A stretch of 49,424 nucleotides of DNA, from positions 1-49,424 of IMG/VR virus record IMGVR_UViG_3300036781_000805; one strand, given 5' to 3'. The notes under the pieces were generated by a model. That model was not told the origin of the DNA and made no database searches. It saw only the letters and a list, made by a program, of their open reading frames with translations. The stretch comes from a virus. The first letter of the stretch is position 1. The number at the start of each line of letters is the position of its first letter. Shown one piece after another: positions 1-49,424 of this stretch. The translations under genes and the position numbers were made by a program.

Positions 1-1065
1 TCACGCCGTTTTCCTCGCGGCCGCCGCCCGGCCGGCGGCGAAAGCTTCCGCGACGCGCTTCTTGCCGTCTTCGGCATGCGAATAGGTCTTGAGCATCACG
101 CTCGGGTCCGCCCACTTATCCTCAGCGGCCGATATCAGGTCGACCTTGTCGTGCTGGCGCACCACCATCTCGGTGCCGTAGCCGTGCCGGCCGCAAGAGT
201 GCGGCGGTAGATAAGCGATCTTCGCCGCCTCGCACGCGGCCTTCCACCGGCGGTAGAGCGCGCCGCTGCGCCCGCCCGCGATGGTGAACACGCGGTCCCG
301 CGCCTGGCCGCGAAAAGGCACCGGCAGATTCGCGATCATCGCCACCTCATCGGCGTCGAGGTCGACCCAGTGCGCAGGGTGGCCCTTTGAGGCGTGAACG
401 CGCACCTTGCCCGCGCTCAGGTCCATGTCTTTGCTGCGCGTCATCTCGATCGATTGGGTGAGCCGGTAGCCGTGCCGGAACATGAAGTGCGCCAAGGCGG
501 CGTCGCGGGACGGCGCGTGGGCCTTGAACGCTTCCAGCCATTCCCAACTGCCCGGCGTCTTGGGGATGCGGCTCTGCTTCCCCCGCGCCTCGTCCTGTTT
601 CACCCGTTCGGCCTTGGTGAAGGATCGGACGCGGATCGGCGCGCACTTCCCCAGCTCGTGGGCATTGTTGATGACGGCGCTGATCGGCGTGATGATCTGG
701 CGCTCCCAGGTGTCGGTCGCAGCGTCTGGCATCATCCGCTTCGCGAGCGCCTTGATCGCCGCCGGCATCAGATCCCGCACGCGCTCGTTGCCGATCTTCT
801 TGACGATCGGCTTGAGATATCCTGCGTCGCGCTTCGGCGCCGGGTAGAGCGTCACGCACGCGGCGAACGTGATCTCGTCTTCTGGCTTAGGGGCTGCTGC
901 CCCAAGGATATGACGTTGCCGCGCCGTGTCCTCGAGCTTGCGGACTTTTGCGGCCGCGATAGCCGGGTCAGATGTTCTAAGGCTTCGCCGGATGTAGTCG
1001 CCAACATCAGCTGGTCGTCCACGGACCCAGAAGACCCCATCGCGGGGGTAGAGCTCGAGCGACAT
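1..1065 (-). CDS. int: Tyrosine recombinase (phage integrase)
   Basis: Site-specific recombinase that would integrate and excise the phage. The 354-aa protein has the C-terminal catalytic domain layout of the family: an arginine region around HGYRLTQSIEM, a histidine/arginine box HSCGRHGYGTEM (about residues 289-300), a tryptophan at about 318 and the nucleophile in LKTYSH (Tyr about 328). The N-terminus (YPRDGVFWVRGR) resembles the short arm-binding start of related integrases. I chose the ATG at 1065 because that N-terminus starts there; an upstream ATG at 1134 would add 23 unlike residues. It is the last gene of the leftward operon and overlaps the putative excisionase by about 214 bases. 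The stop is at the window edge, so the attachment site probably lies outside. Confidence 0.9.
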   Translation of the reverse strand: MSLELYPRDGVFWVRGRPADVGDYIRRSLRTSDPAIAAAKVRKLEDTARQRHILGAAAPKPEDEITFAACVTLYPAPKRDAGYLKPIVKKIGNERVRDLMPAAIKALAKRMMPDAATDTWERQIITPISAVINNAHELGKCAPIRVRSFTKAERVKQDEARGKQSRIPKTPGSWEWLEAFKAHAPSRDAALAHFMFRHGYRLTQSIEMTRSKDMDLSAGKVRVHASKGHPAHWVDLDADEVAMIANLPVPFRGQARDRVFTIAGGRSGALYRRWKAACEAAKIAYLPPHSCGRHGYGTEMVVRQHDKVDLISAAEDKWADPSVMLKTYSHAEDGKKRVAEAFAAGRAAAARKTA

Positions 1066-1259
1066 GGCGGTTCCTCGAATATCTGGTCGATGTGCTCGGG
1101 CAGCAAAACCATCGCGCCGCCGAGCATTTTGCAAGCCCCTAGGGCGCGGGCGCGCTCCCGCAGGGTGCGGGGCGATACTTCGACGCCGTGGGCGCGCAGC
1201 TCGTCAACCCACTGCTCGGGTGTTTTCCCGTCCGCGATGATCCGGGGCAGGGCGCTCAT
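852..1259 (-). CDS. Putative excisionase / small HTH DNA-binding protein overlapping int
   Basis: Likely a recombination directionality factor or small DNA-binding protein. Residues 1-65 look folded and DNA-binding: TPEQWVDELRAHGVEVSPRT followed by LRERARALGACKMLGGAMVL and PEHIDQIF, the pattern of an excisionase-type winged helix ending in a short beta wing. The remaining 70 residues are basic and serine-rich and are read in another frame of the integrase gene, so that tail may be non-functional. Its ATG overlaps the stop of the HerA-like gene (ATGA), implying translational coupling. Position directly upstream of int fits Xis. The family call rests on pattern and context only. Confidence 0.6.
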   Translation of the reverse strand: MSALPRIIADGKTPEQWVDELRAHGVEVSPRTLRERARALGACKMLGGAMVLLPEHIDQIFEEPPCRSSSTPAMGSSGSVDDQLMLATTSGEALEHLTRLSRPQKSASSRTRRGNVISLGQQPLSQKTRSRSPRA

Positions 1260-2854
1260 TTCCGTTCCCCGGGCAGAAGCGAGGGCGAGATATTAAGCGC
1301 CTCGCCGCGCTCTTCGATCAGCCCATTTCGCCGAAGCGTCGACATTCCGGTATTCCAGTGGCCGCCGCGCGGCTGCATCCCGAGAACAGAGGCGAGCCCG
1401 GTGATCGTGATGCCCGGCTTCGCGCGGATCGTCGCGAACATTTTCGCGGCCGGCTGCGGTAGGTTCTGCTCGAGGAGGTCGGCGGGGATAGCGCCCTCAG
1501 GCGCCGTGGGCGGGCTGCTCGGCGTGACGAGTTCGCCATCCATGCGGATCAGCCCGGAATCGATCAGAGCCTTTCGGGCGGTGTTGAAGTGGCCCCCACG
1601 CGCCTTGCGACCGCACATCGATGCGAGCGCCGGCCACGTAAGGCGGGCGGGCCAAACCGACAGCGCGGCCGTGAGCAGCGGATCAGTGGACGACTTTCCA
1701 GACGGCGGCGCTGAACTCGTCCGCTTTGGTCCTGAGGCCGCCGGTTTTGCTGCCATCGGCGGTGGCGCTGAGATGGGCGAGCTTGCCGCAAGGTCGGTCG
1801 CATCTATTCCATCGAGCGCAGCCTTCGCCCGCGCCAGCGCGGCGTGGAAGCCGATGCTGATGCCGTGCCTCTCGCCCTCGGCGCGCCCGCGCTGGTAGCC
1901 GTGCTCCTCCGCGGTCGCGAGGTCGCTTGCACTCATTTTCGCTGCACCTGGACCACCCGCAGGTCTCGCGTCGACCTGTACCACCTGCAGGGCGGAGCGG
2001 ATCGCCGAGACGTCGACCTGGGCCAGGGTCTTTGGTTCGATGCGGGTCTCGCCGGCCCTCGGTGTGGCGCTGGTGTCCAAAGTATTGATGCGCGGGAACA
2101 CGGCGCGCTCCAGCATGGGCGGTTCTTGCGCCAGGACCCATGCCTCGCCGACCTTCAATCCGGCCAGCGTGTCGAATACGATCTTCGCCTGGTCGCGATC
2201 GCCATTGCCGTCCACCCACGCCTTGGCCGCGTCTCGATCCTGCGGCGCCGGCAGGCGGTGCATGATGACCATGTTCGCCTGCGTCAGCACGTCCTTGCTG
2301 AGCCGCGCTGGCCGCTGCGTGATGGTCAGCAGCCGGAAGCCCTTAAAACGGCCGCGACGGGCAATCCAATCGATCTCGCCGTGCAGCGCCTTGCTGTCGT
2401 CGCCCTGCGGGTTCTGAGGGGCGAAGACATCAGCCTCTTCGAGTACCACCGTCAGCGCCTCGTGGTTCGCGCGCCGCAGCTCGTGCAGGAACTTTAGTAA
2501 GAAGGCTTGCTGCGCGCTCTTCGACAATTCGGAAAGGTCTATCACCGCCGGCAGGTTCTCGGTCGCGATGATGCGCGCCAGCGGTTCGGCCGCGGCAACG
2601 TCGAGCGGGAGGTCGCCATGCAGCCCGCCGAAGATCGCTACGGGGTAGCCAGCGTGCTCGCCATCGGCGGAGGTGCGCAGTCCAGCCCACACGCCGAGGG
2701 GATCGAGAACCAGCACCCGGCGGCCCATGTCGAGCAGCCGCTCGACGATGCCTTTCGCGGTGTAGCTCTTCCCGCCGCCCTTGCGGCCAAGGATCGCGAT
2801 GTCTTCGTCGAGCGCTTCGACCGGGATCGGGTGCTTGATCTTCAGGTCAGCCAT
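1256..2854 (-). CDS. HerA-like P-loop ATPase with tandem C-terminal winged-helix repeats
   Basis: A 532-aa ATPase of the HerA/DUF87 (FtsK-HerA) class, enzymes that form hexameric DNA pumps. Walker A is GRKGGGKS at residues 23-30, Walker B is LTVVLEE at about 134-140, and a later TITQRPARLSKDVLTQ segment matches the family's sensor/arginine-finger region. The C-terminal third holds two copies of a winged-helix-like unit, recognisable by LTWPALASMCG...GGHFNTARKALIDSGLI and ITGLASVLGM...GGHWNTGMSTLRRNGLI. I start at 2854 because GGGGAGAG sits correctly ahead of that ATG. No NurA-like nuclease adjoins it, but a PD-(D/E)XK nuclease is in the same operon. Role may be recombination, segregation or defence; unresolved. 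Confidence 0.8.
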   Translation of the reverse strand: MADLKIKHPIPVEALDEDIAILGRKGGGKSYTAKGIVERLLDMGRRVLVLDPLGVWAGLRTSADGEHAGYPVAIFGGLHGDLPLDVAAAEPLARIIATENLPAVIDLSELSKSAQQAFLLKFLHELRRANHEALTVVLEEADVFAPQNPQGDDSKALHGEIDWIARRGRFKGFRLLTITQRPARLSKDVLTQANMVIMHRLPAPQDRDAAKAWVDGNGDRDQAKIVFDTLAGLKVGEAWVLAQEPPMLERAVFPRINTLDTSATPRAGETRIEPKTLAQVDVSAIRSALQVVQVDARPAGGPGAAKMSASDLATAEEHGYQRGRAEGERHGISIGFHAALARAKAALDGIDATDLAASSPISAPPPMAAKPAASGPKRTSSAPPSGKSSTDPLLTAALSVWPARLTWPALASMCGRKARGGHFNTARKALIDSGLIRMDGELVTPSSPPTAPEGAIPADLLEQNLPQPAAKMFATIRAKPGITITGLASVLGMQPRGGHWNTGMSTLRRNGLIEERGEALNISPSLLPGERK

Positions 2855-2917
2855 TGCCACTCTCCCCTGCATGAAGTCTCCAACCGACCGTCTCGATCTC
2901 TCCCGCACGAACTGAGG

Positions 2918-3334
2918 TCATTGTTGCCTCGCTTGAAGGGCGCGGAGGACCGGTTCGATCACGTCGTCCGGCGGCGTGAAGAACCCGAGCTGCCCGCGGC
3001 ACGGGATGAGCGGTAGAGGGAATGCATCGGCAAGCACGAACCCGTAGGTGCCGAAAAACCACCGACTGTCCATGTCGGTCACGCAATCAACGATACGCGC
3101 CGCACCAACGATCCCGCCGCGAGGGGCGTTGAGCTCGTCCGGCTCCTCTTTGTCGATCTCGCTCTTCGATATGCCGGCGTGGATCAGAAACCAGCCGCGG
3201 CCCTTGGTGGGCCAGTCGCGGTTTTCGACATCCTTGCCGCTGTGGAAAATGTGGTGCGGGTACGGCTGCTTGATGCTCAGCGCCTTGATCTCGCCAGCCT
3301 CGACCCTCTCAATGAGCTTTGCGAGATCGGTCAT
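2918..3334 (-). CDS. ASCH/PUA-like domain protein
   Basis: 138-aa protein with the ASCH signature: IKALSIKQPYPHHIF near the N-terminus, then KDVENRDWPTKGRGWFLIHAG, which matches the conserved ENR-W and IHAG strands of the family. ASCH domains are RNA- or nucleotide-binding beta barrels related to PUA/EVE; some act on modified nucleosides or RNA. No catalytic assignment can be made here. The ATG overlaps the stop of the upstream Lar-like gene by four bases, so it is a coupled member of the leftward operon. Confidence 0.8.
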   Translation of the reverse strand: MTDLAKLIERVEAGEIKALSIKQPYPHHIFHSGKDVENRDWPTKGRGWFLIHAGISKSEIDKEEPDELNAPRGGIVGAARIVDCVTDMDSRWFFGTYGFVLADAFPLPLIPCRGQLGFFTPPDDVIEPVLRALQARQQ

Positions 3335-4680
3335 GGCTTCACCCGATCCCGATCTACGAGGGCGGCTTCAAGGGCGGCGCGCATCTGATGTCGGTTTTCT
3401 TCCAGCGAGCCAAGCAATTGCCAGCCGCGTTCTTCATAGGCTTTGCGGGCTCGCTCCACCATTTCCTCCGTCACGCCTTCCTGCTGGGAAGGGGCGGCGA
3501 TGGCAGAACGAATGCGGGCCTCGTAATCAGCTTGGGCGGCGGCTTTGGCCTCGTCTACGGTTAGCAAACCTTCGCGCAGCGTGTTGTGGAAAAGGTCGGC
3601 CTGATCCTGGGCAATAAGAACCAACTGGAGCGACGTTGCCGCTGCTCCGTCCTCCTGAATGACATACCGACCGCAAAGAGTGTCGGCGATATCGTCGTCC
3701 TCCCATTCCAGCTCCTTCACCCTCGGTGCGTCGACTGAGGGTGATGCGGGGGCGGCAGCGAGCATGGCGCGGGCGCGAATGGCCTGCATGATCGCGACCT
3801 TGGCGGCGGCCACGCCCTGCCAGAACGGATCAACGTTCGACGGCGGATTGGGCTTCGTGATGCCGGGGCAGTCTTGGGCGATGCTCGCGCATTCATCGAA
3901 CGCCTCCAGCCTCTCGACCCGTTTCGATTGATCGGGCGGGGTCGCGCGCGGGATCACCAAATCACAAAGGCCGTCAGGGCGCTCGACCCACTCGCCAGCA
4001 CGCACAGATGCCCCGGCGTCGTTCTCGACTTCCACGAAACGCCCGCTCTCGTGGCTGGGCGGGCCATCGAAAATGATGTGCAGATTGCCCTCCCCGGCGC
4101 TTGGTTGAGTGCGGCGGGTGAGGAGTGTCATAAGCTCGCGCAGGGCGATCTTCTCCATGCGGCCGAGCGGCTTGTATTCGATCTCCTTGTACCGCTGGGT
4201 AATTTCTTCGAGTGTGCGCAGGCGCTCGTCTGACAGCGCGGCCTCGTGGGTTTCGGCGGCCTCTGATGTGGCGAACAGTAGGGCGTTGGTATCGCGGTCG
4301 AGCACCCCAGCGCCCCACAACAGGTGCATCAGGGTCGCGTGAACGTCGCCGTCCCAAGTCTCGCTGCCATCCTGCTGGGACCAGTCGGTCACGCCGAGCG
4401 CCTTCGCCAGACTATCGAGAACGAAGTCCGCCCCCGCGTCCTTTGCGAGGGTCAAGGCCTCATCGGCTTCGGCCTCCGATGGGGAGGAACGTCGGTTCCA
4501 TGCGGCGCGGAGCAACGGTGTGTCGAGGAAGCAGCACGCAGATATCGGACAGTGGACGTGCGGCGGATGCTCCAGCATCCCGGACAAGCGAGGGTCGACG
4601 GCGCGGCGCAGGTACATGCCGCACAGCGGACACGGCTTCAGTTCATCGGATACTGGTGTGCTGTTCACGGTATCAGCCAT
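3331..4680 (-). CDS. Lar-like N-terminal zinc ribbon, large protein of unknown function
   Basis: 449 aa. The N-terminus (VSDELKPCPLCGMYLRRAVD, then HVHCPISACC and LLRAAWNRR) is the zinc-ribbon and AxxxWNxR pattern of the Lar/restriction-alleviation family, normally a protein of 60-100 residues. The rest has no recognised fold; it contains helical segments and an acidic stretch LEWEDDDIAD and ends with a helical EEMVERARKAYEERGW region. Start chosen at 4680, where the Lar-like homology begins; it overlaps the upstream gene's stop by eight bases. Restriction alleviation is a guess from the N-terminus alone. Confidence 0.65.
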   Translation of the reverse strand: MADTVNSTPVSDELKPCPLCGMYLRRAVDPRLSGMLEHPPHVHCPISACCFLDTPLLRAAWNRRSSPSEAEADEALTLAKDAGADFVLDSLAKALGVTDWSQQDGSETWDGDVHATLMHLLWGAGVLDRDTNALLFATSEAAETHEAALSDERLRTLEEITQRYKEIEYKPLGRMEKIALRELMTLLTRRTQPSAGEGNLHIIFDGPPSHESGRFVEVENDAGASVRAGEWVERPDGLCDLVIPRATPPDQSKRVERLEAFDECASIAQDCPGITKPNPPSNVDPFWQGVAAAKVAIMQAIRARAMLAAAPASPSVDAPRVKELEWEDDDIADTLCGRYVIQEDGAAATSLQLVLIAQDQADLFHNTLREGLLTVDEAKAAAQADYEARIRSAIAAPSQQEGVTEEMVERARKAYEERGWQLLGSLEENRHQMRAALEAALVDRDRVKP

Positions 4681-5017
4681 TTGATGCACCTGAGGGGGTG
4701 GAGAGCACGGCGCGGGCACGGCGAAAATTGCGCAGGGGCAGTGTCGCGCCGAGCACATCGAAGTCCCGCCAGACTTGGAAAGTATCGTCTTCCGCATCGG
4801 TGTATTCATTTGCGATCTCTGCGAACGGCTTCAGCGCTTCCCGTGCCTCTGCCAGTTGCGAGCGAAGGGCTTCGATGGTGTCGGCGGCTTCGGCAGCGAC
4901 CGTGACATGGATCACGCGAAGACCGGGGTAAAGATCATCGCGCGCGGACGCCCCAACGAGCCGCAGTCGGTCGACGATATCCTCGCGCGACCCGGCGGGG
5001 GCTTGGTGTTCGGTCAT
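4673..5017 (-). CDS. Small coiled-coil early protein
   Basis: 114-aa protein of unknown function. The start at 5017 is fixed by TAGGAGAAACCCC immediately upstream. After a proline/glutamine-rich start it has AADTIEALRSQLAEAREAL followed by KPFAEIANEYTDAEDD, a heptad-like helix ending in an acidic turn. This arrangement is common in small phage early proteins of the Ead/Ea22-like type, but I cannot assign the family. It is followed by the Lar-like gene with an eight-base overlap. Confidence 0.6.
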   Translation of the reverse strand: MTEHQAPAGSREDIVDRLRLVGASARDDLYPGLRVIHVTVAAEAADTIEALRSQLAEAREALKPFAEIANEYTDAEDDTFQVWRDFDVLGATLPLRNFRRARAVLSTPSGASNG

Positions 5018-5027
5018 GGGGTTTCTC

Positions 5028-5450
5028 CTAGAAGTCCGTTTCATAGACGCCGTCGATAGGACTGAATTTGCGGATTTTGCCGGTGGCGCGGCGCTGGGGA
5101 TCGGCCGTTCGAAACCCGCCGGCCTTCTTGCTCTTGATGCCGTGAACGGCCGCGAACTGGCTGCGCTCTTTCGTGCGCGCCTGCGCCTCGGCGGCCGTCT
5201 TGATCTGGTGGCAGGGCTTTTCGTGGATGGCCCGCAGATTTTCCTCACCATGCACACCGCCGTCGATCAGTGGCTTGTCATGGTCGAAGGCTTTGGCCTG
5301 ACCCGCCCGGATCGGCTGACCGCAGTCGGGGCAAATGATGATGCCTTCGGCGTTCATCTGCCGCTCAAGGATATGGCGCTGCACCGACACCGGGATGGCC
5401 TGATCGTCGTGCTTCGCCACCCATGGTTCGGACTTGCGGCTACGAGGCAA
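5028..5450 (-). CDS. HNH endonuclease
   Basis: 140-aa HNH nuclease. CPDCGQPIRAG provides the zinc-binding CxxC, followed by AFDHDKPLIDGGVHGEENLR (the HD/H and N of the motif) and ekPCHQIKTAAEA. The C-terminus ends with basic GIKSKKAGGF-type residues as in phage HNH proteins. No ATG fits; TTG at 5450 includes the conserved WVAKHDDQAIP stretch and overlaps the preceding gene by 11 bases, as is usual in this operon. It cuts DNA in known relatives; whether it is a free nuclease or homing type is unclear. Confidence 0.8.
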   Translation of the reverse strand: MPRSRKSEPWVAKHDDQAIPVSVQRHILERQMNAEGIIICPDCGQPIRAGQAKAFDHDKPLIDGGVHGEENLRAIHEKPCHQIKTAAEAQARTKERSQFAAVHGIKSKKAGGFRTADPQRRATGKIRKFSPIDGVYETDF

Positions 5451-5787
5451 TTTTGATCACCTCGACGCCAGCCTTGCGGGCCTTCCTGACCATGTCAGCA
5501 GTGCCGCGACCGCCCGGGAACGCTATGACGAGGTCCGGCCGACCTTCGTTGAGCATGCGGGTGTTGCGGGCCGGGCCGGCGAAGCTGCCCTGGTTCTCCC
5601 AGTCGGCTTCGAAGGTCGTAAGCGGGACATGAAGGCATGTTGCCCACTCGCGCGCCCACCGATCAGCGCCTTGCGCGCCGCCCTCGATGACATGGTCGAT
5701 ACCCGCTTCGCCGTGCAATTTGTCGAGCACGGCGAATGCACGGTCGCTGTCGCTGTAATTCCTGCCGCCGCAGACGAGCACCCTCAT
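5440..5787 (-). CDS. DUF2493 (YspA-like) SLOG-fold protein
   Basis: 115-aa protein starting MRVLVCGGRNYSD, the hallmark glycine-rich nucleotide-binding start of the DUF2493/SLOG family, with HVIEGGAQGADRWAREWA in the middle and DLVIAFPGGRGTADMVRKA near the end (GGxGT loop). SLOG domains bind nucleotides or nucleotide-derived ligands; relatives occur as phage accessory proteins and in conflict systems. Start 5787 is chosen at the conserved first strand, and it overlaps the upstream gene by four bases (ATGA). Substrate unknown. Confidence 0.85.
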   Translation of the reverse strand: MRVLVCGGRNYSDSDRAFAVLDKLHGEAGIDHVIEGGAQGADRWAREWATCLHVPLTTFEADWENQGSFAGPARNTRMLNEGRPDLVIAFPGGRGTADMVRKARKAGVEVIKIAS

Positions 5788-6236
5788 GCTGCCTTCCTCC
5801 CGCGCGACTTCATTTCCTCGAGATAGAGGCCGACCACGTCCATGCCGGTGCGCTTGGCGAGCGCGATGGTCACCGCCTCGAAGTAGCTGTTGAACGTGTC
5901 CTGGCTGCACTCGACGAACGACTTGCTGAGCGGCACGCGGACATAGATCGGGTCGCCCTCGATTTGCGGGATGGCGATGTGCCGGACGAAGCCGACCTCG
6001 AGCTGCAGGAAGTCGCTCAGCACGTCCTTATTCAGCCACAGCTTCTCGATGGCATCGACGTTCTTCACCGCCCAGTCGAGCGCGCCCCAGTAGGTGCCAA
6101 GCTGGTGCAGCGAGCGAGCGCGGGTGGCGTTTACGTTGAGGTCCACGCCCTCCGGCAATTCGGCCAGCAGATCGGCCCAATCCTGTGATGGTGCGTAGAG
6201 GGTCGCACCTTTCCGCCGGAGGACGTACTTGCCCAT
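5784..6236 (-). CDS. Phage early protein, possibly DUF1367-like
   Basis: 150 aa, unknown function. The core LHQLGTYWGALDWAVKN, LWLNKDVLSDFLQLEVGFVR and DTFNSYFEAVTIALAKRTGMD is reminiscent of DUF1367 proteins (lambdoid recombination-region proteins with an RSxxQ/L..Y..L helix and a late FxxYF segment), but the match is by eye only. It lies directly after the exonuclease and ATPase, consistent with a role in DNA recombination. Confidence 0.6.
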   Translation of the reverse strand: MGKYVLRRKGATLYAPSQDWADLLAELPEGVDLNVNATRARSLHQLGTYWGALDWAVKNVDAIEKLWLNKDVLSDFLQLEVGFVRHIAIPQIEGDPIYVRVPLSKSFVECSQDTFNSYFEAVTIALAKRTGMDVVGLYLEEMKSRGRKAA

Positions 6237-6890
6237 CTAGGCCCTCGCGAGCTTTGCCAACTGGACGCTGGCGGCGGGGATGACGCGTTCCGGCAGATGG
6301 TCGCGAGCGAACGCGACGAACCGATGCAACTCGCGCTCGACTGCCTCGCCGATACCGGGGTAGCGATTGGCGGTAAGCTGATGCACGGCGCGGATCAGAT
6401 AGTGCCGCGGCGCCGACTCCTTCGCTTCGAAGATGTTCCACCGGAATTCGTCGGCATGGAACACCTCGAGATAGACGCGCCACTGGTGGCTTTCGAGGTA
6501 TTTTTCCGCGTCGTATTTCTCGGTCAGCTTGTGGTCGTCGACCCGCTTGCCGTGGATCCCGTCGACCTTACCGACAAGCGTCACCTCGCAGCCGTCGATG
6601 GTGTATTCGCGGGTCAGCTTCATTTCGCGAATGGCCGGCAGGTCGAGTTCGGCATCGGTCTCGAACGAGAACATGTAGCCATCGATCGCGAAGCCATCGA
6701 ACATGCCAGGCTCCGCAGTTTCGAGCGCCTTGTGAAAGGCAGTGCCGGCCAGCATGGCGGGCGTCGGCGGCTCTTGCTTGCGCAGCCGGCGCAACAGTTC
6801 GTCGAGGTCGATCTGCATTTCCTCCACCGGCGGGCTCAGGTAGAACCTGAGCGCGTCGATGTCGGTCGCGGAAACGCGCAGGGTATCCAT
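6237..6890 (-). CDS. PD-(D/E)XK exonuclease (RecB/Cas4-like)
   Basis: 217-aa nuclease. Motifs in order: LAGTAFHKALE (conserved His motif, about residue 61), VTLVGKVDGIHGKRVDDHKL (catalytic Asp in KVDGI and the DHK of motif III) and HQWRVYLEVF (QxxxY motif). This is the RecB-nuclease layout used by phage recombination exonucleases. It starts at 6890, sharing one base with the ATPase stop (TAATG), so the two are coupled and probably work together in recombination of phage DNA. An upstream in-frame extension overlapping the ATPase gene was discarded. Confidence 0.85.
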   Translation of the reverse strand: MDTLRVSATDIDALRFYLSPPVEEMQIDLDELLRRLRKQEPPTPAMLAGTAFHKALETAEPGMFDGFAIDGYMFSFETDAELDLPAIREMKLTREYTIDGCEVTLVGKVDGIHGKRVDDHKLTEKYDAEKYLESHQWRVYLEVFHADEFRWNIFEAKESAPRHYLIRAVHQLTANRYPGIGEAVERELHRFVAFARDHLPERVIPAASVQLAKLARA

Positions 6891-7807
6891 TACGCCGCTT
6901 CCTTCGTTTGCTCTTTTGCCGGCGCGACATAGGCGCCGGCAGGCTTGTCGTAGGTGAAGCCGAGTTCGGTCGCCCGGGCCGCCAGCATCGCGGAGCACGC
7001 TTTGCCTCCAGCCTTGGCACGTCCGATGAGGCCGTTGATTTCGTCGGCGACGGCGACGGTCGGGAGCGTTTCGCGGAACCATTTCTGTTCCTCGGCGGTC
7101 GCCTGCTGGTCGGCAGTCAGTTCGTTCAGCCGATCCTTGGTCTGCTGGATCACGCGACCGAGGAAGCCGTCGAAATCTGGACTATCGGCGGTCGGCACCT
7201 TGAGCGGTTCCAACTGCCCGGGGTTCTTGCCGAAGGCGGCGTCTGTCGGCGAGAACTTCAGCCAGCGGTGACCGTTCTCGATGACGAGCCGGCCCATCGC
7301 ATCGGCGGCTTTGTAGATTTCACCCTTGCTGCCGCCCTGGACGTCCAAGCGTTCGATCACCTCGTCGCCGCGCTGCTTTTCCTCCATGTGCGCGACGAGG
7401 ATCACGTCCTTGCCGAAGCTGTTGAGGAGGTTGAGGAACGAGCCGAAGCGCGCCTTGAGCACACCATAGCCCTGCAGGCTCAGCGTGCCGCCGCTGCCCT
7501 TCTTCGGGTCGCTCTTGATGATGTCGACGGTGAGGAGGTCGAGCGCGCGGCCGGCGGTGTCGATGATGACCGTCTTGTACGGCTCAAGATCGTCCTGCGT
7601 GATCGAGGCGGCATCGCTCCACTGCTCGATGCGGACGATGTCCTTGCGGTTCGCCGCACGGTAGCTGCCGCCGTCGAAATCGAGCAGCAGCGGCGCTTCG
7701 GCGGTGAACGAGACCGAGGTCTTGGCGACGCCAGGCTGTCCGTAAATGACGAGCTTCAGGCGGTCGATTGTGATGGGGTCAGCGGCGCGCGTGATCTTGA
7801 GTGCCAT
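6890..7807 (-). CDS. Sak4-like RecA-fold ATPase (recombination)
   Basis: 305-aa phage AAA/RecA-fold ATPase. Walker A is LVIYGQPGVAKTS at about residues 18-30; DFDGGSYRA follows, and Walker B is KTVIIDTAGRALDLL at about 78-92. VILVAHMEEKQRGDE is the third strand with a sensor residue. These are features of Sak4-type single-strand annealing proteins. Pairing with the downstream exonuclease supports recombination. The N-terminus lies within the preceding 62-aa gene's last 29 bases. Confidence 0.85.
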   Translation of the reverse strand: MALKITRAADPITIDRLKLVIYGQPGVAKTSVSFTAEAPLLLDFDGGSYRAANRKDIVRIEQWSDAASITQDDLEPYKTVIIDTAGRALDLLTVDIIKSDPKKGSGGTLSLQGYGVLKARFGSFLNLLNSFGKDVILVAHMEEKQRGDEVIERLDVQGGSKGEIYKAADAMGRLVIENGHRWLKFSPTDAAFGKNPGQLEPLKVPTADSPDFDGFLGRVIQQTKDRLNELTADQQATAEEQKWFRETLPTVAVADEINGLIGRAKAGGKACSAMLAARATELGFTYDKPAGAYVAPAKEQTKEAA

Positions 7808-7967
7808 TGTCGGCGTCCTTTCGTTTCGTAGTGAGGTCTGAGAGGGAGGGGACGAGGTCGGCGAGGGTCATCACTGGCCGGTCGCCGCGCTCGTCGCGAA
7901 TGTGAGGAACGTTGATCCAGCGGTCGGGGTCGACCATCGACTGCTTGTCGTAGATGCCGGGGGTCAT
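7779..7967 (-). CDS. Small early protein, 62 aa
   Basis: Unknown function. Starts MTPGIYDKQSMVDPDRWINV and ends in a charged, basic tail. The start at 7967 overlaps the upstream gene's stop by four bases (ATGA), and its 3' end runs 29 bases into the Sak4-like gene. The tight packing is the main evidence that it is real. No domain recognised. Confidence 0.6.
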   Translation of the reverse strand: MTPGIYDKQSMVDPDRWINVPHIRDERGDRPVMTLADLVPSLSDLTTKRKDADNGTQDHARR

Positions 7968-8281
7968 TGCGTGAGGCTCTTGAACGCGAGGATCGCCGCC
8001 TCGGCACTCCGCCACTTCGGATGGGCTGCCCGGTCAAGAACCAGCTCGGCGTCGGCGGCGCGGCTCGCTCGCAGCATCGCAAGCGCTTCCTCGACGAATG
8101 GGCTCAGGTCGTCCGGGTCCTTCTCCCGGTCGCCAGGCTTGTCGGTGAGCAGCACCTTCGCGAGCTTGAGCCGCTCGTCATGCCCGAGCGCGCGGCGCAG
8201 GTGCTTCGAAAGCTCATCGAGCCCGATGTCGCCGAGCACGTCGTCGATGTCGACCTTCGCTTGAACGTAGACGGTCGTCAT
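7964..8281 (-). CDS. Acidic early protein, 105 aa
   Basis: Unknown function. Mostly helical and acidic: DIDDVLGDIGLDELSKHL, then a REKDPDDLSPFVEEALAML stretch and a C-terminal RSAEAAILAFKSL helix. Coupled on both sides by ATGA overlaps in the leftward operon. Confidence 0.65.
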   Translation of the reverse strand: MTTVYVQAKVDIDDVLGDIGLDELSKHLRRALGHDERLKLAKVLLTDKPGDREKDPDDLSPFVEEALAMLRASRAADAELVLDRAAHPKWRSAEAAILAFKSLTQ

Positions 8282-8541
8282 GACGCCGCCCCCTCTCTCG
8301 CACGAACCTCATCTAGGAGATTGACGGCGGGGTCGGCCTCGTACTGCGTGCCGCAGAACGGGCAGTACGTGGGGAAGGCGAGGGCCGTGCTGCCGCGCTT
8401 CTTGCGGTCGATCTTCTCGACGGCGATGGTGGGCAGCACGTAGCTGGGCGAGCCGTCGCGCGGGAAAGCGAATGTCACTGCGATGCGGGTGTTGTGCTCC
8501 GCAAGCTTCGCGTCCATTTCTTCGATGCAGTTGCAGGCCAT
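8278..8541 (-). CDS. Small zinc-ribbon protein, 87 aa
   Basis: Begins MACNCIEEMDAKLAEHNTRI and contains TYCPFCGTQYE near the C-terminus, giving two CxC/CxxC knuckles that could bind one zinc. This family of short zinc-ribbon proteins is widespread in phage early regions; function unknown. ATG at 8541 overlaps the upstream stop (TGATG); a GTG one codon earlier is also possible. Confidence 0.65.
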   Translation of the reverse strand: MACNCIEEMDAKLAEHNTRIAVTFAFPRDGSPSYVLPTIAVEKIDRKKRGSTALAFPTYCPFCGTQYEADPAVNLLDEVRAREGAAS

Positions 8542-9068
8542 CACGCGGCCTCATGGATGATGTTGGCCGGGGAGGTGATGGCTTCGACCGATGCCGCGAT
8601 GCGCCCATGATCGATGCCGCCCATGGCGGTGACCAGCGGATGCTCAGGTGCGGCGCGCAGAGCCGCAAGCGCGTCGAGCGCGTATTCTTCCGCGTCGCAT
8701 ACCCGGTCCAGTAGTTCGCGATGGGTGCGGAACGTGCCGAGGTCTTCGTAAGCCGCCGCGAGCGAGGCAATGGCGCCGACGTTGAGTGGAAGAAGCCTGT
8801 CGAGCAGGGCCGGGTCGCGCATCCGGCTGGGACGCTGGAACGCTGCTTCATCAGCCACCCACGCCCGCCGCACGTCCTGCGTCCGGTTGAGGTAGAACAT
8901 GAACCCGCCGACCACGGCATTGCCGCCGCTTGCCTTGTGCCAGAAGGCCGGGCACCCATTGGCGATGTTGGAGGCAGCATCCCGGATATCGGCGGCGTCA
9001 GTATTGTGGAAGGCCAAGGCAAGAGCGTCGATACGGGCGGTCGCGGCGATTACGGTGGAGGAGGTCAT
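8541..9068 (-). CDS. Early protein of unknown function, 175 aa
   Basis: No recognised domain. Alanine-rich, mostly helical: VIAATARIDALALAFHN at the start, CPAFWHKASGGNAVVGGFMF in the middle and a long helix around DAEEYALDALAALRAAPEH. It lies second in the leftward operon, coupled to the zinc-ribbon gene by a TGATG overlap. Confidence 0.6.
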   Translation of the reverse strand: MTSSTVIAATARIDALALAFHNTDAADIRDAASNIANGCPAFWHKASGGNAVVGGFMFYLNRTQDVRRAWVADEAAFQRPSRMRDPALLDRLLPLNVGAIASLAAAYEDLGTFRTHRELLDRVCDAEEYALDALAALRAAPEHPLVTAMGGIDHGRIAASVEAITSPANIIHEAA

Positions 9069-9082
9069 GGCTCAGGCCTCCG

Positions 9083-9361
9083 TCAGAAGTGCGAAGAGAA
9101 GGCGCGGCGCTCAGCGGCCATTTCGAGCCGGTGATCCATGCCAGCCTGCGCCCACACGCTGGCGATGCGGCGGTCGAAGTGTGCGAAGGGCAGCGCCGCT
9201 TCGACTTCGTCGCAGAGCGCGTCGAAGGCCTCGTCCACGAGGCCATTGCAGTCGTGGCGACTGACGCCGAAATCGCCCTCGCAGACCGACACGATGTCGT
9301 GCTCCAGGCCGCAGCTCTTGGCCTCGATCGCCAGCTTCAGCGCAATCTTGCTCGGCTTCAT
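9083..9361 (-). CDS. First gene of the leftward operon, 92 aa
   Basis: Unknown function; two cysteines and an acidic middle (DEAFDALCDEVEAALPFAHF). ATG at 9361 is preceded by ATGGAGAACGGGA, a usable ribosome-binding site. It is the first gene after the repressor-controlled promoter and operators at 9404-9456, so it should be expressed immediately on induction, the position where phages often place host-takeover or antitermination functions. No antitermination motif is evident. Confidence 0.6.
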   Translation of the reverse strand: MKPSKIALKLAIEAKSCGLEHDIVSVCEGDFGVSRHDCNGLVDEAFDALCDEVEAALPFAHFDRRIASVWAQAGMDHRLEMAAERRAFSSHF

Positions 9362-9403
9362 TCCCGTTCTCCATGTCTCAGCAGTTGCTGTTCGATGGAG
9401 AGG

Positions 9404-9432
9404 ATATTCGCGATAATCGCAAATACAGTCAA
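9404..9432 (-). promoter_or_regulatory. Putative left early promoter (PL)
   Basis: On the minus strand, TTGACT (9427-9432) and GAATAT (9404-9409) are separated by exactly 17 bases. The -35 is near consensus; the -10 is weak. Operator OL1 fills the spacer, so repressor binding would block polymerase. It faces the whole integrase-recombination operon. Confidence 0.6.
9407..9423. promoter_or_regulatory. Operator OL1
   Basis: TTCGCGATAATCGCAAA: two TCGCGA-like half-sites whose centres are 9 bp apart around a single central base. It lies between the -35 and -10 of the left promoter. The same 17-bp design recurs at 9440, 11414, 11439 and 11472. Confidence 0.75.
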
Positions 9433-9439
9433 TAGGTAA

Positions 9440-9456
9440 ATCGCGATAATCGCGAA
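9440..9456. promoter_or_regulatory. Operator OL2
   Basis: ATCGCGATAATCGCGAA, same 17-bp architecture as OL1, with its centre 33 bp from the OL1 centre, upstream of the left promoter's -35. The same 33-bp spacing separates the last two sites of the right cluster, which suggests cooperative binding on a fixed helical face. Confidence 0.75.
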
Positions 9457-9460
9457 AATA

Positions 9461-9474
9461 GCTTCACGTGAAGC
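9461..9474. promoter_or_regulatory. Perfect 14-bp palindrome next to OL2
   Basis: GCTTCACGTGAAGC is a perfect palindrome 4 bp from OL2 and of different sequence from the operators. It could bind a second dimeric regulator acting on the left promoter; no partner is identified. Confidence 0.4.
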
Positions 9475-9518
9475 CGAACGCTGCTATCCTGCGTCGGTCA
9501 GCACTTCCGCTGGCGCAT

Positions 9519-9549
9519 GAAAAAAGCCCGCCGGGTGAGGGCGGGCTTT
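9519..9549 (-). terminator. Rho-independent terminator of the lysogeny operon
   Basis: Read leftward, AAGCCCGCC (stem), a 6-base loop and GGCGGGCTT are followed by a run of T. It ends the repressor/BstA-like transcript just before the left operators and promoter, insulating lysogenic from lytic transcription. Confidence 0.85.
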
Positions 9550-9575
9550 GAGGGGGGGGTCGCTGGCCTTTTGGT

Positions 9576-10493
9576 CTAGTCTGCTTCTTTGTCATCCGGG
9601 CCCGTCAGGGCAACTTGAACCGATTGAGCCGCCGTAATGCTCAGCAGGCCGTCCTTCACCTTCTTGCTAAGGTAGCTGGGCAGCTTGTGAGGCAGGTAAG
9701 TTTGACGAGCCCATCGACGGAACTCGGGCAGCGAGTCCTCAGGGTAGGCATATATTTCTTGGGGATTCGATTTGGCCTGCGGGAAATAGTCGGGGTAGTT
9801 GTGCAGCGTTTTTATCCGCGACCCGAAGCGATCCTCGAACTTACTTGTCGACCAGTGGTCCGACCAGGTGCGCCCAACGCTGATGTCTGGAATGAAATGG
9901 ATGCCAATGCTCGCGCCCTTAATAATGAGCGTCGCGATCATGTCGGCGATCTCCTTAAAGACGATGAAATAGCCTTCTGGAAGCGCACCGTATGTGACGG
10001 TTATCCGGTCGCGAAACTGTCGCCATGCCAGATTGAGTTTTTCATTCGGATCATACCCAATGGTCGTGAGAATGAAGTCTCGAAGGCCTTTTTGTGCGAG
10101 CGCCCGAAAGCTCGTGACGGCCTGCTGTCGTATGTTAGGCCCGGCTTCAAAGGCGTAATATTCCAAGAAGGCCATGCATGCGGGAGCGGGGAAGGCGTTG
10201 TAACGCTCAGTCTCATTGTCAACGATTACATATGGTTGCGACGGATCGATGCCGTGCTTTTCGAGAAGCTCTGCAATTTTAGCTTCGCGGGGGCGAATTA
10301 TGCCCTCCGCCAATGCCGACGTGACCTGCACAATGGCTTTTTGATCAACGCCGCAAAAGCGAGCTAGGCCGCGGCCGGTAAGGTAAGGCATGCCGTCGCT
10401 GAAGACGCCCATGCCAATGCCATTTACTTCGACCTCTTTTTCGACAGCGAGATCGAGACTGAGCTGTTTCGGGGTGAGGAGCATAGTGGTCAT
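9576..10493 (-). CDS. BstA-like protein (candidate prophage-encoded abortive-infection factor)
   Basis: 305 aa. The N-terminal part (VNGIGMGVFSDGMPYLTGRG then LARFCGVDQKAI, about residues 24-55) resembles KilA-N/antirepressor-type DNA-binding starts, followed by YNAFPAPACMAFLEYYAFEA and ALAQKGLRDFIL. The C-terminal half has RFRDRITVTYG-like and LPEGYFIVFKEIADMI segments, then FGSRIKTLHNYPDYFPQ and LPEFRRWARQTYLPHKLP. This two-part layout and its place downstream of a prophage repressor match my knowledge of BstA, a prophage protein that aborts infection by other phages while its own phage is spared through a DNA element (aba). Base composition is visibly less GC-rich than the neighbours, suggesting separate acquisition. 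No similarity search was possible; an antirepressor or other superinfection-exclusion protein remains possible. Confidence 0.5.
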   Translation of the reverse strand: MTTMLLTPKQLSLDLAVEKEVEVNGIGMGVFSDGMPYLTGRGLARFCGVDQKAIVQVTSALAEGIIRPREAKIAELLEKHGIDPSQPYVIVDNETERYNAFPAPACMAFLEYYAFEAGPNIRQQAVTSFRALAQKGLRDFILTTIGYDPNEKLNLAWRQFRDRITVTYGALPEGYFIVFKEIADMIATLIIKGASIGIHFIPDISVGRTWSDHWSTSKFEDRFGSRIKTLHNYPDYFPQAKSNPQEIYAYPEDSLPEFRRWARQTYLPHKLPSYLSKKVKDGLLSITAAQSVQVALTGPDDKEAD

Positions 10494-10539
10494 GTTAGAT
10501 CAATTCTCCTTTAAAAACATGCATTTAATATGAGGAGCT

Positions 10540-10740
10540 TCACTCCTTGGTGGCGTCCCGCATCCGATAGACCGGGATCGACTGAACTTCACGAAACCCG
10601 ATAGCCTCGAGCACCGCATCTGCCGCCGGCAGGTAGCTCTCCCACATAGGCTTGCCTTCGAAGGTGGTGTCTTCGGGATTTCCGTCGTGGCGGCATAGTG
10701 CGCGGGCGGCAAGTTCGCGGGCGGGCTTGGGCTGCTTCAC
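10540..10740 (-). CDS. Small protein of the lysogeny operon, 66 aa
   Basis: Begins MKQPKPARELAARALCRHDG and contains EGKPMWESYLPAADAVLEAI, a motif seen in small phage proteins of unknown function. ATG at 10740 overlaps the repressor stop by four bases, so it is co-translated with the repressor and likely present in lysogens. Confidence 0.65.
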   Translation of the reverse strand: MKQPKPARELAARALCRHDGNPEDTTFEGKPMWESYLPAADAVLEAIGFREVQSIPVYRMRDATKE

Positions 10741-11405
10741 AGGTCCACCACCACTTTCCGAACACGACCGACGATGACGATATCCCCTTCGACCACGATT
10801 GGGTCGTGGTCATCGTAGCTAAACGGCCGAAGCCGAGGTGGATTGCCAGCCCCGTACCTCTTGAAAGTTGCAGCGCCCGTGTCGGGATCCTTGAAGACGT
10901 AAAATGCTTGATCGACAGGGTGTGTGTCGGCGCGGTTGAAGACAATAGTCGAGCCGTCCGGCGCGACCTTGTTCATGCTGCTGCCCGTTACGACCAGGGC
11001 CGCCCAATCTCCCTTGCCGAGATCGGATATGACGATGTGTCCGTAAAGGTTTCGCGGGTCGGTAACTGCGTCAGCAGTCATCATCTTCCCCGCTGGCACG
11101 TCGGAAAAGATCGGCACGCTCCTCGCCGCGCCGCCCCCTCGTTTAGATGGTACGATTTTCGAGGCATCGAGCCAATTGAGCATCCCTTCAAAGCCGGGCG
11201 GTAGCTCGCCAAAGAACCTTGCGGCGGCCTCGATCATCTGCAGAGGAATTTCTTGCCGCTTCTTCGGATCGTCGGTCTCGAGGTTCCGCATCCGGCTGAT
11301 CTGGGTCGAGTTGAATCCGCTCGCGGCCGCCAGCCTGGCCTTTATGCCGTGCGGCTCGGTCTTCTCGTAAAACCAACGTTTTAGGTCGATCTGCGGGTCA
11401 CTCAT
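10737..11405 (-). CDS. cI: CI-type repressor with S24 (LexA-like) peptidase domain
   Basis: 222 aa. N-terminal helix-turn-helix (residues about 20-45, GIKARLAAASGFNSTQISRM) that would bind the 17-bp operators. The C-terminal S24 domain has the cleavage site in DVPAGKMM (Ala-Gly), the catalytic serine in VTGSSMNKVAPDG and the general-base lysine in ATFKRYG. All elements for RecA-stimulated self-cleavage are present, so the prophage should be SOS-inducible. Start at 11405 is 9 bp from the nearest operator, so autoregulation is likely. It heads the leftward lysogeny operon. Confidence 0.9.
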   Translation of the reverse strand: MSDPQIDLKRWFYEKTEPHGIKARLAAASGFNSTQISRMRNLETDDPKKRQEIPLQMIEAAARFFGELPPGFEGMLNWLDASKIVPSKRGGGAARSVPIFSDVPAGKMMTADAVTDPRNLYGHIVISDLGKGDWAALVVTGSSMNKVAPDGSTIVFNRADTHPVDQAFYVFKDPDTGAATFKRYGAGNPPRLRPFSYDDHDPIVVEGDIVIVGRVRKVVVDL

Positions 11406-11413
11406 GCCGCATC

Positions 11414-11430
11414 ATCGCGAAAATCGCGGA
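11414..11430. promoter_or_regulatory. Operator OR (repressor-proximal)
   Basis: ATCGCGAAAATCGCGGA, 17-bp paired-hexamer site immediately upstream of the repressor ATG. Binding here would be expected to autoregulate the repressor. Confidence 0.75.
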
Positions 11431-11438
11431 TAGGTCAT

Positions 11439-11455
11439 ATCGCGAAGATCGCGAA
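11439..11455. promoter_or_regulatory. Operator OR (middle)
   Basis: ATCGCGAAGATCGCGAA, 17-bp site with centre 25 bp from the repressor-proximal one and 33 bp from the cro-proximal one. Confidence 0.75.
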
Positions 11456-11461
11456 TTTGGC

Positions 11462-11491
11462 TTGACCAATAATCGCGAATATCGCAAATAT
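11462..11491 (+). promoter_or_regulatory. Putative right early promoter (PR)
   Basis: TTGACC at 11462-11467 and AAATAT at 11486-11491 with an 18-base spacer (CAAATA with 17 is the alternative). The cro-proximal operator fills the spacer. Transcription would start at about 11497-11499, essentially at the cro ATG, so the transcript may be leaderless. Confidence 0.55.
11472..11488. promoter_or_regulatory. Operator OR (cro-proximal)
   Basis: ATCGCGAATATCGCAAA, 17-bp site located between the -35 and -10 of the right early promoter. Its arrangement mirrors OL1 within the left promoter. Confidence 0.75.
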
Positions 11492-11496
11492 CCGAA

Positions 11497-11733
11497 ATGC
11501 GCGATGAAAAGCTCGAACCGGCCCACAGTGTGATCCAGACGTTCGGCGGCTTCGAAGCCGTCGCGAAGATCACCGGCAAACATATCTCCCGCGTCTATCG
11601 TTGGACCTACCCAAAGGCCCGCGGTGGCACCGACGGATTCATCCCGCAGACCGACGCGGAGAAGCTGCTGGAGCATGCTCGCAAGCTCAAGCTGCCCATC
11701 ACCGCCGCCAACTTCTTCCGAAGCGCAGCATGA
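11497..11733 (+). CDS. cro: Cro-like repressor
   Basis: 78 aa, divergent from the S24 repressor across the operator cluster, the standard Cro position. FGGFEAVAKITGKHISRVYR is a helix-turn-helix of the YdaS/Cro type (glycine-initiated helix, IxGxxxSxVxRW), followed by IPQTDAEKLLEHARKLKLPI, the third/fourth helices. No Shine-Dalgarno precedes the ATG (ATATCCGAAATG), consistent with a leaderless message. It should compete for the TCGCGA operators and favour lytic growth. Confidence 0.8.
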   Translation: MRDEKLEPAHSVIQTFGGFEAVAKITGKHISRVYRWTYPKARGGTDGFIPQTDAEKLLEHARKLKLPITAANFFRSAA

Positions 11734-11819
11734 CCCGCATCCTCTCCTCCATCACCTTCCTCACCGTCACCACCGGCCTTGTTCTGGCTCTGCTGCTGCT
11801 CGCACGGGGGACCGTGTAA
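11730..11819 (+). CDS. 29-aa single-pass membrane peptide
   Basis: A 29-residue protein consisting almost entirely of one hydrophobic segment (ILSSITFLTVTTGLVLALLL) with a basic start and end. ATG overlaps the cro stop (ATGA) and its TAA overlaps the next ATG (TAATG), so it is coupled on both sides and probably real despite its size. Possible roles for such early peptides are membrane stress or superinfection exclusion; none can be assigned. Confidence 0.55.
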   Translation: MTRILSSITFLTVTTGLVLALLLLARGTV

Positions 11820-12142
11820 TGGCCAATATGCTGGGCATTGATCCTCTCGACTTCAGCTTCCCGCGACCCGACGACATTCCGCAGGACGTGTGGGAAGTGG
11901 CTGATGTAGTCCTCGACGGCAACGCGTGGAACCCCATCCGCACCGAGGCAATCGCCCGCGCCATCATGGCTCGAGATGCTGTGGTGCGGGAGCAGTGCGA
12001 AGCGATCTGCGTGGCCCGCTGTGACCGCCTCAAGGCTGCTGTCGCATCGTATCCCGATGATGAACCGAGCCGTGTCGCGTGCCTCGAAGGCGCGATCGAA
12101 GCGCTTGAGTGCGCAACTGCCATCCGCAAGGGAGGGCAGTAA
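11819..12142 (+). CDS. Early protein of unknown function, 107 aa
   Basis: Starts MANMLGIDPLDFSFPRPDDI; the rest is helical and cysteine-containing (REQCEAICVARCDRLKAAVA). No recognised domain. Coupled to the upstream membrane peptide by TAATG and immediately adjacent to the GapR-domain gene. Confidence 0.65.
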   Translation: MANMLGIDPLDFSFPRPDDIPQDVWEVADVVLDGNAWNPIRTEAIARAIMARDAVVREQCEAICVARCDRLKAAVASYPDDEPSRVACLEGAIEALECATAIRKGGQ

Positions 12143-13147
12143 ATGGCCCGCACCGTCAATTCCGACTCCGTCGCCCAAGACCAGCTTCGCGCCTTCATCG
12201 ATCGCATCGAGCGGATGGAGGAAGAAAAGAAGGCCATCGCCGACGACATCAAGGAAATCTACTCGGAAGCCAAGGGCAACGGCCTCGACACGAAAGTGCT
12301 GCGGCAGATCATCCGGATTCGCAAGCAGGACCATGCCGAGCGCATGGAGCAGGAAGCGCTGCTCGACCTCTACATGTCCGCGCTCGGGATGCAGGTCGCG
12401 CCGCGCGACCGCGACGATGACGACGATGAGCCTGCGACGCGCCGCGCGAACCTCAGCAGCGAGCGTGCGCCATCGGTCGCCGAACCTTCTTTGCACAATC
12501 CGCAAACAACCATTCGACCGGATAAGCCGGCCGATACGGACGACAGAGGGGCGCACGCTCTGTCGTCCGGTTCCAATTCCGCCATCCCCCCGGCGGACCA
12601 GACGATGGGGGGTGCGCCCCCCGCGCTCTCCGTCGTCGACCAATCCCAGAGCGAAAGCAACGAAGGCAAACCCGTGGGGCTGAGCCCGTCGGCGGGCGGC
12701 GAGACGGATGGAGTTGCGAGTAGGGCGAGCGTCGGCGCTGGTACCGACGCGTTCAATTCGGCTGACGAAAGCCAGCCCCTGCGCAGCGGTAGAGAAGAGG
12801 CATCTCGCCTGGCTCATAACCAGGAAATCGCGGGTTCGAGTCCCGCCCCTGCAACCAGTTCCCAAGCCCCAAGCATCGCGAGCGTAAATGCACCGCCTCA
12901 GTCGGTCGCGAACGATGCCAACGCAGGAGGCGATGATGATCGAAGGCTGAGACCCATGACCGGCGGGGCAACTAACGAGGCCTCGCCGGCGCCCTCCTTC
13001 TCGTCGAAACCACGCGATGGCGTCTACAGCGCAGATTGGCTGCGCCGGCATGGTCACTGCCAGCAGCTCGATACGTGCGCCGTCGAACCGGGCCGTCTGT
13101 GCCGCGAATGCTCGCTCGCTCTCGCTGCGACGGCGGTGGAGGCATAG
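12143..13147 (+). CDS. GapR-domain (DUF2312) protein with long disordered middle and Cys-rich tail
   Basis: 334 aa. Residues 1-85 match GapR/DUF2312: [20 protein letters not shown], then [20 protein letters not shown] and [20 protein letters not shown]. GapR binds overtwisted DNA as a clamp in alphaproteobacteria; family members are about 80-90 aa, so this protein is unusually long. Residues 90-285 are low-complexity, acidic and serine/proline-rich. This middle contains an in-frame tRNA-like sequence (12779-12857) translated as [18 protein letters not shown]. The C-terminus has cysteine pairs ([17 protein letters not shown]). Whether the full length is one functional protein is uncertain. Confidence 0.7.
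12779..12857 (+). other. tRNA-Met(CAT)-like 3' portion embedded in the GapR-domain gene
   Basis: From about 12808 the sequence has an anticodon arm CCTGG-CTCATAA-CCAGG (anticodon CAT), a T arm GCGGGTTCGAGTCCCGC and an acceptor 3' strand CCCCTGCA ending in ACCA. The 5' part has a D-arm-like GCGCAGCGGTAGAG but carries about 12 extra bases. The expected 5' acceptor strand (TGCAGGGG) is replaced by CAGCCCCTGC, which cannot pair. It therefore looks like a tRNA fragment, not a working tRNA. It could be an attachment-type remnant or a captured tRNA piece. Confidence 0.6.
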
Positions 13148-13531
13148 ATGGCCGTCACCCCCGATCAGATCCGGGCTGCCGGTGAGAAGGCCTACCGGGA
13201 CTATCTCTTGAGCGCGGCACCATCGTTGGGTATCGCGTTCGTTGAGGCTGTGAAGGCCGGCGTTCGGCTGTCGACCGCTGTCGCTCTCCCGCGACGCGTC
13301 GGTATCACCGCCAAGCAGCGCGAGCTGTTCGACTTCATAGTGGCCAATACCGATGGAGGTGTTCCGCCTTCCTTCGATGAAATGGCCGCAGGCATCGGCA
13401 TTAATTCCAAGTCGGGGGTGCATCGTCTGCTCACTGGCTTGGAAGAGCGTGGGTTCATTCGCCGCCTGCGCAATAGAGCACGCGCAATCGAGATTATCGC
13501 CAGCCCCGGCTACACCGAGGCGCGGCCATGA
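13148..13531 (+). CDS. LexA-type winged-helix protein without peptidase domain
   Basis: 127 aa. The C-terminal 80 residues match the LexA DNA-binding domain: [59 protein letters not shown]. There is no S24 domain, so it would be a non-cleavable DNA-binding protein. It could bind SOS-box-like sites or phage operators and modulate induction. It directly follows the GapR-domain gene. Confidence 0.8.
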
Positions 13532-13854
13532 CGCCCGCCAATTCGATAAATGCTCAGATCGATGATCGCGGCCGAGGCGGCGGTATGCCTCTCGTTGCGG
13601 CGGCGGTAAACCGCGACCATCGGTCTGAACAGCACAAGATTGCCGGTATCTCCTCCCACCGGCAGTGGCGCGGCTCCAAAGCGCGCCTCAACTGCCGGGC
13701 CCATCGTGGTCCGGCCTTCCTCTTCACGCCGAGAACCATCGTTCTCCGCGAAATCTCTGAGCTGCGCACGCGGCGCCTGTCCGGGGCCGCTGCGCTGATC
13801 ATCAACCCGCTGCATCACGTCCTGGCAGACTTCTCCGATGCTGCGGAACCTCAT
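13510..13854 (-). CDS. Possible leftward gene of unknown function, 114 aa
   Basis: The stretch 13532-13951 has no clear rightward gene. This leftward frame begins [20 protein letters not shown] after AAAGGGA spaced 6 bases from its ATG, and the 60 bases upstream are AT-richer and carry a strong dyad, which looks like a divergent promoter region. It overlaps the LexA-like gene's end by 22 bases. A rightward frame (13528-13959) coupled by ATGA to the LexA-like gene is the alternative, but its last 35 codons look non-coding. Confidence 0.35.
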
Positions 13855-13880
13855 TCCAATTCCCTTTCAAGTGTCTGCGT

Positions 13881-13906
13881 TCCCGATGGCTCAACAGCTA
13901 TCGGGA
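13881..13906. promoter_or_regulatory. 26-bp dyad/hairpin in a putative divergent promoter region
   Basis: Arms at 13881-13891 and 13896-13906 (TCCCGATGGCT / AGCTATCGGGA) pair along 11 positions with one G-T wobble around a CAAC loop. No T-run follows on either strand, so it is not an intrinsic terminator. It may be an operator between the leftward frame at 13854 and the rightward gene at 13952, or an RNA structure. Confidence 0.45.
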
Positions 13907-13951
13907 TGGCGTTTGCAAATGAGCAAAAAGACACTGCCGCAGGAGTCAAAA

Positions 13952-14395
13952 GTGACTGACGCGACAGCATACGAAACTGACCCATCGAAGCTCGTTGATC
14001 GGGCGGCGTCTTGGGCGATGGCGCTATGGCGTCGTGCTGAGCGCGAGGACGGCGCCGGCAGAGAGCGCGCGATGCATCGCGCCGCGACGTGGGCAAAGGT
14101 CTCGCCTGGCACGCTGTGGAAGCTGCGCTATCGCAAGCCTGCTGAAATCGGAGCGTCGATCTACTTCAAACTTGAGGCCGCGCACGAGCGGTTCATCACA
14201 TCAGTGGAGGCTCGCGTTGCGGCGAATCTTGAAGAGCTTCGGCAACTCCCCGCCACTCCGGCTCGTGAGAGGCTTGTTGCTGGCATGGAGGAGTTCCTCG
14301 GAGCTTCGGAAGGCACGGCGCTCGTCTCCGGTGAGTCCGACGAACACCACGACCAGTCCCGCGAGTGGGGCGGCATCGAGCATGGGGAGCACTGA
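13952..14395 (+). CDS. Early protein, possibly DNA-binding, 147 aa
   Basis: Start fixed at GTG 13952 by AGGAGTCAAAA immediately upstream; an in-frame ATG at 13919 has no such site. The centre (HRAATWAKVSPGTLWKLRYR) resembles a helix-turn-helix, followed by a long helix (FKLEAAHERFITSVEARVAA). Ends acidic. Similar HTH proteins occur in alphaproteobacterial phage early regions; function unknown. Confidence 0.6.
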   Translation: MTDATAYETDPSKLVDRAASWAMALWRRAEREDGAGRERAMHRAATWAKVSPGTLWKLRYRKPAEIGASIYFKLEAAHERFITSVEARVAANLEELRQLPATPARERLVAGMEEFLGASEGTALVSGESDEHHDQSREWGGIEHGEH

Positions 14396-14398
14396 ACG

Positions 14399-14620
14399 AT
14401 GAACGATATCGCGGCACAAATTTCGGTGTTGCCGGGTCGCCTCCGCTGGCTGGTGCGGTCCACTGAGGGCATGTCCGACGCTCGCGAATGTGGAGGCAAA
14501 TTCTACGCCCACATCTACGGCAAGCCGATGTTCGGCAACAGCTACGAGGCTGGTGGCGACACGCCTGAAGAGGCGCTTACCAAGGCGCTTGAACGGGCTC
14601 GCTCGAAAGCCGCCGCCTAA
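14399..14620 (+). CDS. Small early protein, 73 aa
   Basis: Unknown function. RLRWLVRSTEGMSDARECGG and YGNSYEAGGDTPEEAL-like C-terminal residues form a compact alpha/beta pattern reminiscent of small HicB-like or DUF1902-type folds, but I cannot support that. Coding use matches its neighbours. Confidence 0.5.
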   Translation: MNDIAAQISVLPGRLRWLVRSTEGMSDARECGGKFYAHIYGKPMFGNSYEAGGDTPEEALTKALERARSKAAA

Positions 14621-14663
14621 CTCCAATTATCCACCACGACTAAGGCCTGAAGGGCAGGGGAAG

Positions 14664-14924
14664 ATGAAGAACAAGCTCGCCGATTTGAACGATCACCTGT
14701 TCGCTCAGCTGGAGCGGCTGTCGGAGGAAGGTTTGACCGCCGAGCAGATCGAGCAGGAGGCTAAGCGCGGTGAGGCGATGGTCGCCGTTGCCGACACGAT
14801 CATCCGCAACGCCGATCTGACGTTCAAGGCTGCGACTTTTGTGGCGCAGCACGGTGATCGTTTCCGGCCCGCGCTGTCCGGCCTGATCGGTAGGTCGGTG
14901 ACGGTGGAGGCCGAAGACGAATGA
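14664..14924 (+). CDS. Small early protein, 86 aa
   Basis: MKNKLADLNDHLFAQLERLS then EEGLTAEQIEQEAKRGEAMV and ADTIIRNADLTFKAATFVAQ. This helical pattern recurs in phage proteins of unknown function that precede HNH or replication genes. AGGGGAAG precedes the ATG. Its stop overlaps the next ATG (ATGA). Confidence 0.65.
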   Translation: MKNKLADLNDHLFAQLERLSEEGLTAEQIEQEAKRGEAMVAVADTIIRNADLTFKAATFVAQHGDRFRPALSGLIGRSVTVEAEDE

Positions 14925-15766
14925 AGGGCCAGCGGATCAGCTACTCCGATGCCGAGATGGCCTGGTTGGAAGCCAACCGTATGATGGTCATCAGCGACTA
15001 TCATCAGGAATTCCGCGCTCGCTTCAATCGGCCCGAGATCTCGGCGCTCAACTTGCACGGTCTGCGCAAGCGCAAGGGTTGGAAGACGGGCAGGGAAGGG
15101 GACCGTTACAAGGGGCGGCATCGGAGCTTCGGCCTCGATGAAATGGCGTGGCTGGAGACGAACGCCAAGCTGCCCATTGCCGAGTACCATGGCAAGTTCA
15201 TTGCCCGCTTCCCTCGTGAGGACGTGCGGCCTCAGAACCTTCATGCGCTCCGCAAGCGAATGGGATGGAAGACTGGGCGTACCGGCCAGTTCGAAAAGGG
15301 GGCGGTGTCGCACAACAAGGGCCAGCGCTGTGCGCCAGGCACTGGCGGTCGCCACCCGAACGCGCAGCGCACTCAGTTTAGGGCAGGGGCCCTCCCACAC
15401 AACACCAAGGGCGCCGGGCACGAGCGGATCGACACTAAGGACGGCTATGTCGTCCTCATCGTAGCCGAGACGAACCCATGGACGGGCGCCGCAACCAGGC
15501 CAGTGCACAAGCACCGCTGGCTGTGGGAACAACAGCACGGACCGATCCCCGAAGGCATGGCCCTAAAGTGCCTCGACGGCAACAAGCTCAACACCGATCC
15601 GTCCAATTGGGAGTTAATCCCTCGGGGACTGCTGCCCAGGCTGAACGGCGGTCGAAACAAGAGGCGTCCTGCTTACGATTCCGCGCCCGCTGAGCTTAAG
15701 CCGACGATCATGGCCGTCGCCAAGATCGAACACCGCCTTCGCGAGCGGTCTAAGGCGCCAGCATGA
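14921..15766 (+). CDS. HNH endonuclease with two N-terminal DNA-binding repeats
   Basis: 281 aa. Two tandem copies of a roughly 50-residue unit open the protein: SYSDAEMAWLEANRMMVISD to LRKRKGWKTGR, and SFGLDEMAWLETNAKLPIAE to LRKRMGWKTGR. A basic linker with NTKG/KG motifs follows, then the HNH fold: VHKHRWLWEQQHGPIPEGMA, LKCLDGNKLNTDPSNWELIP. The layout is that of phage HNH/homing nucleases whose N-terminal repeats read DNA. Coupled to the upstream gene by ATGA. Confidence 0.85.
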   Translation: MKGQRISYSDAEMAWLEANRMMVISDYHQEFRARFNRPEISALNLHGLRKRKGWKTGREGDRYKGRHRSFGLDEMAWLETNAKLPIAEYHGKFIARFPREDVRPQNLHALRKRMGWKTGRTGQFEKGAVSHNKGQRCAPGTGGRHPNAQRTQFRAGALPHNTKGAGHERIDTKDGYVVLIVAETNPWTGAATRPVHKHRWLWEQQHGPIPEGMALKCLDGNKLNTDPSNWELIPRGLLPRLNGGRNKRRPAYDSAPAELKPTIMAVAKIEHRLRERSKAPA

Positions 15767-15999
15767 GCTACCGCGACCGCACCATCATAGAGGCCAGCGA
15801 CAAAACCTACTGGCCTGCCAAGCCCGGCAAGGTGACCAAGCTCAACCCGGTCATCGTCCGCGCCATGCACATGTCGCGCCCTGCGCAGAAGCAGGCCAGA
15901 GCCCTGATCGAGCGAACGGCAGAGCTGACCTACGCTGCCGCCACCATGCCTATCACAGACAAGCAGATCGCCGCTCGGGCGGGGAGGGCGGGACAATGA
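15763..15999 (+). CDS. Small early protein, 78 aa
   Basis: Unknown function; SYRDRTIIEASDKTYWPAK, LNPVIVRAMHMSRPAQKQAR, basic overall. Coupled by ATGA to both neighbours. Confidence 0.55.
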   Translation: MSYRDRTIIEASDKTYWPAKPGKVTKLNPVIVRAMHMSRPAQKQARALIERTAELTYAAATMPITDKQIAARAGRAGQ

Positions 16000-16253
16000 C
16001 CACGATCACCGAAATGCCGAAGCGCGTTCAGCAAGCCTATGAGCGCCTGTCCTCGTCGGAACGGCTCATCCGAACCTCGTCGGACAGCGAGGAAGCTGTC
16101 GCAAGAGGGGGGGGCTTTCTCTACTCCGTGGATCCGGGCGGCAAGAAGTTTCCGACTGGAAGCGGCAAGGCGCTTGTCGAGGCAGGTATAGTCGAGCCCG
16201 CAGGCGACGGCTTGCTCGCCGAAGTGTCGCAGACCTATCGGAGGATGGCGTAA
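15996..16253 (+). CDS. Small early protein, 85 aa
   Basis: Unknown function; PKRVQQAYERLSSSERLIRT, a glycine-rich turn GGGFLYSVDPGGKK and a C-terminal winged-helix-like LVEAGIVEPAGDGL segment. The last feature hints at a small DNA-binding domain. Overlaps both neighbours. Confidence 0.55.
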   Translation: MTTITEMPKRVQQAYERLSSSERLIRTSSDSEEAVARGGGFLYSVDPGGKKFPTGSGKALVEAGIVEPAGDGLLAEVSQTYRRMA

Positions 16254-16468
16254 TGCCGACCGTTCTCCGCCGATCCGGCCCCGATATTCCGCAGCGAGAC
16301 GGCACCGTCAAGACGCCTCGGGCGATGATCCATTTCTGCGAGGAATGCGGCTATGAGGGCGCGAGCTTCGGCATCCATGTCGGTGGCGTGCTGCGCAGCT
16401 ATTGCGGCTGGCGGCCTGGATCACCGGTGTGCATCGGCAAGGGCAAGCGCGTTGAGGTGGCAGCATGA
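16253..16468 (+). CDS. Small zinc-finger protein, copy A
   Basis: 71 aa with FCEECGYEGASFGIH and YCGWRPGSPVCIGKG, four cysteines in CxxC and C...C pairs likely to bind zinc. It is a paralogue of the 65-aa protein at 18358-18555: both start MPT(V/I)(L/M)RRSGPDI and share TPRAMIH and CEECGYEGA. Function unknown. Coupled by ATG overlap to the upstream gene and by ATGA to the methyltransferase gene. Confidence 0.7.
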   Translation: MPTVLRRSGPDIPQRDGTVKTPRAMIHFCEECGYEGASFGIHVGGVLRSYCGWRPGSPVCIGKGKRVEVAA

Positions 16469-17037
16469 CCGTCACCGCGTCGAACTACGCTCGCATCGAA
16501 AACGACCTCTATCAAACCGAGCCCTGGGCGACGGAAGCGCTGCTGCGCAACTTCCCCGTCGCTGGGCTCACGGTGTGGGAGCCGGCTGCCGGCAATCACC
16601 TCATGGCCGATGTGCTGCGCGATGCCGGCGCCCAGGTCAGGACAAGCGATATTGCGACCTACGACCGGGCGCACGATGCGATGTTCGATTTCCTCGTGCT
16701 GCGTCCGCACACCGAGCCGTCGATCGACGCGATCATCACCAACCCGCCCTACGGTAAAGGCAACCGCGAGGCCGTGAAGTTCGCCGAACTGGCACTTGAT
16801 CGCTGTGATGGACTCGTCGCGCTTCTGCTGACGGCCAAGTTCGACTTCGGCAGCACACGGCGGCACCTGTTTCGCGACAACCCGCGCTTCTGCGCCAAGA
16901 TCGCGCTCGTTGATCGGCTGAGCTGGACGCTCGATGGCGAGACCGGCACCGAGGATCACGCCTGGTACGTCTGGTCAGATCCGGCGAAGCGGTTTTCTCC
17001 CCGGCCCGTGATGCTGTGGGAAGGGAAGGCCGCCTGA
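16465..17037 (+). CDS. SAM-dependent DNA adenine methyltransferase
   Basis: 190 aa. Motif I-like TVWEPAAGNHLMADVLRDAG binds S-adenosylmethionine, and motif IV is AIITNPPYGKGN, the NPPY signature of N6-adenine methyltransferases. A short C-terminal region (DHAWYVWSD) matches small phage methyltransferases lacking a large recognition domain. No partner restriction gene is adjacent, so it is probably an orphan protecting phage DNA or regulating it. Coupled to both neighbours. Confidence 0.85.
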   Translation: MTVTASNYARIENDLYQTEPWATEALLRNFPVAGLTVWEPAAGNHLMADVLRDAGAQVRTSDIATYDRAHDAMFDFLVLRPHTEPSIDAIITNPPYGKGNREAVKFAELALDRCDGLVALLLTAKFDFGSTRRHLFRDNPRFCAKIALVDRLSWTLDGETGTEDHAWYVWSDPAKRFSPRPVMLWEGKAA

Positions 17038-17405
17038 TGCCCACATCCAACCCCACCACAGCGAGAGAGATGGTTGAGCGAGCGCGAGCTATGCGTTCCG
17101 CTGGCGCGACCTGGCGCGCCGCCGCTGAGGCGTCCGGCCTGACCTATTTCAAATTCCGCGTGGCAATCGATCCAGAGTACGGCCAGCTGCGCCGCGCCAG
17201 CATCAATGCGCGGCGCCGTCGTCTCGGGAACAAGTCGTCCATACCCTCGACCGCTCATCGAACGGATCGCACGGTCAGTCCCGATGAGGCCATCGTCGCA
17301 TTGGCTTCCGTGCCGGCCGATGATCGGTCGCTGACCGGTAGGTTGCTCGGTGATCCGTTGCCGGGGCGGTCCGCACTGGATCGCAAGGGAGGCGCGCCGT
17401 GTTGA
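17037..17405 (+). CDS. Small basic HTH-like protein, 122 aa
   Basis: Start at 17037 overlaps the methyltransferase stop (TGATG). EMVERARAMRSAGATWRAAA followed by EASGLTYFKFRVAIDPEYGQ resembles a simple resolvase-type helix-turn-helix; the basic INARRRRLG follows and the C-terminal half looks disordered. Likely DNA-binding, target unknown. Confidence 0.55.
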   Translation: MPTSNPTTAREMVERARAMRSAGATWRAAAEASGLTYFKFRVAIDPEYGQLRRASINARRRRLGNKSSIPSTAHRTDRTVSPDEAIVALASVPADDRSLTGRLLGDPLPGRSALDRKGGAPC

Positions 17406-17764
17406 CCGACCCGATCCTTATCGAACAGAACCGCCAACTCCGCGCTGAGCGCGACGAGCTGCGTGAGGAGGTGCGCCAGCTCCGCAAGCAACTATTCGCG
17501 GACGATCCGTTGCCAGCCTGCCTCCCCCATCTGACGCCGAATGAAGAGTCCGCGCTGCGCGTGCTGCTACGCCGCCGCGGGCTGGTCACCAAGGAAGCGA
17601 TTTACAACGCGCTCTACGGTCATCGCGACGGCCCGGATGAGAAGCTGGTCGACGTGTGGGTGCACAAGCTTCGCCGGAAGCTTGAGGGCACCGGATACGA
17701 GATCATCACCAGTTGGGGGCGAGGCTACGAGCTGGTGCGGCCGCCGGAGCCTTTGGCGGCATGA
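17399..17764 (+). CDS. Winged-helix (OmpR/PhoB-type) DNA-binding protein
   Basis: 121 aa with GTG start at 17399. An N-terminal coiled coil (IEQNRQLRAERDELREEVRQ) is followed by a response-regulator-type winged helix: LTPNEESALRVLLRRRGLVT, DEKLVDVWVHKLRRKLEGTG, ITSWGRGYEL. There is no receiver domain, so it is a stand-alone DNA-binder. It may regulate the replication block. Confidence 0.8.
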   Translation: MLTDPILIEQNRQLRAERDELREEVRQLRKQLFADDPLPACLPHLTPNEESALRVLLRRRGLVTKEAIYNALYGHRDGPDEKLVDVWVHKLRRKLEGTGYEIITSWGRGYELVRPPEPLAA

Positions 17765-18357
17765 GCGAACGTCCCTTCATGCAGCTCTACACGTCCGACT
17801 TCCTCGGTGACACGCAAGACCTGTCCGCGGAATACGTCGGCTCATACCTCCTGCTTTTGATGACCATGTGGAACGCTGGTGGACAGCTGGCCTTCGACGA
17901 AGTGAAGCTGGCCCGCGTCGCGCGCCTGACTGTCGAGGAGTGGCGCTTGGCGTGGACCGATCTCGAGCGGTTTTTCGATGTCGTCGACGGCAAACTTACC
18001 CACGGCCGGGTGGCCGAAGAGCTTGCGAAGTTTGCTAGGAAGAGCGCCGCCAGAAAAGAGGCTGGGAGCCGAGGCGGGAAAGCCAAGTCATTGAAAGATA
18101 AGAATGCCGGTCTAGCAATTGCTATGGCAAGCGGCATGGCATCTTCCAGAAACCAGAATAAGAAGCGCGCGAGCGCGACGGGCCCGACTGATGGCGCGGT
18201 GAAACTTGATCGGTATCGCGACGAGGCGATGTTCAAGGCTTGCGAGAAGCTGACCGCGCCGGTCCCCTCGTTCATGCAATTTCAGCTGTTCGACCCCGCG
18301 GTTGTAGCTCGCGCAACCGCCGAGCTCGAGCAAGCCAGGGCAGGAGTGATGCACTAG
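17761..18357 (+). CDS. DUF1376 phage replication protein
   Basis: 198 aa. The N-terminal 100 residues (PFMQLYTSDFLGDTQDLSAE, YLLLLMTMWNAGGQLAFDEV, KLARVARLTVEEW) match DUF1376, a domain found in phage replication initiators. A lysine-rich linker follows (RKEAGSRGGKAKSLKDK). The C-terminal part is short; no helicase-loader gene follows, so this phage may rely on the host helicase. Start at 17761 overlaps the winged-helix gene's stop. Confidence 0.8.
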   Translation: MSERPFMQLYTSDFLGDTQDLSAEYVGSYLLLLMTMWNAGGQLAFDEVKLARVARLTVEEWRLAWTDLERFFDVVDGKLTHGRVAEELAKFARKSAARKEAGSRGGKAKSLKDKNAGLAIAMASGMASSRNQNKKRASATGPTDGAVKLDRYRDEAMFKACEKLTAPVPSFMQFQLFDPAVVARATAELEQARAGVMH

Positions 18358-18555
18358 ATGCCGACGATCATGCGCAGGTCAGGACCGGATATCGTTCGCG
18401 ATGGCGTCACCGTCACGCCTCGGGCGATGATCCACGTCTGCGAGGAATGCGGCTATGAGGGCGCCGCGTTCGGCGTGCATCAGGGCGACCGGCTGTTCTC
18501 GTTCTGCGGCTGGCGCGACGGCAATCCGGTTTGCGTCGGCAAGGGGCGCGCGTGA
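18358..18555 (+). CDS. Small zinc-finger protein, copy B
   Basis: 65 aa, directly abutting the replication gene. VCEECGYEGAAFGVH and FCGWRDGNPVCVGKG carry the same four cysteines as copy A at 16253-16468. DNA identity is also high in places: both genes share CTCGGGCGATGATCCA and GAGGAATGCGGCTATGAGGG. This is an internal gene duplication. Confidence 0.7.
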   Translation: MPTIMRRSGPDIVRDGVTVTPRAMIHVCEECGYEGAAFGVHQGDRLFSFCGWRDGNPVCVGKGRA

Positions 18556-18788
18556 TGGCTCACGAGGGCTCAGTCCACAACAGCGAGCGCCGGGCAATCG
18601 AGGCGGCAGAGGCTCGCGGCGAAGAGCGCGGCTACGCGGCTGGCTGGTCGGATCGTGGGGAAGCGGACATCGATTTCATGGTGCGCTCGGGCGAACTGTC
18701 GGCAGCATCGAAACTGCGCAACGCCAGGGTTGTCGATCGAGACGAAGGCAATGTGGTGGATCTGACGAAGGGAGCGGAACGTGGGTGA
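18555..18788 (+). CDS. Small early protein, 77 aa
   Basis: Unknown function; a charged helix (RRAIEAAEARGEERGYAAGW, then SDRGEADIDFMVRSGELSAA). ATG at 18555 overlaps the previous stop (TGATG). Confidence 0.55.
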   Translation: MAHEGSVHNSERRAIEAAEARGEERGYAAGWSDRGEADIDFMVRSGELSAASKLRNARVVDRDEGNVVDLTKGAERG

Positions 18789-19269
18789 AGCAACGAAAAT
18801 TGAGTGGACGGATTCCATCAACCCGCAAGCGACCGGGCGGACGCTCGGCGCCTACAAGAGCGCGGCCGCTAAGTGTGGTGTGTCCGTCGATCGCTGGATC
18901 GAGCGCCGCGCGTCCGGCCACCGACACTGCTTCCGCTGTCGGCAGTGGAAGACCGAAGTGGAATTCAGTGTCGACAAATCCCGCAACGGCGGCCGTTCCT
19001 CGAGCTGCAAGTCCTGCACGTCGGACGCCAGCACCGTTTCCCGCTACGGCATGACGCTCGAGGAGCTAATTGCCTTTCGGGTGAAACACGAAAATCAGTG
19101 CGACATTTGCCGCAAGGCCGATGGACCACTCTACGTCGACCACAATCATGAAACCGGCGCTCTTCGCGGCCTTCTGTGCCCCGGCTGCAATACGGCAATC
19201 GGGTTGCTGGGTGAGAGCCCAGCGCATTTCGCGGCGGCGCTGTCATATCTGGAGCATCATCGTGGCTGA
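18781..19269 (+). CDS. Endonuclease VII (HNH-type) with a neighbour-derived N-terminus
   Basis: 162 aa, GTG start. The C-terminal domain is recombination endonuclease VII: CFRCRQWKTEVEF, then SSSCKSCTSDAS, CDICRKADGPLYVDHNHETG and LRGLLCPGCNTAIGLLGESP, with zinc cysteine pairs and the DHNHETG active-site motif. The first residues, VGEATKIEWTDSINP, do not belong to this family; they copy the start of the next gene, VAEETKIEWCDSTMNP. This suggests the nuclease gene invaded the 5' end of the DUF5131 gene, as homing endonucleases do. Confidence 0.85.
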   Translation: MGEATKIEWTDSINPQATGRTLGAYKSAAAKCGVSVDRWIERRASGHRHCFRCRQWKTEVEFSVDKSRNGGRSSSCKSCTSDASTVSRYGMTLEELIAFRVKHENQCDICRKADGPLYVDHNHETGALRGLLCPGCNTAIGLLGESPAHFAAALSYLEHHRG

Positions 19270-20191
19270 AGAAACCAAAATCGAGTGGTGCGACAGCACC
19301 ATGAACCCGTGGATCGGCTGCACGAAGATCGCACCGGCCTGCGACCACTGCTACGCGGCGGACATGGCGAAGCGGTATGGATGGGTCGAGTGGGGCAACG
19401 CGCCGCGCAAGCGCACCAGTGACGCGCTTTGGCGCAATCCGATCAAGTGGCAGCGCGAGGCCGCGGCGTTCTTTGCCGACCATGGACGGCGCCGGCGCGT
19501 GTTCTGCGCCTCGCTTGCCGACGTGTTCGACAACCAGGTGCCGCCCGAATGGCGCGCCGACCTGTGGGCCCTCATCCACGCCACGCCAGACCTCGACTGG
19601 CTGCTGCTGACGAAGCGGCCGCAGAACATCGCTGGCATGAAGCCCGAGTTCTGGGACGAAGTGCGGGGCCATGTCTGGCTCGGCACTACCGTCGAGGATC
19701 AGAAGCACGCCGCCGCGAATATCCCCCATTTGCTCGACCACGACTGCGCAGTGAGGTTCATTAGCGCGGAGCCGTTGCTCGGGCCGCTGGCGATCGAGAA
19801 CCACCTACTCGACTACCCGATTGAGGGGCGAGCCGGGCGGCTGAACTGGGTCATCGCTGGTGGCGAGAGCGGGCCGCATGCACGCCCGTCGAACCCGGCG
19901 TGGTTCACCAGCCTGCGCGACCAGTGCGCGGCCGCTGGCGTGCCATTCCTGTTCAAGCAATGGGGCGAATGGGCCCCACACCGGCCAACCGCCGGCGGAG
20001 ACCTCGGCGGCGACATTCGCCGCGGCAAGGTGACGACTGTCCATCCGACCGGCGAGAGCGACGTCGATGTGTTCGAGCGAACCGGCCGCAACACGATTCC
20101 GGGGACTCGGTACGTCGCGCGTCTGGGCAAGAAGCAGGCCGGCCGCGCCCTAGACGGCGTTACCCACGACGGCTTTCCGGCAGCAGCATAA
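19262..20191 (+). CDS. DUF5131 / phage Gp37-Gp68 family protein
   Basis: 309 aa, GTG start at 19262 overlapping the endonuclease stop. Family features: TKIEWCDSTMNPWIGCTKIA, CDHCYAADMAKRY, RRVFCASLADVFDNQVPPEW, DWLLLTKRPQNI, WLGTTVEDQ and INWVI-like NWVIAGGESGPHARP, FLFKQWGEW. The cysteines resemble a radical-SAM-like cluster site (C..C..C spacing) and the fold is predicted to be a TIM barrel. The reaction is not established. Confidence 0.85.
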   Translation: MAEETKIEWCDSTMNPWIGCTKIAPACDHCYAADMAKRYGWVEWGNAPRKRTSDALWRNPIKWQREAAAFFADHGRRRRVFCASLADVFDNQVPPEWRADLWALIHATPDLDWLLLTKRPQNIAGMKPEFWDEVRGHVWLGTTVEDQKHAAANIPHLLDHDCAVRFISAEPLLGPLAIENHLLDYPIEGRAGRLNWVIAGGESGPHARPSNPAWFTSLRDQCAAAGVPFLFKQWGEWAPHRPTAGGDLGGDIRRGKVTTVHPTGESDVDVFERTGRNTIPGTRYVARLGKKQAGRALDGVTHDGFPAAA

Positions 20192-20229
20192 TCCATCCCG
20201 CCCGGCGGCGGCATAGAAGGGGAAATACA

Positions 20230-20784
20230 ATGGCAAAGGCAGGGCGAAAGCGGAAAGCCGGCAAGCGTGAGGCGAATGGCCGATTGGCTCGCGAGCCCGG
20301 CCGCCGCATCAGCGCTGAGCAGGACGCCATGAGCGTGGCGGTGGACTATCGGCAGAACGTGCTCGGCGTGAAGCCCGCGCACGTCATGGACCAGAAGGCC
20401 GGCACGCTGCTGGGCCGGCTATGCCTGCAGGGAGCGATCAGCAACGCGCAGTGGCAGGCCGGCGAGGATTGGCACGACCTGACGAACGCGATGTACGCCG
20501 CGGCGAACGCTCCCCGCGGTTTTGCCAGCTCGCGCCCAAGCACCGGCCAGCAGATCGACGAGGACGAAGAGACCCGCCGATATCGCGCACTCAAGGAGAA
20601 GTTCAACGCCGCGAACACGGCGGTCGAGGACCACGCTCCCGTCGCGGAGCGCATCGAGCGTTTCAAGGCACTACGCGCCATCATCATCGACCAGGTAGAC
20701 CAGCCGTCGATGCACGGCACTCTGCGAACCGCGCTCAACGGTCTTGCTCGACATTTCGGTCATGATCGAGCGAAGGCCGCTTGA
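20230..20784 (+). CDS. Early-region protein of unknown function, 184 aa
   Basis: Starts MAKAGRKRKAGKREANGRLA, a strongly basic, nucleic-acid-binding type N-terminus, then GVKPAHVMDQKAGTLLGRLC and helical segments with EDEETRRYRALKEKFNA. Last gene before a strong terminator, where many phages place a late regulator or Holliday-junction factor, but no such motif is seen here. Confidence 0.6.
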   Translation: MAKAGRKRKAGKREANGRLAREPGRRISAEQDAMSVAVDYRQNVLGVKPAHVMDQKAGTLLGRLCLQGAISNAQWQAGEDWHDLTNAMYAAANAPRGFASSRPSTGQQIDEDEETRRYRALKEKFNAANTAVEDHAPVAERIERFKALRAIIIDQVDQPSMHGTLRTALNGLARHFGHDRAKAA

Positions 20785-20841
20785 CGTTATCGCCAAATCA
20801 GCGGATTGGTCAGAAATACAGAATGACGCTTCTGCATCCAG

Positions 20842-20872
20842 ACCCGCCAGCGAAAGCCCGGCGGGTTTTTCG
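20842..20872 (+). terminator. Rho-independent terminator of the rightward early operon
   Basis: CCCGCC (20843-20848), a 11-base loop and GGCGGG (20860-20865) followed by TTTTTCG. It separates early genes from the packaging operon. The 130 bases up to the small terminase start hold a second small hairpin (20933-20948) and could contain the late promoter and the cos or pac site. Confidence 0.85.
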
Positions 20873-21001
20873 TTTCCACCCACCCCATGCTAGAAGCTGA
20901 GTCCCTATCGGGTCGCTACGGCGTGCAAGCTCTCCCCTTCGATGGGGAATCAATGAGCTGGTTAGGCTTATGAGCGTCCCGGTAGCCAAAATGGGCAGAC
21001 G

Positions 21002-21610
21002 ATGACCGACAAGAGTAAGGCCATCGATTGGGAAGCCATTGAGCGCGAGTACCGCGCCGGGCAGCTCAGCGTCCGGGAAATCGGTCTACAGCATGGCGTA
21101 TCGCACACCGCGATCAACAAGCGCGCCAAAGCCCAGCAGTGGACCCGCGACCTCGCCAGAGCCGTACGCCAGAAGGTTTCCGACACGCTGGTTTCCAGCG
21201 AGGTTTCCAGTGGCAACGCACACGAGGCAGTTGAAACCGCAGCCGCCCGCGGCGTCGAGTTGGTCCGCCAGCATCGCCGCTCGCTGGGTAGAGCCCAGAC
21301 CATCATCGAGAAGCTGCTCGCGGAGCTCGAACGCGGCACCGACAATATCGACGACATCGAAGAGGCGGTCGAGGAAGAGACGGCCGGCGATGCCAACGGC
21401 AAGCGCCGCAGCATGATGCTGAAGGCGGTCAGCCTTCCCCAGCGCGCGCAAACCGCGGCCGCCCTATCGATGACGATCAAGAACATCATCCCGCTCGAAC
21501 GACAGGCCTTCAACCTGGACGAGGGCTGCTCGCCAGAAGGCGGAGACGGCCCGCAGGTGATCGAGATTGTTGCAGCCGAATCCAGCGGTGCGGACGAAAG
21601 CGCAGGTTAG
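21002..21610 (+). CDS. terS: Terminase small subunit
   Basis: 202 aa. N-terminal helix-turn-helix (YRAGQLSVREIGLQHGVSHT, AINKRAKAQQW) that would recognise the packaging site, a central helical oligomerisation region (RSLGRAQTIIEKLLAELERG) and an acidic C-terminus that contacts the large subunit. Position immediately upstream of the large subunit supports the call. Confidence 0.85.
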   Translation: MTDKSKAIDWEAIEREYRAGQLSVREIGLQHGVSHTAINKRAKAQQWTRDLARAVRQKVSDTLVSSEVSSGNAHEAVETAAARGVELVRQHRRSLGRAQTIIEKLLAELERGTDNIDDIEEAVEEETAGDANGKRRSMMLKAVSLPQRAQTAAALSMTIKNIIPLERQAFNLDEGCSPEGGDGPQVIEIVAAESSGADESAG

Positions 21611-22823
21611 GCTCCCGCCAAAGCTGGTTCCGGTGTTCGCTCCGCCCCGGGGCGCGGTCCAGTATCGTGGCCTTCACGGCGGGCGAGGATCGGCCAAGTC
21701 ATTCACCGCGGCCAAGATGGCGGCGATCTGGGGCTATGCCGAACCGCTGCGCATATTGGCGACGCGAGAGTTTCAGGTCTCGATCAAGGAGAGCTTCCAC
21801 GCTGAGTTGAAGGCGGCGATCGCGTCAGAGCCTTGGCTTGAAGACCACTACGACGTCGGTGTCGACTATCTCCGCGGACGTAACGGGACCGAGTTCATCT
21901 TCCGCGGCCTTCGCCATGGCGTGAACACCATCAAGTCACTCGCCAAGATCGATTTGACGATCGTCGAGGAAGCCGAGGACGTGCCGGAAATTAGCTGGCT
22001 GGCGCTTGAAGCGACGGTCTTTCGGCAACCGAAATCCGAACTCTGGCCGATCTGGAACCCGCGCCTCGATGGGTCGCCGGTCGATCTGCGGTTCCGGAAG
22101 AACCCGCCGCCGAACGCGATCATTCGCGAGGTCAACTGGAACGACAACCCGTTCTTCCCGGCTGGTCTCGATATCCTGCGCCGTCGCGAGCAGGAGCGCC
22201 TTGACCCCAACACCTATGCCCACGTCTGGGATGGCGCCTACCTCACCAATTCGGCGGCGCAGGTCTTCGCCGGCAAGTATCGCGTCGCAGAATTTGAACC
22301 CGGCCCCGACTGGGATGGGCCATACCAAGGCGGCGACTTCGGTTTCAGCCAGGACCCGACGGCGGCGATCCGGTGCTATGTCCATTTTGATCGCCTCTAC
22401 ATCAGCCATGAGGCCGGTAAGACCGGGCTCGAGCTGGACGACACCGCAGCGTTTATCACGTCTCGGATCGATCGTTTCGCCGACTATGTGACCCGGTGGG
22501 ACAACGCCCGGCCGGAAAGCATCAGCCACCTTCGGCGGCACGGGCTCACCCGCTCCGATGCGGTCGAGAAGTGGAAAGGCAGTGTCGAGGACGGAGTCGC
22601 GTTCCTGCGGTCCTTCCGCGAGATCGTCATTCATCCCCGCTGCGTCGAGACGATCAAGGAAATGCGGCTCTACAGCTACAAGGTCGACCGCCTCAGCGGC
22701 GATGTGCTGCCCGATATCGTCGACGCCTGGAACCACTACATCGATGCGCTTCGGTATGCGGTGGGACCACTGATAAAGCGCGCGGGGCAGGCGACCGTGT
22801 TCTTGACCTCGAGGAACCGCTGA
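21567..22823 (+). CDS. terL: Terminase large subunit (PBSX family)
   Basis: 418 aa packaging motor and nuclease. Walker A is GLHGGRGSAKSFTA, Walker B is DLTIVEEAEDVPE with the catalytic glutamate. The nuclease domain has the acidic motifs QGGDFGFSQDPTA, YVTRWDNARPE and VDAWNHYIDALRYA. TTG at 21567 is favoured by AGGTGA six bases upstream; a GTG at 21588 is the alternative. It overlaps the small subunit by 44 bases. Confidence 0.95.
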   Translation: MLQPNPAVRTKAQVRLPPKLVPVFAPPRGAVQYRGLHGGRGSAKSFTAAKMAAIWGYAEPLRILATREFQVSIKESFHAELKAAIASEPWLEDHYDVGVDYLRGRNGTEFIFRGLRHGVNTIKSLAKIDLTIVEEAEDVPEISWLALEATVFRQPKSELWPIWNPRLDGSPVDLRFRKNPPPNAIIREVNWNDNPFFPAGLDILRRREQERLDPNTYAHVWDGAYLTNSAAQVFAGKYRVAEFEPGPDWDGPYQGGDFGFSQDPTAAIRCYVHFDRLYISHEAGKTGLELDDTAAFITSRIDRFADYVTRWDNARPESISHLRRHGLTRSDAVEKWKGSVEDGVAFLRSFREIVIHPRCVETIKEMRLYSYKVDRLSGDVLPDIVDAWNHYIDALRYAVGPLIKRAGQATVFLTSRNR

Positions 22824-24199
22824 TGAATTCGCTGCGCCTCGTCGTCAACAATGCCACGCGCAACTTGGCATCGATGTTCCCCGGCTTCTTCCCGGGCGCC
22901 AAGCACGACCACTATGCGGACTTCGGCTACCCGGACGCGCTGACGTTCTCGCAGCTTTACCGGATGTTCCTGCGCAACGGGATCGCGCACGCTGGCGTCG
23001 ACAAAACTGTGGGCAAGAGCTGGTCGGATGCGCCGTTCCTGCTCGACCACGAGCGTGACGGCAGCGACGGCCAGGACGAAGAGACCACGCTCGAAAAGGA
23101 AATCCGAACCCGCTTCAGCGACCTTCGGGTGTGGCAGAAGCTGGCCGAGGTGGACCGTCGGTATCTGGTCGGTGGCTATGCTGGCGCGATCCTTCGCTTC
23201 GCCGACAGCAAGCGGTTCTCCGAGCCGGTGGACCGCGTGCCCGGTGGTCTGGATGGGCTGGTCGAGATCATCCCCGCATGGGCGGGGCAACTGACCGTCT
23301 CCGACTGGGACCTCGACGAGATGTCGGAGACCTTCGGGCAGCCGAAGATGTTCCAGTTCAACGAGGCCAATGTCCAGACCGGCAAGCAGGGCAACCGGGC
23401 AGTGACCATCCATCCCGACCGGGTCATCATCTGGTCGGCCGATGGCACGGTGAACTGCACCTCGCTACTCGAGCCCGGTTACAACGACCTGTTGACGCTG
23501 GAGAAGATCAGCGGCGCCGGTGGCGAAGGCTTCTGGAAGAACGCCAAGTCCGCGCCTGTGCTGGAGGTCGACAAGGAAGCTCGCATCGAGGACATGGCGA
23601 AGGCCATGGGCGTGCCGGTTTCCGAGATCGCCGACAAGATGAACGACCAGGTCGAGGACTGGCAGAAGGGCTTCGACAAGCTCCTGATGATCCAGGGCAT
23701 GCAGGCGAAGACGCTGGGCGTCACGCTGCCGAGCCCGGAGCACTTTTGGGCTGGGCCGCTTCAGTCGTTTGCCGCCTCGATCGGCATCCCGCTCAAGATC
23801 CTCGTGGGGTCGCAGACGGGCGAGCGCGCCAGCACCGAAGACAGCGAGGAATGGGCGCAGACCAACAACGCCCGCCGCGCCGACGTGGTGATCCCGAACA
23901 TCATGCTGTTGGTGCAGCGCCTTGAGCAGGTGGGCGTGCTGCCGGAGAGCGACTGGTTCGTCGACTGGACCGACCTCACCGAAAGCTCGATGTCCGAGAA
24001 GATCGACCGGGCGGTCAAAATGACCACCGCCAACCAGAACATGAAGGACTCGGGCGAGCTGGTGTTCACGCCTGAGGAAATCCGCGCCACGGTCAACTAC
24101 GAGCCGCTGAGCGACGACGAAAAGTATCGCGACGAGCCGACCGACGAAGACGTTGAGGATGCTCTGCCTCCGAACCCGAAGGACAAGACCAATGGCTGA
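22823..24199 (+). CDS. Portal protein (DUF1073 family)
   Basis: 458 aa, coupled to terL by TGATG. Portal features: FSQLYRMFLRNGIAHAGVDK, VGGYAGAILRF, HPDRVIIWS, the long wing helices (EDWQKGFDKLLMIQGMQAKT) and IPLKILVGSQTGERASTEDS, the conserved clip/crown-proximal motif of DUF1073 portals. C-terminus acidic. Forms the dodecameric DNA channel at one capsid vertex. Confidence 0.9.
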   Translation: MNSLRLVVNNATRNLASMFPGFFPGAKHDHYADFGYPDALTFSQLYRMFLRNGIAHAGVDKTVGKSWSDAPFLLDHERDGSDGQDEETTLEKEIRTRFSDLRVWQKLAEVDRRYLVGGYAGAILRFADSKRFSEPVDRVPGGLDGLVEIIPAWAGQLTVSDWDLDEMSETFGQPKMFQFNEANVQTGKQGNRAVTIHPDRVIIWSADGTVNCTSLLEPGYNDLLTLEKISGAGGEGFWKNAKSAPVLEVDKEARIEDMAKAMGVPVSEIADKMNDQVEDWQKGFDKLLMIQGMQAKTLGVTLPSPEHFWAGPLQSFAASIGIPLKILVGSQTGERASTEDSEEWAQTNNARRADVVIPNIMLLVQRLEQVGVLPESDWFVDWTDLTESSMSEKIDRAVKMTTANQNMKDSGELVFTPEEIRATVNYEPLSDDEKYRDEPTDEDVEDALPPNPKDKTNG

Positions 24200-24548
24200 C
24201 CAGCTTCCGAACCTTGAGGGTGATGGCGGCCGCGGCATCGAGGCCACGCCTGTTGTCATCGTCAGCACCGTGTTAGCGGCGCTCACCCTGCTCACTGCGG
24301 CGTCTGCGACCGGGGCCGGTGTAGCGTGGCCGGGCGGCGCAGGAGTGATGTTTGTCGGCGGCACCTTCGGAGGCGCCACGGCCGCGCTCCAGTGGTCCGA
24401 CGATGGCTCGACCTGGTGGGCGCTCGGAGCGGGCTACTCACTTACCGCTGCCGGCCTGATCCAATTCAACCTGCCGTCCGGCCAGATCAGAGCCTCGATC
24501 ACCGGCGGCAGCGGCGTGTCGCTCAACGCCACGGCCAAGCACGTCTAG
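24192..24548 (+). CDS. Small structural protein of unknown function, 118 aa
   Basis: Starts at 24192 inside the portal's last codons. A hydrophobic segment (VVIVSTVLAALTLLTAASAT) precedes a glycine-rich beta domain (TAALQWSDDGSTWWALGA, IQFNLPSGQIRASITGGSG). Located between portal and protease; a minor head or decoration protein is likely. Confidence 0.6.
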   Translation: MADQLPNLEGDGGRGIEATPVVIVSTVLAALTLLTAASATGAGVAWPGGAGVMFVGGTFGGATAALQWSDDGSTWWALGAGYSLTAAGLIQFNLPSGQIRASITGGSGVSLNATAKHV

Positions 24549-24577
24549 CGGCTCAGCCGCTTCGGAGAAAAATCGAC

Positions 24578-25714
24578 ATGTCGAAGACCGTCCGCGTCAA
24601 CGTGCGCGCGGTCGCCAATGTTGCTGCTGTGCGCAAGGAAAAGCGCAACGGCCGCGACGTGGTGATCGTGCCATCGGCAACCATGCCCGACGACATCGTG
24701 ATGAACGACATCAAGTACCCGGCGGGCGAGATCGCGAAGTCGTTCGCAACCCTCAACCGCACGCCGGCGCCGCTCGGTCATCCCACGATCAATGGCAAGT
24801 TCGTCTCCGCCCGTGATCCGGAAGGCATCAACATCGGCTGGATCGGCGCCTGGAACGAGAACGTCCGCCAAGAGAAGGGCAGGGTGCTCCTCGATAAAGT
24901 GATCGACGTCGAGCGCGCCAATCAGTCCGAGGGCGGCAAGGCCGTCCTGTCCGCTATCGACAAGGGCGAACCGGTGCACACCAGCACGGGCCTGCTCTGC
25001 ATGCTGGACGCCGCGAACGGCGACGTCGACCACAAGTTCTCCGCCCGCGACATCGTATTCGACCACGACGCCATCCTTCTCGACGAGGACGGCGCGGCCA
25101 CCCCTGAGCAGGGTGTCGGTATGCTGGTCAACGCCAAGGGCGAAACCGAAGACATCGAGGTCATCAACTCGTTCATCGACGATGCTGACCGCGAAATGGA
25201 TTGGGCGGTGGAATCCCTCGCCCGAGCTCTGGACCGACGCTCCAAGGCGTCGGTCATGGAGCGAATGAAGACCGCGATCCTGGAGGCCATCGGCCTTTCC
25301 GAGCGGGCACCCTCTGCAAATCGAAAGGAAGCAGACATGGCTGACGAAAAGCAGCTTACCGAGCTTTCCGCGAAGATCGACGGTCTCCCGGCGAACATCG
25401 CGAAAGCTATCTCCGACGGCATCGCGTCCGCCGTCGGCACGGCCGTCTCCAATGCGGTAAAGCCGCTGGTCGACGCCCAGAACACCGTCATCGCCAACCA
25501 GAAGGCGAAGGACGATGCCGACCACGCCGAACTGGTCACCAAGGTGGTGAAGGCCAATCTTCTCGACGAGGAGACCGCCAAGGCGACCCCGCTCAATACG
25601 CTCCGCAAGCTCGCCGAGAAGGCGAAGCCCGGTAGCGCGGCGGCGATCAACGGCGCGAGTGCGAAGGAGGGCGACAAGCCCGGCTTCAAGCTCCCCAAGG
25701 GCGAGGAGAAGTAA
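24578..25714 (+). CDS. Prohead protease with C-terminal scaffold domain (DUF2213-like)
   Basis: 378 aa. N-terminal half (VVIVPSATMPDDIVMNDIKY, NRTPAPLGHPTINGKFVSAR, GEPVHTSTGLLC) matches DUF2213 head maturation proteases: a conserved GHP histidine and the HTSTG serine as likely catalytic residues. The C-terminal part after residue 253 is helical and alanine-rich, typical scaffold. An internal start at 25337 can yield the scaffold alone. Confidence 0.8.
   Translation: MSKTVRVNVRAVANVAAVRKEKRNGRDVVIVPSATMPDDIVMNDIKYPAGEIAKSFATLNRTPAPLGHPTINGKFVSARDPEGINIGWIGAWNENVRQEKGRVLLDKVIDVERANQSEGGKAVLSAIDKGEPVHTSTGLLCMLDAANGDVDHKFSARDIVFDHDAILLDEDGAATPEQGVGMLVNAKGETEDIEVINSFIDDADREMDWAVESLARALDRRSKASVMERMKTAILEAIGLSERAPSANRKEADMADEKQLTELSAKIDGLPANIAKAISDGIASAVGTAVSNAVKPLVDAQNTVIANQKAKDDADHAELVTKVVKANLLDEETAKATPLNTLRKLAEKAKPGSAAAINGASAKEGDKPGFKLPKGEEK
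25337..25714 (+). CDS. Nested in-frame scaffold protein
   Basis: 125 aa made from an in-frame ATG within the protease gene. AAAGGAAG lies seven bases upstream of this ATG, an excellent ribosome-binding site inside a coding region. The product (ADEKQLTELSAKIDGLPANI, then ANQKAKDDADHAELVTKVVK) is a helical, acidic assembly scaffold. This parallels the lambda C/Nu3 nested pair. Confidence 0.65.
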   Translation: MADEKQLTELSAKIDGLPANIAKAISDGIASAVGTAVSNAVKPLVDAQNTVIANQKAKDDADHAELVTKVVKANLLDEETAKATPLNTLRKLAEKAKPGSAAAINGASAKEGDKPGFKLPKGEEK

Positions 25715-25717
25715 GCC

Positions 25718-26179
25718 ATGGCCCGCTTCAACAAGATTTTCCTCGGCCCGGTCGACAAGCTCAAGCCGCAGGTGCGCGAACTGCTCGCCTCGGCCGCGCT
25801 CAAGCCGGGCCGCATCGCGGTGATCAGCACCGGCAAGTGGGCGCTCGCCGCGGCCACCACGATCGGCAAGGTCTGGCTGATCCAGGACAACTACCTTGCC
25901 ATGAAGGGCACGGATGATGACTGGGCGCAGGACTCGATGGCGATCGGCATCGAGATGCAGGACGACGAGCTCTACGCCGCCCGCATCGCCAATGGTGTGA
26001 ACGTCACTGCCGTCGGCACGGCGCTCACCCCGGGTGCCACCGGCACGCTGGCCATCGCGTCCACCGGCGATCTCATCGTCGCCTATGCGGACGAAGTCTA
26101 CAACAACAGCTCCGGCTCCGAGCAGCTCATCCGTGTCCGCGCCGCGGGCTCGCAGAGCTACCTCTCGGCCGCGTCGTAA
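25718..26179 (+). CDS. Head decoration protein candidate
   Basis: 153 aa between scaffold and major capsid gene, the standard place for a capsid decoration protein. Beta-rich: RIAVISTGKWALAAATTIGK, ALTPGATGTLAIASTGDLIV, SEQLIRVRAAGS. The latter two resemble the decoration beta-barrel in which the propeptide is followed by ATG/DLIVAYAxE. Confidence 0.7.
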   Translation: MARFNKIFLGPVDKLKPQVRELLASAALKPGRIAVISTGKWALAAATTIGKVWLIQDNYLAMKGTDDDWAQDSMAIGIEMQDDELYAARIANGVNVTAVGTALTPGATGTLAIASTGDLIVAYADEVYNNSSGSEQLIRVRAAGSQSYLSAAS

Positions 26180-26191
26180 GGAGAACGCGAC

Positions 26192-27265
26192 ATGCGCTAT
26201 TTCGACGAACAGCTCGTCGCCAACTCCCGTCCCCACACCGCGTGGTGGAACGAGATTTCGGCGGTCCGCGAGCACTTCCACCGCACCGAAGAAAGCCACG
26301 CCCTGCTCATGGGCGAGGCCATGGGACGCACCAACGTGGCGGCGGTGCTGCCGCGCGACGCGTGGCTGGACCTCGACGGCATTACCCGCCGAGTGATGCG
26401 CAACGACGAAGGTCAGGTCTTCATGGCCGACCTGATGCCGCTGGCGAAGCCCGTGAACATCGGGAAGCTGGTCCACCTCACCCGCGTGTCGAGCGACGCC
26501 GGGCAGGTGGTCCGCTCGATGAGCGGGCAGGTGCCGGTCGGCATGGACAAGGTCACCTACGACTATCGTGGTGCTCCCGTCCCGATCTTCTCTTCGGCCT
26601 ATGGGCGCGAGTGGCGGGAATGGAACACCCTGCAGAGCGAGAACTTCGATGCTCTGTCGGACGACCAGGAAGCCATCACCGCCAAGATCCGGCGCAACAT
26701 GGCGCAGTACGCTCTCGACGGCGATGCCAGCATCGTGTTCCAGGGCTACGCCGGCACCGGCATCCGTACCTCGACGCTGTCCAAGGTCATCAATCTCGGC
26801 ACGGCGGGCGGCGGCGCCAACATCGACCTGACGGCAATCGCCACCACGTCCGATGCCATCGACGCCTTCTTCACCCAGACCTTGGGTGCGATGCTCGATG
26901 CGAACCTGATCACCGGCAAGGTCAATCTCTACATCTCGCCGGAGATCGGCCGGAACCTCGACCGCTCCTATTCGGGTTCGTCGGGCTTCAAGGGCGGCAC
27001 GCTGCTGGCCTATCTGCTCACCAATCGCCGCATCAACAAGATCGCGGTGACCTATGAGCTGAGCGGCAATGCGTTCTTCGGCTTCGTGCCGAGTGCCGAC
27101 TATATCCGCCCCCTGGTCGGCATGGCGGTGAACACCACGGCGATGACCCGCCTCAACCCCACGGACAACTACCAGTTCCTGGTGATGGGTGCGATGGGCA
27201 TCGATATCCGAGCCGACATCAACGGCAAGGCCGGCGTGTTCTACACGACCGATCTCGATAGCTGA
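26192..27265 (+). CDS. Major capsid protein
   Basis: 357 aa, HK97-fold class by context and size. Begins MRYFDEQLVANSRPHTAWWN. Conserved features include PVGMDKVTYDYRGAPVPIFS, a YALDGDASIVFQGYAGTGIR loop, GKVNLYISPEIGRNLDRSYS and a C-terminal YQFLVMGAMGIDIRADINGK. AAGGAGAACGCGAC precedes the ATG, a strong ribosome site for an abundant protein. A hairpin follows the gene. Confidence 0.9.
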   Translation: MRYFDEQLVANSRPHTAWWNEISAVREHFHRTEESHALLMGEAMGRTNVAAVLPRDAWLDLDGITRRVMRNDEGQVFMADLMPLAKPVNIGKLVHLTRVSSDAGQVVRSMSGQVPVGMDKVTYDYRGAPVPIFSSAYGREWREWNTLQSENFDALSDDQEAITAKIRRNMAQYALDGDASIVFQGYAGTGIRTSTLSKVINLGTAGGGANIDLTAIATTSDAIDAFFTQTLGAMLDANLITGKVNLYISPEIGRNLDRSYSGSSGFKGGTLLAYLLTNRRINKIAVTYELSGNAFFGFVPSADYIRPLVGMAVNTTAMTRLNPTDNYQFLVMGAMGIDIRADINGKAGVFYTTDLDS

Positions 27266-27288
27266 TCTCCAGCATAGCGATCTCTGTG

Positions 27289-27312
27289 ACGGGCCGGTTC
27301 GCCGGCCCGTTT
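27289..27312 (+). terminator. Hairpin after the capsid gene (attenuator or RNA stabiliser)
   Basis: ACGGGCCGG-TTCG-CCGGCCCGT, a perfect 9-bp stem with a UUCG tetraloop, followed by only TTGG. It probably works as a partial terminator or protects the capsid mRNA 3' end, raising capsid levels over downstream genes. Confidence 0.6.
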
Positions 27313-27344
27313 GGTGAGACCGTCCCCAAACAGAGGAGCGCAGC

Positions 27345-27623
27345 ATGCGCATCAAGATCACGAAGCCTGGCATCCACGCCTCCAATGGCACCGAGATCGC
27401 CGTCGGCACCGAACTCACCGTCAAGACCGAGCCAACCGGCTGGGCGGGCAGGTACGAAGTTATCTCGGGCTCGACGGCCGACAAGACGCCGGTCATCAAT
27501 GAGGCGGATATCGACGCCATGACCGTCGACCAGCTCAAGGAATTCCTCGTCGGCAAGAACGTCACCCTCAAGGGCGATGAGAAGAAGCCGGACCTCGTCA
27601 CGCTGGCGAAGGCGACGCTCTAG
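27345..27623 (+). CDS. Small head-tail region protein with SAP-like C-terminus, 92 aa
   Basis: N-terminal beta part (MRIKITKPGIHASNGTEIAV, TVKTEPTGWAGRYEVIS) and C-terminal helix pair AMTVDQLKEFLVGKNVTLKG, DEKKPDLVTLAKATL resembling a SAP/LEM-like helix-extension-helix DNA-binding unit, often found in phage head completion proteins. Preceded by GAGGAG ten bases before the ATG. Confidence 0.6.
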   Translation: MRIKITKPGIHASNGTEIAVGTELTVKTEPTGWAGRYEVISGSTADKTPVINEADIDAMTVDQLKEFLVGKNVTLKGDEKKPDLVTLAKATL

Positions 27624-27625
27624 CC

Positions 27626-28132
27626 ATGGCGGGCTACGGCGCCGACGACAGCTTTGCCGATTGGCTTGAGGCCAACGGCATCGTGCTGCCCGACGATGCG
27701 CCCGCGCCGGCTGTGCTGCGCCAGAAGGGCAGCGCCTATACCGACGCGACGTATGGCGCTCGCTTCAAGGGTGAACCCACCGGCGGCTTCGCGCAGGAAC
27801 GCGCGTGGCCCCGCACCGGTGCTCGGGTCGGCGGCTCGGTCGTGCCCTCCGACGTCGTGCCGCAGGCCGTCATCGAGGCGTCCTACCTCGCCGCGGTGCA
27901 GGTGGCGAGCGACCCGGCCAGCCTGTCCGGCGTGTCGTCGGATGCCGAGCGCATCAAGAGCCTCAAGGCTGGCAGCGCAGCTATCGAATATCAGGATGCC
28001 ACGCAGGTCGCGTCCAGCGACCCGTTCGCGCCGTCAGCCGCAACTCCGACCCTGTCTCTCGTCGACGGCATGCTGGCGCCGTACCTGATCGTCTATGTGC
28101 CCGGCCTCAGCATCCTGTCCGTCGGCTGCTAG
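27626..28132 (+). CDS. DnaT-like head-tail connector protein
   Basis: 168 aa. Family features: VLRQKGSAYTDATYGARFKG, ERAWPRTGARVGGSVVPSDV, VPQAVIEASYLAAVQVASDP, then IKSLKAGSAAIEYQ. This is the phage DnaT-like ssDNA-binding family that occupies the head-completion (adaptor) slot after the capsid gene. Expected role: ring below the portal. Confidence 0.8.
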   Translation: MAGYGADDSFADWLEANGIVLPDDAPAPAVLRQKGSAYTDATYGARFKGEPTGGFAQERAWPRTGARVGGSVVPSDVVPQAVIEASYLAAVQVASDPASLSGVSSDAERIKSLKAGSAAIEYQDATQVASSDPFAPSAATPTLSLVDGMLAPYLIVYVPGLSILSVGC

Positions 28133-29161
28133 ATGCTCAAGCGCCTTACTCCCGCCGAGCAGATCGGCATCCTGCTGGACCAGTATTCGGCAGCGATCCG
28201 CACCGCGTTCCTCAAGGCGATCGCCGACATCAAGTCGACCGTCGTGTTGCAGTCCATCGTCGACAAGCTGGTGCAGAACGACATAGAGGGCGCCATCATG
28301 GCGCTGAACATCGAAGCACCTGCCTTCAACGGCATGCTCGACGAGATCGCCAAGGCCTTCAGCGGCGGCGGGCAGGGTACAATCGACACGCTGCCGTCCA
28401 TCATTGGTCCTGACGGTTACCGCCTGGCGCTGCGCTTCGATGTGCACGACCAGGTCGCCGAACAGTGGCTGAAGTCGCATTCCTCGGCGCTGGTGACCAA
28501 CATCGTCTCCGACCAGGTCGTGGCTCTCCGCGAGACCATGTCGGCCGGCATGGTGCAGTTGCAGCACCCGCGCGCGATCGCGCTCGACATCGTGGGGCGA
28601 AAGAGCCGCGTCACCGGGCAGCGAGAGGGCGGCATCATCGGGCTCACGGCGCCCCAGGCGCGCGCCGTGCTCAACTATCGCACCGAGCTGCAGACCGGGT
28701 CGCTGGCGGCGCTGGAACGGGCAGGGCGCGACAAGCGCTTCGACAAGACCGTGCGGGCTGCCGCGGAGGCCGGGAAGCCGGTCCCGGCAGAGACTTTGGG
28801 CAGGATGGTCACGGCCTATGAGGCCAAGGCGATGAAGCTGCGTGGCGAGACTATCGGTCGAACCGAGACAGCCGCGGCGCTGGGCGCATCGTCGGAAGAG
28901 GCCATGCGGCAGAACATCGCCAAGGGCTACATTCCGGCCGAGCTCGTCGATATGGTCTGGCACACAAACATGGACGGTCGCGAGCGCGAAAGCCACGCTG
29001 CCATGAATGGGCAAGTTATCGGCTGGGGTAGTAATTTCGTCAGCGGGCATGGCAACCAGTTGCGCTACCCGGGCGATCCAGCGGCGCCTATATCCGAGAT
29101 CGCGAACTGCAGGTGCACTCGCACCTTCAGCATCCGGAAGAAGCCGAAGGTGGTGCATTGA
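28133..29161 (+). CDS. Minor head protein (Mu F / SPP1 gp7-like)
   Basis: 342 aa. The C-terminal domain has the head morphogenesis motif: LRGETIGRTETAAALGASSE, VDMVWHTNMDGRERESHAAM, NGQVIGW and PISEIANCRCTRTFSI (the conserved NCRC). N-terminal helical part. Normally encoded near the portal; here it follows the connector. It may be injected or assist DNA ejection. Confidence 0.85.
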   Translation: MLKRLTPAEQIGILLDQYSAAIRTAFLKAIADIKSTVVLQSIVDKLVQNDIEGAIMALNIEAPAFNGMLDEIAKAFSGGGQGTIDTLPSIIGPDGYRLALRFDVHDQVAEQWLKSHSSALVTNIVSDQVVALRETMSAGMVQLQHPRAIALDIVGRKSRVTGQREGGIIGLTAPQARAVLNYRTELQTGSLAALERAGRDKRFDKTVRAAAEAGKPVPAETLGRMVTAYEAKAMKLRGETIGRTETAAALGASSEEAMRQNIAKGYIPAELVDMVWHTNMDGRERESHAAMNGQVIGWGSNFVSGHGNQLRYPGDPAAPISEIANCRCTRTFSIRKKPKVVH

Positions 29162-29520
29162 CCAGCTTTCTCGAGGGCAAGCTCGCTGCAGCGTTGGCGA
29201 AGGGCTTCAACGGCAAGCTGATGCCCGTCATCCTGCGCAAGGTGGTGACGTCGGGCAGGGACGCCCATGGCGACCCGATCACCACGACCCAGGACTTCGC
29301 CGGGCAGGGTTTCCCCGACAGCTACAGCGCCATCGTCATGGCGGCTGCGGGCATTCCGGCGACCGACAGCAAGATCATACTCATCGCCGGCCTGACGGCG
29401 GCAGAGCCCGCCGTCGGCGACAAGGTGCTGGTGCGGCTGAACTGGTTCCAGATTCGCAACGTGGTCGTAGACCCGGCGCGCGCGACGTTCGAATGCCAAT
29501 GCTTCAAGGTGGACCAATGA
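29158..29520 (+). CDS. Head closure / stopper-type protein candidate, 120 aa
   Basis: TTG start at 29158 overlapping the previous stop; no ATG fits. Beta-rich: LMPVILRKVVTSGRDAHGDP, AGQGFPDSYSAI, GDKVLVRLNWFQIRNVVVDP and ATFECQCFKVDQ, the pattern of head-closure proteins in siphoviruses. Confidence 0.65.
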   Translation: MTSFLEGKLAAALAKGFNGKLMPVILRKVVTSGRDAHGDPITTTQDFAGQGFPDSYSAIVMAAAGIPATDSKIILIAGLTAAEPAVGDKVLVRLNWFQIRNVVVDPARATFECQCFKVDQ

Positions 29521-29906
29521 CCGTCGAGTGGCATGGCGACAAGATCATCGCGCTCGCTCGCGGCGGCGTTGTGCGCGGGCTAGTGCGCGGCGTGGAGAGC
29601 ATCCGCGAGGAAGCGGTCTCGCTGATCACCACCGGCCCGAAGACCGGACGCATCTACGGCAACCACCAAGCCTCGGCCCCGGGTGAGAGCCCGGCCGGCG
29701 ATACCGGCGATCTCGCCCGCAGGATCGGGACCGAAGTCGATCCTGCGACGTTGACCGGATCGATTACCTTCAGCTCGACGCACGCCCGACCGCTGGAATA
29801 CGGCACCGCAAGGATGGCGCCGCGGCCCTTCGCTCGGGTGGCGCTGGCGCATCGGGAGGCCGAGATCGCCGCCGACATCGCCGACGAGGTTGGGAGCGCG
29901 TTCTGA
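29517..29906 (+). CDS. HK97 gp10-like neck/tail-completion protein
   Basis: 129 aa starting MTVEWHGDKIIALARGGVVR. The central KTGRIYGNHQASAPGESPAG followed by DLARRI, then TARMAPRPFARVALAHREAE, is the hallmark of HK97 gp10 family proteins (GxxHxASAPGExPxxDTG; RPFLRPAL). Coupled to both neighbours by overlaps. Confidence 0.85.
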   Translation: MTVEWHGDKIIALARGGVVRGLVRGVESIREEAVSLITTGPKTGRIYGNHQASAPGESPAGDTGDLARRIGTEVDPATLTGSITFSSTHARPLEYGTARMAPRPFARVALAHREAEIAADIADEVGSAF

Positions 29907-30340
29907 TGGCGTCGCCGAACCTCGCAGACCCGATCTATGATGCGCTCCGGCTGAACAGCCCGGTCGCCTCGGTGCTGTCGGTCTATGAGGCTGCGCCAGC
30001 CATCTTCACGCGCCGGCCGGTACCGGCGAAGGCGAAGTACCCGATGATCGTCTGCGCCGGCGACGTCACCCGCGTCGATCAGGATTTACTGGTCGATGAG
30101 ATGCCCCGGATCATCCGCGATATCTCTATCTTCGGGCAGAACGATACGACAGCTCACTACCGCGCCATCGAAAGCCTCGGGCTGATGGTCCGCGACCTGT
30201 TCCACCGGAAGCCGGCCAGCATCATCGTCCCGGGCTGGACCGTCCTCGACATCATCGCCCAAGGCCCAATCGTCGGGCCCACTGACGACGACACCACCGT
30301 GCACCGGCTGGTCACCCTGACCGTGCGCCTCTCGAACTAA
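29906..30340 (+). CDS. Tail terminator (DUF3168-like) protein
   Basis: 144 aa: ADPIYDALRLNSPVASVLSV, IFTRRPVPAKAKYPMIVCAG, RIIRDISIFGQNDTTAHYRA, HRLVTLTVRLSN. This is the pattern of small tail terminator/completion proteins encoded just before the major tail gene, where they cap the tail tube. Confidence 0.8.
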   Translation: MASPNLADPIYDALRLNSPVASVLSVYEAAPAIFTRRPVPAKAKYPMIVCAGDVTRVDQDLLVDEMPRIIRDISIFGQNDTTAHYRAIESLGLMVRDLFHRKPASIIVPGWTVLDIIAQGPIVGPTDDDTTVHRLVTLTVRLSN

Positions 30341-30364
30341 ATCCCAACATCGCAGGAGACCATC

Positions 30365-31123
30365 ATGGCGAAAAAGTACACGCTCGCCGGCACCGTCGTG
30401 TCGATCGGCACGACCGCCGATATCGACTTCACCACTGACGAGTCGGCGCTGACCGCCTTCGCCGCTGATACCTACACCCGCATCGGCGGGACGGAGACCA
30501 TCAGCGACTTCGGCGACACCGCCTCCGACGTGACCTTCACCGGCCTCGAGGATAGCCGGACCGAGCACCTCAAGGGCTCGACGGACGGCGGCAGCATCGA
30601 AATCACCTGCGCCGACGACACGACCGATGCCGGCCAGATCGCTGTGTTGGCCGCGGCCTCGCCGACCGACCAAGGCGAGTACAACATCAAGCTCGAGTAC
30701 CAGAACGGCGATACCGGCTATCTCAAGGGCCCGATCATGGGCTTCAGTCGCGTGAACGGCACTGGCCCCAACAACGTCGCCAAGCGCAAGTTCTCGATCG
30801 GCAACAACCACGGCGAAAAGCTGGCCCTCGCCGCCGGCGCCGGAACCGCTCCGGCCTTCACTTCGGCTCCGACCATCAGTGGCACCGCCACGGTCGGGCA
30901 GACGCTCACGGCCGCCACGGGCACCGTCACCGGCACGCCGACGCCCGGCAAGACCTGGCAGTGGTACCGCGATGGCCTCGCCATCCCGGGCGCCACCGGC
31001 ACGACGTATCTGCTCGTTTCCGGTGATCTCGCCAAGGCCATCACCGTCGAGGAAACCGCCACCAATTCGGCCGGCGTTGCACGGGCCATTTCCGAGCCCA
31101 CCGACGACGTGGCCGGCGCGTAA
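30365..31123 (+). CDS. Major tail tube protein with C-terminal Ig-like domain
   Basis: 252 aa. Residues 1-155 are the tail-tube domain (IGTTADIDFTTDES, DTASDVTFTGLEDSRTEHLK, DQGEYNIKLEYQNGDTGYLK). Residues about 160-250 form an Ig-like domain: SAPTISGTATVGQTLTAATG, KTWQWYRDGLAIPGATGTTY, ITVEETATNSAGVA. Such Ig domains decorate the tail surface and may bind carbohydrates on cells. Preceded by CGCAGGAGACC. Confidence 0.85.
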   Translation: MAKKYTLAGTVVSIGTTADIDFTTDESALTAFAADTYTRIGGTETISDFGDTASDVTFTGLEDSRTEHLKGSTDGGSIEITCADDTTDAGQIAVLAAASPTDQGEYNIKLEYQNGDTGYLKGPIMGFSRVNGTGPNNVAKRKFSIGNNHGEKLALAAGAGTAPAFTSAPTISGTATVGQTLTAATGTVTGTPTPGKTWQWYRDGLAIPGATGTTYLLVSGDLAKAITVEETATNSAGVARAISEPTDDVAGA

Positions 31124-31135
31124 GGGATCAGGCAC

Positions 31136-31489
31136 ATGACCACCGCAATGGACGTGAAGAACGCTCGCGTCATTATCGAGCTCGACGGCGAGGAGGTGAC
31201 CCTCATCCCCTCGCCGGACGCCATCATTTCGCTGTCGGCGAAATACGACGGCTTCGCTCCGCTCGTCGGCGCGCTTCAACGCCTCAATGTGCAAGCCGCC
31301 ATCGATGTGGTGACCGTCGGCGCCGGCGTGAAGGACAAGGCGGCCAAGGCCATGCAGGCTCAGGTCGTCACCGAGGGTGTCGTCACCCTGATGCCGAAGC
31401 TCATCGAGTTCGTCATGGTGCTGTCCAACGGCGGCAAGCCGCTGACGGAGCCGACGGAAGGCGAGGGCACCGAAGACCCTTCTCGCTGA
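31136..31489 (+). CDS. Tail assembly chaperone (GTA gp10-like, TAC_11)
   Basis: 117 aa. RVIIELDGEEVTLIPSPDAI followed by helical segments and PKLIEFVMVLSNGGKP is the gene-transfer-agent type tail chaperone. It should coat the tape measure during tail assembly. The reading frame of the following 69-residue segment opens exactly at its stop, in the -1 frame. Confidence 0.75.
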   Translation: MTTAMDVKNARVIIELDGEEVTLIPSPDAIISLSAKYDGFAPLVGALQRLNVQAAIDVVTVGAGVKDKAAKAMQAQVVTEGVVTLMPKLIEFVMVLSNGGKPLTEPTEGEGTEDPSR

Positions 31490-31695
31490 TCAGCCATTCG
31501 GACTTCGCCTCCGACCTCGTGTCGAAGGCGACCGGGTGGCTGGATTGGGACTTCGACCGGGCGATGCGCGCGGATTGTTGCGCCATCATGCTGGCCTACG
31601 AGGGCAAGCTCGACATGCTCAGGGCGATCTATGGATCGGGCGAGGATGACGACGACGAGGAGCTCGAGCCGTTCCAGCCCGGGCTGCTGCGTTAG
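31486..31695 (+). CDS. Second tail-chaperone segment, likely made by -1 frameshift or reinitiation
   Basis: 69 residues: LISHSDFASDLVSKATGWLD, WDFDRAMRADCCAIMLAYEG, KLDMLRAIYGSGEDDDDEEL. The frame is -1 relative to the chaperone and is open from well before the chaperone stop. There is no good start codon (CTG overlapping the TGA, or an internal GTG at about 31519). A GT-type fusion by -1 slippage near the CCCTTCT at the end of the first gene is possible, though that heptamer is not a classic slippery site; CTG reinitiation is the alternative. Confidence 0.6.
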   Translation: MISHSDFASDLVSKATGWLDWDFDRAMRADCCAIMLAYEGKLDMLRAIYGSGEDDDDEELEPFQPGLLR

Positions 31696-31696
31696 A

Positions 31697-32179
31697 CTAC
31701 TTCGACCGCTTGACCCGTGGATTGATGTTGTCGAATACCTGCTGCGCCGGGAAGGTGTTGGGTGGCAGCATATCCTTTGGGCCGGGCGACCAGACTCGGA
31801 CCATGACATCCTGACCGGGATCGACGATGTTGTATGAGAAACCGGGATTGTAGGTGGCGAAGGATGTGGATCCTATCGTCGACATGCTCAGCGTTCCTGG
31901 CGTTTGCACCGCAGACTGGTACGTCGTGTCCTTCCCGCCGAGGATGGTAAAGCTCGTGACTCCCTTGCCGAGTGCAAGTTCTGCGGACTTCAGCAAGACG
32001 TAATCGGTGATCGTGCCAGCGCTCGTGTAGCCATTGCCCAGAGCTGAAATGCGATAGGTGTCGTTGGTTACTGGCACTGCATCGATGCCTCCGAGAAGAC
32101 CCGGCTTGCCGTAGGGCGTCGAGCAAGCCGCGAGCATAGCGAAACACGCACTAAGAAGTGCGATGCGAAGCGCAGTCAT
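31697..32179 (-). CDS. CC0125/CC1285-like lipoprotein (moron)
   Basis: 160 aa. Lipoprotein signal ALRIALLSACFAMLAACSTP with lipobox LAAC, so it would be exported and lipidated. The mature part (GLLGGIDAVPVTNDTYRISA, TDYVLLKSAELALGKGVTSF) matches the Caulobacter-type CC0125/CC1285 lipoprotein family of unknown function. Transcribed against the late operon. Probable lysogenic-conversion gene at the cell envelope. Confidence 0.75.
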   Translation of the reverse strand: MTALRIALLSACFAMLAACSTPYGKPGLLGGIDAVPVTNDTYRISALGNGYTSAGTITDYVLLKSAELALGKGVTSFTILGGKDTTYQSAVQTPGTLSMSTIGSTSFATYNPGFSYNIVDPGQDVMVRVWSPGPKDMLPPNTFPAQQVFDNINPRVKRSK

Positions 32180-32249
32180 TATTGAAATCTCCCCCAAATA
32201 TTCGTGCATCCAATCACGAGCCGGAGGGGTCAGCAAGTGGCTTCGAAAT

Positions 32250-32528
32250 CTACTCGTCGGACAGCACAGTGACCTCGTGGCTGAATTCTTTCTCGGTCCA
32301 CATCATGACGAAACCACCGATGAAGACGAGGATCGACAGGGCCAGCAGACCGATCTGCAGCCACGGCAGAACGGCAAAGTCATAGCCGGTCGCCGAGTAG
32401 ACGGCGAGGCCGGCAAAAGCCCAAGCCGCAACGAATGGTCCCGCTAGGGCGCCGATAATCAACAGCCAGACGCCGACCTTGCCGATCGGCGACAGTCTGG
32501 ACGTCGTCTTGATCAAAAACCTGCTCAA
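32250..32528 (-). CDS. Two-pass membrane protein (moron)
   Basis: 92 aa with hydrophobic spans VGVWLLIIGALAGPFVAAWA and LPWLQIGLLALSILVFIGGF. No recognised family. Leftward like the lipoprotein gene it precedes, so the two may be one transcript and one envelope function. Superinfection exclusion is a testable guess. Confidence 0.65.
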   Translation of the reverse strand: MSRFLIKTTSRLSPIGKVGVWLLIIGALAGPFVAAWAFAGLAVYSATGYDFAVLPWLQIGLLALSILVFIGGFVMMWTEKEFSHEVTVLSDE

Positions 32529-32584
32529 CCGGGCCTCCCTAATGGGCGCGGAAGCTATCGCTCGACTGTCTTGGGAGCAAGCCT

Positions 32585-34882
32585 ATGGCCGATGAAGCTG
32601 GCACAGCAGGGTCTGTTGTCGTCGAAATCGGCGGGAATATTGCCCCTTTTGAGGCGGCCCTCAACCGCGCGAGGCAGCTCGCCACCGCCTTCGATGTGTC
32701 AACCAGCAAGGGACTTTCGTCCAGCACGACTGCGGCAATGACACAAGTCAGCGCCGTGGCGGCCCAGAGCACTGCCGCATTGGCCAAAGTGTCGGCGCCG
32801 GCCTCGGCTGCTGCCGCTCAAATCAATCGGGTCGCAGCCTCGTCGGTCGCCGCGGCGAGCGGGCTCAAGAACACGTCCTTCCAGACCGCCAACATCGCGG
32901 CACAGTTCCAGGACATCGCGGTCCAGCTTCAGTCCGGGCAAAGCCCGCTAATCATCGCACTACAGCAGGGCACGCAGCTCTCTGCGGCGCTCGGCGGCGG
33001 CAAGGGCGTAAAGGGCACGCTGGGCGCGCTGGCGAGCGGGTTTGGCGCGCTGTTGTCGCCCGTCAGCCTCCTCACGGTTGGCTTCATCGCCTTGGGTGGC
33101 ATCGGCGTGCAGGCGTTGCTTGCAATGATGCCCAAGGTGAAGAGCCTTGACGACCTTCTCACTGAGCACACCCAGCTTATCGGCGAGATCAAACAGGCAT
33201 GGGCCGGCGCCGCTGATGGCCTCGACGCCTATGATCGCAAGAGCCAGACGCTGCTTGCCGCTCAGGCGCGCACGAACGCCTCGCTGCTGGCCGCACAGTC
33301 TCGCCAGAAGAATTCCTCGCTGCTTGAGCAGATCGGCGTCACGATCGCACCCGATGCCGTGGTCGGCAACCAAGCCGACTACCTCGTCAAGCAACAGTTC
33401 AAGCCGTTCGCGGACGCCATCGAGGACCTGCGCGCGCGCATCAAAGCGGGCAAGCCCGACTTCGACGCGTTCTATGCGGCGATCGATAAGAAGGTCTCCG
33501 CAGACCCGGGCCTGCGGACGCTCGCCGACCAGCTCGAGGTGGCGACCGGTGACGCCTATGACCTAGCCCAAGCGCTGGGCCAGGCCGGCGCCGCGGCGCA
33601 GACCATTGGCAGCGACAAATATTCGAAGGTGATCGGCGACTTCGCGGCCCTGACCGGCAACAAGAAGCCGGACTCCAACGCACAGTACGGGACCGATCAA
33701 GCCGCCGCTGCCGCACAGTCGACTGCGGCCTACCGGCTGCAGCTTCAGGCCATCACCGCCTTGTCGCCAGCCCAGCAGGGTCAGGTCGCCTACGCGCAGA
33801 AGCTGAACGAGCTTTCGAGCACCAGCCTTTCGCAGGCACGACAAATCCAGGAAGCAGAACAGGCCCGCACTCTCGCGGTGACGCAGGCTCAGTTTGCCGT
33901 GGGCCGAGCCGATCAGGCCCGCCTCCTCGCCGCCAACCAGAACATTACCTCCGCCAAGACCGACCTCTCGACCATCGGCTTGTCGATCAGCGAGACACAG
34001 CGCCTGACCTTCGTTCGCCAGCAGCTTGCCTCGGCGGAGTCGGAAGCAGCGCAGAACGGCGTTTCTGTCTCCCAAGCCTATATCGCCAAGATCAAGGAAA
34101 TTGGCGCGGCCTATGGGGAGGTCCAGCAGAAGATCGCCGAGAGCAAGGCGATGTCGGATGCCGTGTTCGCGACCAGCCAGTTCGGCCGGACCTCGAGCGA
34201 GCAGGGCATCGCCTCGACGCTGCGCGGGATCTACGGCGACGACTTCCAGTCCCACATGGATGGCGCCATTGCGCAGCAGCTTCGGTACAACGACGCGCTT
34301 CAGCAGGGCCAGCAGCTCGCCCAGAGTTTTGGCTCGACGCTGATCAGCGACTTCAGCCAGGGCAAAGGTGTCGTCGACACTCTGACCGACGCATTCGGCA
34401 ATCTTGGGCAGCAGCTTCTGCAGATCGCGCTCAACCAGGCAATTGCGCAACTGTTCTCGTCGCTGCTCGGCGGTGGCTTCGGCTCCATTGCGGGCGGTGC
34501 TGCCATCCCCTCGGGTGGCTTTACGCCCGGCCTTACCGGGCCGAAGCTCTTCGATGTGGGCGGCTACACCGGCAATGGCGGAAGACTTCAGCCAGCGGGC
34601 ATCGTCCATCGCGGCGAATATGTATTCGACGCCAGCTCGACGGCTCGCATTGGCGTTCCCCGCCTCAACGCCCTCCGAGGCTATGCCGACGGTGGGCTGG
34701 TCGGGGCGAACGGGAACGGTAACCGCGCCGCCAATCAGAACATCCGCGATGTCCACCTTCACTTCGCTTTCGACCTGAGCGGTGCCAAGCCGGGCGTTTC
34801 GAGCGAGATGGACCAGTGGGCTCGGCTGCAGCTCCCGGGCATCGTTCGCAAGATCGTTAACGATCCCCACGCGGTGGGCTGA
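32585..34882 (+). CDS. Tape measure protein
   Basis: 765 aa. Begins GSVVVEIGGNIAPFEAALNR, the typical tape-measure start. A long helical and Ala/Gln-rich body follows (FQDIAVQLQSGQSPLIIALQ then QGTQLSAALGGG, the lambda-H-like transmembrane/annealing segment LLSPVSLLTVGFIALGGIG). The C-terminus has GGYTGNGGRLQPAGIVHRGE and DASSTARIGVPRLNALRGYA, conserved in lambda-like tape measures. Sets tail length (roughly 0.15 nm per residue would give about 115 nm). Confidence 0.9.
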   Translation: MADEAGTAGSVVVEIGGNIAPFEAALNRARQLATAFDVSTSKGLSSSTTAAMTQVSAVAAQSTAALAKVSAPASAAAAQINRVAASSVAAASGLKNTSFQTANIAAQFQDIAVQLQSGQSPLIIALQQGTQLSAALGGGKGVKGTLGALASGFGALLSPVSLLTVGFIALGGIGVQALLAMMPKVKSLDDLLTEHTQLIGEIKQAWAGAADGLDAYDRKSQTLLAAQARTNASLLAAQSRQKNSSLLEQIGVTIAPDAVVGNQADYLVKQQFKPFADAIEDLRARIKAGKPDFDAFYAAIDKKVSADPGLRTLADQLEVATGDAYDLAQALGQAGAAAQTIGSDKYSKVIGDFAALTGNKKPDSNAQYGTDQAAAAAQSTAAYRLQLQAITALSPAQQGQVAYAQKLNELSSTSLSQARQIQEAEQARTLAVTQAQFAVGRADQARLLAANQNITSAKTDLSTIGLSISETQRLTFVRQQLASAESEAAQNGVSVSQAYIAKIKEIGAAYGEVQQKIAESKAMSDAVFATSQFGRTSSEQGIASTLRGIYGDDFQSHMDGAIAQQLRYNDALQQGQQLAQSFGSTLISDFSQGKGVVDTLTDAFGNLGQQLLQIALNQAIAQLFSSLLGGGFGSIAGGAAIPSGGFTPGLTGPKLFDVGGYTGNGGRLQPAGIVHRGEYVFDASSTARIGVPRLNALRGYADGGLVGANGNGNRAANQNIRDVHLHFAFDLSGAKPGVSSEMDQWARLQLPGIVRKIVNDPHAVG

Positions 34883-35532
34883 TGGCAGCAACATTCCCTT
34901 TGCCGGCGGCATCGCTCGCCGATCTGCTTCCCATTGCCTCGGGCCTGTGGGAGCCGATCTACTCCGATGAGTTTTCTGGCCTGGGCTCGGGCGAGATGCT
35001 GAACGCCAGCTTGGCGCCGATGCTGTGGGGTGCGTCGGTAGAAGCCGGGCCGATGTACCTGTCGGCCGCAAAGCAGCTGCGTGCTCGTATCCTGTTGCTC
35101 GACGGGTCATCGAACGCGCTCTACTTCTGGAGCCCGGAGGCGAAGGCCCCTCAGGCCGACCCAGATGGCGCCTCGCTCGGCGCCTCGACGGTGAAAGTCA
35201 AATCGGTGGGCGACGACAACAAGTCGCTCGCCCTCAAGGGGCTACCGGCAGGGTACGCGCTGACGATCGGCGATATGGTGGCAGTCGACTACGGCAGCCG
35301 GCGCGCGCTCTTCGCTCTCGCCGCCAGCGGCAATGCGGACGGTAGCGGCGACACCGCCGAGATAGAGGTGCGCCCACACATCCGGCCCGGCGTTGTCACC
35401 GATTGCCTCGCCTATCTCGTAAAGCCAGCGGCCAAGGTGAAAATCGTGCCCAGCACCCTGAAGATCAATTCGACGGGTGGTGCGCTTGCAACGATCACTT
35501 TCGATATCCGCCAGACCCTGCAGGCCGGCTGA
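34882..35532 (+). CDS. Distal tail protein candidate, 216 aa
   Basis: First gene after the tape measure and coupled by one-base overlap. Beta-rich with PIYSDEFSGLGSGEMLNASL, ALYFWSPEAKAPQADPDGAS, VKSVGDDNKSLALKGLPAGY and TDCLAYLVKPAAKVKIVPST, then ATITFDIRQTLQAG. Fits the GTA gp12/distal-tail slot of alphaproteobacterial siphoviruses. Confidence 0.7.
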   Translation: MAATFPLPAASLADLLPIASGLWEPIYSDEFSGLGSGEMLNASLAPMLWGASVEAGPMYLSAAKQLRARILLLDGSSNALYFWSPEAKAPQADPDGASLGASTVKVKSVGDDNKSLALKGLPAGYALTIGDMVAVDYGSRRALFALAASGNADGSGDTAEIEVRPHIRPGVVTDCLAYLVKPAAKVKIVPSTLKINSTGGALATITFDIRQTLQAG

Positions 35533-36152
35533 TGGTGCGCCCTCTCGACGTGGACACGCAGACCGCTATTCGCAATAGGTCGGCAATCGTCCCGCGCAAC
35601 TTCATTGTCATCACCGCGAAGAACCGCGATAGCGGCGAGCCGTCGGTGCGCTGCTTCTGGGATGAAGCCGAGACCGTAGTCACCAATGTGCTCGATGAGA
35701 ACGGCGACAATGTCAGCCAGACCTTTGTCGGCGATGGGGCGATCCTCGACATGGACCCGGTGCCGATGCGCATCGGGCTCGAAGTGCGCACGGTGCAAAT
35801 CACGCTGAGCGCGTTGCACAGCGAAGTGCTTGCCCTGGTGCGCGGCGACCAGCCGCGCGGCGCCACTGTCGAAATCTATCGCGGCTTGCTCGATCCGGCG
35901 TCGATGCTGCTGGTGGCGGTGCCGCGCATCCGGTTTCTCGGCAAGATCAACGAAGCGCCGATCGCGACGGCTGCGGCCGGCGGCGAAAGTACGGTGATAC
36001 TGCGCGTGGTCAGCCACACTCGCGAGCTGACGCGGACCAACCCCGCCAAAAAGAGCGACGCGCAGCAGCAGCTGCGCAGCGGCGACCGGTTCCGACGCTA
36101 CACCAATGTCGCGGGCGACTGGGACATCTGGTGGGGTGAGAAAGCCAGCTGA
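35532..36152 (+). CDS. Tail tip (baseplate hub) protein, 206 aa
   Basis: Start at 35532 overlaps the previous stop (TGATG). Contains PRNFIVITAKNRDSGEPSVR, IGLEVRTVQITLSALHSEVL, RGATVEIYRGLLDPASMLLV and STVILRVVSHTRELTRTNPA, a beta pattern common in tail-hub proteins that precede the central fibre. No peptidase motif seen. Confidence 0.7.
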   Translation: MVRPLDVDTQTAIRNRSAIVPRNFIVITAKNRDSGEPSVRCFWDEAETVVTNVLDENGDNVSQTFVGDGAILDMDPVPMRIGLEVRTVQITLSALHSEVLALVRGDQPRGATVEIYRGLLDPASMLLVAVPRIRFLGKINEAPIATAAAGGESTVILRVVSHTRELTRTNPAKKSDAQQQLRSGDRFRRYTNVAGDWDIWWGEKAS

Positions 36153-38596
36153 TGCCCGTCTTCCTGATCAACATTCTCATCGGCGTTGCGCTCAACGTCG
36201 CGGCGAGCCTGCTCGGCTCGATCTTCGCCAAGCCGGCACCGAAGATTTCGCAGGCGGCTAGTGGTATCCGGGCGACTGAAACCACGGGGGGCGACGAGCC
36301 GCTGAGCTTCATCGTCGGGCGCTATGGCACCGCGGGGCATCGCGAGTATTCCGGCACGTGGGGCAATGATGGCGATACACCCAATGCCTATTACACGCTG
36401 ATCCGGTCGGTCTCCGATCTGCCGGTGCGTGGTCTGGCGGGCCTCTTCGTTGATGGTGAAAAGGTCACCATCGGCGACACGCACGCGACCAATGGCTATC
36501 CGGTGCTCGAATATCGTCGCGGCTCCACGGATTACCTCTGGATCGAGTTCTTCGACGGCACGCAGACGACGGCCGACAGCTTCATGCTGGCCAAGTTCGG
36601 GAGCGATCCCGACCGGTCCTGGTCGTCGGACATGATCGGCCGCGGCATCGCCTATGCGCGGCTCACCGCCCGGTTCAATCGCGAGATTTTCAACGGGCTA
36701 CCCGACCCATTCTTCGAGATCGATGGCATCACGATCACCGACCCGCGCGGCGATGGTGGACAGGACAACCCGGTGGCGCAGGTGCACCAGGTGCTGAGCG
36801 GCATCAACTATGGCGATGAATGGGTGTGGGGCCTGCAGGGATTGCCGGCGACGCGCCTGCCGGCAGATGTGTGGCCGGCGCAGATGGACAAATGCGATGT
36901 CGGCATCGACCTCGCCGGCGGCGCCACCGAGCCGCGTTTCCGCACCGGCGCCGAGATCACGGTCGACCAGCAACCGATCGATGTCATCACCGATTTGCTG
37001 GAGGCCTGCAACGGCCGCATTGCCGAGATCGGCGGCATCTACAAGATCCTCGTCGCGGAGCCGGCCGACCCGATCGCCAGCTTCACCGACGATGATGTGA
37101 TCATTTCGGAGGGGCAGAGTTTCGACCCGTTCCCCGGGCTGGAGAGCACCTTCAACGGCGTGACCTCGAGCTACGTCGAGCCGGTTGAAAAGTGGTCGGT
37201 GAAGCAGGCGCCGCCGCTGACCAATGCCGACCTCGAGGCGGCCGACGACGATCGAAGATTGCCGGCCGAGATCAGCAATGCCCACGTTTATTCAGTGACG
37301 CAGCGGCAGCGGCTCGACAGCGCATTGCTGCTCGAGGATCGACGCTTTCGCTCGCACACGATGACGATGCCGCCGGAATGGTGGGAATACGAGGTGCTCG
37401 ACGCGGTCGAATGGACCTCGGCGCGCAATGGCTACGCCGCCAAGGTTGGTCTCATCACCACGATGGACGACCTGCCGACCGGCAACCAGTTCATCGGCTG
37501 GAAAGAGCAGGATCCGGCGGATTATAGCTGGGCAACGGAGGATGAGCAGCCCTCGGACGTGACGCCGATTACCATCCAGCGGCCGGCGCCGCAGGTGATG
37601 GATGGCTGGACCGCGAGCCCGGCGACGTTCTTCGATGCAGACGACAATGCGCGCCGACCTAGCATCGAGGTGACGTTCGTTGCCGGCCTCGTGGACGTTC
37701 GAGCAGTTGGCATGCAGGTGCGGCTGGCTGGACAGACAGCCCTCGTGTTCACCGGCGAGATTCCGTACGACGCGCTATCCGCCAGCAACTCGGTCTTGTT
37801 GAACGCCGTTCTTATTGGAAACACCGACTACGAGGTCCGCGGCCGTTACGTGCCGTACTCAGCCCGTGAAACCCTATGGTCCAATCAGGACCTCGACGGG
37901 ACTGATGGCGCCTGGCTTGGTGTAACGACGCCGAACATCCCGGATGCGGTAGTGACCGACATTCAAGTGACGCAGCTCGGCCAGGAGCTGCAAAACGCCT
38001 ACGGCCTCGTCACCGACCCGAGCATCGGCGGCGGCGTCCCGGCCCAACTGCTGGCGCTCGAGCAACTCGCGGCGCAACTGGCCGAGACGGTGATGACCGT
38101 CTCCGACACAGTGCGGCAGCGGCTCGATATTCTGGACGTCCAGCGCGATGGGGCGGCAGCGGCGATCATTCAAAGCCAGAAGGCGATACTGACGGAGACC
38201 GAGGCGCGGGCGCAGGCGATCACCGAGGTCGTTGCGCAGTTCGGCGATGCATTGGCCGATGGCTATTTGAAGCTGGAGGCGACCGCGAATACCGAGACCG
38301 CTGAGGTGTCGATCAGCGCGAAGGTCAAGGCGTCGATGGGTGACGCGGTATCGCAGGCGGCATGGGTCTTGCGCGCCGCAGTGACCGAGGACGGCGATAC
38401 GGCTGACTTCGCGGTCATGGGCAAACTCTACGTCCTGGTGCCCGGCGGCGATGGCTCGCTGATTACGGCGATCGAGACGCTCGGCGACGGGACCATCAAG
38501 TTCTCCGGGACCCGCATGGGCCGCATCGATAGCCTCGACGGGCTCAGCTATATCGACTTCAGCGACGGCATCGACATCTACTCGGAGACCACGTGA
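36152..38596 (+). CDS. Central tail fibre / tip attachment protein (gpJ-like, DUF1983 C-terminus)
   Basis: 814 aa. An N-terminal hydrophobic helix (FLINILIGVALNVAASLLGS) and the tail-tip domains IVGRYGTAGHREYSG, LPVRGLAGLFVDGEKV and a region with QVLSGINYGDEWVWGLQGLP are typical of gpJ-type hub fibres. The C-terminal coiled region (TVMTVSDTVRQRLDILDVQR, then QSQKAILTETEARAQAITEV) resembles DUF1983. Attaches tail to cell and may trigger ejection. Confidence 0.8.
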   Translation: MPVFLINILIGVALNVAASLLGSIFAKPAPKISQAASGIRATETTGGDEPLSFIVGRYGTAGHREYSGTWGNDGDTPNAYYTLIRSVSDLPVRGLAGLFVDGEKVTIGDTHATNGYPVLEYRRGSTDYLWIEFFDGTQTTADSFMLAKFGSDPDRSWSSDMIGRGIAYARLTARFNREIFNGLPDPFFEIDGITITDPRGDGGQDNPVAQVHQVLSGINYGDEWVWGLQGLPATRLPADVWPAQMDKCDVGIDLAGGATEPRFRTGAEITVDQQPIDVITDLLEACNGRIAEIGGIYKILVAEPADPIASFTDDDVIISEGQSFDPFPGLESTFNGVTSSYVEPVEKWSVKQAPPLTNADLEAADDDRRLPAEISNAHVYSVTQRQRLDSALLLEDRRFRSHTMTMPPEWWEYEVLDAVEWTSARNGYAAKVGLITTMDDLPTGNQFIGWKEQDPADYSWATEDEQPSDVTPITIQRPAPQVMDGWTASPATFFDADDNARRPSIEVTFVAGLVDVRAVGMQVRLAGQTALVFTGEIPYDALSASNSVLLNAVLIGNTDYEVRGRYVPYSARETLWSNQDLDGTDGAWLGVTTPNIPDAVVTDIQVTQLGQELQNAYGLVTDPSIGGGVPAQLLALEQLAAQLAETVMTVSDTVRQRLDILDVQRDGAAAAIIQSQKAILTETEARAQAITEVVAQFGDALADGYLKLEATANTETAEVSISAKVKASMGDAVSQAAWVLRAAVTEDGDTADFAVMGKLYVLVPGGDGSLITAIETLGDGTIKFSGTRMGRIDSLDGLSYIDFSDGIDIYSETT

Positions 38597-39387
38597 TGTC
38601 GAAGCTTTCCTGGCGGGCGCGCCGGCTAACGTCAGACACGCTGCCCCGGATGGTCGTCTGGGAGACGCCGGCGACCGGCGACAAAATGGCGCCGTTCGAG
38701 CATCCGGAGCAGCATCTCGACCGAGTGTGGTTCTCGTCGACGTTCGACTATTACAAGGTTGCCCACCGGGGGACGCACTCGCTCACCCACGCGGCGGTCG
38801 CCGCGCACACCACCCCCTTCGACAACAGCCCGACCGGCTCGGGATGGGTCATCAACGGCCCTAACATCAACTTCGGCGGTCAGGTCGTGAAAGCCGACCA
38901 GATCCTCTGCACCCACAACCTCGGCTATGTGCCGCGCTACATGGTGGCGCTGGGGAGCACGTTGCTGCCCGACTATTACCCGGTGCAGCGCACCTCAACG
39001 ACGCTTCGCACTGTGTCGTTCTATGCGACCGAGACGGAGATCCGCTGCATCGATATCGGCACGTCGAGCGGGTCGGTCGCCGTCGCTGCGACGACGCTCG
39101 ACTATGACCTGCTGCTGTTTCGCGAGCCGGGTGATGGGTACGATCCGGACCTGCCGGTGTTCTCTGCCAAGCAGGGCATTCTGGGTCAGGGGATCGTGCG
39201 GGCCACGGACTCGCTTCTGCGCCGCTCGGATGATGATGACGCCTCGCCGTTCGATATCATCCTGTCGCCGGCTCTCGACATCGATCGCGGCTTCCCGTGC
39301 TGGGTGCTCCCCGACGGCACGTTCGCGATGGGCAACTATGCCGGCACTCCGCCGACCCCGGCGATCATCCAGTGCGTGGTGACGTAG
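38596..39387 (+). CDS. Tail tip-associated protein, possible receptor-binding, 263 aa
   Basis: No recognised family. HTTPFDNSPTGSGWVINGPN, ILCTHNLGYVPRYMVALGST and FDIILSPALDIDRGFPCWVL suggest a compact beta domain. ATG at 38596 overlaps the fibre stop (TGATG). The HNLGYVPRYMV segment occurs in sphingomonad phage tail genes beside fibres. Confidence 0.55.
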   Translation: MSKLSWRARRLTSDTLPRMVVWETPATGDKMAPFEHPEQHLDRVWFSSTFDYYKVAHRGTHSLTHAAVAAHTTPFDNSPTGSGWVINGPNINFGGQVVKADQILCTHNLGYVPRYMVALGSTLLPDYYPVQRTSTTLRTVSFYATETEIRCIDIGTSSGSVAVAATTLDYDLLLFREPGDGYDPDLPVFSAKQGILGQGIVRATDSLLRRSDDDDASPFDIILSPALDIDRGFPCWVLPDGTFAMGNYAGTPPTPAIIQCVVT

Positions 39388-40199
39388 TGGCCACCAAGAC
39401 GCAGATCACCCCGACCGGGAACTTCCGGATCAGTCGCGACGATGTGACGGTCTTCGAAACGCTCCCCGACCGAAAGCTGTTCACTCTCGTCCCGGACAGC
39501 AAAGTCACGCTGGAGAACTATAGCTTCACCTTCGCCAATCCACGTCGCGACCTCTGGTACTGGTACAGCCAGGGCAAGCAGTCGGGGAATGTGGGCAGCA
39601 ATCTCCTCTATCAATCCGGCTGCTCGAGCGTCACGGCGCTGATCGGCGAGGAATGGGGCCCCGGCCGAACGCAGGACGTGCCGGACGTCTTTCTCGCCGA
39701 CATGCCGCCCTACACCAACTATCTCGACGCGCGCGTCAAGCTGACGCGCACCAAGGCTCCCGACAACATCATGGCGCAGGCGGTGCCGACTGTGGCAGCC
39801 GGCAACTGGAGCGATCTGCGGGCCGGCGGCGGAGCGACCATCATCGAGGGGCTTCCTACCCTGTTCCTGCGCGAGATCGCGATCCTGCTCGACTACCCGG
39901 GCGAGGCGACCGTCAAGGCGTATCTGCGGCTGATGACGTCCATTCGCCAAACCGAGATCACTCTTGCAAGCAGCACCACCAAGCAGGGCTGGACTGTGGG
40001 CACCAGCAACAAGGGCCTCTTCGGCAAGGTCGAGGAAGACAAATACCAAGAGCAGCAGAACCCGACCATTCGGGACGATACCTTCTCACGCAACGGCATC
40101 GTGCCCTGCAAGAAGACGATCAGCGGTGACTGGTCGTCGACCTACACCGGCACCATCGAAATCACCCCGGGACGCTACAGCGTCTCCGACGACGCCTAG
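39387..40199 (+). CDS. Tail protein of unknown function, 270 aa
   Basis: GTG start overlapping the previous TAG. NFRISRDDVTVFETLPDRKL, ENYSFTFANPRRDLWYWYSQ, ADMPPYTNYLDARVKLTRTK and a C-terminal IVPCKKTISGDWSSTYTGTI. No family recognised; context places it in the fibre/adhesin complex. Confidence 0.55.
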   Translation: MATKTQITPTGNFRISRDDVTVFETLPDRKLFTLVPDSKVTLENYSFTFANPRRDLWYWYSQGKQSGNVGSNLLYQSGCSSVTALIGEEWGPGRTQDVPDVFLADMPPYTNYLDARVKLTRTKAPDNIMAQAVPTVAAGNWSDLRAGGGATIIEGLPTLFLREIAILLDYPGEATVKAYLRLMTSIRQTEITLASSTTKQGWTVGTSNKGLFGKVEEDKYQEQQNPTIRDDTFSRNGIVPCKKTISGDWSSTYTGTIEITPGRYSVSDDA

Positions 40200-40214
40200 A
40201 ACGGACCTCCACAC

Positions 40215-43200
40215 ATGACCAGAATTTGGACCGGCACCGCCTCGGTGGTGAACGGTGACGCCACCGTTGTGCTCACCGGCGATCCGCTGAGCGATGCCAA
40301 TTGCCCAGCCGATGCCACGATCGCGCTCGATGGCGCGTCGTACTTCGTGCTGAGCCGCACCGACACGACGACGATCGAACTGACGCGCGGCTATGCCGGC
40401 ACCACAAGCGCCTCGGTCGCGGCCGAAATCGATCCGCTGAATCCGGCAGCATTGTCGGTGGTCAATGCCGCGCTGCTGGCCGCTCGGGTGCAGGCGCAGC
40501 TCAACATCCTCGACAAGAACAGCCAGGGGCTTTTCTACACGCTGATCGGTGCCACCGGCGATGCCGATCCGACGCCCGGCAAGTTCGCCTTCGACGATGA
40601 CGATCCGGCCGCCGCGGCCGAGTTCTACGTCGACAATATCGACGGCAACAACCGGTCGGTGGTGGGCCTGCTGGCGCAGTGGAGCGCCGGCACGGTTCTG
40701 GTGATCCGCTCGCTGACCACGACCGCCTACATCGCCATCCGCATGTCGTCGGACAATGCTGCCCAGAGCGGCTATTTCAAGGGCCAGTTCGCCCGGGTGG
40801 GCCATGATGGCGTCATTGCTCCCGGCGAGCAAATGTCCGCCGGCTGGTTCCGTGTCGGTGAGGGGCTGGCGTTCGACATCTCGGGCAGCTTCGCGGAGCG
40901 AGGCGACTACGACGACCAGGCCGCCGGCTTCGTCTATCTCAGCAACGATGGTGACGGTGAGGACCTCACTGGCGGCGTGCTGTTCGTCAAGAACTCTGCC
41001 ACCGATGGCGATTGGCAGGCCGGCATCCCGCTCCAGGGCGCCAAGGGCTTTGCCGGCTGGGCGCCGACCTTTGCACTCGCCAATGACGGCGCGCGGCGCG
41101 TCCTGCAGCTGACGGGCTATGTAGGCGGCGAGGGTGCCGCGCCGACGGCTGATATTGGCAAATACGTCAGCGCCTCGGGCTACACCTCGACAATCGCCTC
41201 CGCCATGGACATCCGTGGCGCGGCGGGGACGAACGGCACGTCGCCGACGATCGCGGTTGGCACCGTCACGCCGCTGGCTTCGGGCGCGACGCCCACCGTC
41301 GCCAATGGGGGCACGAGCAGCGCGGCCGTCTTCAACTTCGGCCTGCCGGTCCCGAACGATGGCACCGATGGTGACAACGGCGCCGACGGGACCGATCCCG
41401 GCGTGCTGCTGATCTGGGATGACGGCAACACGCTTGGCGATCCCGGTTCGGGCAAGATCCGGGCCAGCGACGATGCACTCGGCTCGGCGACCTGGCTCGC
41501 CATCAGCAAGACCAACCGTGCCGGCGACGATATCAGCGGGTTCCTTGCAACCCTGGACGATTCCTCGAACCCGAGCCGTAAGGGCGTCGCGACGCTCACC
41601 CGGTCTGGAGGCAATGCCCAGGCCACTGTCGACATCACCGGCATCACCGATCATACCGGCTATGTCGAGGTGGCAGTCACCACCCCCTCGGGCGCCGCGG
41701 GCTTCCTCAACAACAACCTGATCTCGTTCCAGTTCGCGCCGGCCGGCGACCAAGGCGTGAGCGGTGCCGGCACCGGCGATGTCATCGGTCCGGGCTCATC
41801 GACGGATGGGCGCATTGCCGTCTATGACGGCGCCACCGGCAAGCTGCTCAAAGATGGCGGCTCGGCCGTCGCCGATCTTGTCCTGAAGGCCAACAACGGC
41901 AGCGACTTCGCCAGCAAGCAGGCGACGTTCGACAACCTCAGCCTCGATGGGGCGGATATTGCCTCGGGCGGGACCGTTAATCTCGAGACGGCAACCGGCA
42001 GCTTCGTCGCGATCACCGGCACGACGGCCACCACTGCGATCACGTTGAGCGATGGGCACCGCCGGCGGACCCTCGCGGCGGCCGGGTGGCCGATCACCGT
42101 CGGCGCCAGCCTCGTGCTCAACAATGGCGGGTCGAGCTACACTTGCTCGGCCGGCGACATCATCGACTGGGTTGCGGATGGCACTGTCGTCAGGGGCACC
42201 GTTCATCCGATCTCCGGCGTGATGCCGGGGGTCAACGCCGCGATCGCCGCCTATGTCGCGGCGCAGGACGTCGAGGTGTTCAAGGGCGCCATCGACTGCT
42301 CGACCAACCCGAACTATCCGGCGGCCGATGCCGGCCATGTCTATCGCGTTTCCGTAGCGGGCAAGATCGGCGGAGCCTCTGGCATCAACGTCGAGGTCAA
42401 CGATCGGCTCGAATGCGTGGTCGATTCCACGGCGAGCGGAAACCAGGCGACCGTCGGCGCGAACTGGATGATCTCGCAGGCCAACATCGATGGGGCGGTG
42501 ACGGGGCAGACCTCCGCGGTGGATGGCGAGTTGGCGCTGTTCAGTGGGACCAGCGGTAAGGTGCTGAAGCGCGCGACGCAGACCGGCCTGCTCAGCGCCG
42601 CCTCGGGTGTGCTCGGGGCGGTCACGATCGGCACCGGACTCAGCTTTTCCGGTGGCACGTTGTCGGCGACCGGCAGCGGCATGACCGACCAGCAACGGCA
42701 GAATGCACTGCTCAACATGGCCAATCTGAGCAAGGCGCTGGGCAGTTCGTTGCGGGTCTTGGAGACCTTCGCCGATGGCTATAAGGCCAGCGATGGGATC
42801 AATGCCGGGGCGAGTTCGAACGTCGACACGTCGCATACGGCGGCGAGCGGTTACGTTGGAGCGACCCAAGGCGGTACGACGGTCCAGATCAACGGATTCG
42901 ACAGTGATCTGTCGAAGGGCAGCAACTTCACCTTTGTGGACCGCACAACCGCGGTTTCCAACTCTGTCGTCGTCTTCAAGATTGGCATTTACAATACTTC
43001 GGCCGGCCGAACCTTTGTAGCCAAGATTCTGAAGCGCAATAGCTCGACCAACTTCGACGTTGTTGCATCGCAGTCCTTTGTTCATCCTGGTGGCGGCTGG
43101 GCGGATGTGACCTTGACCTCGCCGTACACGGTTCCCGGGACAGGCGCCTACTATCTAGGCGCTTACACCGTGGCAGGAACCTACAGCGCCACGGTAGCGA

Positions 43201-43622
43201 CCAACGCTCGATCGTACATCTCGTCGGAGGCAACCGGATCTGGGGTGACCGGGTGGACTGAGGACAGCAATGGCACAAATGAGCCCATGCGCTACACCCA
43301 CACCCCGATTGCGAATAATATCACGCTTGTTACAACCACCCAGACTGCCGACGCCAGCGTTTCCAACGCTCGCGCGCTCCTCGAAATCGACCCAATCGAC
43401 AGCATCACCCTCGGGACCGACCTGACCGCCGAGGTGACCTGCGACGGTGGCTCGCATTGGGCATCAACTACGCTGTCAAGCGTGGGAAAAGGGCAAGCCG
43501 GGCGCACCGTCGTGGAGTCGGCGGACACCGCCTGCACGGCGGGGACCAGCTTCGCGGCACGCATCAAGACGCTGAACAACAAGAGCGTAAATGTCTACAA
43601 GACCACTGTCACGGTGCGCTAG
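40215..43622 (+). CDS. Large tail fibre / adhesin
   Basis: 1135 aa. Begins MTRIWTGTASVVNGDATVVL with a phage fibre head domain, then a collagen-like region (NDGTDGDNGADGTDPG) and beta-rich repeats with GQTSAVDGELALFSGTSGKV. A C-terminal carbohydrate-binding-like domain (GVAS-free, GGGWADVTLTSPYTVPGTGA, YYLGAYTVAGTYS) follows. Largest gene, last of the tail cluster; it overlaps the acyltransferase gene tail-to-tail by 14 bases. Likely the main host-range determinant. Confidence 0.8.
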   Translation: MTRIWTGTASVVNGDATVVLTGDPLSDANCPADATIALDGASYFVLSRTDTTTIELTRGYAGTTSASVAAEIDPLNPAALSVVNAALLAARVQAQLNILDKNSQGLFYTLIGATGDADPTPGKFAFDDDDPAAAAEFYVDNIDGNNRSVVGLLAQWSAGTVLVIRSLTTTAYIAIRMSSDNAAQSGYFKGQFARVGHDGVIAPGEQMSAGWFRVGEGLAFDISGSFAERGDYDDQAAGFVYLSNDGDGEDLTGGVLFVKNSATDGDWQAGIPLQGAKGFAGWAPTFALANDGARRVLQLTGYVGGEGAAPTADIGKYVSASGYTSTIASAMDIRGAAGTNGTSPTIAVGTVTPLASGATPTVANGGTSSAAVFNFGLPVPNDGTDGDNGADGTDPGVLLIWDDGNTLGDPGSGKIRASDDALGSATWLAISKTNRAGDDISGFLATLDDSSNPSRKGVATLTRSGGNAQATVDITGITDHTGYVEVAVTTPSGAAGFLNNNLISFQFAPAGDQGVSGAGTGDVIGPGSSTDGRIAVYDGATGKLLKDGGSAVADLVLKANNGSDFASKQATFDNLSLDGADIASGGTVNLETATGSFVAITGTTATTAITLSDGHRRRTLAAAGWPITVGASLVLNNGGSSYTCSAGDIIDWVADGTVVRGTVHPISGVMPGVNAAIAAYVAAQDVEVFKGAIDCSTNPNYPAADAGHVYRVSVAGKIGGASGINVEVNDRLECVVDSTASGNQATVGANWMISQANIDGAVTGQTSAVDGELALFSGTSGKVLKRATQTGLLSAASGVLGAVTIGTGLSFSGGTLSATGSGMTDQQRQNALLNMANLSKALGSSLRVLETFADGYKASDGINAGASSNVDTSHTAASGYVGATQGGTTVQINGFDSDLSKGSNFTFVDRTTAVSNSVVVFKIGIYNTSAGRTFVAKILKRNSSTNFDVVASQSFVHPGGGWADVTLTSPYTVPGTGAYYLGAYTVAGTYSATVATNARSYISSEATGSGVTGWTEDSNGTNEPMRYTHTPIANNITLVTTTQTADASVSNARALLEIDPIDSITLGTDLTAEVTCDGGSHWASTTLSSVGKGQAGRTVVESADTACTAGTSFAARIKTLNNKSVNVYKTTVTVR

Positions 43623-44664
43623 CGCGGTACTGCATCCGCCTACCAAATAGGGCGCGAATGACCGCCTTTCCGAGGCGCTGACCCGGTCTCTCGATCAATC
43701 GAAAGGTAGCCTCGGCAACGGCCGCGGACAGAGCAAGGACGGCCTTGTAGGTGATCAGAAAGGTCCAAGCATCTAGGCCCTCGGTCAGTGGCGCGATCGC
43801 CGAGATTACGAGGAAATGCAGCAGATAGATGCTGTAGCTCAGCACCCCGAGGCGACGCGTTATCAGGTTGTTGGCGAACGCTGATTTCGAATTGGCCAGG
43901 ACGTAGGCGAGCGCTACGAACAGCGCGGCGTAGATCGGAACTGACAGGTGCTCGTCCGGGGTGCGAAGCGAGGGGAAAGCTGGCAGCACCACAAGCCCCA
44001 GGGCGATAAGAACTCCCGCCACCGATAGCCAGCGTGTCGCCCGTCGCCACGGGGCCGTGGTGATGCAATAGTAAGCAACGAACCCGGCCGCGAAAGCGGG
44101 GAGCTGGTCTCCGAGCCATCCAAACCCAAACGCCTTGCCGCCCATGTCGGCGGCGATCGGATAGGTCACGACGGCGACGATCGTACTGACAGCGAAAAAT
44201 ATCAGCGCGCGGCTTAAGTTAGTGATGATCGCGACGAAGGCCGGAAACAACAAGTAGAAACCCATCTCGATGCCGATGGACCAGCCACCGGGCGTGACAC
44301 CGAGATACGTATTTGGGCTCCACCCATTCACAAACAACGCAGCGGCGCCGACCTGTTCGGCAGCAAAGCGCTCCGTGCCGAAGATCTGGTAGATCAGGAT
44401 CGACAGCCAGAACATGGGGGCGATCCGAAAGACCCTGCGGAGCCAAAATTCAGGGATCGTGCTGTTGCGGGCGTGCCAGGACATGCAAAGAGTTAGCGCG
44501 CTGGCCACGAAGAATAGCTGCACGCCACGGGCGCCGGTCGCGATCATCAGATAGGGGTAGTGGATGATGGCCGGGTAGAGGTCATGGGTGTGCACGAGCA
44601 CTACACCCATAACGGCCAGCCCTCTCAGCGCATCGACATATCCAAGTTTCACCGGCTCGCTCAA
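43609..44664 (-). CDS. Acyltransferase family 3 (O-antigen acetyltransferase-like)
   Basis: 351 aa integral membrane protein. LGYVDALRGLAVMGVVLVHT has the RG motif and the catalytic-type histidine of acyltransferase-3 proteins. It has about ten hydrophobic segments and a conserved R-X10-H-like region around FWLRRVFRIAPMFW. Phage members O-acetylate lipopolysaccharide and change serotype and phage receptor. Transcribed against the late genes, next to the fibre, so likely a lysogenic-conversion gene that blocks superinfection. Confidence 0.85.
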   Translation of the reverse strand: MSEPVKLGYVDALRGLAVMGVVLVHTHDLYPAIIHYPYLMIATGARGVQLFFVASALTLCMSWHARNSTIPEFWLRRVFRIAPMFWLSILIYQIFGTERFAAEQVGAAALFVNGWSPNTYLGVTPGGWSIGIEMGFYLLFPAFVAIITNLSRALIFFAVSTIVAVVTYPIAADMGGKAFGFGWLGDQLPAFAAGFVAYYCITTAPWRRATRWLSVAGVLIALGLVVLPAFPSLRTPDEHLSVPIYAALFVALAYVLANSKSAFANNLITRRLGVLSYSIYLLHFLVISAIAPLTEGLDAWTFLITYKAVLALSAAVAEATFRLIERPGQRLGKAVIRALFGRRMQYRASAP

Positions 44665-44741
44665 CGCGACAGTCCAATAGATGAAGTGGCCCCGCCTTTT
44701 CTAGGGTCAGTTGAGCGGCCAAGTCTAGCGCTGCTATTTTG

Positions 44742-44827
44742 TTCGGAATACTGAGCAAACAAAGTACCGAACGCGAACATGCAGACAAGCAGCCCCAGCG
44801 ACGTGCGGCGTCGTCTGAGGCTGCTTG
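44742..44827. other. Structured intergenic region with inverted repeats
   Basis: The 297 bases between acyltransferase and endolysin (44665-44961) hold no gene. They carry GTTCGG...CCGAAC (44741-44772) and a strong hairpin at 44786-44827 (9-bp CAAGCAGCC/GGCTGCTTG, then 3+5 bp around TGCGG), plus TTAACC/GGTTAA near 44909-44925. No T-run follows, so these may be operator or RNA-structure elements of divergent promoters for the acyltransferase and lysis genes. Confidence 0.45.
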
Positions 44828-44961
44828 CTTGACGCTCCCGACTTGCGCCGGGCGAGCCCGCCCAAACCATGATTGTTCGGCCGGCGCCACAGGCGACTGG
44901 CATTCACCTTAACCGCCAAGGTTAATCGGCGGGCCAATCCACCACATCGCAGGAGACTACC

Positions 44962-45498
44962 ATGGACGCATCCGTTCCCCGCGGAGCGGCGCTGCTGCTC
45001 GGCTTCGTCTACGGCTTCGAGAGCGGCGGCGACTACACCGTAGTTTACGGCCATCACCAGTCGACGCTGGCGAAGCCGATCACCTCCATGACGCTGGACG
45101 AACTGGCGGCGGCGCAGAAGGTGCTGGCGAAGCGCTACGGCTCGTCGGCAGCCGGCGCGCTGCAACTCATGCAGGGCACGCTGGCGGGCCTCCGCACGGC
45201 GCTCAAGCTCACCGGCAAGGAGCTGTTCACCCCGGATCTCCAAGACCGGCTGGGCTACCAGCTGCTCAAGCAGCGCGGCTACGCCCGGTTCAAGGCCGGG
45301 ACGCTCAGTCTCGAGGCCTTTGCCCGCAACCTCGCTCAGGAATGGGCCTCATTGCCCGTACTCGCCACCACGCAAGGCGCGCATCGGAAGGTCGCGGCGG
45401 GCGAGACCTACTACGCCGGTGACAAGCTCAACCGCGCGCTCGTGGCACCGGACAAGGTGCGCACCATCCTCGCGAAGGTGCTGACCGCCGCCAGCTAG
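44962..45498 (+). CDS. Endolysin (GH104 / lambda R-like)
   Basis: 178 aa muralytic enzyme. LLGFVYGFESGGDYTVVYGH carries the catalytic glutamate near residue 21, GSSAAGALQLMQGTLAGLRT is the conserved (S/A)AGxYQL segment, and FTPDLQDRLGYQLLKQRGYA follows as in lambda R. A later NLAQEWASLPV is also conserved. GCAGGAGACTACC precedes the ATG. No signal peptide, so it needs the holin for release. Confidence 0.85.
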   Translation: MDASVPRGAALLLGFVYGFESGGDYTVVYGHHQSTLAKPITSMTLDELAAAQKVLAKRYGSSAAGALQLMQGTLAGLRTALKLTGKELFTPDLQDRLGYQLLKQRGYARFKAGTLSLEAFARNLAQEWASLPVLATTQGAHRKVAAGETYYAGDKLNRALVAPDKVRTILAKVLTAAS

Positions 45499-45507
45499 GC
45501 GCCCAAG

Positions 45508-45536
45508 AAAAAAGCCCCGAGCGCGAAGCCCGAGGC
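45508..45536 (-). terminator. Leftward rho-independent terminator at the end of the endolysin
   Basis: Read leftward, GCCTCGGGC-TTCGC-GCTCGGGGC forms a 9-bp stem with two G-T wobbles, followed by TTTTTT. On the plus strand the same sites become C-A mismatches and no T-run follows, so it acts on leftward transcripts. There is no leftward gene between here and 47784. Confidence 0.75.
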
Positions 45537-45626
45537 TGAGTGAGGGGGAGTCATGTCCATTGACCCTCGCTCAACATCCATCCGCGCCGGCGGTTCCCGG
45601 CAATCCAAACATCATCGGAGAATTCC

Positions 45627-46130
45627 ATGCGTGCCTTCCTCAAGGCTGCGGCGCTGGCCGTTGCCGTCTTCCTCGCCCTGTCGCCCGCGCTGACGCCGGC
45701 TGTCGCTTTCGCACAGGAGGCGACCACCGCCAGTACCACGGTCGATTTCAGCCCGATCCTCACCCAGCTCTCGACCGTCTTCGTCGACATCGTCGTTGGC
45801 CTGCTCGGCATCGTCGGCCTGTGGCTCGCCTCGATCCTCAAGGCGAAGTGGGGCATCGACATCGAGGCCGGAGTTCGAGACATCGAAGCCAATCACCGCG
45901 ACACGCTGCACTCGGCTGTCGAGACCTGGACGAACGCCGCAATCGCCAAGTTCGGGCCGAACCTCAAGATCACCAGCGACAATGCTGTCCTGAGCTTCAT
46001 CCTCAACGGCGTGAAAAGCTCGGCGCCCGAGGCGATCAAGGCGCTGCAGGTTGCCGATAGCTGGATCATCAGCAAGGCGGCCGGCCTCGCGGGCGTGACG
46101 CCGGTGATCCCCGTCGCGGCGGCGCCGTGA
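45627..46130 (+). CDS. Holin-type protein with signal peptide
   Basis: 167 aa. N-terminal signal FLKAAALAVAVFLALSPALT with an AFAQ cleavage-like site, then a single long transmembrane segment (LSTVFVDIVVGLLGIVGLWL) and a soluble helical C-terminus. Context between endolysin and spanins fits a holin or holin-associated protein of the LLH type. A second membrane protein at 46478 is the competing candidate for the holin. Confidence 0.65.
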   Translation: MRAFLKAAALAVAVFLALSPALTPAVAFAQEATTASTTVDFSPILTQLSTVFVDIVVGLLGIVGLWLASILKAKWGIDIEAGVRDIEANHRDTLHSAVETWTNAAIAKFGPNLKITSDNAVLSFILNGVKSSAPEAIKALQVADSWIISKAAGLAGVTPVIPVAAAP

Positions 46131-46339
46131 ACGCGTCGCTCGCCCTGACCCTGTTCAAGATCGCGGTGACCATCATCGCCGCGATCCAGAACTCGGCCGT
46201 CTACCAGCAGGGAAGGAAGGCCGCCTATGCGGATATGGATGAAGAGCAGAAAGCCCGTCTGGCGCTGGCTGAGGCTGCTCGCGCTGATGCCGATATTTTT
46301 GCCGATGGCAGCGTGCGCGACCCTCGGCAGCGCGATTGA
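46127..46339 (+). CDS. Candidate i-spanin (Rz-like)
   Basis: 70 aa, GTG start overlapping the holin-type stop. One N-terminal hydrophobic segment (LALTLFKIAVTIIAAIQNSA) followed by a charged helical part (YADMDEEQKARLALAEAARA). Its reading frame encloses the start of the lipoprotein gene at 46227 in another frame, the classic Rz/Rz1 overlapping arrangement. Confidence 0.7.
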   Translation: MNASLALTLFKIAVTIIAAIQNSAVYQQGRKAAYADMDEEQKARLALAEAARADADIFADGSVRDPRQRD

Positions 46340-46481
46340 GGTGCGCTTCGTGGACACCTCATGCACCGCCTTCCGGCCGATCACCTATTCGAGCCACGAC
46401 ACGCCCGAAACGGTGACCGAAATCAGGGCGCACAACCGGGTCTACGACCGGCTGTGCCCCGCCGACGGTGCGGCGCCATGA
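46227..46481 (+). CDS. Candidate o-spanin (Rz1-like lipoprotein)
   Basis: 84 aa. Signal RLLALMPIFLPMAACATLGS with lipobox MAAC gives an outer-membrane lipoprotein. The mature part ends in TPETVTEIRAHNRVYDRLCP, a C-terminal pattern shared by alphaproteobacterial phage Rz1-type proteins. It overlaps the i-spanin gene by 113 bases in another frame. Together the two would fuse inner and outer membranes at lysis. Confidence 0.75.
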   Translation: MRIWMKSRKPVWRWLRLLALMPIFLPMAACATLGSAIEVRFVDTSCTAFRPITYSSHDTPETVTEIRAHNRVYDRLCPADGAAP

Positions 46482-46930
46482 TCGTCATCAGCACCAAGGC
46501 GCACGAAGTGGTGGCGCGGGTCCGCATGCGGTTCCGCGCTCGCGCGCTCGAATGGGAGCACGCCATCATCACCTTCCTGTTCGGAATGATCATCCTCGCC
46601 AACCCGGCGGTGTTCGACGGCGCCGGGTTCGTCGCCTTTCAGGGCGGGCCGACGGTGTGGGGATGGGGCGTGACCATCGCCGGCATCCTCCGCCTCGCGG
46701 CGCTCTGCGTGAACGGGTACATGGCGCGGCCCACCGCGCTCATTCGCGTGCTTGCCGGCGTCAGCGGCATCCTGCTCTTCGCCGCCATCAGCCTGGGGTT
46801 CCTGTTCGCGTGGAGGTGGAGCACCGCCTTTGCCGTGTATCCGGTTGTCGGCTTCTTCGGCCTGTTCTCGGTCTATTGGGCCGTGATCGATGTTGCCATT
46901 CCGGATCACCACAATGACGCCTCCGCCTGA
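46478..46930 (+). CDS. Four-pass membrane protein of the lysis region
   Basis: 150 aa. Hydrophobic spans at IITFLFGMIILANPAVFDGA, VTIAGILRLAALCVNGYM, VLAGVSGILLFAAISLGFLF and YPVVGFFGLFSVYWAVIDVA. ATG overlaps the o-spanin stop. Function unknown; could be a holin, antiholin or membrane-active accessory. Confidence 0.65.
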   Translation: MIVISTKAHEVVARVRMRFRARALEWEHAIITFLFGMIILANPAVFDGAGFVAFQGGPTVWGWGVTIAGILRLAALCVNGYMARPTALIRVLAGVSGILLFAAISLGFLFAWRWSTAFAVYPVVGFFGLFSVYWAVIDVAIPDHHNDASA

Positions 46931-47321
46931 TCCCTCGACCATCGACTGGAACCAGATCGCGCTGTGGGGCAGCGGTATCGCGACCGTGCTGGCATCCATT
47001 GGTGCCGCGGTGTGGATCGCCGTCACCCGTGCGCTGAAGATCGCTGAGGGCTTGCCAGAGCCGGCGCCAACGATCCATCGCACCGACGTCTACACCACCG
47101 ACAGCGTCGCCATGCAGGATCTCGGGCGCTCGCTCGAGGCGTGCAACGTGCTGATGACCGAGGGCAACGCGCTCCGCCGTGAGGCCACAGAGGAACGGCG
47201 CTCGCTGCGCCAGGCGCTCGACGAAAACACCGAGGCCACCGAGAAGTCGATCGCGCAGCTCATGGAGTTGCGCAACGACGTCCGACTGATGACCGCCGAG
47301 CTGATCCGCTCGCAAAAGTAG
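46914..47321 (+). CDS. Membrane-anchored coiled-coil protein, 135 aa
   Basis: N-terminal transmembrane segment (IALWGSGIATVLASIGAAVW) and a C-terminal heptad-type helix (SLRQALDENTEATEKSIAQL). It overlaps the preceding gene by 17 bases. Shape resembles an alternative i-spanin or a holin regulator; I cannot choose between them. Confidence 0.6.
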   Translation: MTPPPDPSTIDWNQIALWGSGIATVLASIGAAVWIAVTRALKIAEGLPEPAPTIHRTDVYTTDSVAMQDLGRSLEACNVLMTEGNALRREATEERRSLRQALDENTEATEKSIAQLMELRNDVRLMTAELIRSQK

Positions 47322-47335
47322 GGACATCCACCACC

Positions 47336-47752
47336 ATGCTCAATCTTGCCGCCCGGCTCGCTGCCGGCGCGTATCTGCTCGTCGCCGTGGTGCTGATGTT
47401 CGGCGTCGTTGGTGGCTTCGCCGCTGAGCCCTGCGCCGGCTCGCTGGTGACCGTCTCCTGGTACGGCAAGGAAACCTGCCACGGGCGGCCGCCTGGTCAC
47501 GGCAGAGGCAAATGCGAGACGGCGGCCGGGGTCGCGTTCGACGGCAGCCAAATGCTCGTGGCGCACCGGACATTGCCGTTCGGCACGCGGGTGCGGTTCA
47601 CCACCAGCAGCGGCAAGTCACTGGTGCTGCCCGTGCTGGATCGTGGCCCCTGGATGGCGGGCCGAGCTTTTGATCTCTCGCACGCCGCAGCTGCAAGCAT
47701 GGGTCTCATCGCTGCTGGCGTCGGACGGGTGTGTGCGGCGAGAGTGCGATGA
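47336..47752 (+). CDS. RlpA-like double-psi beta-barrel protein, secreted
   Basis: 138 aa with a signal peptide (LAAGAYLLVAVVLMFGVVGG, cleavage near FAAEPC). The mature domain is RlpA-like: VTVSWYGKE, TAAGVAFDGSQMLVAHRTLP, FGTRVRFTTSSGKSLVLPVL, DRGPWMAGRAFDLSHAAAAS. RlpA enzymes cut naked glycan strands of peptidoglycan. Encoded in a lysis cassette, it could be an accessory lytic enzyme. Confidence 0.8.
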   Translation: MLNLAARLAAGAYLLVAVVLMFGVVGGFAAEPCAGSLVTVSWYGKETCHGRPPGHGRGKCETAAGVAFDGSQMLVAHRTLPFGTRVRFTTSSGKSLVLPVLDRGPWMAGRAFDLSHAAAASMGLIAAGVGRVCAARVR

Positions 47753-47783
47753 CTATTCATACCGCCCGCCTTCACTCCCGGAG

Positions 47784-48071
47784 CTAGTTCACGACCCAAG
47801 TCTCGCGGGAGAACGATGTTCCATTTTCGCCACCGGACCCATCGCTCGACGGGTGGTTGGACAGGCGTATCGGACGTCCATCAGCCAGGCACAGCGTTAA
47901 GTGATCCCGGGTCCTGTCGATGACCAAAGCGCTAAGGCGATTGCGGTCTGGCGTCTCGATCGATAGACGGTCCGCGGTGACGATCCGCACTTGTTCGTGG
48001 GGACTTATGACGAGGATTTCCACGCCGGAAGCGAAGGATTGGGAGCTTGCGTCAGCTTGCCAACTCGACAT
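47784..48071 (-). CDS. Unknown leftward protein, 95 aa
   Basis: MSSWQADASSQSFASGVEIL, then PHEQVRIVTADRLSIETPDR and LTLCLADGRPIRLSNH: a short beta-rich domain resembling PilZ- or Hfq-like barrels only loosely. Its ATG overlaps the stop of the 129-aa gene (TGATG), so they form a small operon facing the lysis genes. Likely host or accessory. Confidence 0.5.
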   Translation of the reverse strand: MSSWQADASSQSFASGVEILVISPHEQVRIVTADRLSIETPDRNRLSALVIDRTRDHLTLCLADGRPIRLSNHPSSDGSGGENGTSFSRETWVVN

Positions 48072-48460
48072 CAGAGCGCGGCGGGCGTGAGTGGACGAAG
48101 GCGACCGAGGCCAGCCCGCACTTTGGCCTTTAAGCGTTGCAACGCAGCGTCAGCCGGGGGCTCGGTGCCTTCATGGGTCAATGCCGACCAGTCGCCTGAT
48201 CCGCCCAGGGTTTGCAGTCGGGCGGAGAAAAGCAGCGTGGCGCGCTGGTGCGCAAAGCCATTGCGCTGGGCCTTCCGGCTATCGATGTTCATAGAAAACT
48301 TTCTGAGGCCGCCCACTCCCCAATCTTGCGGGGATGGTTGATCCTTCCGGGGCAGTCTGAAACGGAAAGGAACGGTGAGACCAAGCGCATCGCCTGGGTC
48401 ACCGTCCATGTATAAGCGCTCCAAGGCGCGAATCCAAGCTGTTCGCTGAGGATGGGCCAT
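48071..48460 (-). CDS. Unknown leftward protein, 129 aa
   Basis: MAHPQRTAWIRALERLYMDG, then GLTVPFRFRLPRKDQPS and KFSMNIDSRKAQRNGFAHQR, with a C-terminal basic helix (DAALQRLKAKVRAGLGRLRP). Not recognised. First gene of a two-gene leftward operon. Confidence 0.45.
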   Translation of the reverse strand: MAHPQRTAWIRALERLYMDGDPGDALGLTVPFRFRLPRKDQPSPQDWGVGGLRKFSMNIDSRKAQRNGFAHQRATLLFSARLQTLGGSGDWSALTHEGTEPPADAALQRLKAKVRAGLGRLRPLTPAAL

Positions 48461-48710
48461 GATACCCCCCAGAGGGCCAACGGGGCGCGCAAGCTCGGCC
48501 TTCCAATGCCGGCTGGTTAGGCCACCGGTGGCAGCATTCCCTGTACTGCCATACGTCTCAATCGCGAACTGAGCGTGTGGCAGTCAGGACTTGACCCAAG
48601 GTAATCGCTTCCGGGCGGACCTAGAGCGACCCGCCTTTGAAAGGCACGTTGCGCCGCCTTTGCCGAAGTGCTTAGCTCCCTCCGTCCATCCAACTCGGAC
48701 GGACCTCCAA

Positions 48711-48745
48711 AGCCCCGCCAGCGCGCCGCACTGGCGGGGTTTTTC
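48711..48745 (+). terminator. Rightward rho-independent terminator at the late-region end
   Basis: CCCCGCCA (48713-48720), an 11-base loop and TGGCGGGG (48732-48739) followed by TTTTTCG. It would stop late transcription, or a small RNA made from 48480-48711. The 363 bases 48461-48823 otherwise hold no gene; a TCCGTCC/GGACGGA repeat lies at 48680-48702. Confidence 0.8.
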
Positions 48746-48810
48746 GTTTGTGAAGCAACTCGGATGCGGCATGCAGGTTAGCTCAGAGCCGGTGTGACGC
48801 ATCGGTAAAG

Positions 48811-48849
48811 GACCCTCGCCGAGCTAGCGCACGGCGGGGGTCTTGTTTG
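48811..48849 (+). terminator. Second rightward hairpin terminator
   Basis: GACCCTCGCCG and CGGCGGGGGTC (48811-48821, 48832-48842) pair over 11 positions with one wobble on the plus strand, followed by TTGTTTG. It overlaps the stop of the leftward gene at 48824, so it may also shape that transcript's end. With the terminator at 48711 it makes a double stop. Confidence 0.55.
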
Positions 48850-49204
48850 CCGTCGCCTCGAGAAGGGCATCTGTGTCCTCTCGCAGCTTGATCAGTGCTT
48901 TTCGTTGGTCCGCCACCCGACTATGGCCGGCAATATCTGGACTGGCGTCAGCAATCGCCGCTTCGATTTCGATGCGAAGAGCGACGACAAGCGGCAAAAT
49001 CTTCATCGCCTCAGCGCGGACCGCTTCCAAATTCCGCCCTAGTTGCGCCATCGCGCGTAGCTTCGCCACGTTCGTCTGCAGTTCGCCGATGCGCTCCTGA
49101 AAGGGTGCGACCAGTCTGGTGGCAGACTGCCTAACGGCGGTCGCGGCGCTTATTTCGCGGGACTTGACGGGAGGGGCGGGCACGGCGGGAAATTGCTCCA
49201 ACAC
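48824..49204 (-). CDS. Helical protein of unknown function, 126 aa
   Basis: Probable GTG start at 49204. After a proline-rich start the body is all helix: ERIGELQTNVAKLRAMAQLG, EAMKILPLVVALRIEIEAAI, DQRKALIKLREDTDALLEAT. No recognised domain; possibly host DNA beyond the phage end. Confidence 0.5.
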   Translation of the reverse strand: MLEQFPAVPAPPVKSREISAATAVRQSATRLVAPFQERIGELQTNVAKLRAMAQLGRNLEAVRAEAMKILPLVVALRIEIEAAIADASPDIAGHSRVADQRKALIKLREDTDALLEATANKTPAVR

Positions 49205-49250
49205 ACGGGCATGTCACTACTAACAAAAGATATTCATCAGAATGCGGCCG

Positions 49251-49424
49251 TCAACGGCTGGCCCGGATGAGGTCGCGCAGTTGCTTCAACACCGAGGCGC
49301 CCTGCACCTGAACCGTGGCATAGCCCTCGCTGCCGAGGCGGCGCTTGATGTCGGAAACCTCGGCAAACTTTCCGGTCTTTGCCAGCGCAAAGGCGCGTTC
49401 AAGAGTCGTGGTGTTGGGGTGCAT
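49251..49424 (-). CDS. Conserved small protein, 57 aa, at the window edge
   Basis: MHPNTTTLERAFALAKTGKF, then EVSDIKRRLGSEGYATVQVQ and SVLKQLRDLIRASR. It matches a pattern of small sphingomonad proteins (ALAxSGxxxxxxxIRxRLxxEGY) known from many loci including mobile regions. The ATG is the last codon of the window. No preceding sequence is available to judge its promoter. Confidence 0.6.
   Translation of the reverse strand: MHPNTTTLERAFALAKTGKFAEVSDIKRRLGSEGYATVQVQGASVLKQLRDLIRASR

Follow-up and report, generated by a model that had tools for sequence, protein, structure and literature searches.

A BstA-family gene with a candidate self-immunity element in a viral genome, and a 56/57-bp repeat geometry at bstA loci

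The viral record IMGVR_UViG_3300036781_000805 (49,424 nucleotides, analysed in full and hereafter the window) carries in its lysogeny operon a gene for a 305-residue protein, which sequence comparison identifies decisively as a full-length BstA homologue. Two direct repeats around the start codon have the spacing of the essential repeats in the aba self-immunity element of Salmonella phage BTP1. With a probability of about 0.8 we conclude that the protein is an abortive-infection protein of the BstA family, made from the repressor transcript, and that the DNA between and including the repeats is its own aba, read by BstA and sparing the inducing phage. A wider proposal seems to us fairly probable, namely that at many BstA loci, in distant hosts and even beside transposase genes, the aba 'password' consists of two locus-specific copies of a repeat 56 to 57 bp apart that the cognate BstA reads, so that the repeat sets immunity. 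The features of the locus are listed in Table 1.

Table 1. Features in and around the bstA locus of the window.
Feature	Position	Strand	Basis or remark
bstA, 305-aa BstA-family phage-defence protein	9576..10493	-	PADLOC and PHROG profiles; BTP1 alignment
Candidate aba self-immunity element, 64 bp between two direct repeats	10475..10538	-	Around the bstA start codon
Repeat copy 1, GCTCCTCA	10531..10538	-	Upstream of bstA, just past the stop of the 66-aa gene
Repeat copy 2, GCTCCTCA	10475..10482	-	In the bstA coding sequence, from +12
66-aa ORF, repressor operon	10540..10740	-	No family match
S24-type phage repressor (CI-like)	10737..11405	-	Pfam PF00717 Peptidase_S24, E = 5.3e-07; PHROG 4 transcriptional repressor, E = 3.8e-12
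78-aa ORF, divergent cro position	11497..11733	+	Position only; no PHROG match
Right operator cluster, three 15-bp sites	11415..11487	.	11415-11429, 11440-11454, 11473-11487
Left operator cluster, two 15-bp sites	9408..9455	.	9408-9422, 9441-9455
Hairpin 3' of bstA, probable transcription terminator	9523..9549	-	10-bp perfect inverted repeat, 7-nt loop

The PADLOC BstA profile (PDLC02356) matches the protein with an E value of 1.8e-109 over almost its entire length, and PHROG 6287, 'BstA abortive infection system, replication inhibitor', does so with 2.4e-86 and is covered nearly whole. By tblastn the BstA of BTP1 is 40.5% identical over 97% of the length, and homologues in Pseudomonas, Klebsiella and E. 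coli phages share 34 to 49% identity. Homology to proven BstA proteins extends through both domains, and alignments of 109 to 114 diverse homologues contain 13 to 14 invariant columns, distributed over both. The reading frame is intact with an ATG start. Searches of Pfam and NCBIfam gave zero matches. The initial annotation, made from the letters alone, had called the gene BstA-like, and the two profiles together with the similarity to BTP1 BstA confirm that call.

The gene lies in a lambda-like immunity region, in the slot that bstA occupies in BTP1. Five operator-like palindromic sites form two clusters, a 19-bp pattern having six matches in the window against 0.03 expected by chance, and between the clusters the leftward order on a single strand is S24 repressor, 66-aa ORF, bstA and hairpin. 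In BTP1 and an E. coli prophage bstA stands directly 3' of the repressor, with a similar order in a Klebsiella phage; such a place in the lysogeny region of a prophage, after the repressor, is typical of BstA, not universal. Gene order and the Peptidase_S24 match thus uphold the initial annotation in placing the gene downstream of an S24 repressor in a leftward lysogeny operon. A terminator had also been noted there. A perfect 10-bp hairpin does follow the bstA stop and a short T run can be read on the minus strand, whereas a simple terminator scan did not call it. The G+C fraction is 0.51-0.58 over positions 9500-10550; it is higher on both sides, 0.64-0.67 at 8000-9200 and, past about 11,600, mostly 0.62-0.68, so the description of the gene as less GC-rich holds.

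The aba of BTP1 is a 63-bp DNA element extending from 29 bp upstream of bstA to 34 bp inside it, with two CCCGCC direct repeats at its ends, and a single-base change in either repeat abolishes immunity (Owen et al. 2021, PMC8585504). According to the same account aba is cognate, each BstA needing its own; one aba was mapped, and the E. coli and Klebsiella loci, also cognate, are left unmapped in its main text (PMC8585504). The BTP1 repeats are 56 bp apart from start to start. In the window a direct repeat of no more than 8 bp, GCTCCTCA, has exactly two occurrences in 49 kb; they bound a short piece of DNA at the 5' end of bstA and are likewise 56 bp apart. With the position and a spacing of 56 or 57 preset, 15 of 20,000 dinucleotide shuffles equalled this pair. 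Copy 1 lies upstream of an in-frame stop that precedes bstA and is non-coding for bstA, and the context of copy 2 is GCTCCTCACC, with CACC at the 3' side. By this analysis the element probably exempts the phage that carries it from its own BstA, and it falls where an aba-like DNA had been anticipated, in or near 10400-10560.

Is this geometry peculiar to two phages? From viral contigs, genomes, phages and plasmids 201 bstA loci were collected, and 193 of them, anchored on the conserved MGV codon, formed 115 clusters of less than 80% identity. Exact direct repeats of at least 8 bp have a spacing of 57 in 35 of these clusters and of 56 in 14, compared with a mean of 0.36 clusters at other spacings, where the single further peak, eight clusters at 27, is attributed to repeated codons of the coding part. 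At the expected position and a spacing of 56 or 57, repeats of at least 7 bp are present in 61/115 clusters and repeats of at least 10 bp in 23/115, against 1.09 and 0.04 expected from random stretches of the same loci. The blind search passed a positive control, returning the proven BTP1 pair (CCCGCCA at spacing 56). Copy 1 mostly lies 112-131 nt before the MGV codon, and repeat-positive fractions are alike in viral sequences (33/56) and genome collections (31/57). The repeat itself varies by locus, with classes that include AAGGAAATCACC, CAGGCCGCC, GGTCACCACC, CCGCGCACC and CCCGCCA; a 3' CACC is common to many and the 5' part is variable. About a quarter of clusters (32/115, scoring 5 or less) have no clear 56/57 pair, so that either the geometry is not universal or aba has been lost or changed at those loci. 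The bstA of an E. coli prophage (L290), 72% identical to that of BTP1, has just the 6-bp repeat CCACCA at spacing 56. No account of an aba geometry shared across the family turned up in the searchable literature, which took in a minority of subscription papers and no preprints.

Other features of these loci deserve mention. Some of the 57-bp class, such as L040, L094, L098, L105 and L107, possess a third conserved block, ATCAAnnnnTTAg, midway between the repeats; its counterpart in BTP1 is AATCAAATGGTTA, and in the window ATCAAnnnnTTAg is not evident. In two related loci (L018 and L019, about 4990-5040) the inter-repeat DNA seen in their relative L017 is gone, one repeat copy is left and the bstA start codon is lost; bstA carries an early stop as well. 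From the sequences this looks like recombination between aba repeats. In many distant hosts a co-directional transposase gene stops some 170-320 nt short of the MGV codon of bstA, and the repeats lie in or near the gap. An IS1595-type transposase is found at L014, L015, L058, L098, L103, L104, L107, L115 and L120, and also at L046, L059 and L065; an IS1-like transposase lies upstream of bstA at L052 and L076. It may be that bstA also travels as a transposon passenger carrying its own aba.

Repeat similarity tracks BstA identity, with rho values of 0.31 for the N-domain and 0.29 for the C-domain, whereas similarity of the spacer does not track N-domain identity (rho 0.01). In a partial Mantel test the partial rho values are 0.20 and 0.18 for the N- and C-domain, respectively, and because both are significant the two domains are not separable as the reader of the repeat. 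The repeat geometry suggests how cognate BstA-aba pairing could be encoded.

On the model that we favour, the resident prophage would make BstA from the repressor transcript. By extension from BTP1, BstA would gather on the DNA of another phage once lytic replication of that DNA begins and would block it, and the infected cell would yield no progeny. On induction of the prophage, the aba pair on its own DNA would disable the cognate BstA and so spare the phage. Recognition of the GCTCCTCA pair by BstA could most simply proceed via the KilA-N-like domain, and the switching-off step could be sequestration, allosteric inactivation, or autorepression combined with titration.

An alternative that we regard as rather unlikely is that the pair serves chiefly as an operator for autorepression of BstA, self-immunity being a by-product of many copies titrating the protein. 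The repeats do straddle the bstA start codon, and the BTP1 aba supplied in trans is reported to require high copy, a single chromosomal copy being insufficient (PMC8585504). Against this, some 20 loci of the 57-bp class have their sole in-frame ATG upstream of copy 1, so that both copies may be translated and the pair sits within the gene, not at its start. In addition, the discussion by Owen et al. has the induced prophage escaping from the first copy on (PMC8585504).

The same class raises a second alternative, that the family repeats reflect repeated peptides or codon constraints and not a DNA element. Both copies of the 57-bp class can fall in one reading frame and encode identical peptides, such as KEIT ... 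KEIT or QQAA ... QQAA. In the 56-bp class, however, which includes the window and BTP1, the copies are out of frame, and copy 1 of the window lies before the in-frame stop. Codons are identical in 106/114 same-residue pairs, a count biased by the selection of exact repeats. Among close relatives identical changes in both copies were seen in 5 of 27, too few events to weigh. The BTP1 aba appears to work as DNA and tolerates changes of reading frame (PMC8585504). We therefore judge a coding origin very unlikely and retain the DNA element as the preferred reading.

The initial annotation had further supposed that the co-operonic 66-aa protein might modulate BstA. The ORF is in the bstA operon, directly upstream. 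In another phage (L202, 2213-4229), however, an S24-like repressor ORF is followed by a homologue that is 81-82% identical, and after it come not bstA but RelE/HigB-like and HTH ORFs, named by sequence reading rather than profiles. BTP1, the E. coli prophage and the Klebsiella phage have no gene in the corresponding slot. Since the L202 homologue accompanies a repressor without bstA, the small protein is not BstA-specific and is unlikely to be a dedicated modulator; that it modulates BstA at all is highly improbable. The slot after the repressor in L202 looks as if it holds exchangeable defence or toxin-antitoxin genes.

The least credible proposal is that the gene is no defence gene and encodes a common antirepressor or a KilA-N protein with a regulatory role. 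Antirepressors do appear among the fold-level matches of the BstA model, but BstA profiles and proven BstA proteins match over the full length and no antirepressor profile was found in the Pfam, PHROG and NCBIfam searches. The AlphaFold model, for which two alignment rows from plasmid records were left out, is confident (pLDDT 91, pTM 0.66). Its viral fold matches are mostly antirepressors of phages and proteins of the KilA-N and Bro-N kind; only two of these reach an E value of 0.001 or below. The N-terminus is homologous to residues 32-147 of BTP1 BstA, the KilA-N-like domain; the antirepressor-like N-terminus of the initial annotation survives as this weak fold-level resemblance and not as a Pfam match, which is absent. 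Searches of the PDB by sequence and by fold gave no significant solved structure for BstA. Deinococcus DdrC was considered as a relative and set aside, the fold resemblance being too weak for use.

With respect to the phage itself, a search with the tape-measure protein found no close relative, and gene similarities of the window are to alphaproteobacterial phages. The host group is best indicated by a DUF2312/UPF0335-type gene at about 12180-12426 (+), at the start of ORF 12143-13147, with 68-77% DNA identity to alphaproteobacterial phages. ARAGORN calls a tRNA-Met (cat) at 12782-12857 (+), within the reading frame of this 334-aa ORF; because the call lies inside the frame, either the true end of the ORF or the tRNA is in doubt. 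The tRNA could be an attachment-site relic.

How does each BstA tell its own prophage from a rival that carries another BstA? The question has stood since 2021. If it is the repeat that decides to which BstA a phage is immune, then specificity becomes predictable from sequence. From the 56/57-bp geometry, bases that may determine specificity can be predicted at about 65 distinct BstA loci and are testable by repeat swaps, and a phage blocked by BstA could be expected to gain exemption by carrying matching repeats.

Comparison with known systems places the window as follows. At the profile level its BstA shows no difference from PADLOC PDLC02356 or PHROG 6287. KilA-N/Bro-N phage antirepressors bear a distant fold resemblance to part of the model; unlike them, the protein has a BstA C-terminal domain, its gene is in the lysogeny operon and it matches none of their profiles. 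Phage lambda has in rexAB a phage-exclusion gene on the repressor transcript, between the repressor and the left operators. The likeness to bstA of the window is by position alone, and we know of no cognate DNA immunity element for RexAB. The closest parallel is the BstA-aba system of BTP1, with a homologous full-length protein, the same slot after the repressor and repeats flanking the bstA start. The two differ in the repeat (CCCGCC in BTP1, GCTCCTCA in the window), in the start of copy 2 relative to the start codon (about +29 and +12, respectively) and in the extra 66-aa gene between repressor and bstA in the window. The window gene adds a member to the known BstA family, and the repeat rule is the new part.
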